A DNA stretch of 36,481 nucleotides, from positions 1 to 36,481 of the forward strand of contig JALEOL010000096.1 of NCBI GenBank assembly GCA_022766785.1. The letters run 5' to 3'. The stretch is from Oscillospiraceae bacterium (GTDB lineage: Bacteria > Bacillota > Clostridia > Oscillospirales > Ruminococcaceae). Of the stretch, positions 1-36,481 are shown one piece after another (positions within the stretch are counted from its first letter, which is position 1; each line of letters starts with the position of its first letter). The notes under the pieces are model-generated. The model was not told the origin of the DNA and did not search any database. It was given only the letters and a program-made list of their open reading frames with translations. The translations under genes and the position numbers were made by a program.

Positions 1-268
1 TATCACATAATGCGTTAACGATCATGTTTCATTTTGCGCCAGACTAACGACAGACCAGCCCGCCTGCGCTCACGAGTGTTCGGCTTGAATTCGCTTTGCT
101 TCCGCCGAACACCGCAAGTTGTACAATCTGACGAAAAACCAGTTCAGCGCAAAATGTTACTTGAGCTATAAGTGAAATGAGACATATTGCGCTGAACTGA
201 CGGCGCAATCGAACGACAATAATTATGCGGTGTTGCCTTAAATTTACCTGCTCGGCGCAGAAGTTTTT
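1..268. other. Non-coding stretch with two inverted repeats
   Basis: I see no credible gene here. Two dyads are visible. A 9-bp stem (GTGTTCGGC at 76-84 with GCCGAACAC at 104-112) encloses a 19-base loop. A longer 18-bp stem is at 140-157 with 182-199 and is listed separately. Confidence 0.6.
133..199 (-). terminator. Candidate terminator of the HTH/kinase operon
   Basis: An 18-bp inverted repeat (140-157 and 182-199) has one mismatch and a 24-base loop. Read on the minus strand, the stem is followed by GGTTTTTCG, a short U-run, about 70 bases beyond the stop codon of the minus-strand HTH gene. The long loop and short U-run make the terminator role only probable. Confidence 0.5.
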
Positions 269-658
269 TCACTCTCCCCAGATGAACTCGCAGGCGGTCT
301 TGTAGTCCGTGTGATGTTCGATGCAGTGTACTGTTTTGGCGTCCTCCGGGCGGCGGACATACAAAGCCTCTCTCCCGGCAAGGTTCAGCAGGCGCTGAGT
401 CCGTTTGAGGTCGAGCTTTATATACAAAGCTATTCGCAGTATCTGTACCCGGGTGGGAGTCCTGGTGCCGTTCAGCAGCTGATATCCATAGTTCCGGTCA
501 ACATTCAGCGCCCTGATAAGATCCGAATGTTTCGTCCCGGTTTCTGTCAGGAGATTATGCAGGTATTCCGTAAAACTCGGCGGGGCGTTGTCGGCAATGA
601 GCTTCATGTCAAGACTTTTGGTGCGGCGTATTTTGGATTCCAGCTCTTCTGTTTTCAT
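269..658 (-). CDS. Small HTH (XRE-like) DNA-binding protein
   Basis: 129 residues. The middle (about residues 30-95) reads as a lambda-repressor-like helix-turn-helix: a segment around DLIRALNVDRNYGYQLLNG followed by TPTRVQILRIALYIKLD, i.e. a recognition helix and closing helices. The rest has no motif I recognise. The ATG at 658 is preceded by AGAGGA at good spacing and begins 12 bases after the stop of the upstream kinase gene, so the two are almost certainly co-transcribed. Small XRE-like proteins encoded next to bacterial Ser/Thr kinases are a recurring arrangement, and a plausible inference is that this protein is a substrate or output of the kinase. That link is contextual only; the DNA target is unknown. 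Confidence 0.8.
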   Translation of the reverse strand: MKTEELESKIRRTKSLDMKLIADNAPPSFTEYLHNLLTETGTKHSDLIRALNVDRNYGYQLLNGTRTPTRVQILRIALYIKLDLKRTQRLLNLAGREALYVRRPEDAKTVHCIEHHTDYKTACEFIWGE

Positions 659-670
659 TTGTGAGTCCTC

Positions 671-2518
671 TCAGTTGTAAATCGTGAATTCTCCGGTTAT
701 TGTCGATACTATATGATCCAGCTGAGCGTCACGGTATCCGTTGTTGTTAAGCACAATAAAGCCGTGAGCTGTCAGTCCGCGGAACGCCTCTGTGTTCCCG
801 TTCAGCTGATTTCCGTCAATATACATTTCCGCAATATCACAGTCTATTAATGGAGACAGGTCGGATATATTGTTACGCCCGAAATAGATGTACCTGAGCT
901 TGTTGCTGTCCCTGAGCGGCTCCAGGCTGGTTATCCCACAGCCGGCAAAGCATACCATTTCAAGCTCGGTCATTCCCTCCAGTGCGTTGATATCAGGGAT
1001 CTGCGCTTCGTTGAATCCCACCTGCTTCAGACCACGGCTGTCGGATATCGGTGTGATGTCGGTCACATAGCTGTCCCCGAAGAACACTGATTCCAGTTTC
1101 GTTTTCCCCCGTAACACAGAGATATCAGAAACTCCGGTATTTTCGGCGCTTATTGAGCGAAGGTCGTTCATATCCTCCATGAAGCTGATGTCCGTCACAT
1201 TGTTGTTGCTGAAATGAATTGACTCCAGCTGCGTCAGCCCGGAAAGGCAGGACAGATCCGTGATATAGTTGTCGTTGAGATTAAGGTTTTTCAGCAGCTT
1301 CATGTGGCGTAGGTTGGATATCTGGGCGTTCGTCAGCTCGCGGTCTGACAGATCAAGCTCGGTTACAGTCACAGGGTACATCTCTCCGCCGATCTTTACT
1401 TCGACAGGTTTCGCAAATATCCTTGTAAAGAACGCCGCCGCTGCTCCTGCTGCAAGGATCAATGCAGCCGCTGTTACAGCTATCAGCGAACGTCGGCGCG
1501 AACGCTTAATTGTAATATCCTTTATGGAACGCGTCGGGCGCAGGTTATCCTCGGGAAAGCTCTCCGGGGTCATTCCGCAGGCGTTCACCGCGTTCAGCAT
1601 TTCGCCGGCGTTCTGGTATCTGTCCTCGGGTTTCAGATTGCATGATCTGACAAGTATTTCGGTCAGCTTTTTCGGGATACCCGTTAACTCTTTGAGGAAC
1701 ATCGAGTCGTCCTCAAGCCTTGTGAGCGGATCGTCGGGTGCAGACCCGGTCAGTCCAAAATACAGCGAAGCGCCAAGGGAATAAATATCTGTCCAGCCGC
1801 CCTGTTTTCCTTTTCTCTGGTACTGTTCCAGCGGAGCGAAGCCCTGCTTCAATATCACGGACAAGCTCTGGGTGTTGTCACTGAGCTGCCGCGCAGAGCC
1901 GAAATCGATCAGCTTTACCGCACCGTCGGGGCAAAGCATGATATTGTCCGGGGAAACATCACGGTGGAGTATCTTTTCATTGTGCATTATTTCAAGCGCA
2001 GGAAGCAGTTTTTTGGCAATATACACCGCCTGTCCCGGGGTGATCCTCATCTGTACGGTGAGATCCTTTAGGGAAACGCCGTGGACAAAATCCATTGCAT
2101 AGTACGAAGAACCGTTTTCCTCAAACACATCACAGATCCCGATTATTTCGGAGCATTCACGGAAGCGTGAAATGATCTCCGCCTCCTGCCTGAAACGCAT
2201 TCTGCCCTCGCTGTAGCCTGTTTCCTGCTGGGAGGTCAGCGGTTCCACTGTGACATTATCGCCTGAGCGGATAGCCAGACCGTCCGGATAGTACTCTTTT
2301 ATCGCTACGGAGCGTTCGTTTTTCTGGTCATAGGCAAGATAGATCATTCCAAATCCGCCTTTGCCCAGCAGCCTGCCCACTGTGTATCTGCCGTGAAGCT
2401 CCGTGCCGACGGGAAGTGCGTCGTATTCGACCCTGGAATGGGTTTCACGGTATCCGCAGCGGTAGCAGGTATTACCTTTCATTGTGGCAAAGCAGTTTCC
2501 ACAGATTTTCCTTCGCAT
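671..2518 (-). CDS. Membrane Ser/Thr protein kinase with zinc ribbon and leucine-rich repeats
   Basis: 615 residues from the ATG at 2518; an in-frame TTG at 2527 is an alternative start, and AGGAAAAGG upstream could serve either. Order of parts: a four-cysteine zinc ribbon (C6, C9, C18, C21); a Hanks-type kinase domain with glycine loop GKGGFG (52-57), ATP-binding Lys in AIKE (K74), catalytic HRDVSPDN (D187) and DFG (D205); a basic stretch and one membrane segment near 345-370; then an extracytoplasmic C-terminus of about six leucine-rich repeats of the LxxLxLxxNxIxDLSxL type. The active-site residues are intact, so it should be a functional kinase with an outward LRR sensor. PASTA repeats, usual in cell-wall-sensing kinases such as PrkC, are absent. 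It is the first gene of a two-gene operon with the HTH gene. Confidence 0.92.
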   Translation of the reverse strand: MRRKICGNCFATMKGNTCYRCGYRETHSRVEYDALPVGTELHGRYTVGRLLGKGGFGMIYLAYDQKNERSVAIKEYYPDGLAIRSGDNVTVEPLTSQQETGYSEGRMRFRQEAEIISRFRECSEIIGICDVFEENGSSYYAMDFVHGVSLKDLTVQMRITPGQAVYIAKKLLPALEIMHNEKILHRDVSPDNIMLCPDGAVKLIDFGSARQLSDNTQSLSVILKQGFAPLEQYQRKGKQGGWTDIYSLGASLYFGLTGSAPDDPLTRLEDDSMFLKELTGIPKKLTEILVRSCNLKPEDRYQNAGEMLNAVNACGMTPESFPEDNLRPTRSIKDITIKRSRRRSLIAVTAAALILAAGAAAAFFTRIFAKPVEVKIGGEMYPVTVTELDLSDRELTNAQISNLRHMKLLKNLNLNDNYITDLSCLSGLTQLESIHFSNNNVTDISFMEDMNDLRSISAENTGVSDISVLRGKTKLESVFFGDSYVTDITPISDSRGLKQVGFNEAQIPDINALEGMTELEMVCFAGCGITSLEPLRDSNKLRYIYFGRNNISDLSPLIDCDIAEMYIDGNQLNGNTEAFRGLTAHGFIVLNNNGYRDAQLDHIVSTITGEFTIYN

Positions 2519-2745
2519 AAAATACAACCCTTTTCCTGTTTGAATAGATTACATATATTGTAACACAAGTTGAAATGAAAATCAAGCATACATTTATATT
2601 ATACTATCGATTATCTGTAATTTGGTGTGCAGATATGCATTATTTTTTTAAAAGGATTTTCACGGATATTTCACAATTATGTGTTATAATAAACGCAAAG
2701 CAAAAATTATAGATCAAAAACCGAAAACGAAAGAGAGGAAATAAA
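2519..2745. promoter_or_regulatory. Divergent intergenic region with extended -10 promoter
   Basis: AT-rich region between divergent genes. On the plus strand TGTTATAAT (2682-2690) is a perfect extended -10 (TGn-TATAAT) with a weak -35, positioned to drive the choloylglycine hydrolase gene. GAGAGG at 2733-2738 is its ribosome binding site. On the minus strand TATAAT (2603-2598) could be the -10 for the kinase operon, but I see no good -35 for it. Confidence 0.6.
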
Positions 2746-3723
2746 ATGTGTACTGCTGCAACTTATAAAACAGATTGCTTCTACATGGGAAGAACACTGG
2801 ATTATGAATTCTCATACGGAGAAAGGATAACGATAACTCCCAGGAATTATCCTTTTCATTTCCGGCATGACGGGGATCTTGACAGCCACTATGCCATGAT
2901 AGGAATGGCGCATATCGCCGACGGTTTTCCGCTGTATTATGACGCGGTGAACGAAAAAGGACTGGGTATGGCGGGGCTGAATTTCGCAAAAAGCGCTGAG
3001 TATCCCGACGTGGGGAATGGACGGTGCGTGGCGCAGTTCGAGATAATTCCGTGGATTCTGAGCCGGTGCGCCGATCTGTCCGAGGCAAGAAAGCTGCTGG
3101 GGGAAGTCACTGTCGTGGGAACTCAGTTCAGCGAGAAGCTGCCGGTTGCGAAAATGCACTGGATCATCGCCGACAAAACCGGCGCGATAGTCGTGGAGCC
3201 TTTTGCACAGGGGCTGAGAATACACGATAACCCTGTCGGAGTCCTCACCAACGAACCGCCGTTCGAGCAGCAGATATCAAGGCTCAGCGACTATATGCAC
3301 CTTTCCCCGAAGCAGCCGGAGAACAGGCTCGGCATTCCGCTGGAGCATTACAGCAGGGGAATGGGCGCACTGGGTCTGCCGGGGGATCTGTCGTCGGCGT
3401 CCAGGTTCGTGCGCGCGGCTTTCACCAGGGCAAATTCGGTCTCCGGAAGTTCGGAGGAGGAGAGCGTTGGACAGTTCTTCCATATCCTCGGAGCGGTGGA
3501 GCAGGTCAGGGGCTGCTGCGAGGTGGAACCGGGAAAATATGAGATAACGATATACACTTCCTGCTGGAACGCCGACCGGGGTATATATTACCACACGACC
3601 TATAACAATCATCAGATATCCGCAGTGGATATGCACAGCGCCGACCTGGACGGCAGCGCGCTGTATTCCTGCCCGTTACAGGACAATGAGCAGATACGTT
3701 CCTGCGGTGTAACGAAGCTGTGA
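2746..3723 (+). CDS. Choloylglycine hydrolase family protein (bile salt hydrolase / penicillin V acylase)
   Basis: 325 residues, the usual family length. This is an N-terminal-nucleophile amidase: after Met removal Cys2 becomes the nucleophile. Residues matching the known active-site set are visible: C2, R16, D19, N79 (in GMAGLNF), N169 (in VLTNEPPFEQQ) and R220 (in GDLSSASRFVRAAF). The GLPGDLSSASRFVRAAF block is typical of bile salt hydrolases, which cleave glycine/taurine conjugates of bile acids. Gram-positive members are cytoplasmic, and no signal peptide is present here. Substrate (bile salts versus penicillin V or acyl-homoserine lactones) cannot be settled from sequence alone. A GNAT acetyltransferase gene follows after 13 bases. 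Confidence 0.9.
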   Translation: MCTAATYKTDCFYMGRTLDYEFSYGERITITPRNYPFHFRHDGDLDSHYAMIGMAHIADGFPLYYDAVNEKGLGMAGLNFAKSAEYPDVGNGRCVAQFEIIPWILSRCADLSEARKLLGEVTVVGTQFSEKLPVAKMHWIIADKTGAIVVEPFAQGLRIHDNPVGVLTNEPPFEQQISRLSDYMHLSPKQPENRLGIPLEHYSRGMGALGLPGDLSSASRFVRAAFTRANSVSGSSEEESVGQFFHILGAVEQVRGCCEVEPGKYEITIYTSCWNADRGIYYHTTYNNHQISAVDMHSADLDGSALYSCPLQDNEQIRSCGVTKL

Positions 3724-3736
3724 TCCGGAGCGAAAA

Positions 3737-4276
3737 ATGATTAAACTTGAACCTTGCAGAAAAGAACATCTTGGTAAAATGAAGTCGCTGTATCTCAGGG
3801 CTTTCCCGGCGGAGGAGAGAACGCCGTGGTTCCTGCTGAAACGCCGCGCAAGGCAGGGCAGGGCGGAGGCGCTTGAGGCGACGGACGGAGGAGAGTTCGC
3901 AGGACTGGCTTATGTGGTGCTGCTGGACGATATGGTGTACCTTTTCTTCCTTGCGGTGGAGGAGGGGCGGCGCGGCAGGGGCACAGGCGGACAGATACTG
4001 TCGGCGCTGCGTGAGCGGTTTCCGGGCAAACGTATCTTCCTTGCCCGGGAGCAGCTGGACAAGTCCGCCGGGAACTATCCTGAGCGCGAGAGCCGCCACA
4101 GGTTTTATCTCTCGAACGGCTTTGAGGACTGGGGGATACAGATAAAAGAGGGCGCGGTGACCTACGATGTCATGGGTATCGGAAAAAAGATCACTCCGCC
4201 GGAATACAGGGCGCTGATCACCGGCTGGGCAGGGAAGCTCCCCGGGCTGTTCTTACGGGCGTGTGTAGTTGAGTGA
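3737..4276 (+). CDS. GNAT family N-acetyltransferase
   Basis: 179 residues. Acetyl-CoA-dependent acyltransferase fold: beta strands around LAYVVLLDDMVYLFFLAV lead into the pyrophosphate-binding motif VEEGRRGRGTGGQIL (R/Q-x-x-G-x-G/A type), followed by the helix and the later FYLSNGF segment typical of the family. The substrate cannot be told from sequence. It begins 13 bases after the choloylglycine hydrolase stop with a GGAG ribosome binding site, so it is probably the second gene of that operon. Base composition here is richer in G and C than in its neighbours. Confidence 0.85.
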   Translation: MIKLEPCRKEHLGKMKSLYLRAFPAEERTPWFLLKRRARQGRAEALEATDGGEFAGLAYVVLLDDMVYLFFLAVEEGRRGRGTGGQILSALRERFPGKRIFLAREQLDKSAGNYPERESRHRFYLSNGFEDWGIQIKEGAVTYDVMGIGKKITPPEYRALITGWAGKLPGLFLRACVVE

Positions 4277-4357
4277 GCCTGTAGGACAGTCACATAGCGG
4301 CGCAGCCAGGCGGTTTTTCATGATCCTCTTTGGGCAGAATTTTCTTCCTTTTGGGTA

Positions 4358-4386
4358 TTGACAAAATCTAAATCAAGTGATATAAT
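4358..4386 (+). promoter_or_regulatory. Consensus sigma-A promoter
   Basis: TTGACA (4358-4363), 17-base spacer, TATAAT (4381-4386): a perfect vegetative promoter, 41 bases upstream of the start of the secreted protein gene. This separates that gene from the acetyltransferase operon. Confidence 0.9.
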
Positions 4387-4427
4387 ATAGTCGAAAAAGA
4401 AACATACTCTCAGGGAGGGGTAAAATC

Positions 4428-5270
4428 ATGAGAAAATTTGTCAGGATAATACTTGCCGCGGCGCTTGCTGCTGTTTTATCAGTCGGTACTGCTTTCAGCG
4501 CGTCGGCGATGAATTGTGTGGACAGTCCGGAACAGAAACTGGTAGAAATTGACCGTCTGGGGGACAGCGTGAAATATAACGGCTATCCCGATTTCGGCGC
4601 GAAAATACTGGTTTCAAACCGCACGGTAAAGACTGCTCCGCTGCATGTGCAGAATGCAGAGATCCATTCGCTGGTAGTCCCTGCCGGGAAGAAGCTGACG
4701 CTCAAAAAGGGCGCGGTGATCGACGGTGATCTCTACATAGAAAAGGGCGGAACTGTGGCAGTAAGCGGCGGTTCGCTTATCGTGAACGGCAGCCTGGTCT
4801 GCGACGGAACGCTGAAGATCGGCGAAAAGGGGTATCTTGGACTTTCCGCCGGAAGCAGGTTTGTTGTGAACACCACCGGAACGTTCAGGTATGACGCTGA
4901 CGGGATCGGTATCAATTCCGACGCTGATTACGCCTGCTTCGGTAAGATGACCTGGAAGTACCTTGAGGACGAGGTTGCAGAGAAGATCTGTGCAAAGCCG
5001 CTGTGCGTTGTCGCTGAGAGCGAGGAGGACGGGAAATTCAGCCTTGTCGCTGACGAGGACGGCATAAACGGGTATGTTTCAATGCTGACACAATACGGCT
5101 ACGGAAACCCCGGTTCGCACAGCACCATGGTGTCGCTGATCATGGGGAACGGTTCCCGGATAAGGGTCAAGACGGCGAGCGGGAATGTTCAGGATATCGC
5201 AGGCGTGCGAGTTCATTATCTTGGGCTGCTTACCGATGAGCTGTTCGGGAATATACCTCCTCTGTACTGA
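4428..5270 (+). CDS. Secreted protein of unknown function
   Basis: 280 residues. A clear Sec signal peptide (basic MRKFVR, hydrophobic core, AFSASA at about 22-27) indicates export. The mature part has short alternating repeats between about 75 and 150 (LVVPAGKKLTLKKGAVIDG, LYIEKGGTVAVSGGSLIVNG, LVCDGTLKIGEKGYLGLSAG) that suggest a small beta-solenoid of the bactofilin or pectate-lyase-like type. I see no catalytic motif, anchor motif or lipobox. GGGAGGGG precedes the ATG at 4428. It is monocistronic: a consensus promoter lies upstream and a strong terminator downstream. I do not recognise the family. Confidence 0.8.
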   Translation: MRKFVRIILAAALAAVLSVGTAFSASAMNCVDSPEQKLVEIDRLGDSVKYNGYPDFGAKILVSNRTVKTAPLHVQNAEIHSLVVPAGKKLTLKKGAVIDGDLYIEKGGTVAVSGGSLIVNGSLVCDGTLKIGEKGYLGLSAGSRFVVNTTGTFRYDADGIGINSDADYACFGKMTWKYLEDEVAEKICAKPLCVVAESEEDGKFSLVADEDGINGYVSMLTQYGYGNPGSHSTMVSLIMGNGSRIRVKTASGNVQDIAGVRVHYLGLLTDELFGNIPPLY

Positions 5271-5284
5271 TAATACAGCATATC

Positions 5285-5311
5285 AGAGCGGTTTTTTGCC
5301 GCTCTTTTTTT
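5285..5311 (+). terminator. Intrinsic terminator
   Basis: AGAGCGG (5285-5291) pairs perfectly with CCGCTCT (5299-5305) around a 7-base loop and runs into a T-rich tract to 5311, just after the stop of the secreted protein gene. Confidence 0.92.
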
Positions 5312-5427
5312 GTGTAAATGAGAACAGTACATGTAATGGGGAGCATCTTTTGAGTGAGAAAGTGTTGGTAGTATTGTCTGAACATAAGCAGGTTTTATTG
5401 TGCAAAACAGAAAATTTTCAGAACCCC

Positions 5428-5479
5428 TTGAAAAATCAATGAATTTATGCTACAATCAATTTGCCGGAAACGTTTTCGG
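5428..5479 (+). promoter_or_regulatory. Promoter with LacI-type operator for the lacI-malQ-glgP operon
   Basis: TTGAAA (5428-5433), 17-base spacer, TACAAT (5451-5456) is a good vegetative promoter. Directly downstream, CCGGAAACGTTTTCGG (5464-5479) is a near-perfect palindrome centred on CG, the usual form of a LacI/GalR-family operator, placed to block transcription from the start point. The nearest LacI-type gene is the first gene of the operon, so autorepression relieved by a sugar is the simple reading. Confidence 0.75.
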
Positions 5480-5490
5480 TAATCAAATCA

Positions 5491-5650
5491 TACAAATAAC
5501 CGTTTGAACGAAGGAAAAGATTTGCAGAAAGACAGTGCCGATATCTAGGAAAAGAAACGCAGGCGTACTTTCTGTACGTCAAGTTTCTTTGACGACGATA
5601 ACGGTGCTGGATTTCTGTAAAGATTTCCTGAGTTCAAATGGTTATTAGTA
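5491..5650 (-). mobile_element. MITE-like palindromic element, copy 1 (160 bp, reverse orientation)
   Basis: Non-coding element that is an imperfect palindrome over nearly its whole length. The right end GGTTATTAGTA and the somewhat degenerate left end TACAAATAACC form terminal inverted repeats. It is the same length as copy 3 (36181-36340) and is its reverse complement with some changes. It is flanked by TCA on both sides (5488-5490 and 5651-5653), a 3-bp target duplication. It lies between the promoter/operator at 5428-5479 and the TTG start at 5670, so the operon mRNA should carry a long hairpin in its leader. Confidence 0.85.
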
Positions 5651-5669
5651 TCAGATATCAGGTGAGCTA

Positions 5670-6665
5670 TTGACTATAAAGGACATTGCAAGACTCGCAG
5701 GCTGCGGTGTGAGCACGGTATCCCGTGCGCTCAACGGAAGCAGCGAGATCAGCGAACAGACCCGTGAGCGCATAAACGAAGTGATACGGCAGTACAACTA
5801 CACCCCGAACACGAACGCGCGCCGTATGCGCCAGAGCGCCGGGAAGACGATACTGCTTATCGTGAACGGCAGCAGCAACCTGTTCTTCTCTCCGCTTATC
5901 GAGCAGATGCAGATGGCTGCGGCTCCGTCGGGCTTTCAGATGGCGGTGAATTACATCGACGAGCAGGAGGACGAGGTTAGTTTCGCTGCAAGGCTGTGCG
6001 CGGAACAGAAACCTGCCGGGGTGATATTCCTGGGCGGCGATATGCGTAACTTCCGCAAGAGCTTTTCCCAGATGACGGTGCCCTGTGTGCTGAGTACCGC
6101 CAACGCCGAGGAGCTTGGCTTCGGAAACCTTTCCTCCGTCAGCGTGGACGACTTTGACGGCGGCAGGGAGGCGGCGCGGCAGCTATTCGACCAGGGTCAC
6201 GAAAGGGTCGGGATACTCGGCGGCGACCTCAGTTCCTATGGCCCCTCAGGGCTTCGGTACGGTGGTTTTTGCAGCGTTTGCAGCGAGCGCGGTATAGATG
6301 TCCCGGAAAGCGAGCTTTGCGCGTATACGTTCAGCTCCGCTTATGAAGCGGCGGTGGCTCTTTTTCACAAATGCAAGGACATGACGGCGGTTTTCGCCAT
6401 GTCGGATATAATAGCAGTGGGTGCGGTGCGTGCGTTTCTCGATATGGGAAAGCGCGTGCCGGAGGATATTTCCGTGCTGGGTTTTGATGGCATCGAGCTG
6501 TCGGAATACAGCAATCCCAGGATAGCGACCTTTGCCCAGCCCCTTCACCAGATCTCAAGTCTGTCTGTGCGTATGCTGGTGAACATGATCGAAAACGATG
6601 CCGGAGCAAGCCATGTAACGCTCCGTGCGCAGTTCAGGTCAGGCGGTTCTCTGGGCAGAAAATAG
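5670..6665 (+). CDS. LacI/GalR family transcriptional regulator (malQ-glgP operon)
   Basis: 331 residues. The N-terminus MTIKDIARLAGCGVSTVSRAL is the LacI-family helix-turn-helix followed by the hinge (NYTPNTNARRMRQ). The rest is a periplasmic-binding-like sensor ending in GFDGIELSEYSNPRIATF. The start is TTG at 5670: it gives the canonical MTIKDIA beginning and has AGGTGAG at 5660-5666. It heads an operon with malQ (19 bases downstream) and glgP, so it probably senses a maltodextrin or glucose-related ligand. The palindrome at 5464-5479 in its own promoter is the best candidate site. A 160-bp mobile element separates promoter and start codon. Confidence 0.93.
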   Translation: MTIKDIARLAGCGVSTVSRALNGSSEISEQTRERINEVIRQYNYTPNTNARRMRQSAGKTILLIVNGSSNLFFSPLIEQMQMAAAPSGFQMAVNYIDEQEDEVSFAARLCAEQKPAGVIFLGGDMRNFRKSFSQMTVPCVLSTANAEELGFGNLSSVSVDDFDGGREAARQLFDQGHERVGILGGDLSSYGPSGLRYGGFCSVCSERGIDVPESELCAYTFSSAYEAAVALFHKCKDMTAVFAMSDIIAVGAVRAFLDMGKRVPEDISVLGFDGIELSEYSNPRIATFAQPLHQISSLSVRMLVNMIENDAGASHVTLRAQFRSGGSLGRK

Positions 6666-6684
6666 AATAACAATGGAGGAAAAC

Positions 6685-8199
6685 ATGAGAAGAAGCGGTA
6701 TTTTGCTGCACATCGCGTCCCTGCCGAATGATTACGGCATCGGCACGATGGGCAGGGAAGCCTATAATTTCGTTGACTGGCTGAAAAGCGCCGGTCAGAG
6801 CCTGTGGCAGATACTCCCTCTGTCCCAGACGAGCTACGGTGATTCGCCCTATCAGAGCTTTTCAATATTTGCCGGAAACCCTTATTTCATCAGCCTTGAG
6901 ACCCTTGAGGAGGAGGGACTGCTGGAGCACGGGGAGTACGCTGATATCAAGTGGCGCGAGGATCCCCGTTACATTGACTATGCAACGATGTACGAGAATT
7001 TCTACGAGGTCATGAGGCTCGCTTACGGGCGTTTTATTAAGGAGATAAACGGTAACGTTTCCGAAGAATACAAGACGTTTCTTGCGGGAAATCCATGGCT
7101 GGAAAATTACACCCTGTTCATGGCGCTGAAGAACTCCCACGGCGGAAAAAGCTGGACAGAGTGGGAAAAGCCGCTGCGCCTGAGGAACGAAAAGGCGGTG
7201 GCTTCCGCAAGGAAAAAGTTCGCAAAGGAAATGGACTTTTACGCGTTTTTGCAGTTCAAATTCTTCCAGCAGTGGTACAGGCTCAAGGAGTACGCGAATT
7301 CCAAGGGAATACAGATAATCGGCGATATCCCGATCTACTGCGCCCTGGACAGCGCTGATGTGTGGTGCGAGCCGCAGCTTTTCCAGCTTGACAAGGACAG
7401 GGTGCCGACGGTAGTTGCCGGGTTCCCTCCGGACGCTTTTTCGGCGGATGGTCAGCTGTGGGGCAACCCCATTTACGACTGGGACAGAATGAAGCAGGAG
7501 GATTACCGCTGGTGGGTCGGCAGAATGAGCTTCGCAAAGAAGCTGTACGACATCGTGCGTATCGACCATTTCATCGGCTTCAACAGCTACTACGCTATCC
7601 CGTTCGGCAGCAAGACCGCACACGGCGGCGAGTGGAGGGAAGGCCCGAAATACGACTTGTTCGAGGTCATCAAAAGGGAGACCGGCAAGGACGGCATCAT
7701 CGCAGAGGATCTTGGTATAATCACTCCGTCGGTGCGCAGGCTGCTAAGACAGGCGGCTTACCCCGGAATGAAGGTGCTGCAATTCGCGTTCGACCCCACG
7801 GGAAAGAGCGAGTACCTGCCGCAGAACTACACCTCACAGAACTGCGTGGTGTATACTTCCACCCACGACAGCGACACGGCGCTGGGCTGGTACAACGACC
7901 TCGACCGCGACACCAAGCGTTTTGTCAGGGAATACCTCGGTATACGCCGGGCTGCGGAGCTTCCGAAAGCGTTCATTGATCTCGCGTGGAAAAGCACCGC
8001 GGACATGGCGATGACCACAATGCAGGAGCTGTGCGGATTTGGCACCGAGGCTCGCATAAACGTCCCCTCCACTGTCGGCAACAACTGGCGCTGGAGAACG
8101 CTGGAGAGCGATTTCACCGCCGACAGCGCAGAGTATCTTGACAGACTGACCGATATTTGTAACAGAAAGCCCTGCGAAAAGAAGCGCAGGAAGAAATAA
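6685..8199 (+). CDS. malQ: 4-alpha-glucanotransferase (amylomaltase, GH77)
   Basis: 504 residues from ATG 6685, preceded by GGAGGA; in-frame starts further upstream overlap the preceding gene and lack a suitable site. It transfers alpha-1,4-glucan segments between maltodextrins, releasing glucose and lengthening chains for phosphorylase. GH77 hallmarks are present: the opening RRSGILLHIASLPNDYGIG, the nucleophile in VRIDHF (D294), the acid/base in IAEDLG (E341) and the stabilising Asp in THDSDT (D395), at nearly the same numbering as well-studied bacterial amylomaltases. Cytoplasmic, no signal peptide. glgP follows after 16 bases; together they form the standard intracellular maltodextrin route to glucose and glucose-1-phosphate. 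Confidence 0.97.
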   Translation: MRRSGILLHIASLPNDYGIGTMGREAYNFVDWLKSAGQSLWQILPLSQTSYGDSPYQSFSIFAGNPYFISLETLEEEGLLEHGEYADIKWREDPRYIDYATMYENFYEVMRLAYGRFIKEINGNVSEEYKTFLAGNPWLENYTLFMALKNSHGGKSWTEWEKPLRLRNEKAVASARKKFAKEMDFYAFLQFKFFQQWYRLKEYANSKGIQIIGDIPIYCALDSADVWCEPQLFQLDKDRVPTVVAGFPPDAFSADGQLWGNPIYDWDRMKQEDYRWWVGRMSFAKKLYDIVRIDHFIGFNSYYAIPFGSKTAHGGEWREGPKYDLFEVIKRETGKDGIIAEDLGIITPSVRRLLRQAAYPGMKVLQFAFDPTGKSEYLPQNYTSQNCVVYTSTHDSDTALGWYNDLDRDTKRFVREYLGIRRAAELPKAFIDLAWKSTADMAMTTMQELCGFGTEARINVPSTVGNNWRWRTLESDFTADSAEYLDRLTDICNRKPCEKKRRKK

Positions 8200-8215
8200 T
8201 GAAAGGAGCATTACA

Positions 8216-10576
8216 ATGAAGATCGAAAATTTCAAGGAAAAGCTGGTCTCCCTGTGCGAAAAGGAGTACCGCGCGCAGCCCGGGGAGCTTACCCCGAACC
8301 AGCTGCACTGCGCGGTGTCAAAGCTTGTTATGGAGGAGCTTTTCCCGGCGTGGGACAAGAGCCGTCAGGCGCATGACAAGGCAAGAAAGGCAAGCTATCT
8401 CTCCATGGAGTTCCTGGTAGGACGCGCGGTTTATAACAACCTGCTGTGCCTGGGTATCCTGGACGATACTGCGAAGGAACTGAAAGAGCTTGGCGCGGAC
8501 ATCTCCGGGTTCGAGGAGGTAGAGGACGCGGCTCTCGGAAACGGCGGTCTCGGACGTCTTGCAGCCTGCTTCCTGGACAGCGCCGCTGCACTTGATCTGC
8601 CCCTGGACGGATATGGTATACGCTACAAGTACGGACTGTTCAAGCAGGGCATAAAGGACGGTTTCCAGACCGAAACCGCCGATGACTGGCAGAGATACGG
8701 CGACCCGTGGAGCGTCCGCAGGGAGCAGGAGACCGTTGTCGTACATTACGCTGACGGAGATGTGAACGCGGTTCCCTATGATTACCCCGTGATAGGCTAT
8801 GGCACGGAGAATGTAGGTACGCTGCGCCTGTGGCAGGCTGAGACTGACGACGAGTTCGATTTCGACCTGTTCAACCGGAGCAGGTTCACCGAGGCAGGCG
8901 AAAAGAAGCGCGCCGCCGAGGACATCTCCCGTGTGCTTTACCCCAACGACGAGACCGAGGCTGGAAAGCTGCTGCGCCTGAAGCAGGAGTACTTTTTCAG
9001 CGCCGCAGCGGTTGCCGATCTCATCAGAAAGCACAAGGCGCTATTCGGCACGATGGAGAATTTCGCCGACTACAACTGCATTCAGATGAACGACACCCAC
9101 CCTGTTATCGCCCTGCCGGAGTTTATCCGTGTGGTGATGAAGGAGGAGGGCTGGAGCTTTGACAAGGCTTTCGGCGTGGCAAAGAAAGTGTTCAACTACA
9201 CCAATCACACCATAATGCAGGAGGCTCTTGAAAAGTGGGACAGCCGCCTTATCCAGAAGCTCGTGCCCGAGGTGTACAGCGTGATGATAATGCTGAACGA
9301 AGCGTTCGAATCCGAAATGCACCGCCGTCTGGTTCCCCAGGACAAGCGCGCTGTAATGCGCCTTATCAACAAGGGTACAGTACACATGGCGAATATCGCG
9401 GTGTTCGGCTCTTCGTATGTGAACGGCGTTGCGGCGATCCACACCGAGCTGCTCAAGACCACTGTGCTAAAGGACTGGTACGAGCTGTACCCCGAGCGCT
9501 TCCAGAACAAGACGAACGGCATCACACAGCGCCGCTGGCTTGCTCTGTGCAACCAGGAACTGTCCGCGCTCATCACCGAGCTTCTTGGCGATAACAGCTG
9601 GGTGATTGACCTGGATAAGCTCCAGGCGCTGAAAAAGTACGCCGACGACGAGACGGTTCTCCGCAGATTTATCGGCATAAAGCACACCAAGAAGCAGCAG
9701 CTCGCCGATTACATCGAGAAGTGCGAGGGTATAAAGATCGACCCGGACTCTGTCTTTGATATACAGATAAAGCGCCTGCATGAATACAAGCGCCAGCTTC
9801 TCAATGCGTTCTCGATACTGTATCTGTACTATGAGATAAAGGACGGCAATCTGAAGGACTTCACCCCCACGACCTTTATTTTCGGCGCGAAATCCGCACC
9901 GGGCTATTACCGCGCAAAGGGCATAATCAAGTTTATCAACGAGGTCGGCAGGCTGGTGAACTCCGACCCCGACACAAAGGATCTGCTAAAGGTCGTATTT
10001 GTCAGCAACTACCGCGTTACTTATGCGGAGAAGCTGGTGGCTGCCGCTGATATTTCAGAGCAGATATCCACCGCCGGCACAGAGGCTTCCGGCACCGGCA
10101 ACATGAAGCTGATGCTCAACGGCGCGGTAACTCTGGGAACACTTGACGGCGCAAACGTTGAGATCGCAGAGGAAGCCGGCACGGAGAACGAGTACATCTT
10201 CGGCGCGACCGTTGAGGAGCTTGAAAAGATCATGCCGGGTTATGTTCCACGGGATATCATCGAGAGCGATCCCAAGATCAAGCGCGTTGTATCCTCTCTT
10301 ATTGACGGTACCGTTTCCGACGGCGGCAGCGGCGTGTTCAGAGAGCTGTATTTCGCACTCATGGAGGGCGCAAGCTGGCATGTTCCGGATCACTACTATC
10401 TGCTGGGCGACCTCGACAGCTATGTCAAGGCAAAGCTGGCTGCAAACCGTGATTACAGGGACGAGCTTGCTTTCGCAAAGAAGTGCTGGCTGAATATCTG
10501 CTCCGCAGGAAAGTTCAGCTCCGACCGCACTATCGCTGAATACGCAAAGGATATCTGGCACATCGAAAAGGTATGA
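8216..10576 (+). CDS. glgP: Glycogen/maltodextrin phosphorylase (GT35)
   Basis: 786 residues, slightly shorter than the roughly 800-830 usual for the family but complete. It cleaves terminal alpha-1,4 bonds of glycogen or maltodextrin with phosphate to give glucose-1-phosphate. Visible signatures: AYLSMEFLVGR-like opening (KASYLSMEFLVGR), ALGNGGLGRLAACFLDS, IQMNDTHP, FQNKTNGITQRRWL, QIKRLHEYKRQLLN, and the PLP lysine in ASGTGNMKLMLNGA (K631). It is the third gene of the lacI-malQ-glgP operon. The stop codon TGA (10574-10576) abuts a mobile element and is duplicated on the element's far side. No classical terminator follows; the element's own hairpin is the nearest structure. Confidence 0.97.
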   Translation: MKIENFKEKLVSLCEKEYRAQPGELTPNQLHCAVSKLVMEELFPAWDKSRQAHDKARKASYLSMEFLVGRAVYNNLLCLGILDDTAKELKELGADISGFEEVEDAALGNGGLGRLAACFLDSAAALDLPLDGYGIRYKYGLFKQGIKDGFQTETADDWQRYGDPWSVRREQETVVVHYADGDVNAVPYDYPVIGYGTENVGTLRLWQAETDDEFDFDLFNRSRFTEAGEKKRAAEDISRVLYPNDETEAGKLLRLKQEYFFSAAAVADLIRKHKALFGTMENFADYNCIQMNDTHPVIALPEFIRVVMKEEGWSFDKAFGVAKKVFNYTNHTIMQEALEKWDSRLIQKLVPEVYSVMIMLNEAFESEMHRRLVPQDKRAVMRLINKGTVHMANIAVFGSSYVNGVAAIHTELLKTTVLKDWYELYPERFQNKTNGITQRRWLALCNQELSALITELLGDNSWVIDLDKLQALKKYADDETVLRRFIGIKHTKKQQLADYIEKCEGIKIDPDSVFDIQIKRLHEYKRQLLNAFSILYLYYEIKDGNLKDFTPTTFIFGAKSAPGYYRAKGIIKFINEVGRLVNSDPDTKDLLKVVFVSNYRVTYAEKLVAAADISEQISTAGTEASGTGNMKLMLNGAVTLGTLDGANVEIAEEAGTENEYIFGATVEELEKIMPGYVPRDIIESDPKIKRVVSSLIDGTVSDGGSGVFRELYFALMEGASWHVPDHYYLLGDLDSYVKAKLAANRDYRDELAFAKKCWLNICSAGKFSSDRTIAEYAKDIWHIEKV

Positions 10577-10670
10577 TACTAATAACCATTTAAACTCAGG
10601 AAATCTTTACAGAAAGACAGCACCGTTATCTTTCCGTAAATCTTTTCCCTCGTTTAAACGGTTATTAGTA
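10577..10670 (+). mobile_element. MITE-like palindromic element, copy 2 (94 bp, internally deleted)
   Basis: Starts TACTAATAACC and ends GGTTATTAGTA, the same inverted ends as copies 1 and 3, but about 66 bp of the core, including the apex, is missing. It is flanked by TGA on both sides (10574-10576 and 10671-10673); the left TGA is the glgP stop codon. Confidence 0.88.
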
Positions 10671-10680
10671 TGACAGTTTT

Positions 10681-10803
10681 GCTGATCCCTGCCCGGGAAG
10701 AAGCTGCTTTTCGGGCAGGGGCGATCAGCGTTCCGGACAGGGATCACCGGTGAATTTCCAGGGACATACACTGCTTGTGTAAACGTTTCACGGAAACGTT
10801 GCC
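10681..10803. promoter_or_regulatory. Palindrome and paired LacI-type operator half-sites upstream of the mal genes
   Basis: A large dyad (10681-10695 with 10712-10729, GCTGATC/GATCAGC outer and CCTGCCCG/CGGGCAGG inner arms) has no T-run and so is not a clear terminator. Further on, TGTAAACGTTTCA (10778-10790) and GGAAACGTTGCC (10792-10803) resemble the AAACGTTT operator found in the lacI-malQ promoter, suggesting the same repressor acts at both places. Confidence 0.5.
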
Positions 10804-10892
10804 ATTATTCACAAAAGTAGTGTACCCGGATTTGTATATCGTGCCGAATTTACAATTGTTTTTAGTTTTTTAAAAAAATTGTGCAAATTCGC

Positions 10893-11052
10893 TTGACAAA
10901 ACCAAAATATCTGTTATAATAAAATCGGAATTTCGAACCGAACAAAAAGGTTTCGAAACGCAGCCGGATATCACAACTCGCAGGGCAGCACAGACAGCCT
11001 GCGAGCGATATTTCGGAAAATAAGTTTCGAAACAAATGCACGGTTTCGAAAT
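10893..11052 (+). promoter_or_regulatory. malEFG promoter with four TTTCGAAA-type operators
   Basis: TTGACA (10893-10898), 16-base spacer, TATAAT (10915-10920, extended by TG) is a strong promoter. Downstream are four copies of a TTTCGAA(A) palindrome: ATTTCGAACC (10930-10939), GTTTCGAAAC (10950-10959), GTTTCGAAAC (11024-11033) and GTTTCGAAAT (11043-11052). The perfect dyad symmetry and position over the leader fit LacI-family repression. The second LacI-type gene at 13332 is the likely partner (inference). Confidence 0.75.
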
Positions 11053-11096
11053 ATTCTGGACAATACAACGAACAAATTCTCAGGAGAAAATGAATT

Positions 11097-11350
11097 ATGA
11101 AGATCAGAAAACTCATGACAGCGATCGCGTCAATGGCTATGGCAGGCGTAATGATGGCAGGCTGCTCCAGCTGAAACAGCAGCACAGCGGACAACGGTTC
11201 CTCCAGCTCCGCTTCCGGAAACGCAGATAACGGCGGCGCTTCCTCTATCGGAAACGGCGAGGCGGTAAACCTCACAGTATGGGGGTTCTCAGGAAGATCA
11301 GGAAATGCTGAAGAAGATGTGCGATGAGTTCGCAGCAGCAAATCCTGATT
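11097..11350 (+). pseudogene. malE: Maltose/maltodextrin-binding lipoprotein remnant (malE)
   Basis: A good GGAG site and ATG 11097 begin a lipoprotein signal peptide (MKIRKLMTAIASMAMAGVMM then AGCSS lipobox). Codon 26 is TGA (11172-11174). Beyond it the frame continues with a Ser/Asn-rich linker and NLTVWG, the usual start of a mature MalE. A run of five Gs (11281-11285) then shifts the frame by +1; in the other frame the text resumes as GSQEDQEMLKKMCDEFAAANPD, the expected MalE continuation. About 15 residues later the sequence jumps into malF, so most of the gene (some 300 codons or more) is deleted. Non-functional. Promoter and operators upstream still look intact. Confidence 0.85.
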
Positions 11351-12830
11351 TTTATGTTCTACCGTGGTACAAAAAGATCCTTGTTAAAACAACAGATTTT
11401 TTCGCAGCTATCGGAAAGGGCATCGCCCATTTTATAATCGGAATTCCCGGCGCGATCTGGAGCTTTATTAAGGCGATCGGCAGAGCCTTTTCCTGGCTGG
11501 GCGGAGCTTTTGTTCACGGCGATATCCTCACGAAGCTCTCGTTTATCGTTATGGGCGCCGGAAGCCTGTTCCGCGGTCAGATCGTCAAGGGTCTGATGTT
11601 CCTGGCGGTGGAGGTCGGATATCTCTTCTTCATGATAAACTCCGGCTTTGGATTGATCGCCGGGCTGAAGACGCTGGGTACTGTACAGCGCGGCTGGTAC
11701 TTCGACGAGGAACTTGGCATTGACGTTATGCGTGAGAACGGCGATAACTCCATGCTTATCCTGCTGTAAGGCATATTCGCACTGTTCATCACTCTGGTGT
11801 TTATTATCCTCTGGGTGCAGAACATCAGGGCTTCCTGCTCCGCACAGAGCCTCAGAAGATCCGGAAAGAAGCTCCCCGGCTTTATCAGCGATGTAAAGTC
11901 GCTGCTGGACGAGCAGTTCCACAAGACTCTGCTGTTTATCCCCGTGGCTGGTATCGTGGTGTTCACGATCGTGCCGCTGGTATACATGATATCGCTCGCA
12001 TTCACGAATTACGACAAGGATCACCAGGTGCCGGCTAACCTGTTCACCTGGGTAGGCTTTGACAACTTCAAGGTGGTACTTGGCAGCGATTCCACCATAG
12101 GAAACACGTTCTGGCCGGTGCTCGGCTGGACGCTGGTGTGGTCGGTGCTGGCGACTTTCCTCAACTATATCCTCGGTATAATCCTCGCAATGCTCATCAA
12201 CAAGAAGGGAATACGCTTCAAGGCATTCTACAGAACGCTGTTCGTGCTTGCTATCGCAGTGCCGCAGTTCGTTTCTCTGCTGGTAATGAAAAACGTTCTC
12301 GCAGAGGCAGGCCCGGTAAACGTGCTTCTCCAGGAGTGGGGCTTATTTCAGCGCCGCTTCCGTTCTTCACCGACCCGACCTGGGCGAGGGTGACGGTAAT
12401 TATTGTTGACCTGTGGATAGGTATACCGTATACTATGCTGATAGTTTCGGGTATCCTGATGAACATTCCCGAGGATCTGTATGAAGCCGCAAGGATAGAC
12501 GGCGCGTCACCGTTCGTGATGTTCACGAAGATCACGATGCCCTATGTGCTGTTTGTTACCACGCCGTACCTTATCACACAGCTTGTCGGCAATATCAACA
12601 ACTTCAACGTTATCTACTTCCTCACCGGCGGTACTCCGGCAACGCTGGACTACTACCAGGCAGGAAAGACCGATCTCCTTGTAACGTGGCTGTATAAACT
12701 GACGGTGAACTCCCGAGACTACAGCTACGCCGCGACTATCGGTATCCTGGTATTCATCATCTGCTCGCTGCTTTCGCTGATCACATTCCGCAGATCTGCG
12801 TCCTATCAGAATGAGGAGGCGTTCCAGTAA
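11351..12830 (+). pseudogene. malF: Maltodextrin ABC transporter permease MalF, broken
   Basis: The encoded text matches a MalF-type inner-membrane permease: an N-terminal hydrophobic region, then HKTLLFIPVAGIVVFTIVPL, LAFTNYD, several membrane spans and the EAA loop ...DLYEAARIDGASPFVMF... that contacts the ATPase. It is interrupted three ways: its own start is lost in the deletion that joins it to malE near 11350; an in-frame TAA lies at 11767-11769; and a 1-base deletion near 12344 shifts the frame between ...LLQEWGL and ISAPLPFFTDP. The last part reads open to the TAA at 12828-12830, which overlaps the malG start. No functional permease can be made. Confidence 0.88.
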
Positions 12831-13201
12831 TGAAAGAGATTAGAACAGTATCGCGTTCCTACCACAGACAGCAGCGCACGATAAACGTCGTTATCCAGAT
12901 CGTGCTGCTGGTGCTGGGCATCATGTGGATACTTCCGCTGCTGTGGATCATACTTACTTCCTTCCGCGAGGAACCTCCCTGGGTGGACTACATCTTCCCG
13001 AGCATGATCTGCGGCGCAAATTACGACAGCTACACCGTGGCTCTTGGCATGTTCAAGATGCTGGAGCGTGAGTTCATCGGCACCTACTATACACAGTTCG
13101 CGGCGGCGGCTGTGCTGGTTTCCATACCGATCGGCGCTCTGTTTATCGTAATGCAGAAGTATTATGTCGGCGGCGTTACCGGCGGTGCGGTAAAGGGCTG
13201 A
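12830..13201 (+). pseudogene. malG: Maltodextrin ABC transporter permease MalG, internally deleted
   Basis: An open frame of 123 codons against roughly 280 for an intact MalG. Residues 1-47 match the N-terminus (first membrane span IVLLVLGIMWILPLLWIILTSFREE as two overlapping halves), then the text jumps to the extreme C-terminus (PPWVDYIF, LEREFIGTYYTQFAA, MQKYYVGGVTGGAVKG). About 150 central codons, including the EAA loop and most membrane spans, are gone in frame. It overlaps the malF stop by one base (TAATG) and has GAGGAGG upstream, so it is still translatable, but the product cannot form a channel. Confidence 0.88.
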
Positions 13202-13220
13202 TATACTGCCGGGCGTATGA

Positions 13221-13270
13221 ACGGCGGCTCTTGACGGCGCAGCCGCCGTCCTGCAAAGCAATTGCAGGAC
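13221..13270 (+). other. Two overlapping hairpins before the second lacI gene
   Basis: ACGGCGGCT (13221-13229) pairs with AGCCGCCGT (13241-13249), and GTCCTGCAA (13248-13256) pairs with TTGCAGGAC (13262-13270). The stems share two bases. No T-run follows, so this is not a standard terminator. I see no convincing promoter for the next gene in 13271-13331. Confidence 0.5.
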
Positions 13271-13331
13271 ATTGAATAATCGGTGATTTTGCAATGGAGC
13301 TAAGTATAAATTACTATTCCGGGAGGATCTC

Positions 13332-14363
13332 ATGGCAGCAAAGAACGTAACAATTCAGGATATTGCCGACAGGCTCGGCATGGCAAAGAGCACCGTATCA
13401 AAGGCGCTTTCCGGGGCTACCGATATCAGCGAAAAGACCCGGGAGCGCGTGCTCGGCTGTGCCAGCGAAATGGGATATCAGGTAAAGACAAACCGCGCTT
13501 CTTATACGAAATCCATCGTGGTGTTCATCTACGGAAGCATACACTACGACAAGGTGGATCAGTTCGGATATGAGATTATCCTGGGACTTCAGGCGGCTGC
13601 CGCGGAGCACGGTATCGGCGTGAATATCACAGCGATAAGCGATACGGAGCTTAAAAACGGCAGCTATTATCCCATAGTCACCGGCGGAAACTGCGAGGGC
13701 GCGGTGTTCCTCGGCTTCAAGCCGCATTCGGCGTTTATAGAGCAGGTGCGCAGCCTGAATATCCCACTGGTGATACTCGACAACAGCGCCGATTATCAGC
13801 TGGCGGCGAGAGTGGGCTGCGATAATGAATGGGGTATCCGCCAGCTTGTGCGTTACCTCTGGACAAAGGGGCACGACAGGATCGGCTTTCTTGGCGGCGA
13901 GCAGGACAGCATCGTCACCCGGGAGCGCTATCAGGCGTATTCCGGGGCGCTTGCCGAGCTGGGATTAGAGGAGATCCCCGGCGCTGTGAAGTACGGTCAT
14001 TTCTCGGCGCACGGCGCAAAGAAGCTGATCCTCGAAATAGCCAGTACAGGGGTGACTGCGGTAGTGTGCATAAGCGACCTGCTGGCGTGCACATCTATTC
14101 AGGAGCTTGCAAAGGCTGGGTATACCGTTCCCGGGGATATAAGCGTCACAGGGTACGATAATCTTCCGCCGTCCGAGTACTCTCAGCCACGTATCACAAC
14201 GATGTATCAGAACCGCATACATATAGGAAAAACCGCGTTCTTCATGCTTCAGCAGATGAACGGCGGCATAGCTATCGACTCAGTGCAGCTCCGTCCGGAG
14301 CTTATCGAGAGAGAGTCGGTAAAAACGCTCACTGTCAGGGAACTCCCGAAGGAAGACGAATGA
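13332..14363 (+). CDS. LacI/GalR family transcriptional regulator (mal/amylase cluster)
   Basis: 343 residues, intact. The N-terminus NVTIQDIADRLGMAKSTVSKALSG is a canonical LacI-family helix-turn-helix with the hinge GYQVKTNRASYTK; the sensor domain ends SVTGYDNLPPSEYSQPRITTMYQN. GGGAGGATCTC precedes the ATG. Its TGA overlaps the next ATG (ATGA at 14360-14363), so the amylase gene was translationally coupled to it. It sits between the decayed malEFG and the amylase/pullulanase genes, and the TTTCGAAA sites at 10930-11052 are its best candidate targets. It remains open although its neighbours on both sides are broken, possibly because it also controls the intact pullulanase. Confidence 0.93.
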   Translation: MAAKNVTIQDIADRLGMAKSTVSKALSGATDISEKTRERVLGCASEMGYQVKTNRASYTKSIVVFIYGSIHYDKVDQFGYEIILGLQAAAAEHGIGVNITAISDTELKNGSYYPIVTGGNCEGAVFLGFKPHSAFIEQVRSLNIPLVILDNSADYQLAARVGCDNEWGIRQLVRYLWTKGHDRIGFLGGEQDSIVTRERYQAYSGALAELGLEEIPGAVKYGHFSAHGAKKLILEIASTGVTAVVCISDLLACTSIQELAKAGYTVPGDISVTGYDNLPPSEYSQPRITTMYQNRIHIGKTAFFMLQQMNGGIAIDSVQLRPELIERESVKTLTVRELPKEDE

Positions 14364-15991
14364 AATCATCACCATTTTCACTTTCAGCCGCAGCCGCTGT
14401 TACGGCGGCTGCTGTTCTTTTATCCGGGTGCAGTTCCCCGGAGGATAACATGCAGGGCTATCAATACGAGCATGAGCTGAATATCATCGACGACAATTAC
14501 CGCAACTACTACCAGGTGTTTGTGTATTCTTTCTGCGACAGCAACGGGGACGGTATCGGCGACCTCGCCGGAGTGACCTCAAAGCTGGACTACATACAGG
14601 ACATGGGCTTCAACGGGATATGGCTGTCGCCGATAATGCCGTCGTCCTCCTACCACAAGTACAGCGTGAAGGACTACTATGCGATAGACGAGCAGTACGG
14701 CACAATGGAGGATTTCGAGAAGCTTGCCGCCGAGTGTGAAAAGCGCGGGATAAAGCTGCTCATAGACCTTGTGATGAACCACAGCTCAAAGGAGCACGAG
14801 TGGTTCGAACATGTGTCCCGGAGCCTGCGCAGCGACCCCTGCGGAGCGGCGGAAAATGAGCCTTGTCAGAACGGCGGCGTCTGCCCGACCCACGACCCGT
14901 ACATAGATTATTACTATTTTGCGGACGAAAAGCCGGTGGGCACAAATTCGTGGTACCAGACCGGCACGCACTGGTATTAGGCGGTGTTCTCGGAGAATAT
15001 GCCGGAGCTGAACCTTGACAACCCGGCTGTCCGCGCGGAATTTGAGAAGATCGCGGATTTCTGGCTGGAAAAGGGCGCCGGCGGTTTCCGACTGGACGCT
15101 GTAAAGGAATATTTCAGCGGAGATCCCGACAAGAATGTCGAGGTGCTGGAATGGTTCATGGGGCATTGCAAAGCCGTTGACCCGGACTGCTATGTCGTCG
15201 GTGAGGTGTGGGAGAGCTTCACCACCTACACTAAATACTACCGTTCGGGGATAGACAGCGTGTTCGGGTTCACCATGGCGGAGGAGGACGGAAAGATCGC
15301 AAAGACGATCAACATGTCAGGCTCGGCTAATTCCGTGAAGTCATTTGCGCAGGCAATGGTGACGGTAGAACAGAAGCTCGCTTCCTACAGCGATACCGCA
15401 ATAGACGCGCCGTTCATCGGCAATCACGACACCAACCGTGGCGCAGGTATCTTCGGCTATGACGAAACAAGGATAAAGGCGGCGGCAGGGCTGCTGCTAA
15501 CGATGTCAGGCTCGCCGTTCGTGTATTACGGAGACGAGATCGGTCTTTCCGGCAGCGGACGGGACGAGAACAAGCGCGCTCCTATGATCTGGGACAGCGA
15601 GAGCAGCGGGCAGACCTACGGGCCGCCGAATATGGAGCGGCAGGAAAACCGTTTCGCTGATGTCGAAACTCAGCTTTCTGACCCGGACTCGATACTGAAT
15701 TACTACAAGAGGGCGCTGCGTATACGCAACGAAAATCCCTGCATAGCGAGGGGCAGGACGGAAGTGCTTGACGTTCCCGGGCAGGAGATCGCCGCGGTTC
15801 GCCGCAGCTGGAACGGAGAGAGTATCGTTATTGTCTACAATTATTCGGACGAGAGCGCTTCGGTGGAGCTTCCCGGCGTTTCAGGAATGGAGCTGCGCGG
15901 CTATCTGACGGTCAGCAGTGCGCAGGAGGTATCGCTCGGGGAACAGCTTGAAATGCCGGCGTTCAGCATTGCGTTCCTCACCGAAAAATAA
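14360..15991 (+). pseudogene. Alpha-amylase family lipoprotein (GH13) with a single in-frame TAG
   Basis: Intact length would be about 543 residues. It has a lipoprotein signal (VLLSGCSS) and a GH13 barrel: YQVFVYSFCDSNGDGIGDL, LIDLVMNH, nucleophile GFRLDAV, acid/base VVGEVWES, and third carboxylate FIGNHDTN, followed by FVYYGDEIGLSG and a C-terminal beta domain. TAG at 14978-14980 interrupts the frame after ...GTHWY; the same frame then continues without further damage to 15991. The stop precedes all three catalytic residues, so no active enzyme is expected unless there is read-through. Before the mutation it would have cut starch or maltodextrin at the cell surface. It overlaps the LacI gene and is 15 bases before the pullulanase start. 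Confidence 0.9.
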
Positions 15992-16006
15992 AACACGGAG
16001 GTAATC

Positions 16007-17905
16007 ATGGATAAAATTCCTGATCTCAGCCTTATTGATAAAAAATATGCTTACAGCGGCGAGCTGGGGGCGCTGTATTCCCGGGCGCAGACCACGTTCC
16101 GCGTCTGGTCTCCGCTGGCGGAAAGGGCGGCTGTCCGGCTTTACCACACGGCAAAGTCTCACGCGCCGTTCATCACGGTGGAAATGAAGCGTGTGGGAAG
16201 CGTGTGGGAGCAGACCGTTCCCGGCGACCTGCACGGGGTGTTTTACACATATGAATTCACAAACGACGGGAACACACGGGAGACTATCGACATCTATGCG
16301 CGTTCCGCCGGGGCGAACGGCGTCAGGGGAATGGTGGTTGATCTGTCGCTTACCGACCCTGCCGGCTGGGAAAACGACCGTCCGGTAAAGCTGGAAAGCT
16401 ACACCGACGCGGTGATCTGCGAGCTTCACGTCCGGGATCTTTCCTCTGACGAGAGCGGCAATTTCCGGCTAAGGGGGAAGTTCGGGGCGTTCTGCGAAAA
16501 GGACGTTACCAACGGCTTCAGCGACGTTATTGGGCTTGACTATATCGCCCGGCTGGGAGTAACTCACATTCACCTGCTGCCGGTGTTCGACTATCAGACC
16601 GTGGACGAGACCGACCCGGAGGCTGGTTTTAACTGGGGCTATGACCCGTTGAATTACAATATCCCCGAGGGCAGCTACACCACCGACCCCGACAACGGAA
16701 CAGAGCGTGTGAAGCAGTTCAAGGAGCTTATCCACGCGGCGCACGAAAAGGGCGTCGGCGTTATCATGGACGTGGTGTACAACCACACTTACAGCACGGG
16801 GGAGTCGCCGTTCACAAGGACATTCCCGGAGTATTACTACCGCCACAATGCCGACGGCAGCCTTTCCAACGGCTCCGCCTGCGGAAATGAGTTTGCGAGC
16901 GAGCGCGCAATGGCAAGCCGGTTCATAGTTGACAGCCTGTGCTATCTTGCGGAGGAATACCGGCTGGACGGTTTCCGCTTCGACCTTATGGGACTGCTGG
17001 ATATTTCCACCCTGAATGCCGCCGCGGAAAAGCTGCGTGCGATAAATCCCTCGATAATTCTTTACGGCGAGGGCTGGACAGGCGGCGAAAGCCCCCTTGA
17101 CGAAAGCCTGCGCGCTATGAAGAAGAACGCCCGGCTGCTGCCGCATTTCGCGATGTTCTCCGATGACTTCCGGGACGGAGTGAAAGGCTCGGTGTTCGAT
17201 GATGAGGACTGCGGCTATGTAAACGGCAATGCGGAAAAGAATTCAATGCTGATGAGATCGGTGATATCCGCCGGGATATTCCGAACGGACGTTCAACGCC
17301 CGGCGGAGCAATGCTGGACAGACTCTCCGCAGCAGACGGTGAATTACGTCGAGGCTCACGACAACCTGACGCTCTTTGATAAGCTGAGGCTGTCCATGCC
17401 GGAAGCGTCCGAGGAGGAACTGATCGCTGCTGACAAGCTGGCGGCGGCGCTGGTGTTCCTGTCCCAGGGGATACCGTTCATTCAGGCAGGGCAGGAGCTT
17501 CTTCGCAGCAAGCCAGCGCCGGACGGAGGTTTTGTGCACGACAGCTACGACTCTCCGGACAGCGTGAACAGCATAAAATGGAACGACGTGACGATACACC
17601 GCAGCGTAATGGAGTACTACCGCGGACTTATCGCGATAAGAAAGCGCTTTCCGGAGTTTCGGCTGAAAAGCGGCGGCGAGATACGTTCGGCGGTGAGGTT
17701 CGGGGAGCTTGACGGCGGCGCGCTGTCGGTGCGTATCGGGAGTTTTACCCTTGTGATAAATCCCTGCGAGACCGCTCTGGAATACCACCTGCCGGGACTT
17801 TCCGACATCTACGCCGACAGCAGGAACGCAAGCGACCAGCCGCTTTATCAGGCGGAGGGCAGGATCGCGATCAAGCCGAGAAGCGTTGTTCTTTTCAGAA
17901 CGTGA
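16007..17905 (+). CDS. pulA: Type I pullulanase / glycogen-debranching enzyme (GH13 with CBM48)
   Basis: 632 residues, intact. An N-terminal CBM48-like domain (FRVWSPLAERAAVRLY) is followed by the GH13 barrel with the pullulanase-type motif FNWGYDPLNYNIPEGSY. Catalytic residues: nucleophile in GFRFDLMG (D326), acid/base in LYGEGW (E355) and the third Asp in VEAHDNL (D452). It hydrolyses alpha-1,6 branches in pullulan, limit dextrins or glycogen. There is no signal peptide, so it should act in the cytoplasm with MalQ and GlgP. GGAGGT precedes the ATG. It is the last gene of the lacI-amylase-pulA unit and is followed by a strong terminator. Confidence 0.94.
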   Translation: MDKIPDLSLIDKKYAYSGELGALYSRAQTTFRVWSPLAERAAVRLYHTAKSHAPFITVEMKRVGSVWEQTVPGDLHGVFYTYEFTNDGNTRETIDIYARSAGANGVRGMVVDLSLTDPAGWENDRPVKLESYTDAVICELHVRDLSSDESGNFRLRGKFGAFCEKDVTNGFSDVIGLDYIARLGVTHIHLLPVFDYQTVDETDPEAGFNWGYDPLNYNIPEGSYTTDPDNGTERVKQFKELIHAAHEKGVGVIMDVVYNHTYSTGESPFTRTFPEYYYRHNADGSLSNGSACGNEFASERAMASRFIVDSLCYLAEEYRLDGFRFDLMGLLDISTLNAAAEKLRAINPSIILYGEGWTGGESPLDESLRAMKKNARLLPHFAMFSDDFRDGVKGSVFDDEDCGYVNGNAEKNSMLMRSVISAGIFRTDVQRPAEQCWTDSPQQTVNYVEAHDNLTLFDKLRLSMPEASEEELIAADKLAAALVFLSQGIPFIQAGQELLRSKPAPDGGFVHDSYDSPDSVNSIKWNDVTIHRSVMEYYRGLIAIRKRFPEFRLKSGGEIRSAVRFGELDGGALSVRIGSFTLVINPCETALEYHLPGLSDIYADSRNASDQPLYQAEGRIAIKPRSVVLFRT

Positions 17906-17920
17906 AACGTCATCTTATCC

Positions 17921-17968
17921 AAAACCTCTCACCGCTTCGCAGGAATGCGCGGCTTGTGAGAGGTTTTT
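17921..17968 (+). terminator. Intrinsic terminator after pulA
   Basis: AAAACCTCTCAC (17921-17932) pairs with GTGAGAGGTTTT (17956-17967) and continues as a T-run. It is AT-flanked on both sides and probably works in both directions. Confidence 0.92.
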
Positions 17969-17970
17969 TG

Positions 17971-18208
17971 ATATGACTGTAATTCTATCCTGATTTATCC
18001 CATTGTCGTGTTATTCTGACCTGAAATTACGGTGCTGTGGCACAACTCCGTCAAATGGCATAACAGCGCCGTTTCCGGCTTTGGTGCAAATAATGCTTGC
18101 AATTATACGCGATTTGTGATATCGTATATTTGCAGGGTGATCTCGTTATAGAACAAAGATCTTTCAGCCTGTGAATTAAATTGTGCAGAACAACAAGGAG
18201 GAATTGTC
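17971..18208 (+). promoter_or_regulatory. Regulatory region of the Fe-alcohol dehydrogenase gene, with palindrome site 1
   Basis: GTGCTGTGGCACAAC at 18032-18046 is the first of three near-identical palindromic sites in the pyrimidine region. TATATT at 18125-18130 may be a -10 but has no well-spaced -35, as might be expected of an activator-dependent promoter. A further TTGTGC lies at 18181-18186, and AAGGAGG precedes the start codon. No terminator-like hairpin is seen in this leader. Confidence 0.6.
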
Positions 18209-19348
18209 ATGGATTTTCAGATCGTGCTGCCCGGAAAAACAATAGCAGGCAAGGGGGCTATCTCCCGTGCAGGGCTTGAGAAATACGGCAGAAAGCCGCT
18301 TATCGTCACCGGTAAATACACCGCGAAGTCTCCAGCGGCAGCAGAGCTTCTGAAATATGCTCCCTACGGAGTTGTATTTGACGGTATCACCGGGGAGCCT
18401 ACCGTGGAGATGATAAACGCAGGTGTTGCCGCATATCACGTAAATTCCTGCGATCATGTAATAGGTATCGGTGGCGGAAGCGCACTTGACAGCGCCAAGG
18501 CTGTCGCCGCAATGGCTGTGTTGGGCGGAAGCATTGCGCAATACATGGGCAGGGAGATCGACGGTGAATTCCCTCCGCTGGTGCTTATCCCGACCACCGC
18601 CGGCACAGGCTCTGAGGCGACTAAATTTACAATAATCACCGATACCGAAAAGGATATCAAGATGCTGCTCAAGGGGGACAAGCTGCTGCCCGACCTCGCT
18701 GTGCTGGATTATTCCTACACGCTGTCCTCGCCAAAGACAGTCACCGCGGCAACGGGTATGGACGCGCTGACCCATGCGATAGAGAGCTTCACATCGCGCA
18801 GGGCTAACCCGATCACCGACACCTTTGCATTGTCCGCACTGAAGCGCATTTTTGCGAACCTCCCGACAGCGTACAACAAGCCTGATGATGAGAACGCCCG
18901 GGAGCAGATGCTTCTTGCGGCTTATGAAGCCGGGGTGTGCATAAATAACGCCTCTGTCACGATAGTCCACGGAATGAGCCGCCCTATTGGCGCACTGTTT
19001 CATGTTCCACACGGCATTTCAAACGCCATGCTGGATATAAAGTGCCTGGGCTTTGCGGCGCAGGGCGCTCCGGAGAAATTCGCAGCGGCGGCGCGTGCCA
19101 TTGGTGTTTCGGACAACAAAGATGATAAAGCGGCAGCACAGGACTTCCTTGACGCACTTTCAAAGCTGTGCGCAGAGGTCGGGATACCAACGCTTGCGGA
19201 ATACGGCATCGACAGGGAAAAATTCTTTGCCGCGATGGACAAAATGGCTGATGACGCCCTTGCAAGCGGCAGCCCGGCGAATACCATAAGGGAAGTCACC
19301 AAGCAGGATATTCTGGATATCTACGCTTCTTTGTGGGATAACAATTGA
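18209..19348 (+). CDS. Iron-type alcohol dehydrogenase; candidate malonic semialdehyde reductase
   Basis: 379 residues. Group III metal-dependent alcohol dehydrogenase: NAD(P)-binding GIGGGSALDSAKA, PTTAGTGSEAT, and metal ligands D185 and H189 (in GMDALTHAIES), H254 (VHGMSRPIGALFH) and H268 (VPHG). The family reduces aldehydes to alcohols with NAD(P)H and Fe2+ or Zn2+ in the cytoplasm. Beside genes that should produce beta-alanine and then malonic semialdehyde, the simplest role is reduction of the semialdehyde to 3-hydroxypropionate, which would dispose of reducing power; a role on methylmalonic semialdehyde from thymine is equally open. This is inference from context. It has its own transcription unit, carrying the shared GTGCYGYGGCACAAC site. 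Confidence 0.88.
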   Translation: MDFQIVLPGKTIAGKGAISRAGLEKYGRKPLIVTGKYTAKSPAAAELLKYAPYGVVFDGITGEPTVEMINAGVAAYHVNSCDHVIGIGGGSALDSAKAVAAMAVLGGSIAQYMGREIDGEFPPLVLIPTTAGTGSEATKFTIITDTEKDIKMLLKGDKLLPDLAVLDYSYTLSSPKTVTAATGMDALTHAIESFTSRRANPITDTFALSALKRIFANLPTAYNKPDDENAREQMLLAAYEAGVCINNASVTIVHGMSRPIGALFHVPHGISNAMLDIKCLGFAAQGAPEKFAAAARAIGVSDNKDDKAAAQDFLDALSKLCAEVGIPTLAEYGIDREKFFAAMDKMADDALASGSPANTIREVTKQDILDIYASLWDNN

Positions 19349-19349
19349 C

Positions 19350-19451
19350 GTGCCGCGGCACAACAAAAGCATGTGCTGAAGGCACAAAATCGGCGGTTTT
19401 TCGCTGTTTTTTTCGAAAAAGGTTGACACAGCACAAATCACACGCTATAAT
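19350..19451 (+). promoter_or_regulatory. Promoter and palindrome site 2 of the carbamoyl-amidohydrolase gene
   Basis: GTGCCGCGGCACAAC (19350-19364) matches the motif at 18032 and 21117. A looser copy, GTGCTGAAGGCACAA, is at 19373-19387, and another GCACAA at 19431-19436 lies inside the promoter spacer. The promoter is TTGACA (19423-19428), 17 bases, TATAAT (19446-19451). Sites centred roughly 45-100 bases upstream fit either activation or looping repression. Confidence 0.75.
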
Positions 19452-19464
19452 CAATACATAAAGC

Positions 19465-19512
19465 AACGGCGCTTGAAGCCCCTACGGGAATTTCAGGCGC
19501 CGTTTGTTTTTC
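19465..19512 (+). terminator. Leader terminator / attenuator before the amidohydrolase
   Basis: AACGGCGC plus TTGAA (19465-19477) pairs with TTCAG plus GCGCCGTT (19492-19504), 13 bp with one G-U pair; a further CCC/GGG can close inside the loop. TTTGTTTTTC follows directly. It lies between the promoter (-10 at 19446-19451) and the AAGGAGAG site before ATG 19545, so the gene should be expressed only if termination is prevented. Confidence 0.8.
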
Positions 19513-19544
19513 AAAGAAAATATAAAAGTAAAGGAGAGCTAATT

Positions 19545-20807
19545 ATGTACACATGCAGCTACGACAGAATGAAGGACAAGATCGAAACTTTCAGCAAGTT
19601 TGGTGACGCAGGTCACGGAGGGATCACCCGTTACTCCCTTTCTCCGGCGGCGATACAGGCGAGAAACGAGTTCAAGCGCAGAATGGAAGCGATCGGAGCA
19701 ACGATCGAAGTTGACGATGTTGCATGTATGTATGCGACTCTGCCCGGCTCAGACCCGGACGCAAAGCGGATCGTTATGGGCTCCCATGTGGACAGCGTTA
19801 AGAACGGCGGCAACTACGACGGTATCCTCGGCGTAATGAGCGCGATGGAGGTGCTTGAAACGGTCGCTGAAAAGAAGATACCGCATAAGCACCCTCTTAC
19901 CGCCATGATATGGACAAACGAGGAAGGCTCGCTGTATCCTCCGGCAATGATGTGCTCCGGAATAATCTGCTATGACTATCTCCCGGAGGATATCCGCTGC
20001 AAGTTTAAATTTGAGGATATGATGGCTTCCAAGAGCATTCTTGATAACAAGTCCACCTTTGGCGAGGCTCTTGAAAAATCCGGCTTCAAGGGTGACAAGA
20101 AAAACCGTATCTCTCCCGAAAAGTACCTGTACATGTTCGAAACACACATCGAGCAGGGGCCGATCCTGGAGGACGCCGGAAATGATATCGGCGTTGTTGA
20201 CTGCGTTCTCGGAATGTTCAACTACCGCCTGAAGTTCTATGGTCAGACCACACACGCAGGAACTTTCCCGATGCCCAAGAGAAAGGACGCATTCCTGGCG
20301 GCTTCCCAGGCGCTGTGCTATCTGCATGAGGAGATCGACAAGCTGGGCTATTCCGATCTGGTATACACCACCGGCGAGGTAGTTTGCCACCCCTGCGTAC
20401 ACACCTGCGTTCCTGATTTCTTCGACTTCTCCTTTGACGCGCGCCATGAGGATCCGAAGGTGCTTGAGAAGGTGCTCACGATCGTCAAGAGCTGCGCTGA
20501 AAAGACCTGGGCAGGCTGTACCTGTGAGGTAGTCAAGGCATGGAACCGCGACACGGTTTACTATGATAAGAAGCTGGTGGGCTATGTCAAGGCAGCCGCC
20601 GAGGAGACCGGCATCAAGCACCAGTATATACATTCCGGTGCAGGTCATGACGCACAGTTCTGCGCTTACATGATCCCCACTACGATGATCTTTGTACAGA
20701 GCAAGGACGGTCTTTCCCACTGCGAGCCTGAGTTCAGCTCTGTGGAGCACTGCACCGAGGGCGCAACGGTTATGCTTAACGCTGTGCTGAAGGCTGATAA
20801 CGACTGA
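19545..20807 (+). CDS. M20-family N-carbamoyl amidohydrolase (beta-ureidopropionase type)
   Basis: 420 residues from ATG 19545, which has AAGGAGAG at ideal spacing; an upstream in-frame TTG at 19473 lies inside the leader hairpin and is unlikely. A binuclear-metal amidase of the allantoate amidohydrolase / L-carbamoylase / beta-ureidopropionase group: metal residues H81 and D92 (GSHVDSVKNGGNYDG), E126-E127 (WTNEEGS), H201 (ETHIEQGPILE) and H368 (SGAGHDA); the GQTTHAG dimerisation motif is present. With dihydropyrimidinase and dihydropyrimidine dehydrogenase nearby, N-carbamoyl-beta-alanine to beta-alanine plus CO2 and NH3 is the likely reaction. Allantoate is less likely since no allantoinase context is seen. 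Single-gene unit with its own promoter, attenuator and terminator. Confidence 0.9.
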   Translation: MYTCSYDRMKDKIETFSKFGDAGHGGITRYSLSPAAIQARNEFKRRMEAIGATIEVDDVACMYATLPGSDPDAKRIVMGSHVDSVKNGGNYDGILGVMSAMEVLETVAEKKIPHKHPLTAMIWTNEEGSLYPPAMMCSGIICYDYLPEDIRCKFKFEDMMASKSILDNKSTFGEALEKSGFKGDKKNRISPEKYLYMFETHIEQGPILEDAGNDIGVVDCVLGMFNYRLKFYGQTTHAGTFPMPKRKDAFLAASQALCYLHEEIDKLGYSDLVYTTGEVVCHPCVHTCVPDFFDFSFDARHEDPKVLEKVLTIVKSCAEKTWAGCTCEVVKAWNRDTVYYDKKLVGYVKAAAEETGIKHQYIHSGAGHDAQFCAYMIPTTMIFVQSKDGLSHCEPEFSSVEHCTEGATVMLNAVLKADND

Positions 20808-20830
20808 TCTTCTGAACATAATACAACAGG

Positions 20831-20860
20831 ACGCGGATGGCTTCGGCTGTCCGTGTTTTT
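20831..20860 (+). terminator. Intrinsic terminator with UUCG loop
   Basis: ACGCGGATGGC (20831-20841) and GCTGTCCGTGT (20846-20856) form an 11-bp stem with G-U pairs around a TTCG tetraloop, followed by a T-run to 20860, soon after the amidohydrolase stop. Confidence 0.92.
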
Positions 20861-21271
20861 GTTATGCTGGCTGTTTGAGGGGGAGTGGGTGGTGAATTCT
20901 GTTATGGAGATCATATGCTTTTGTGCACTAAGCAGTGCCTGCCCACCGGGAAATGAATGATAAGGCGCTGCCAAATTTCATTTTTGTGCTCCCTGATATA
21001 TACCCTGCAATTCCCGGAGAGCGGCTGTATCACAGGCAAAACGCACAAATCTGAGCTGTGACCCGAAATCAGAGGATCTGTCGGCACATATGTGATGTCG
21101 CGACCTCGGAAAATGTGTGCTGCGGCACAACAATATGTGTTTGTGCGGAAGCATAATGTGTGGGTGTGTGCACATTTCACATATATGGCGCTGGATTTTT
21201 GGAAATATTGTTGTGTAAATAGCCCAAATGTTATCGTGTGCATTGACAGAAAGCATATTTTGCTGTATACT
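20861..21271 (+). promoter_or_regulatory. Long regulatory region of the importer operon, with palindrome site 3
   Basis: No gene is supported here. GTGCTGCGGCACAAC lies at 21117-21131, the third copy of the shared site. Further TTGTGC/GCACAA hexamers occur at 20921-20926, 20984-20989, 21043-21048 and 21141-21146. The promoter is TTGACA (21243-21248), 17 bases, TATACT (21266-21271). The palindrome sits about 110 bases upstream of the -35. Confidence 0.7.
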
Positions 21272-21277
21272 TGAATC

Positions 21278-21391
21278 ATGAACAAGGGAAACGGAGAAAT
21301 GAATAATTCAAATCGAAATCCTGCAAGTTCACCAAGAAAAAAGATCAGAACGATCAGGGCAATGGCGCCAATGATGAAGCTATTGCCCTGA
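21278..21391 (+). CDS. Possible leader peptide of the importer operon
   Basis: A 37-codon open frame starts at ATG 21278, about the expected transcription start (+1). A second in-frame ATG at 21299 (30 codons) is preceded by AAGGGAAACGGAG and is the better start. The product is short and basic (…SPRKKIRTIRAMAPMMKLLP). Its TGA (21389-21391) lies in the 3' arm of the leader terminator, so a ribosome translating it would disrupt that hairpin. Coding status is unproven. Confidence 0.4.
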   Translation: MNKGNGEMNNSNRNPASSPRKKIRTIRAMAPMMKLLP

Positions 21392-21397
21392 TTTTTT
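21353..21397 (+). terminator. Leader terminator / attenuator of the importer-pyrimidine operon
   Basis: ATCAGGGCAAT (21353-21363) pairs perfectly with ATTGCCCTGAT (21382-21392) and is followed by TTTTTT (21392-21397). It is between the promoter at 21243-21271 and the AAGGAG at 21402-21407 of the first structural gene. This is a textbook intrinsic terminator placed in a 5' leader, i.e. an attenuator for the whole downstream operon. Confidence 0.85.
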
Positions 21398-21415
21398 ATT
21401 TAAGGAGTGATCGAT

Positions 21416-22192
21416 ATGGCAAATGAGAACACAGAGATCATGCTGGACGGTATCGGCATGGTGTACAAGGATCAGGGCGGCAATGATGTCACGGCGCTCA
21501 CCAACGTAACGCTGGATATCAAGAAGGGTGAGTTCATCTCTCTGCTTGGTCCCTCCGGATGCGGCAAGACCACTCTACTGAGAATTATCGCGGATCTTCT
21601 TCACCCTACGTCAGGAAAGATCACGGTGGGCGGAGTTTCTCCCCGGGAAGCAAGGCTTGCACAGCGCTACGGCATTGTGTTCCAGAGCCCGGTGCTTTAC
21701 GACTGGCGCACAGTCAGAAAGAACGTTATGCTTCCGCTGGAGATAATGCATGTGCCCAAGGACGAGCGCGAGGATATCGCGGACAGCATGCTGGAGATGG
21801 TAGGGCTTACGAATTTCGCAAACCACTATCCCAATCAGCTCTCAGGCGGTATGCAGCAGAGAGTAGGCATTGCAAGAGCGCTGGCTATACGCCCGGAGAT
21901 ACTGCTGATGGACGAGCCATTCTCAGCGCTGGACGAATTCACCCGTGAGAAGCTGCACGTCGATCTGCTGAAGATCTGGCGAAAGACAAACAAGACGATC
22001 ATCTTTGTAACGCACAACATCTCCGAAAGCGTGTTCCTGTCCGACAGAGTGTGCGTACTTTCACCTCACCCGGGACGTCTTTCGGCGGTGGTTGACATCG
22101 ATCTTCCCCGACCGAGGACTCTGGAGCTTACCGACACACAGGAATTCACAGAGCTTGTATCAAAGGTAAGGAACAGCTTCGAGGGCGTATGA
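21416..22192 (+). CDS. ABC transporter ATP-binding protein (SsuB/TauB/ThiZ type)
   Basis: 258 residues from ATG 21416, eight bases after AAGGAG; an upstream GTG at 21407 overlaps that site and is less likely. Complete nucleotide-binding domain: Walker A GPSGCGKTT, Q-loop VFQSPVLYDW, signature LSGGMQQR, Walker B ILLMDEPFSALDE, and switch His in FVTHNISE. It energises the membrane importer encoded by the next two genes. This class, with NMT1/SsuA-like binding proteins, imports nitrogen- or sulfur-containing small molecules such as pyrimidines, riboflavin precursors, taurine or sulfonates. Here the operon predicts a pyrimidine or hydantoin-like substrate. It overlaps or nearly overlaps the next gene. 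Confidence 0.93.
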   Translation: MANENTEIMLDGIGMVYKDQGGNDVTALTNVTLDIKKGEFISLLGPSGCGKTTLLRIIADLLHPTSGKITVGGVSPREARLAQRYGIVFQSPVLYDWRTVRKNVMLPLEIMHVPKDEREDIADSMLEMVGLTNFANHYPNQLSGGMQQRVGIARALAIRPEILLMDEPFSALDEFTREKLHVDLLKIWRKTNKTIIFVTHNISESVFLSDRVCVLSPHPGRLSAVVDIDLPRPRTLELTDTQEFTELVSKVRNSFEGV

Positions 22193-22206
22193 CAGGAGGG
22201 AACGGC

Positions 22207-23058
22207 ATGACAAACGCAAAACCGGCGCAAAAGGGCTTCCTCCCGGCACTGAAGCGCTTCGCTCATTCAAAGAAAATGGTGACGCTTGTCTGGATACTGG
22301 GCATAGTGGTCATCTGGGAGATATTCGCGTTCATCGTTGCGGCGACAAAGCGCACTCCGGTGAATGTGCTGCCGCATCTGTGGGAGATAATCGGGTCGTT
22401 TTTCAGCGACAAGAAGGTCACCGGAAAAATGACGATGATAGAGCTTATCGGCACGGCGTGCGGCGAAACGCTTTCCCGTGCGGGAATAGGCTTCCTGACG
22501 GGAATTGTGCTGGGATATATCCTGGCGCTGCTGATGAACCTTTCCAGGGTAGTCGAGAAGATCGCGTTCCCTTATCTGATGATAATCCAGATGATACCGA
22601 TACTCGGTATGGCGCCGATAATCCTCTCAATAACCGGCGATATCAATTCCGCAAGAATAGTCATCGCTGCGATACTTACATTCTATCCGGTATCGACCAA
22701 CGTTCTCGCCGGCTTCCGTTCGGTGGAGCGTGAAAAGCACGAGCTGATGTACAGCTACGCGGCGAACAAATTCCAGCTTTACACAAAGACGCTTATCCCG
22801 GCATGTATACCGTACTTCTTCACGGGACTGAAGATCTCCGCGCCGATGGCTATCACAGCTTCGATCCTGGTGGATACTCTCCAGGGCGGCAACGGACTTG
22901 GCTGTATGCTCTCCCAGTCCCTCAAGGGCGGCATGACCCGTCTGGTGTTCTGGGACATCGTGCTGATAAGCGCGGTGATCGGAATTCTGAGCTTTGTGCT
23001 TATGGGCGTGATAGAGAGGCTTCTCTGCCCGTACAAGCGCAACAGGACAAGCGACTGA
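22207..23058 (+). CDS. ABC transporter permease 1 (SsuC-like)
   Basis: 283 residues from ATG 22207 with GGAGG seven bases before; an ATG at 22189 overlapping the ATPase stop (ATGA) is the alternative. About six membrane spans, beginning with VTLVWILGIVVIWEIFAFIV. The segment from about ERE KHELMYSYAANKFQLYTKTLIPACIPYF carries the EAA-like loop that docks on the ATPase. Member of the binding-protein-dependent permease family used with NMT1-type binding proteins. A second, different permease follows after 12 bases, so the channel is predicted to be a heterodimer. Confidence 0.9.
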   Translation: MTNAKPAQKGFLPALKRFAHSKKMVTLVWILGIVVIWEIFAFIVAATKRTPVNVLPHLWEIIGSFFSDKKVTGKMTMIELIGTACGETLSRAGIGFLTGIVLGYILALLMNLSRVVEKIAFPYLMIIQMIPILGMAPIILSITGDINSARIVIAAILTFYPVSTNVLAGFRSVEREKHELMYSYAANKFQLYTKTLIPACIPYFFTGLKISAPMAITASILVDTLQGGNGLGCMLSQSLKGGMTRLVFWDIVLISAVIGILSFVLMGVIERLLCPYKRNRTSD

Positions 23059-23070
23059 GGAGGGATAGCA

Positions 23071-23871
23071 ATGAGATCGAAGAAATGGCTGGGCATGTTA
23101 TCCAGCGTTGGTCTGCCGCTGCTTTTCGGCGTGGTTATCTTCGTACTCTGGCAGACGCAGATACTTCATTCGTGGATGGGTACTGATACGATTACCCTTC
23201 CGCTTCCCACCAGGATAGGCGAGATCATTTCGCAGAACAACGAAAGCATCGGCAGTCAGATAAAAATGACGCTGATCGTTGCACTGGGCGGACTGGTGGC
23301 AGGCAGCCTTCTGGGATATCTCATCGCGGTGATCGCAACGATATTCCGCAAGTGGGGCGCAGGCGGTCTTACCATAGTGTCGGCTTTCAATGCGATACCG
23401 ATAGTCGCCCTGGCTCCGGTGATCAACAACTGGACGCGTGACGTCAGCAACGAGGTCTCCGTCAGGAGCACGATGGCGAAGATAATCGTGGTGACTATTT
23501 CCTGCACCGCTGCAATGAGCGTAAACGCGTTCCGTGGACTTACCGAGCTGAAGCCGTTCTCCGAGGATCTCATGAAATCCTATGCGGCGAGCAAGGTGAC
23601 GGTATTCCTGAAGCTGAGGCTGCCGAACTCGCTGCCGTATGTGTTCACGGCGCTTAGAGTGAGCGTTCCGGCGAGCGTCATCGGCGCACTTGTAACCGAA
23701 TACTTCGCTGAGGACACGGTGGGCGTCGGCAGACAGATCCGCGAGAATATCGTAAAAGGACAATATCCCACGGCGTGGGCTTACATCGCGACAGCCTGCG
23801 CGATAGGCATCGGAATGTACATCATTCTCATGCTGGTGGAAAGAGCAGTGCTTAAACGCAGAAGGGCGTGA
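23071..23871 (+). CDS. ABC transporter permease 2 (SsuC-like)
   Basis: 266 residues, GAGGAGGG before the ATG. Around six membrane spans starting at LPLLFGVVIFVLWQTQILH; the EAA-like loop is in ELKPFSEDLMKSYAASKVTVF followed by LKLRLPNSLPYVFTALRVS. It is clearly homologous to the preceding permease but divergent, consistent with a heterodimeric channel. The binding lipoprotein gene follows after 50 bases. Confidence 0.9.
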   Translation: MRSKKWLGMLSSVGLPLLFGVVIFVLWQTQILHSWMGTDTITLPLPTRIGEIISQNNESIGSQIKMTLIVALGGLVAGSLLGYLIAVIATIFRKWGAGGLTIVSAFNAIPIVALAPVINNWTRDVSNEVSVRSTMAKIIVVTISCTAAMSVNAFRGLTELKPFSEDLMKSYAASKVTVFLKLRLPNSLPYVFTALRVSVPASVIGALVTEYFAEDTVGVGRQIRENIVKGQYPTAWAYIATACAIGIGMYIILMLVERAVLKRRRA

Positions 23872-23921
23872 CCCTTCCGTTTAGATAGAACAAAAGGTAT
23901 AAAGAAAGGCAGGTACACATT

Positions 23922-25124
23922 ATGAAAGCAGAAACCAAAAGAGTATTCCTTGCAGGAGTTGCGGCAATTCTGGCATGCGCACAGCTGACAGCTTGTTCCG
24001 GAGGCACATCAGGCTCCGACAGCTCGTCTTCCACCAGCGCGGCTGACAGCTCCGTTGCAGACAGCAGTTCCGCAGCGGAAAGTACAGCAGCCGAGGACAG
24101 TTCAGCGGCAGACAGCGAGGCTGCTTCCGGTCTGATGTCCAGCGCAGAGATCATCAAGGCTGCGGCAGATGAGGGAACAGTAGGCAACTGGGGACTCGGC
24201 AACGAGTATGAGATCCAGGCGCTGCTGACAAAGTACGGACTTCCCACTGATTATATCACCATGGACTTCACCATGGATCAGTTCGACAGCGACAGCGTAA
24301 AGCTGGCTTCTGCGATGACATATAACGAGCTTGGTCTTGTAAAGAACAGCTACGACGGCGGCTACGGCTACGGCGACGACGTAAGCATCATCGATATGAA
24401 CGACGAGGGCGTTGCAATGCTGGAGGACAACCTGTTCACCTCCAAGGCATTCGCTGAGGCTAACCCGAATACCGTAAAGGCTTTCGTTTCGGCTTCCATG
24501 AAGGGCTGGGCTTACGCCTGCGAGCACCCGGACGAGGCAGCGCAGATCGTATTCGAGGCTGGTTCCTCCGTATCCGCTGACCACCAGGCATATATGGCGA
24601 CAGAGGTAGCAAAGCTCGTTACCACTGACATGAACGACAATTCCGTTTCCGCATCTGATGTAGGCAACATGGACGAGACCGCTATGCAGCAGACCCTTGA
24701 CCTTGCAAAGCAGTACATCATTCTTGAGGACAGCTCCGCAAAGGATAAGCTGGCTTCCATGACCCTTGACGATATCCGCAGCACTGATTATCTCACCTAC
24801 GACCCTGCAACAGACGGCGCTCCCGAAAAGACCTCCGTTTCCGTACAGCTCAAGTGGCTGCCGCAGGCTCAGTTCATGGGCTATTATGTAGCAGAGGCAA
24901 AGGGCTACTATGACGAGGTCGGTCTGGACGTTGAGATCATCTCCGGCGGCGGCGACATCTCCGAGACTACCGCGGTATACAACGGCACTGTTGACTTCGG
25001 CGTAACATGGGTTTCCAACCTCATCAACGCAAACGCAGGCGGCATGGAGCTGCTGGAGGTTGCTCAGGTATATCAGAGATCCGGTCTGGTTCTGGTTTAC
25101 AAGAACGCTAACTACACAAAGTAA
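23922..25124 (+). CDS. NMT1/THI5-family substrate-binding lipoprotein, apparently circularly permuted
   Basis: 400 residues. Signal peptide with lipobox QLTAC (Cys25), then a Ser/Ala/Asp-rich linker to about residue 73. In ordinary NMT1/SsuA-like proteins the mature chain starts with a strand like [27 protein letters not shown]-type sequence. Here that segment (SVQLKWLPQAQFMGYYVAEA, KGYYDEVGLDVEI, VDFGVTWVSNL, SGLVLVYK) is at residues 304-394, at the C-terminus. The segment that normally follows it (GTVGNWGLGNEYEIQALLTK, MTYNELGLVKNSY, ANPNTVKAFVSASMKGWAYA, CEHPDEAAQIVFEAG, MTLDDIRSTDYL) is at about 74-291, directly after the linker. A short acidic linker (TYDPATDGAPEK) joins old C-terminus to old N-terminus. 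The frame is open throughout. It is the binding protein of the importer; the ligand is probably a pyrimidine-related compound. Confidence 0.9.
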   Translation: MKAETKRVFLAGVAAILACAQLTACSGGTSGSDSSSSTSAADSSVADSSSAAESTAAEDSSAADSEAASGLMSSAEIIKAAADEGTVGNWGLGNEYEIQALLTKYGLPTDYITMDFTMDQFDSDSVKLASAMTYNELGLVKNSYDGGYGYGDDVSIIDMNDEGVAMLEDNLFTSKAFAEANPNTVKAFVSASMKGWAYACEHPDEAAQIVFEAGSSVSADHQAYMATEVAKLVTTDMNDNSVSASDVGNMDETAMQQTLDLAKQYIILEDSSAKDKLASMTLDDIRSTDYLTYDPATDGAPEKTSVSVQLKWLPQAQFMGYYVAEAKGYYDEVGLDVEIISGGGDISETTAVYNGTVDFGVTWVSNLINANAGGMELLEVAQVYQRSGLVLVYKNANYTK

Positions 25125-25259
25125 GGTAAATACGATCTTTCATTCCCACGGCAGATCCTCACTCCGGTGAGGATTTGTCGGAAAGCCCGGTGCAGCGATG
25201 TACCCGGTTTTCCGACAAATTACAATTTGCCAGATCTGTATTTTAAGGAGGCTTCTGAT
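25125..25259 (+). other. Tandem hairpins between the binding protein and dihydropyrimidinase genes
   Basis: ATCCTCAC/GTGAGGAT (25155-25162, 25167-25174) is a perfect 8-bp stem with a TCCG loop. Next, 25173-25191 pairs with 25202-25220: 19 positions with a single mismatch and one G-U pair around a 10-base loop. No T-run follows, so this looks like an mRNA-stabilising or processing element that separates a highly expressed binding protein from the enzyme genes, or an intergenic repeat. AAGGAGG at 25245-25251 is the ribosome binding site of the next gene. Confidence 0.65.
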
Positions 25260-26621
25260 ATGGATATGATAATCAGGAACGGCACGGTGGTGAATGCCAC
25301 AGGTTCCTACAAGGCGGACGTTGCGGTGAAGGACGGGAAGATCGCGGCTGTCGGCTTCATTCCGGATACTCCCGGCGCAAAGGTGGTGGACGCCACGGGC
25401 AAGTTGGTGCTCCCGGGTGCTATCGACGCTCACACCCACCTTGCGATGCCGTTTGGCGGCACGGTTTCCTCTGACGACTATTTCGCAGGAACAAGGGCTG
25501 CGGCGTGCGGCGGAACCACAACGGTGTTTGATTTTGCGATGCAGGATTTCGATGAGACCATGACCCAGACCTTTGAGCGCAGGAACGCTCTTGCGGCTCC
25601 GGACGCGGCGGTGGACTATTCTTTCCACATCGGCGTTAAGGATATCCACGGCGGACTTCTGGACAGCATTAAGGACGCCTGCGATATCGGCATTACTTCC
25701 TACAAGGTGTTCATGGTGTATGATTTCGGCGTAAAGGACGGCGTGTTCTTCCAGCTGCTTGAGAAGTCGAAGGAGTTCGGCGTGCTTATCGCGGTTCACG
25801 CGGAGAACAACGAGCTTGTAAATACCCTTTCCGAGAAGTACATCAGCGAGGGCAAGACCGACGCGTGGTATCACTACATGAGCCGTCCCGAGTTCGTCGA
25901 GGGCGAGGCGGACGAGCGTGCGATAAATCTCGCAAAGGCTGCGAACGCTCCGCTGTATATCGTTCATCTCGCTGATAAGCAGGGCGTTGAGGCGGTAACA
26001 AAGGCAAAGGATGAGGGCTACGAGATCTACGCCGAGACCTGTCCGCAGTATCTGGAGTTCACAAGCGACGTATACAAGCGCGCGGACGGCAGGAACTTCG
26101 TATGCTCGCCGCCTATGAAAGGCAAAGAGTCCCAGGACGCTATCTGGGAAGCGATAAAACGCGGCGATATCGACACTATCGCAACAGACCACTGCCCGTT
26201 CCAGCAGAGCGAAAAGGACTGGGGTCTCAATGACTTCCGCAAGATCCCTAACGGCTGCGCCGGCATTGAGAACATGTACCCCTACATGCTGGGCAAGGCA
26301 AATGACGGCGTGATCTCCTTTGAAAAGGCTGTGGAGATTTGCTCGACCAATCCGGCGAAGATCTTCGGCTGCACCGAAAAGGGCGAGATCGCACCCGGTA
26401 AGGACGCAGATATCGTTATCTACGACCCGGAGAAGGATTTCACGATACATCAGGAGAACATGCACTCCGACTGCGACCACACCATCTGGGAGGGAGTAAG
26501 CGTTCACGGCTATCCCGTGCAGACCTATTCCAGAGGCAGGCTGGTGTTCGACAACGGCGAGTTTGTCGGCGAGCGCGGCTGGGGCAGGTTCGTTAAGTGC
26601 GCAAAGCACGTTTCAAAGTAA
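25260..26621 (+). CDS. hydA: Dihydropyrimidinase (D-hydantoinase family)
   Basis: 453 residues from ATG 25260 (AAGGAGG eight bases upstream); the open frame extends further upstream only into the hairpins. Cyclic amidase of the amidohydrolase superfamily with all binuclear zinc ligands: H58 and H60 (DAHTHLAMPFGG), carboxylated Lys149 (ITSYKVFMVY), H180 (AVHAEN), H236 (YIVHLADKQG) and D310 (IATDHCPFQQSEKDW). It opens 5,6-dihydrouracil or dihydrothymine to N-carbamoyl-beta-alanine or its methyl analogue. It is followed after 32 bases by dihydropyrimidine dehydrogenase, which makes its substrate. Hydantoins are an alternative substrate class, but the neighbouring dehydrogenase argues for dihydropyrimidines. 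Confidence 0.95.
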   Translation: MDMIIRNGTVVNATGSYKADVAVKDGKIAAVGFIPDTPGAKVVDATGKLVLPGAIDAHTHLAMPFGGTVSSDDYFAGTRAAACGGTTTVFDFAMQDFDETMTQTFERRNALAAPDAAVDYSFHIGVKDIHGGLLDSIKDACDIGITSYKVFMVYDFGVKDGVFFQLLEKSKEFGVLIAVHAENNELVNTLSEKYISEGKTDAWYHYMSRPEFVEGEADERAINLAKAANAPLYIVHLADKQGVEAVTKAKDEGYEIYAETCPQYLEFTSDVYKRADGRNFVCSPPMKGKESQDAIWEAIKRGDIDTIATDHCPFQQSEKDWGLNDFRKIPNGCAGIENMYPYMLGKANDGVISFEKAVEICSTNPAKIFGCTEKGEIAPGKDADIVIYDPEKDFTIHQENMHSDCDHTIWEGVSVHGYPVQTYSRGRLVFDNGEFVGERGWGRFVKCAKHVSK

Positions 26622-26653
26622 AATAAAATCATACCCGTGCAGGAGGTAACACA

Positions 26654-28132
26654 ATGAAATACGGAGAGCTTATTCTTAATAACGAAGCGGCACGGTGTAT
26701 GCTGTGCGCCGACGCCCCCTGCACTGCGGCGTGTCCGAAAGGCTTCGACCCGGCGAGGTTCATCAGGGCGGCGAGGTTCGAAAATGCGGCGGTGGGCGCA
26801 GGCTATATCGACAGCAAGGTCTGCGCGGAATGCACCGGCGAGTGCGAAAGAGCCTGTCTGCATTACCAGCAGCCGGTGGAGATCCGGAGAATGGCTGCGG
26901 CGGCTCCCGAACCGGTAAAGCCTGAGGAGCTTGACCTGTCGATGGACTTCTGCGGAGTGCGGTGCGAGAACCCGTTCTTCCTGTCGTCGTCGGTGGTGGC
27001 GAGCAGCTACGAGATGTGCGCGAATGCGCTGAGAGCCGGCTGGGGCGGTATCGTCTACAAGACGATAGGCTTCATAAAGCCGGACGAGGTGTCGCCGAGA
27101 TTTGACGCGATAGGCAAGGAAAGCACCCCTTTCATCGGCTTCAAGAACCTGGAGCAGATCTCCGACCACCCGCTGAAAGAAAACCTTGAGATACTGAAAC
27201 GGCTCAAGACCGAATTCCCGACGAAGATCATCGTATCCTCGATCATGGGCAGCACCGAGGAGGAATGGACGGAGCTTGCAAGGCTTTCCGAGGAAGCAGG
27301 CTGCGATATCATCGAATGCAATTTCTCTTGTCCGCAGATGGTGGGGGAGGGGCTTGGCAGCGATGTCGGACAGAACCCCGATCTCGTCCGTTCCTACACG
27401 GCGGCGGCAAAGCGCGGCACAAAGCTGCCGGTGCTTGCGAAGATGACCCCTAACATTGGAAATATGGAGATCCCGGCAATTGCCGCAAGGGAGGGCGGAG
27501 CCGACGGTATCGCCGCTATCAACACGGTAAAGAGCCTGACGCGAATCGACCTTGATACAATGGTATCATATCCCGGCGTGAACGGGAAGTGTTCCGTTTC
27601 GGGATATTCCGGCAAAGCAGTGAAGCCTATCGCGCTGCGGTTCATTCATGACATGGCGGTATGTCCGGAGCTTAAAGGCGTACCTCTCAGCGGAATAGGC
27701 GGCATTGAAAGCTGGCAGGACGCACTGGAATTCATCGCGCTTGGGTGTGAGAATATCCAGATCACCACAGCGGTAATGCAGTACGGCTACCGCATAATCG
27801 ACGATCTAATCACGGGCACGCAGGCGTATCTTAAATCCCATGGCATGACCAGCCTGCGGCAGCTTACCGGCAAGGCGCTTGCGGATATAGTCCCGGCGGA
27901 CGACCTTGACCGCAGCACCGTGGTATACCCGATATTCGACGATACCAGCTGCGTAGGCTGCGGCAGATGTTATGTGTCCTGCATGGACGGCGGACATCAG
28001 GCTATCGCGCTGGGCGAGGACAGAAAGCCGCATCTCACCGGAGGGAAATGCGTGGGCTGCCTGCTGTGTTCTCTCGTATGTCCCACCGGCTCGATAAAGC
28101 AGAGCCGCCGTGTAAAAAAAACAGGAAGATAA
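26654..28132 (+). CDS. preA: Dihydropyrimidine dehydrogenase, FMN/Fe-S form without FAD and NADPH domains
   Basis: 492 residues. Three parts: an N-terminal Fe-S domain with eight cysteines (C15, C18, C23, C27, C57, C60, C64, C68) like domain I of mammalian DPD or the start of bacterial PreT; an FMN-binding TIM barrel like PreA (about 95-400) with the catalytic cysteine in CNFSCPQM (C226); and a C-terminal ferredoxin domain with two 4Fe-4S motifs (C433, C436, C439, C443 and C466, C469, C472, C476). The FAD and NAD(P)H domains that normally lie between the first two parts, or in a PreT subunit, are absent, and no PreT gene is in the window. It should reduce uracil or thymine to the dihydro form, but its electron donor is unclear; a ferredoxin or unlinked flavoprotein are options. 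Confidence 0.92.
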
Positions 28133-28153
28133 AAAGCCGGAAAGGAGGGTGTT

Positions 28154-29365
28154 ATGGCTATCACTCTCGCAAAGCTGTGCGCAAACACTGAAAAGACCTA
28201 CGGAATGAAGCTCGTCGCCGGAAAAGCCGGACTGGAGAACTTCGTGAGATGGGTGCATATCGTGGAGGACAGCGAGGTGCCGGATTTCATGCACGGCAAC
28301 GAGCTGGTTTTCACCACAGGTATAAGCCACAAGGGGGTCAGCTGGCTGCTGGAATTTGCGCAGCACCTTTACGACAGGCACGTCGCAGGGTTTGTGATAA
28401 ATATCGGGCCGTACATCAGCGCGGTACCCAAGGAGGTGGCGGAGTTCTGCGAAAAGAACGCGCTGCCGCTGTTCGTGGTGCCATGGGCGGTAAGGCTCAT
28501 CGATATCACCTACGACTTCTGCCACCGCATAATCAGCAGCGAGGAGAGTGAAACGAGCCTTGCCGGGGCTTTCCGAAACCTTTTCTTCACCCCGGGGGAT
28601 CGTAACAGCTATGCGCCGGTACTGGAGCGCAGAGGATTTCATGACGTGAGCGGCTACACGCTGCTTTGCGCAGAGATATCCCACCCGGACAGGGCAGGGA
28701 CGGCGGACGAGTGGCGCAGCGTGAAGTTCCTGGTGAGAAAGGTTTGCTCCGGCAGCCAGTATCCCTCCTGCATATTCATTCAGGAGAATACACTGGTGAT
28801 AGTCCGGCAGCATTTCCCCGTTCAGGAAGCGCACCGCCTGGCTGAGCAGCTTGCGGCGGCGGTTCTGGAGAACATCACGGCGCCTGCCGGAGTTCATGTC
28901 GGGATATCCGATGTGGGGCTTGGTTTTGACGGGATACATACGGCGTGGCACCAGGCGGCTTCCGCAATGCGGCTGGCGGTCATGAAGAAAGCCACGGTCA
29001 TGCATTATCACGACATCGGCGTGTACAAGCTGCTTTTCGGCGTGGAAAGCTCAAAGATCCTTTCGGACTATGTTGAGACCACCCTGGGACGGCTGCTGGA
29101 TCACGACGCAAAAAATAACGGAGATTACGCGGAGCTGCTGCGCTGCTATTTCGAGAATGATTGCAGCGTAAAGGTGGTAGCGGATATCTTCGGAGTACAC
29201 AGAAATACGGTGAACTACAAGCTCAAGCAGATCCGCGAGATGCTTGGCAGCGAATTCAGCGATGAGGACAAGATGAATCTGCTGCTGGCGTTCCGGGCTC
29301 AGGAGCTTCTGAACACTGAAAATACAAAGGTATTTATGGAGGACGATCCTTATGAATGCAACTGA
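28154..29365 (+). CDS. PucR-family transcriptional regulator
   Basis: 403 residues. N-terminal PucR-like sensor (about 5-125: LAKLCANTEKTYGMKLVAGK and FMHGNELVFTTGISHKG), a GGDEF-like middle region, and a C-terminal helix-turn-helix of the PucR/CdaR class (LLRCYFENDCSVKVVADIFG then VHRNTVNYKLKQI). Members typically activate purine, pyrimidine, GABA or sugar-acid catabolism in response to a pathway metabolite. It lies inside the pyrimidine operon, 21 bases after the dehydrogenase gene with AAAGGAGGG before the ATG, and its end overlaps the aminotransferase start by 14 bases. It is the only regulator in the region, so the best candidate to bind the shared GTGCYGYGGCACAAC sites. Confidence 0.9.
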   Translation: MAITLAKLCANTEKTYGMKLVAGKAGLENFVRWVHIVEDSEVPDFMHGNELVFTTGISHKGVSWLLEFAQHLYDRHVAGFVINIGPYISAVPKEVAEFCEKNALPLFVVPWAVRLIDITYDFCHRIISSEESETSLAGAFRNLFFTPGDRNSYAPVLERRGFHDVSGYTLLCAEISHPDRAGTADEWRSVKFLVRKVCSGSQYPSCIFIQENTLVIVRQHFPVQEAHRLAEQLAAAVLENITAPAGVHVGISDVGLGFDGIHTAWHQAASAMRLAVMKKATVMHYHDIGVYKLLFGVESSKILSDYVETTLGRLLDHDAKNNGDYAELLRCYFENDCSVKVVADIFGVHRNTVNYKLKQIREMLGSEFSDEDKMNLLLAFRAQELLNTENTKVFMEDDPYECN

Positions 29366-30674
29366 GATCAAAACAAATCACAGCAAGTACAATCTTCAGT
29401 CCTGGTCTAAGCAGAAGGGACTGAACCCAATTGCCGTTGAAAAAGGCGAGGGCATCTATTTCTGGGATTATGACGGAAACAGATACACCGATATGTCCAG
29501 CCAGCTGGTAAACCTCAACGTAGGCTTCGGCTGCCGTCCCATTATCGACGCTATCAAGGAGCAGGCGGAGAAGTTCTGCTTCGTCGGCCCCAGCTACGCA
29601 GCGGAGAGCCGTTCCAAGCTTGCGCAGATGCTGGTAGAATTAATGCCGGACAATATCGGCAAGGTGTTCTTCACCAACGGCGGCGCTGACGCGAACGAGA
29701 ACGCGATCAAGATGGCGAGAATGTACACCGGACGTAAGAAGATCTTCTCCCGTTACAGAAGCTACCACGGCTCCACATTCGGCGCAGGAAACCTCACCGG
29801 CGAGCCGAGAAGATATCCGCTGGAACCCGGTATCCCCGGATTTGTAAAGTTCTTCGACCCGTATATGTACCGGGACAATCTGCCTTTTGCCACCGAAAAG
29901 GAGTGCAGCGACTTCTATGTGAACAAGCTGCGCGAGCAGGTGATCTACGAGGGGCCTGACAGCGTTGCAGCTATCGTTATGGAGACCGTCACCGGTTCGA
30001 ACGGCGTTATCATTCCGCCGGAGGGCTATCTGGAGGGCGTTCGCAAGATCTGCGACGATTACGGCATAATGATGATCTGCGACGAGGTAATGGCAGGCTT
30101 CGGCAGAACGGGCAAGATGTTCGCATTCGAGAACTTCGGCGTGAAGCCTGATATCGTAAGCTTTGCAAAGGGCGTTACCTGCGGATATGTACAGCTTGGC
30201 GGCGTTGCGGTCAGCAAGCAGATCGCGGAGTATTTCGACGACAACGTGCTCCAGTGCGGACTCACCTACAGCGGTCACCCATTAGCGTGCGCAGCAGGAG
30301 TTGCGTGTCTGAATTATTACAAGGATACCAATATCCTGGACAATGTAAACAAGAGCGGCAAGGTGCTGGGCGAGCTTCTGGAGGAACTGAAGGCTAAGCA
30401 CAAGTGCGTCGGCGATGTGCGCTACATCGGTCTGTTCTCGGCGATCGAGCTTGTAAAGGATAAGGACACACGCGAGGCGCTGGTGCCCTACGGCGGAGAC
30501 AAGCTGGGAGTCATGGGCGGCATTATCGGCAAGCTAAAGGCGAAGAAGTTCATGACCTATTCCCACGAGAACATGATCCTCATCTGCCCTCCTCTCATCA
30601 TCACACCCGAGCAGCTGCGTGAGGAAATGGTGAAGGTAGACGAGGTGCTCACCGAGGTTGACGCTACTCTTTAA
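29352..30674 (+). CDS. Class III aminotransferase; candidate beta-alanine transaminase
   Basis: 440 residues. PLP-dependent fold type I: TNGGADANENAIKMAR, YRSYHGSTFGAGNLTGEPRR split over two strands, the cofactor-ring Asp in MICDEVMAGFGRTG, the Schiff-base lysine K273 in DIVSFAKGVTCGY, and GLTYSGHPLACAAG. Class III enzymes act on omega-amino groups. Immediately downstream of genes that generate beta-alanine (or 3-aminoisobutyrate from thymine), conversion to malonic (or methylmalonic) semialdehyde is the natural role, giving nitrogen release to an oxo-acid acceptor. The start lies 14 bases inside the PucR gene with GGAGGA upstream, implying translational coupling. Confidence 0.92.
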   Translation: MNATEIKTNHSKYNLQSWSKQKGLNPIAVEKGEGIYFWDYDGNRYTDMSSQLVNLNVGFGCRPIIDAIKEQAEKFCFVGPSYAAESRSKLAQMLVELMPDNIGKVFFTNGGADANENAIKMARMYTGRKKIFSRYRSYHGSTFGAGNLTGEPRRYPLEPGIPGFVKFFDPYMYRDNLPFATEKECSDFYVNKLREQVIYEGPDSVAAIVMETVTGSNGVIIPPEGYLEGVRKICDDYGIMMICDEVMAGFGRTGKMFAFENFGVKPDIVSFAKGVTCGYVQLGGVAVSKQIAEYFDDNVLQCGLTYSGHPLACAAGVACLNYYKDTNILDNVNKSGKVLGELLEELKAKHKCVGDVRYIGLFSAIELVKDKDTREALVPYGGDKLGVMGGIIGKLKAKKFMTYSHENMILICPPLIITPEQLREEMVKVDEVLTEVDATL

Positions 30675-30694
30675 CAAGGAAGGACTGATACAGC

Positions 30695-31108
30695 ATGGCT
30701 AATTCGGAGCATTATGCAAACGCGCCGACGGTGAAGCTGGAGGATTATCTCCCGGTGAAGCTTTTCCGCACGGTGCACCGCACGGAAGCCGACCTGCCCG
30801 GCGGGATCACTGAGATCAAGGTGATAATCGACATCGAAAGACCGCTTGCAAAAAAGCTGTCGTTCCGGACGAGCAGCAGCGGCAGGATCCACGGCTTTGT
30901 CCGTATGAACACCCTGCTGCGGTCGATCAACACAAAGGAAAGCAAGGGTACGACGATCCGGAGGATAACCCTGAACGACTGGGGCACTAAGGCGCTTATG
31001 GTCATAGAGATGGAGAATGACGAGGAAAAGCCGTTCTTCGTTTCTGAAAAGGATCTTATTGATCTGCTGGAGAACTGCCGCAGGGCACCACAGCAGTCGG
31101 AAAAATAA
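30695..31108 (+). CDS. Unknown 137-residue protein at the end of the pyrimidine operon
   Basis: I do not recognise this family. It starts 20 bases after the aminotransferase stop with AAGGAAGG upstream and is followed by a terminator, so it belongs to the operon. No signal peptide, membrane segment or metal motif is visible. The sequence alternates charged and hydrophobic residues (TEIKVIIDIERPLAKKLSF, TTIRRITLNDWGTKALMVIE, PFFVSEKDLIDLLENCRR), which suggests a small alpha/beta cytoplasmic domain. Conserved placement with pyrimidine genes elsewhere would point to an accessory or regulatory role. Confidence 0.8.
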   Translation: MANSEHYANAPTVKLEDYLPVKLFRTVHRTEADLPGGITEIKVIIDIERPLAKKLSFRTSSSGRIHGFVRMNTLLRSINTKESKGTTIRRITLNDWGTKALMVIEMENDEEKPFFVSEKDLIDLLENCRRAPQQSEK

Positions 31109-31114
31109 CAGAAG

Positions 31115-31141
31115 GCGCAGTCTTTCGGGGCTGCGCTTTTT
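31115..31141 (+). terminator. Intrinsic terminator ending the pyrimidine operon
   Basis: GCGCAG plus TCT (31115-31123) pairs with GGG plus CTGCGC (31128-31136) around a TTCG tetraloop and is followed by TTTTT. Confidence 0.92.
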
Positions 31142-31181
31142 GTGTGACATGAAGAATTTCATGCGAGGTGGTTTCCGGGTA

Positions 31182-31210
31182 TTGACATTTTTGTTGGAAA
31201 TGATTATAAT
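31182..31210 (+). promoter_or_regulatory. Consensus sigma-A promoter for the lipoprotein gene
   Basis: TTGACA (31182-31187), 17-base spacer, TATAAT (31205-31210), 58 bases before the start codon of the next gene. Confidence 0.92.
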
Positions 31211-31268
31211 AATATGGTAACACAAAAGAAAGATCGGAACTTTGTTCTGAACCAGTACAGGAGATAAT

Positions 31269-31949
31269 ATGAAAAAGAAAACGACATTTTTAGCAGCGAT
31301 TGCGGCTTTCACGATATTGTTTACCGGGTGTGCCGGGGATAAGAGCTCAGGTTCGTCATCTGAGCCGACTTCTTCCGAGACTTCCGGGACAACATCGGCT
31401 GCGACAACTTCCGATACCGCTGAAACAACATCGCAGACCACCATTCAGACCACAACGCAGGACACCAGCGCTCCGGCTGAGCCTACCGAGGAAAGCTCAC
31501 AGCCGGATATTCCAACAGCAGAGCCGTCCTCGGAAGACTCCACAGTTCCTCCCGGAGAGGAGCTGCTTCCACCGGCAAAGCCCTGGGATACCGTAACGGT
31601 AGATTATGCGCAGGGCGACTACGCGAACTACACCATTGTCGAGTTCGATGTCACCGGAGAGGAGTCGCAGGTGCGCGTGCTGTTCACCGCCAGCGCCGTT
31701 GTTACCGATTTCAAGGTGCTCTCGCTGACATGCGAGGATATCGACGAGAACGGCAATATCAGCTTTTCCGTGCAGGAGCGTTACAGCCAGCCGGAGCTTA
31801 CCCCTGAAAGTCCGCTGGTTGTTGGAATGGAATTTTTCGGGTCGATCCCCAATAACGGAATATCCTATGTTGACACGGACGGCGTTGAAAAGCGGTTCGC
31901 TGTGGATATGAGCGGAGAGGACGGATCGCTGTTCCTTTGGGAATTCTGA
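31269..31949 (+). CDS. Small lipoprotein of unknown function with Ser/Thr/Glu-rich linker
   Basis: 226 residues. Lipoprotein signal with lipobox LFTGC (Cys21), then about 85 residues of low-complexity Ser/Thr/Ala/Glu/Pro linker, then a compact C-terminal domain (about 110-226) rich in beta strands (VTVDYAQGDYANYTIVEFDV, SQVRVLFTASAVVTDFKVLS, GISYVDTDGVEKRFAVDM). No catalytic motif is seen. It should be anchored to the outer face of the membrane and reach into the wall. Monocistronic with a consensus promoter; GGAG is present before the ATG. Confidence 0.85.
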   Translation: MKKKTTFLAAIAAFTILFTGCAGDKSSGSSSEPTSSETSGTTSAATTSDTAETTSQTTIQTTTQDTSAPAEPTEESSQPDIPTAEPSSEDSTVPPGEELLPPAKPWDTVTVDYAQGDYANYTIVEFDVTGEESQVRVLFTASAVVTDFKVLSLTCEDIDENGNISFSVQERYSQPELTPESPLVVGMEFFGSIPNNGISYVDTDGVEKRFAVDMSGEDGSLFLWEF

Positions 31950-31951
31950 CA

Positions 31952-32192
31952 AAGCTGACGGGTGCATTTTCGCACCCGTCAGCTTGTCGAAAAAGTAGAT
32001 TTTGCCCACGAAGCGGGTTTTTGAAATCCGTTTTTTGCCCAGGGTTTCCCTGGGCAAAAAACACTTCTATCCCAGCAAGTGTGCGGATTGGCGGCGTAGC
32101 CGACAAGACGTGCGCGCAGCTGGGATGTTTCGGCGGAAAAGTCCCAACGGGACTTTTTCGACGGTCTGTGACGGGTGCATTTTCGCACCCGT
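31952..32192. repeat. Hairpin-dense repeat element with inverted ends
   Basis: About 240 non-coding bases contain five palindromes: AAGCTGACGGGTGC (31952-31965) with its complement at 31972-31985; a perfect 14-bp stem with a 3-base loop (32031-32044, 32048-32061); CCCAGC/GCTGGG pairing around 32072-32125; AAAAGTCCC/GGGACTTTT (32137-32145, 32149-32157); and ACGGGTGC/GCACCCGT (32171-32178, 32185-32192). The first and last share the sequence ACGGGTGCATTTTCGCACCC, and GTCGAAAAAGT near 31986 is inverted at 32152-32162, so the whole unit has mirrored ends. No open frame of interest lies inside. It looks like a mobile or repeated intergenic element or a structured RNA; the first hairpin may end the lipoprotein transcript although no T-run follows. 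Confidence 0.65.
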
Positions 32193-32222
32193 TGTGTGTT
32201 TTTGCAGGGAGGAGCTGAAAAT

Positions 32223-33017
32223 ATGGATGGAGGAGTTGGCTGGAATCCCTGGCACGGGTGCACGAAAATAAGCCCGGGGTGCAGATACTGCTATGTTTAC
32301 CGCCAGGACGAGCGGTACGGCTCCGCAGCCGCCAGCAGCCAGTGCAGAAAGACAGCCAATTTTGACCTGCCGGTTAAAAGAAAGCGCAACGGCAGCTGGA
32401 AGATACCTCCCGGCAGCCTGGTGTACACCTGTTTCACTTCTGACTTTCTGCTTTCCGACGCGGACGGCTGGCGGCAGGAATGCTGGGATATGATCCACAG
32501 GCGGAGCGACTGCCGTTTCTGCTTCTTCACAAAGCGGATAGACCGGCTGGAAAGCTGCCTGCCGCCGGACTGGGGCGACGGCTATGACAATGTGCTTATC
32601 GGCTGTACTGTCGAGGATCAGCAGCGTGCGCAGCAGCGTCTCCCGGTGTTCAGGGCGCTTCCGGTAAAGCATAGGGCGATCATCGCCGCGCCGCTTCTGG
32701 GGGAGCTTTCTATTTCCGAATGGCTTGACGAGAAGATCGAATATGTCTCTGTCGGGGGAGAGTCCGGCGAAAACGCGCGCTGGTGCGACTTCAGCTGGAT
32801 TCTTGATATCCGCAGGCAGTGCGCCGAAAAGGACGTTGCGTTCCTGTTTCACCAGACCGGGGCGCATTTCATCAAGGACGGCAGGCGTTACTTTATCCCC
32901 AGGGCGCAGCAGCATTCCCAGGCGCGTAAAGCCGGGATAGACCTGCACGCAGATAAATTCGCCGCTTTAGAGGATAACGGGGAAAAGTGGGTGCAGCAGG
33001 TTCTGGACTGCTTTTGA
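32223..33017 (+). CDS. DUF5131 / phage Gp37-Gp68-like cysteine-motif protein
   Basis: 264 residues from ATG 32223 with GGGAGGAG upstream; longer starts run into the repeat element. The opening GWNPWHGCTKISPGCRYCY, with C13-x6-C20-x2-C23, and later PGSLVYTCFTSDFL, FCFFTKR, VLIGCTVEDQ, YVSVGGESG are hallmarks of the DUF5131 family, found in phages and bacteria and distantly related to radical-SAM-like barrels. The three cysteines could bind an Fe-S cluster. The biochemical role is not established to my knowledge. It stands alone between a repeat element and a bidirectional terminator, and its presence next to a repeat may reflect acquisition by transfer. Confidence 0.82.
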   Translation: MDGGVGWNPWHGCTKISPGCRYCYVYRQDERYGSAAASSQCRKTANFDLPVKRKRNGSWKIPPGSLVYTCFTSDFLLSDADGWRQECWDMIHRRSDCRFCFFTKRIDRLESCLPPDWGDGYDNVLIGCTVEDQQRAQQRLPVFRALPVKHRAIIAAPLLGELSISEWLDEKIEYVSVGGESGENARWCDFSWILDIRRQCAEKDVAFLFHQTGAHFIKDGRRYFIPRAQQHSQARKAGIDLHADKFAALEDNGEKWVQQVLDCF

Positions 33018-33029
33018 CTGTGCAATAAA

Positions 33030-33070
33030 AAGAGAAACGGAACCTTGAAGTTAAGGCTCCGTTTCTTGAA
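33030..33070. terminator. Bidirectional intrinsic terminator between convergent genes
   Basis: AGAAACGGAACCTT (33033-33046) pairs with AAGGCTCCGTTTCT (33053-33066) with one mismatch. On the minus strand it runs into CTCTTTTTATT, a good U-run for the sugar-binding protein operon; on the plus strand the tail TTGAATTTT is weaker. Confidence 0.88.
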
Positions 33071-33095
33071 TTTTATGGGAGGATCGGAAATCAGA

Positions 33096-34538
33096 TCATA
33101 CGCCTGCGAGCTTTTCGTTTGCGGAATCAAGCTCAGCCTGGACTGCCGCGCGTATTGTTTCACGGGTCTGAGTCCAGCTTGCGCCGCTGTTGTAGCCTTC
33201 CTTCATCGGGTTGTTGATAAGGTCGCCTATCTTGGGAGTAACAGCGTTGTACATCTCAATAACGGGGTGCTCGGCGGTCATTTCGTTTACCAGCTGGTAC
33301 ATATCCCACTGCTCCTGAGTCCAGTTGTACTCCTCAAACGCCTGGCGCTTGCCGATCTCCACGGCAGCCTCGCTGTCGCGGGTAGCCATTGCGCAGTTGA
33401 GGTAAGCAGCAACGCCCTCGGGGTTCTTTGCTCCCTTTACGAGGGAGAAGCCGGATACTCTTGCAGGGAGGTAGTATTCGTCAGCGTAGGGGCATTTCGG
33501 CATGGGAACGAACATTACGTCCGCCTGGCTGCTTGCGAAATCCTGAATGTAGTTGTTGTAAGGATACATCGCGTACAGTCCCACAGGATAGAACAGCGTC
33601 TTGCCCTCTGAAAGGCGCTTGGGCTGTACCTGCCAGTTATACTGCGCCTTGGGGAACTGCAGGTTGTTCTTGTTCATATCCAGCATGAAAGCCTGCGCCT
33701 TTTCGATCATTGCGTTGTCGAGGTTGTGAACGATCTTGCCGTCCTCCATACCGATATAGGGCTTTCCGGTCGTCAGTGAGAAGCCACCCTCGAACCACCA
33801 GCCGTCTGTCGCGAATTTCTCGGAGTCAACATCACAGAACTTTATCATCATGTTCCAGAAGGTTTCCCATGTCCAGTTGCCCTCTTTGAGAAGCTCTGCC
33901 GGGTCGTCAAGGTCGTTGTCGATGATCGTGTTCTTGTTGTAGAACATAACGCAGTCGCCCTCAACGTCAACAGCGCCGACATAGTGCTCTCCTTCAAACG
34001 CGAACTGTTCGTTGACTGCGCTCATGGGTGCCCACAGGTCGCTGCTGAAATCAATGTAGTCGTCCAGCGGATCGAACATGCCGTTCATAGCGCCCTTGGG
34101 GAATACGTCCATATCGCCTGCGCTGAACATATCCGGGGAGTCGTCTGCCTGAACCAGTACTGCCAGCTTGTCGAAGCGGCTGTCCCAGGGGGTCTCGATG
34201 TATTCTATCCTGCCGCCGTACTGGGTCTGGAACATCTCCAGAGCCGGAGCGATGGGCTGATCCTCCTTCGGGTTGAGATCCCAGGAGGACAGGAACTTTA
34301 CAGTACCGTTCTCGAGCTTTTCTGCGCCGATATCTATCTCTGCGATCTTTTCAGCGTCTTCCTGTTTCATGGTTGCGGTGGTGGCTGCGGTGGTAGCCTG
34401 TGCCGGAGCGTTTCCGCTTGTCGCGGAGGAGCCGCCTGACGAATTACCGCTTACCGGAGTCTCATCTTCGCAGCCGGCAACCGCAAGTACCATGCACATT
34501 GCTGCCGCTGCTGCTGTAATTCTACGGAGTGATTTCAT
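33096..34538 (-). CDS. Extracellular solute-binding lipoprotein (family 1, sugar type)
   Basis: 480 residues. Lipoprotein signal with lipobox AVAGC (Cys23), a Ser/Gly/Thr-Ala linker, then a family 1 binding-protein fold: VKFLSSWDLNPKED, FQTQYGGRIEYIETPWDSRF, LAVLVQADDSPDMFSAGDMD, LKEGNWTWETFWNMMIKF, and GVAAYLNCAMATRD near the C-terminus. Such proteins deliver oligosaccharides to ABC importers, but no permease or ATPase gene is adjacent, so it may work with an unlinked transporter or act as a sensor. It is the second gene of a minus-strand pair, 26 bases after the surface-anchored protein, with a ribosome binding site (AAAGGA) upstream and a strong terminator downstream. Confidence 0.88.
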   Translation of the reverse strand: MKSLRRITAAAAAMCMVLAVAGCEDETPVSGNSSGGSSATSGNAPAQATTAATTATMKQEDAEKIAEIDIGAEKLENGTVKFLSSWDLNPKEDQPIAPALEMFQTQYGGRIEYIETPWDSRFDKLAVLVQADDSPDMFSAGDMDVFPKGAMNGMFDPLDDYIDFSSDLWAPMSAVNEQFAFEGEHYVGAVDVEGDCVMFYNKNTIIDNDLDDPAELLKEGNWTWETFWNMMIKFCDVDSEKFATDGWWFEGGFSLTTGKPYIGMEDGKIVHNLDNAMIEKAQAFMLDMNKNNLQFPKAQYNWQVQPKRLSEGKTLFYPVGLYAMYPYNNYIQDFASSQADVMFVPMPKCPYADEYYLPARVSGFSLVKGAKNPEGVAAYLNCAMATRDSEAAVEIGKRQAFEEYNWTQEQWDMYQLVNEMTAEHPVIEMYNAVTPKIGDLINNPMKEGYNSGASWTQTRETIRAAVQAELDSANEKLAGV

Positions 34539-34564
34539 GAGGATCAGTCCTTTCGTTTGTAATA

Positions 34565-35206
34565 TTACTTTCTTCTGGAAGCGAGAAGTACGCCGGCTGC
34601 GATAACTGCCGCGCCTGCAGCAACTGCCACGCCGGGTACTCCGGTGTCGGGGTTGCCCTTGGAGGGAGTGGTAGTTTCGGTGTTTGCTGCGGTATCGTCA
34701 GCGGTAGTATCTGCTGCGCCGGTATCAGCGTCAGTGTCAGCGGGTTCGTCTTCTGCAGGAGCTGCAACAGGCTCGTCAGAGAAGGTCATCTCGTACAGTT
34801 CGATACCGTGACCCATGATAGCCATGCCTGCAACCTGGAGGTGCTCCAGCGCGTCCGCCGGGATAGTGAAGCTGATAGAGGAGCTTTCAACGTCGATAAC
34901 GTAGCTGTCGCCGCTCTCGGAAAGCTCAACGCCGTTCAGATCGCTGATGAAAGGCCAGCCTGCGTCGTTTACCATGGGCTTGATGCACCAGTAATCCTGA
35001 CCGGAGAGATCGGCGAGTGTAGCGTCGGTCTTGTAGGTGATGGTAACGGTGGTGTCGGTGGTGACGTCAGCGAATTCCTCGGCACCGATAGTAACGCTTG
35101 TGCTCCAGCCGAAGCCGAGATCGGTGTTGATGTCGTATGCTGACGCGGCGGTGGTGATTGCAGCAGCTGCTGCAACAGATGCGATGATAGAAATGCTCTT
35201 TTTCAT
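34565..35206 (-). CDS. Surface-anchored protein with NPDTG sorting signal
   Basis: 213 residues. Signal peptide (MKKSISIIASVAAAAAITTA, cleavage near ASA-YD), a beta-rich domain of about 125 residues (GFGWSTSVTIGAEEFADVTT, TVTITYKTD, DYWCIKPMVNDAGW, SYVIDVESSSISFTIPADAL) that resembles jelly-roll carbohydrate-binding modules, a Thr/Asp/Ala-rich linker, then NPDTGVPG, a hydrophobic stretch and terminal RRK. The last three form a non-canonical sortase signal (NPDTG in place of LPxTG). Carbohydrate binding is my inference from the fold-like pattern and the downstream sugar-binding protein. AGAAAGGAAG precedes the ATG. It is divergent from the AraC-family gene. Confidence 0.85.
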   Translation of the reverse strand: MKKSISIIASVAAAAAITTAASAYDINTDLGFGWSTSVTIGAEEFADVTTDTTVTITYKTDATLADLSGQDYWCIKPMVNDAGWPFISDLNGVELSESGDSYVIDVESSSISFTIPADALEHLQVAGMAIMGHGIELYEMTFSDEPVAAPAEDEPADTDADTGAADTTADDTAANTETTTPSKGNPDTGVPGVAVAAGAAVIAAGVLLASRRK

Positions 35207-35412
35207 GATGTATTCTTCCTTTCTCCGGAATTGTTTTCCGTTTCGTTGATTAGATTATATCATTTACCTAACTTTCTTTATATCAGAATTTTAATATTTT
35301 TGTCGTCGGTTTATCTGAATTTCTTGACGAACTCGAAAAAATTTTGTATAATATATCTTAACAAGGGAAAGCATTTCATTTATAATAAGGAAAACATGAA
35401 AGGAAGAATGAC
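35207..35412. promoter_or_regulatory. Divergent promoters between the surface protein and the AraC gene
   Basis: Plus strand: TTGACG (35324-35329), 17 bases, TATAAT (35347-35352) drives the AraC gene. Minus strand: TATAAT at 35259-35254 with a poor -35, the pattern expected of an activator-dependent promoter for the surface protein and sugar-binding protein genes. Control by the divergent AraC-family protein is a reasonable guess. Confidence 0.65.
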
Positions 35413-36180
35413 ATGAGCAAATTGCATAAGGAGCTTTCACGAATTGAATTCGAGATGCGCGAGAGTTCCATGAAGCATACCCCTGTGGAAAACGAAATGC
35501 GGTTCTATGAGGCGGTCAAGCGCGGCGATCTGAACGGCGTAAAAGCGCTGTCCACTCCGCTTGGCGGCGAGGGCTTCGGAGTACTGTCCACTGACCGGCT
35601 GCGCAATCTGAGATACCACCTGATAATCACCGTGTCGTTCATCACGCGCTTTTGCGTGGAGGGCGGAATGGAGCGCGAGACCGCGTACAATCTCAGCGAT
35701 ATTTACATAAGAAAAGCGGATACCGCCGCGTCGGAGCAGGAGATAAACCTGATACATTCCGAGCTTATCACCGATTTCACCGAACGAATGGCGAAGCTTA
35801 AAAAGAGCAGCAGCTACTGCTACCAGGTCACAAAGTGTATGGAGTACGTCTACGACCACTTGCACGAGAAGCTGATGGTAAGCGATATCGCGGCTGAACT
35901 GGGGCTTTCGGTGCAGTATCTGTCGAAGCTGTTCCGGACGGAGACCGGGATACCGCTAAACCGATATATCCTCAAGAAAAAGATAGACGCTGCCTGCCAG
36001 ATGCTGAAATATTCACAGTATGAGGCGGTGGACGTGGGCAATTTCCTTGCGTTCAGCTCCCACAGCCATTTTATACAGAAATTCCGCGAGGAGACAGGGC
36101 TGACCCCGAAGCAGTACCGGGAGAAGTACTTTCACTCTTCCTCGGGAATGAAAGCAGGAGTGGATATCAAAGACGACTAA
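35413..36180 (+). CDS. AraC family transcriptional regulator
   Basis: 255 residues. The C-terminal part (about 145-240) has the two helix-turn-helix motifs of the AraC/XylS class: LMVSDIAAELGLSVQYLSKL then FLAFSSHSHFIQKFREETGL followed by TPKQYREKYF. The N-terminal 140 residues have no cupin signature I can recognise; they look helical and lack membrane segments, so ligand or partner is unknown. GAAAGGAAG precedes the ATG. Transcribed away from the surface protein/sugar-binding protein pair, its likely target. The stop TAA (36178-36180) abuts a mobile element and is duplicated on its far side. Confidence 0.9.
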   Translation: MSKLHKELSRIEFEMRESSMKHTPVENEMRFYEAVKRGDLNGVKALSTPLGGEGFGVLSTDRLRNLRYHLIITVSFITRFCVEGGMERETAYNLSDIYIRKADTAASEQEINLIHSELITDFTERMAKLKKSSSYCYQVTKCMEYVYDHLHEKLMVSDIAAELGLSVQYLSKLFRTETGIPLNRYILKKKIDAACQMLKYSQYEAVDVGNFLAFSSHSHFIQKFREETGLTPKQYREKYFHSSSGMKAGVDIKDD

Positions 36181-36340
36181 TACTAATAACCATTTAAACT
36201 CAGGAAATCTTTGCAGAAATCCAGCACCGCTATCTTCGTCAAAGAAACTTGACGTACATACAGTACGCCTGCGTTTCTTTTCCTAGATATCGGTACTGTC
36301 TTTCAACAAATCTTTTCCTTCGTTTAAACGGTTATTAGTA
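36181..36340 (+). mobile_element. MITE-like palindromic element, copy 3 (160 bp)
   Basis: Starts TACTAATAACC and ends GGTTATTAGTA; the inner arms are also complementary (for example AGCACCGCTATC against GATATCGGTACTGT, and AAAGAAACTTGACGTAC against GTACGCCTGCGTTTCTTTT), so the whole unit folds as one long imperfect hairpin. Same length as copy 1 in the opposite orientation. Flanked by TAA on both sides (36178-36180 and 36341-36343); the left TAA is the stop codon of the AraC gene. No coding capacity. Confidence 0.88.
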
Positions 36341-36443
36341 TAAATCTGCGATATTTTTATTCGCTTTTTTATATATCCGTTCGGGCTTTTGTGATAAAAT
36401 CAGAGCATAAACAAAAGCCTCTCTCAGAAAGGAACGTGTTATT
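36341..36443 (+). promoter_or_regulatory. Short upstream region of the last gene
   Basis: TGATAAAAT (36392-36400) may be a -10 for the gene starting at 36444; no clear -35 is seen. AGAAAGGAA at 36426-36434 is its ribosome binding site. Confidence 0.45.
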
Positions 36444-36481
36444 ATGAAAAAGCATGTAATCGGTATCATAGCGATCGCGGC
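36444..36481 (+). CDS. Start of an exported protein, cut by the window end
   Basis: Only 12 complete codons are present: MKKHVIGIIAIA. Lysines followed by a hydrophobic run are the start of a signal peptide or membrane anchor. AAAGGAA lies at good spacing upstream. Nothing can be said about function. Confidence 0.6.
   Translation, partial: MKKHVIGIIAIA

Follow-up and report, generated by a model that had tools for sequence, protein, structure and literature searches.

The window (the whole stretch of DNA analysed, 36,481 nucleotides) carries on its plus strand a gene cluster for reductive pyrimidine degradation (Pyd), in the order iron-type alcohol dehydrogenase, amidohydrolase, ABC importer ATPase, two permeases, permuted substrate-binding protein (SBP), dihydropyrimidinase, PreA-like dehydrogenase, PucR-type regulator and class-III aminotransferase. 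The SBP gene (23922-25124) is an intact open reading frame of 400 codons, whose translation is a lipoprotein of 400 amino acids. For each neighbouring gene, the number of related loci with a counterpart is given below (80 loci in total); these are counts of tblastn matches at any place in the locus with an E-value no higher than 1e-10, and they include weak ones (ATPase, 30% in L053; dihydropyrimidinase, 41-44% in L057, L072, L073 and L075). The neighbours in L001 are oddly arranged, and several of the 80 loci end at contig edges.

Upstream of the SBP gene, an iron-type alcohol dehydrogenase (18209-19348, plus strand; 43 of 80 loci), which matched Fe-ADH families below the equivalog cut-offs, is a candidate malonic semialdehyde reductase (PydE) on the basis of the operon. 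It is followed on the same strand by an amidohydrolase of the ureidopropionase type (PydC-like, 19542-20807; NF006771 and TIGR01879 above cut-off; 52 loci), the ATPase that partners the SBP (21407-22192; ABC_tran, E 3e-35; 78 loci) and permeases 1 and 2 (22189-23058 and 23071-23871; both BPD_transp_1 and both in 79 loci). Downstream, again on the plus strand, lie a dihydropyrimidinase (PydB/HydA, 25260-26621, the start codon being the analyst's choice; TIGR02033, 488 bits against a cut-off of 393; 77 loci) and a PreA-like dihydropyrimidine dehydrogenase (26654-28132; NF006183, 564 bits against a cut-off of 335; 73 loci). The latter comprises Fer4_20, DHO_dh and 4Fe-4S domains, with the ferredoxin-type parts flanking DHO_dh and no FAD domain listed, which is the domain make-up given for the ferredoxin-dependent PydAc of Clostridium in the excerpt considered of PMC7332683. 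The PucR-type transcriptional regulator (28154-29365, plus strand; 55 loci) was assigned from regulator matches below cut-off, and the class-III aminotransferase (29352-30674, plus strand; NF004718 above cut-off; 61 loci) is a candidate beta-alanine aminotransferase (PydD), again with its role taken from the operon. An annotated PucR regulator is also present in the Pyd cluster of Deinococcus.

The gap between the SBP and dihydropyrimidinase genes (25125-25259) contains a strong hairpin (RNA fold of 25120-25240, -53 kcal/mol, z -6.7), 26-base pieces of which have 88% identical counterparts at three further sites of the genome; it is possibly a repeated palindrome that raises expression of the SBP above that of the enzymes. 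An Rfam scan of 20800-25400 yielded no match.

Elsewhere in the window, the neighbouring ORFs 14360-14980 and 14984-15991 share a single alpha-amylase domain between them, the former matching its beginning (profile 1-127) and the latter its end (152-446), and are probably one broken or mis-sequenced gene. A protein encoded on the minus strand (671-2527) combines a protein kinase domain with subsequent leucine-rich repeats, an uncommon pairing in bacteria. A choloylglycine (bile-salt) hydrolase family protein (2746-3723; PF02275, E 1.5e-89) would fit a gut organism.

Compared with PF09084 (NMT1), the whole SBP yielded an E-value of 3e-32 and 112.7 bits (gathering cut-off 20.5), with the matched segments in reversed order: profile positions 2-83 correspond to window positions 24867-25112, and profile positions 95-216 to 24177-24539. 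The protein thus passes the gathering score of the family with its segments out of profile order. Three further places in the same genome match PF09084. Solved structures gave the same picture: PDB entry 4nmy matched with query residues 305-372 on chain residues 7-73 and query residues 86-218 on chain residues 112-243, and ThiY (3ix1) with 305-385 on 4-84 and 149-212 on 170-234. As controls, the normal-order orthologue L088 aligned with 4nmy in a single stretch (3-301 to 8-301), and a normal-order orthologue aligned with ThiY in a single colinear stretch. An order-sensitive profile will accordingly report two partial matches for the permuted protein, which is a trap for annotation.

Four parts of the chain were delimited. 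Residues 1-70 (23922-24131, plus strand) are a lipoprotein signal peptide and a Ser/Ala-rich linker, the translation showing the lipobox LTAC at residues 22-25 with Cys25. Segment B (residues 71-291; 24132-24794, plus strand), formerly the middle and C-terminal part, now comes first in the mature protein, as delimited by PF09084, 4nmy and Thi5. The bridge that links the old termini (residues 292-303, TYDPATDGAPEK; 24795-24830, plus strand) has no counterpart in the normal-order orthologue. Segment A (residues 304-400; 24831-25121, plus strand; KWLPQAQFMGYYVAEAKGYY...DFGVTW...SGLVLVYKN), formerly N-terminal, is now C-terminal, as delimited by PF09084 2-83, 4nmy 7-73 and ThiY 4-84. In the rotated alignment the break in the old chain falls between SGLVLVYK and SSAEI...GTVGNW with nearly nothing lost, so that both segments are essentially complete and the old termini are joined by about 12 residues.

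In the rotation scan, the opening point of the mature core was moved three residues at a time, and each rotated form was compared with eight normal-order proteins by global alignment. The best opening was at residues 302-305 for seven of the eight targets and at 290 for the remaining one (L190). Against L088, opening the core near residue 303 raised the score from 218.5 to 562.5, and none of 100 shuffles exceeded 14; the peak is broad, a score of 542.5 still being attained more than 30 residues away. Between two normal-order proteins, the best alignment was the unrotated one.

The AlphaFold2 (AF2) model of the permuted chain is confident (pLDDT 94.1, pTM 0.92), including the two ten-residue blocks that contain the bridge (confidence 95-97). 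Its pTM and best structural matches, which are binding proteins and effector domains that we take to be of type II, point to a two-lobed type II periplasmic-binding-protein fold. In the structural comparison, Thi5 (4h67, chain 98-305) aligned with the model over 6-229 only, i.e., over residues 71-294, which is its contribution to the limits of segment B; ThiY and 4nmy were not among the structural matches listed, which is no argument against kinship. Segment A was modelled poorly on its own (pLDDT 62, from 42 sequences), as is expected for part of a split lobe, and therefore offers no independent structural test.

The product of 23922-25124 is thus confirmed as an SBP of the NMT1/THI5 type whose front quarter has really been relocated to the tail end. 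The first-pass annotation had placed the former N-terminal segment (residues 304-394) after the former middle one (74-291), in an open frame, with the signal and Ser-rich linker joined directly to the former middle and a bridge between the old termini. The reversed PF09084 stretches, the rotation scan, the orthologues and the segment-wise profiles all agree with this order, the proposed limits are correct to within a few residues, and the frame, the leader junction and the bridge are as described; the profile alignment and structure prediction it had suggested as checks gave the reversed order and the confident model, respectively.

A scan of species genomes found 199 relatives. The 80 returned loci that were inspected all carry the permuted order in a single ORF; named strains and one complete chromosome (L056) are among them. 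According to the record names, 68 of the loci belong to Bacillota, eight to Spirochaetota, one to what is given as Pseudomonadota, and three are unassigned; the order is common to a clade of Clostridia and some Spirochaetes, and Ruminococcus bromii is among the carriers (L035, L036, L040). In the window and in these loci, the SBP is encoded together with ABC permeases and ATPase and with Pyd enzymes, so the recurrence of the order beside the same operon, proposed beforehand as a check, was indeed found. Since several loci retrieved later are genes of L001-L080 fetched again, the total of 112 permuted ORFs is not one of independent observations, and the claim about order rests on the 80. The permutation is a family trait forming one clade and is not private to the genome of the window.

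A lipobox-like motif was detected by a simple regular expression in 73 of the 80 relatives. Five of the eight spirochaete members (L057, L062, L072, L073, L075) have a leader without the motif, which argues that the permuted arrangement is not tied to lipid anchoring.

Normal-order relatives were sought with the rotated permuted protein as query. The nearest ones come from one order of the same phylum (that of genome G022), in which 53 of 149 genomes gave a colinear match of E 1e-22 or better; the best set shows 45-49% identity after rotation. In L116, L117, L118, L119, L191 and L192 the SBP likewise has its place behind the second permease, and dihydropyrimidinase and PreA lie close by; L119 and L192 form a remoter normal-order set (36-38% identity). 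ATPase copies 53-68% identical adjoin the normal-order orthologues. For other normal-order loci, L189 has only PreA nearby, the region of L190 ends early, and in L120, L188 and L193 neither dihydropyrimidinase nor PreA was matched within the stretch covered. The relative in L188 (G617:C82; 45% identity) is from the window's own class, and its 6.4 kb contig yielded no match to a Pyd enzyme; it is possibly a survivor of the normal-order form, or else a contaminant contig. Among plasmids, 38 records matched, and in 37 a single place spans 80% of the query or more. Deinococcus taeanensis (WP_225524152.1) and Sinorhizobium meliloti (UIJ94200.1) carry a normal-order SBP of 36-37% identity inside a Pyd cluster; in Azospirillum ramasamyi no Pyd genes were found beside the normal-order SBP in the plasmid region inspected. 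Conservation in at least 97% of 82 permuted proteins was seen at 132 positions. At 80 of these (30 in segment A, 50 in segment B) the residue is shared by 90% or more of 22 normal-order orthologues, and at the other 52 it is not; the shared positions argue for a kept site.

Regarding distribution, the rotated query matched 72 of 299 genomes of the phylum, 12 of 291 of the window's class and four of 198 of the spirochaete phylum. Matches in two pieces, as the permuted form gives, were confined to G000 and G246 in the phylum sample and to five genomes (G000, G246, G563, G669, G677) in the class sample, where G611 matched with the segment B half only; the permuted form is uncommon in the window's own class. 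Among the 198 spirochaete genomes it was found in G731 (the centre genome) only and so appears sparse there, though the scan of species genomes found eight spirochaete loci. The 17 genomes chosen as holders of the permuted form all matched the rotated query and gave no normal-order match at E 1e-14, which fits replacement and not coexistence.

For the trees, permuted proteins were first rotated to normal order; normal-order rows had scores above 60 bits and spans above 200 residues, and copies from the window itself (L081, L082, L086) were excluded, as were identical cores. The first tree used 147 of 148 rows (82 permuted, 65 normal), L149 being left out as a partial ORF with segment B only that had been mislabelled as normal order, and required one change of order (SH-aLRT 100). 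The second comprised 73 chosen rows (70 of the earlier rows and three plasmid proteins) and was rooted with 12 remote NMT1 proteins. Here the permuted clade had support of 100/100 and was present in every one of the 200 bootstrap trees counted. The sister group consists of 16 normal-order proteins from the G022 order and L188 (joint clade 97/87); the SBPs of Deinococcus and the alphaproteobacteria fall outside. The rotated proteins thus nest among normal-order SBPs of the Pyd type, as expected for common descent with the normal-order members of PF09084. The permuted clade sits on a long stem of 1.9 changes per column. To account for the spirochaete members, at least five changes are required on the rooted tree, several of the forks concerned being weak, and their scattered placement among clostridial sequences suggests repeated transfer.

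The origin of the order could be sought in the assembly, the window genome being an 85.75% complete assembly of 112 contigs in which misassembly or recombination might have put the 5' part of the gene behind its 3' part. This is excluded by the 80 independent assemblies that all show the identical order in one ORF, the complete chromosome among them, and by the recurrence of ABC and Pyd genes on both flanks of the permuted gene; the first-pass annotation had named misassembly among the findings that would overturn its reading, and the chance of it is now negligible. Alternatively, segment B could have lost its own N-terminal part and gained a similar C-terminal segment from another SBP gene, for which it speaks that segment A is 51-55% identical to the orthologues L088-L090 versus 40-43% for segment B. 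When profiles of the two segments were run separately against 68 normal-order proteins, however, the same 22 orthologues filled 22 of the 22 top places for segment A and 21 of 22 for segment B, and remote NMT1 paralogues scored far lower for both. Because the two segments rank the same orthologues first, true permutation is preferred and a borrowed segment is very improbable. That the permuted order is ancestral and the normal one derived is hardly conceivable: nothing was found in its favour, and the outgroup NMT1 proteins and the SBPs of Deinococcus, Sinorhizobium, Azospirillum and the G022 order, which branch on all sides of the permuted clade once the tree is rooted, have the normal order throughout. 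Several independent permutations were rejected within the sampling, given one clade in two trees. The permutation seems, from these trees, to have arisen once and to be derived; all permuted proteins used are more than 60% identical to segment A of the window, so remoter permuted groups could exist unseen. Its probable route would be tandem duplication and trimming of the ancestral gene. Duplicated forms (A-B-A-B or A-B-A) were absent from the 169 ORFs with both segments, each of which has a single stretch of either, so the duplication route has no direct support from an intermediate.

The gene very probably encodes a functional, naturally permuted SBP lipoprotein descended from the SBP of a Pyd ABC importer, in favour of which are the lipoprotein leader, the ABC partners, the Pyd enzymes, the kept residues and the confident fold. 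Its likely role is that of a tethered receptor of an ABC importer for uracil and thymine, the ligand being assigned from the gene neighbourhood. The SBP would capture uracil, thymine or a close derivative between its two lobes and pass the base to the adjacent permeases and ATPase for PydA, PydB and PydC, and the imported base would then be reduced and hydrolysed to beta-alanine. A non-pyrimidine ligand such as N-carbamoyl-beta-alanine, hydantoin, allantoin or beta-alanine is unlikely but deserves consideration: hits to hydantoinase and allantoin-enzyme families were also obtained with the dihydropyrimidinase and the amidohydrolase, some normal-order relatives (L120, L188, L193, Azospirillum) lie outside Pyd clusters, and the long stem of the permuted clade leaves room for a change of ligand. 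Against this, the PreA-type dehydrogenase, above its cut-off and frequent in the loci, acts on the free base, so that the base must be available, and the named solved sequence relatives are mostly pyrimidine-precursor proteins (ThiY, THI5, THI13). For the preferred uracil/thymine receptor, the strand immediately before the cut site is presumably the one following the first crossover of a type II SBP; with the cut in this position, the N-terminal lipid tether would lead into the lobe after the first crossover and not into the lobe with the old N-terminus.

In many cases a natural circular permutation comes to notice only where the proteins compared are too distant to show the event cleanly. Given a shared operon and about 45% identity, the permuted and normal-order orthologues are a natural experiment on chain topology and anchor position in SBP function, and it becomes directly testable how chain order and tether position influence binding, closure and docking. 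For protein engineering, the family also provides a naturally occurring permutation site in a class of scaffolds from which sensors are built. With members in gut species such as R. bromii, the importer may take part in gut pyrimidine uptake; its uptake of fluoropyrimidine drugs is speculation.

Circular permutation in the SBP superfamily is already known; what appears to be new is a permutation that lies inside one orthologous group, in one type of operon, and whose occurrence can be located on a tree. Among the literature matches listed for permutation in SBPs or NMT1-type proteins (titles and starts of abstracts), none reported the present case, and among those listed for the Pyd pathway none named this importer. 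The excerpt considered of a paper on OpuAC of L. lactis (PMC2861598) has no word starting with 'permut', and that of PMC11036815 does not use the term 'substrate-binding'. Natural permutation in an ABC-importer binding protein had been called unusual in the first-pass annotation; it is rare, but the excerpts of PMC4990184 and PMC2395249 provide precedents in TpMglB-2 and in glycine-betaine binders.

TpMglB-2 (Tp0684) resembles the permuted SBP as a naturally permuted ABC-type binding lipoprotein, with N-terminal strands that are now C-terminal; according to the same excerpt it binds glucose in vitro, has relatives in treponemes and Gram-positives, and shows 13% identity between its last 100 residues and the first 100 of E. 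coli MglB; its authors weigh for it the same kind of borrowed segment as considered above and leave replacement of the gene open (PMC4990184). It differs in its type I (cluster B) fold and sugar ligand, whereas the permuted SBP belongs to the NMT1 sequence family and is not a type Ic SBP like TpMglB-2. Adaptation to lipid anchoring as the sole cause, which was raised for TpMglB-2, is weakened by the spirochaete leaders without a lipobox. Permutation has also been reported between glycine-betaine binders (excerpt of PMC2395249). One such binder, OpuAC of B. subtilis (2b4l/2b4m), has another ligand and 12% identity to the permuted SBP, and its Foldseek TM-score of only 0.43 by query length makes the likeness in chain path suggestive. 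The ThiY/NMT1-THI5 family (PF09084; 3ix1, 4nmy, 4h65) is homologous to both segments and, by PDB names, includes several pyrimidine-precursor proteins, but it is colinear, which the permuted SBP is not, and the PDB names imply no Pyd context. Most similar are the SBPs of normal-order Pyd importers (L088 and L116 of G022, D. taeanensis, S. meliloti), which share with the permuted SBP the slot after the second permease and the Pyd neighbours; their segments run in the order A-B, whereas those of the permuted family run B-A and are joined by the bridge.
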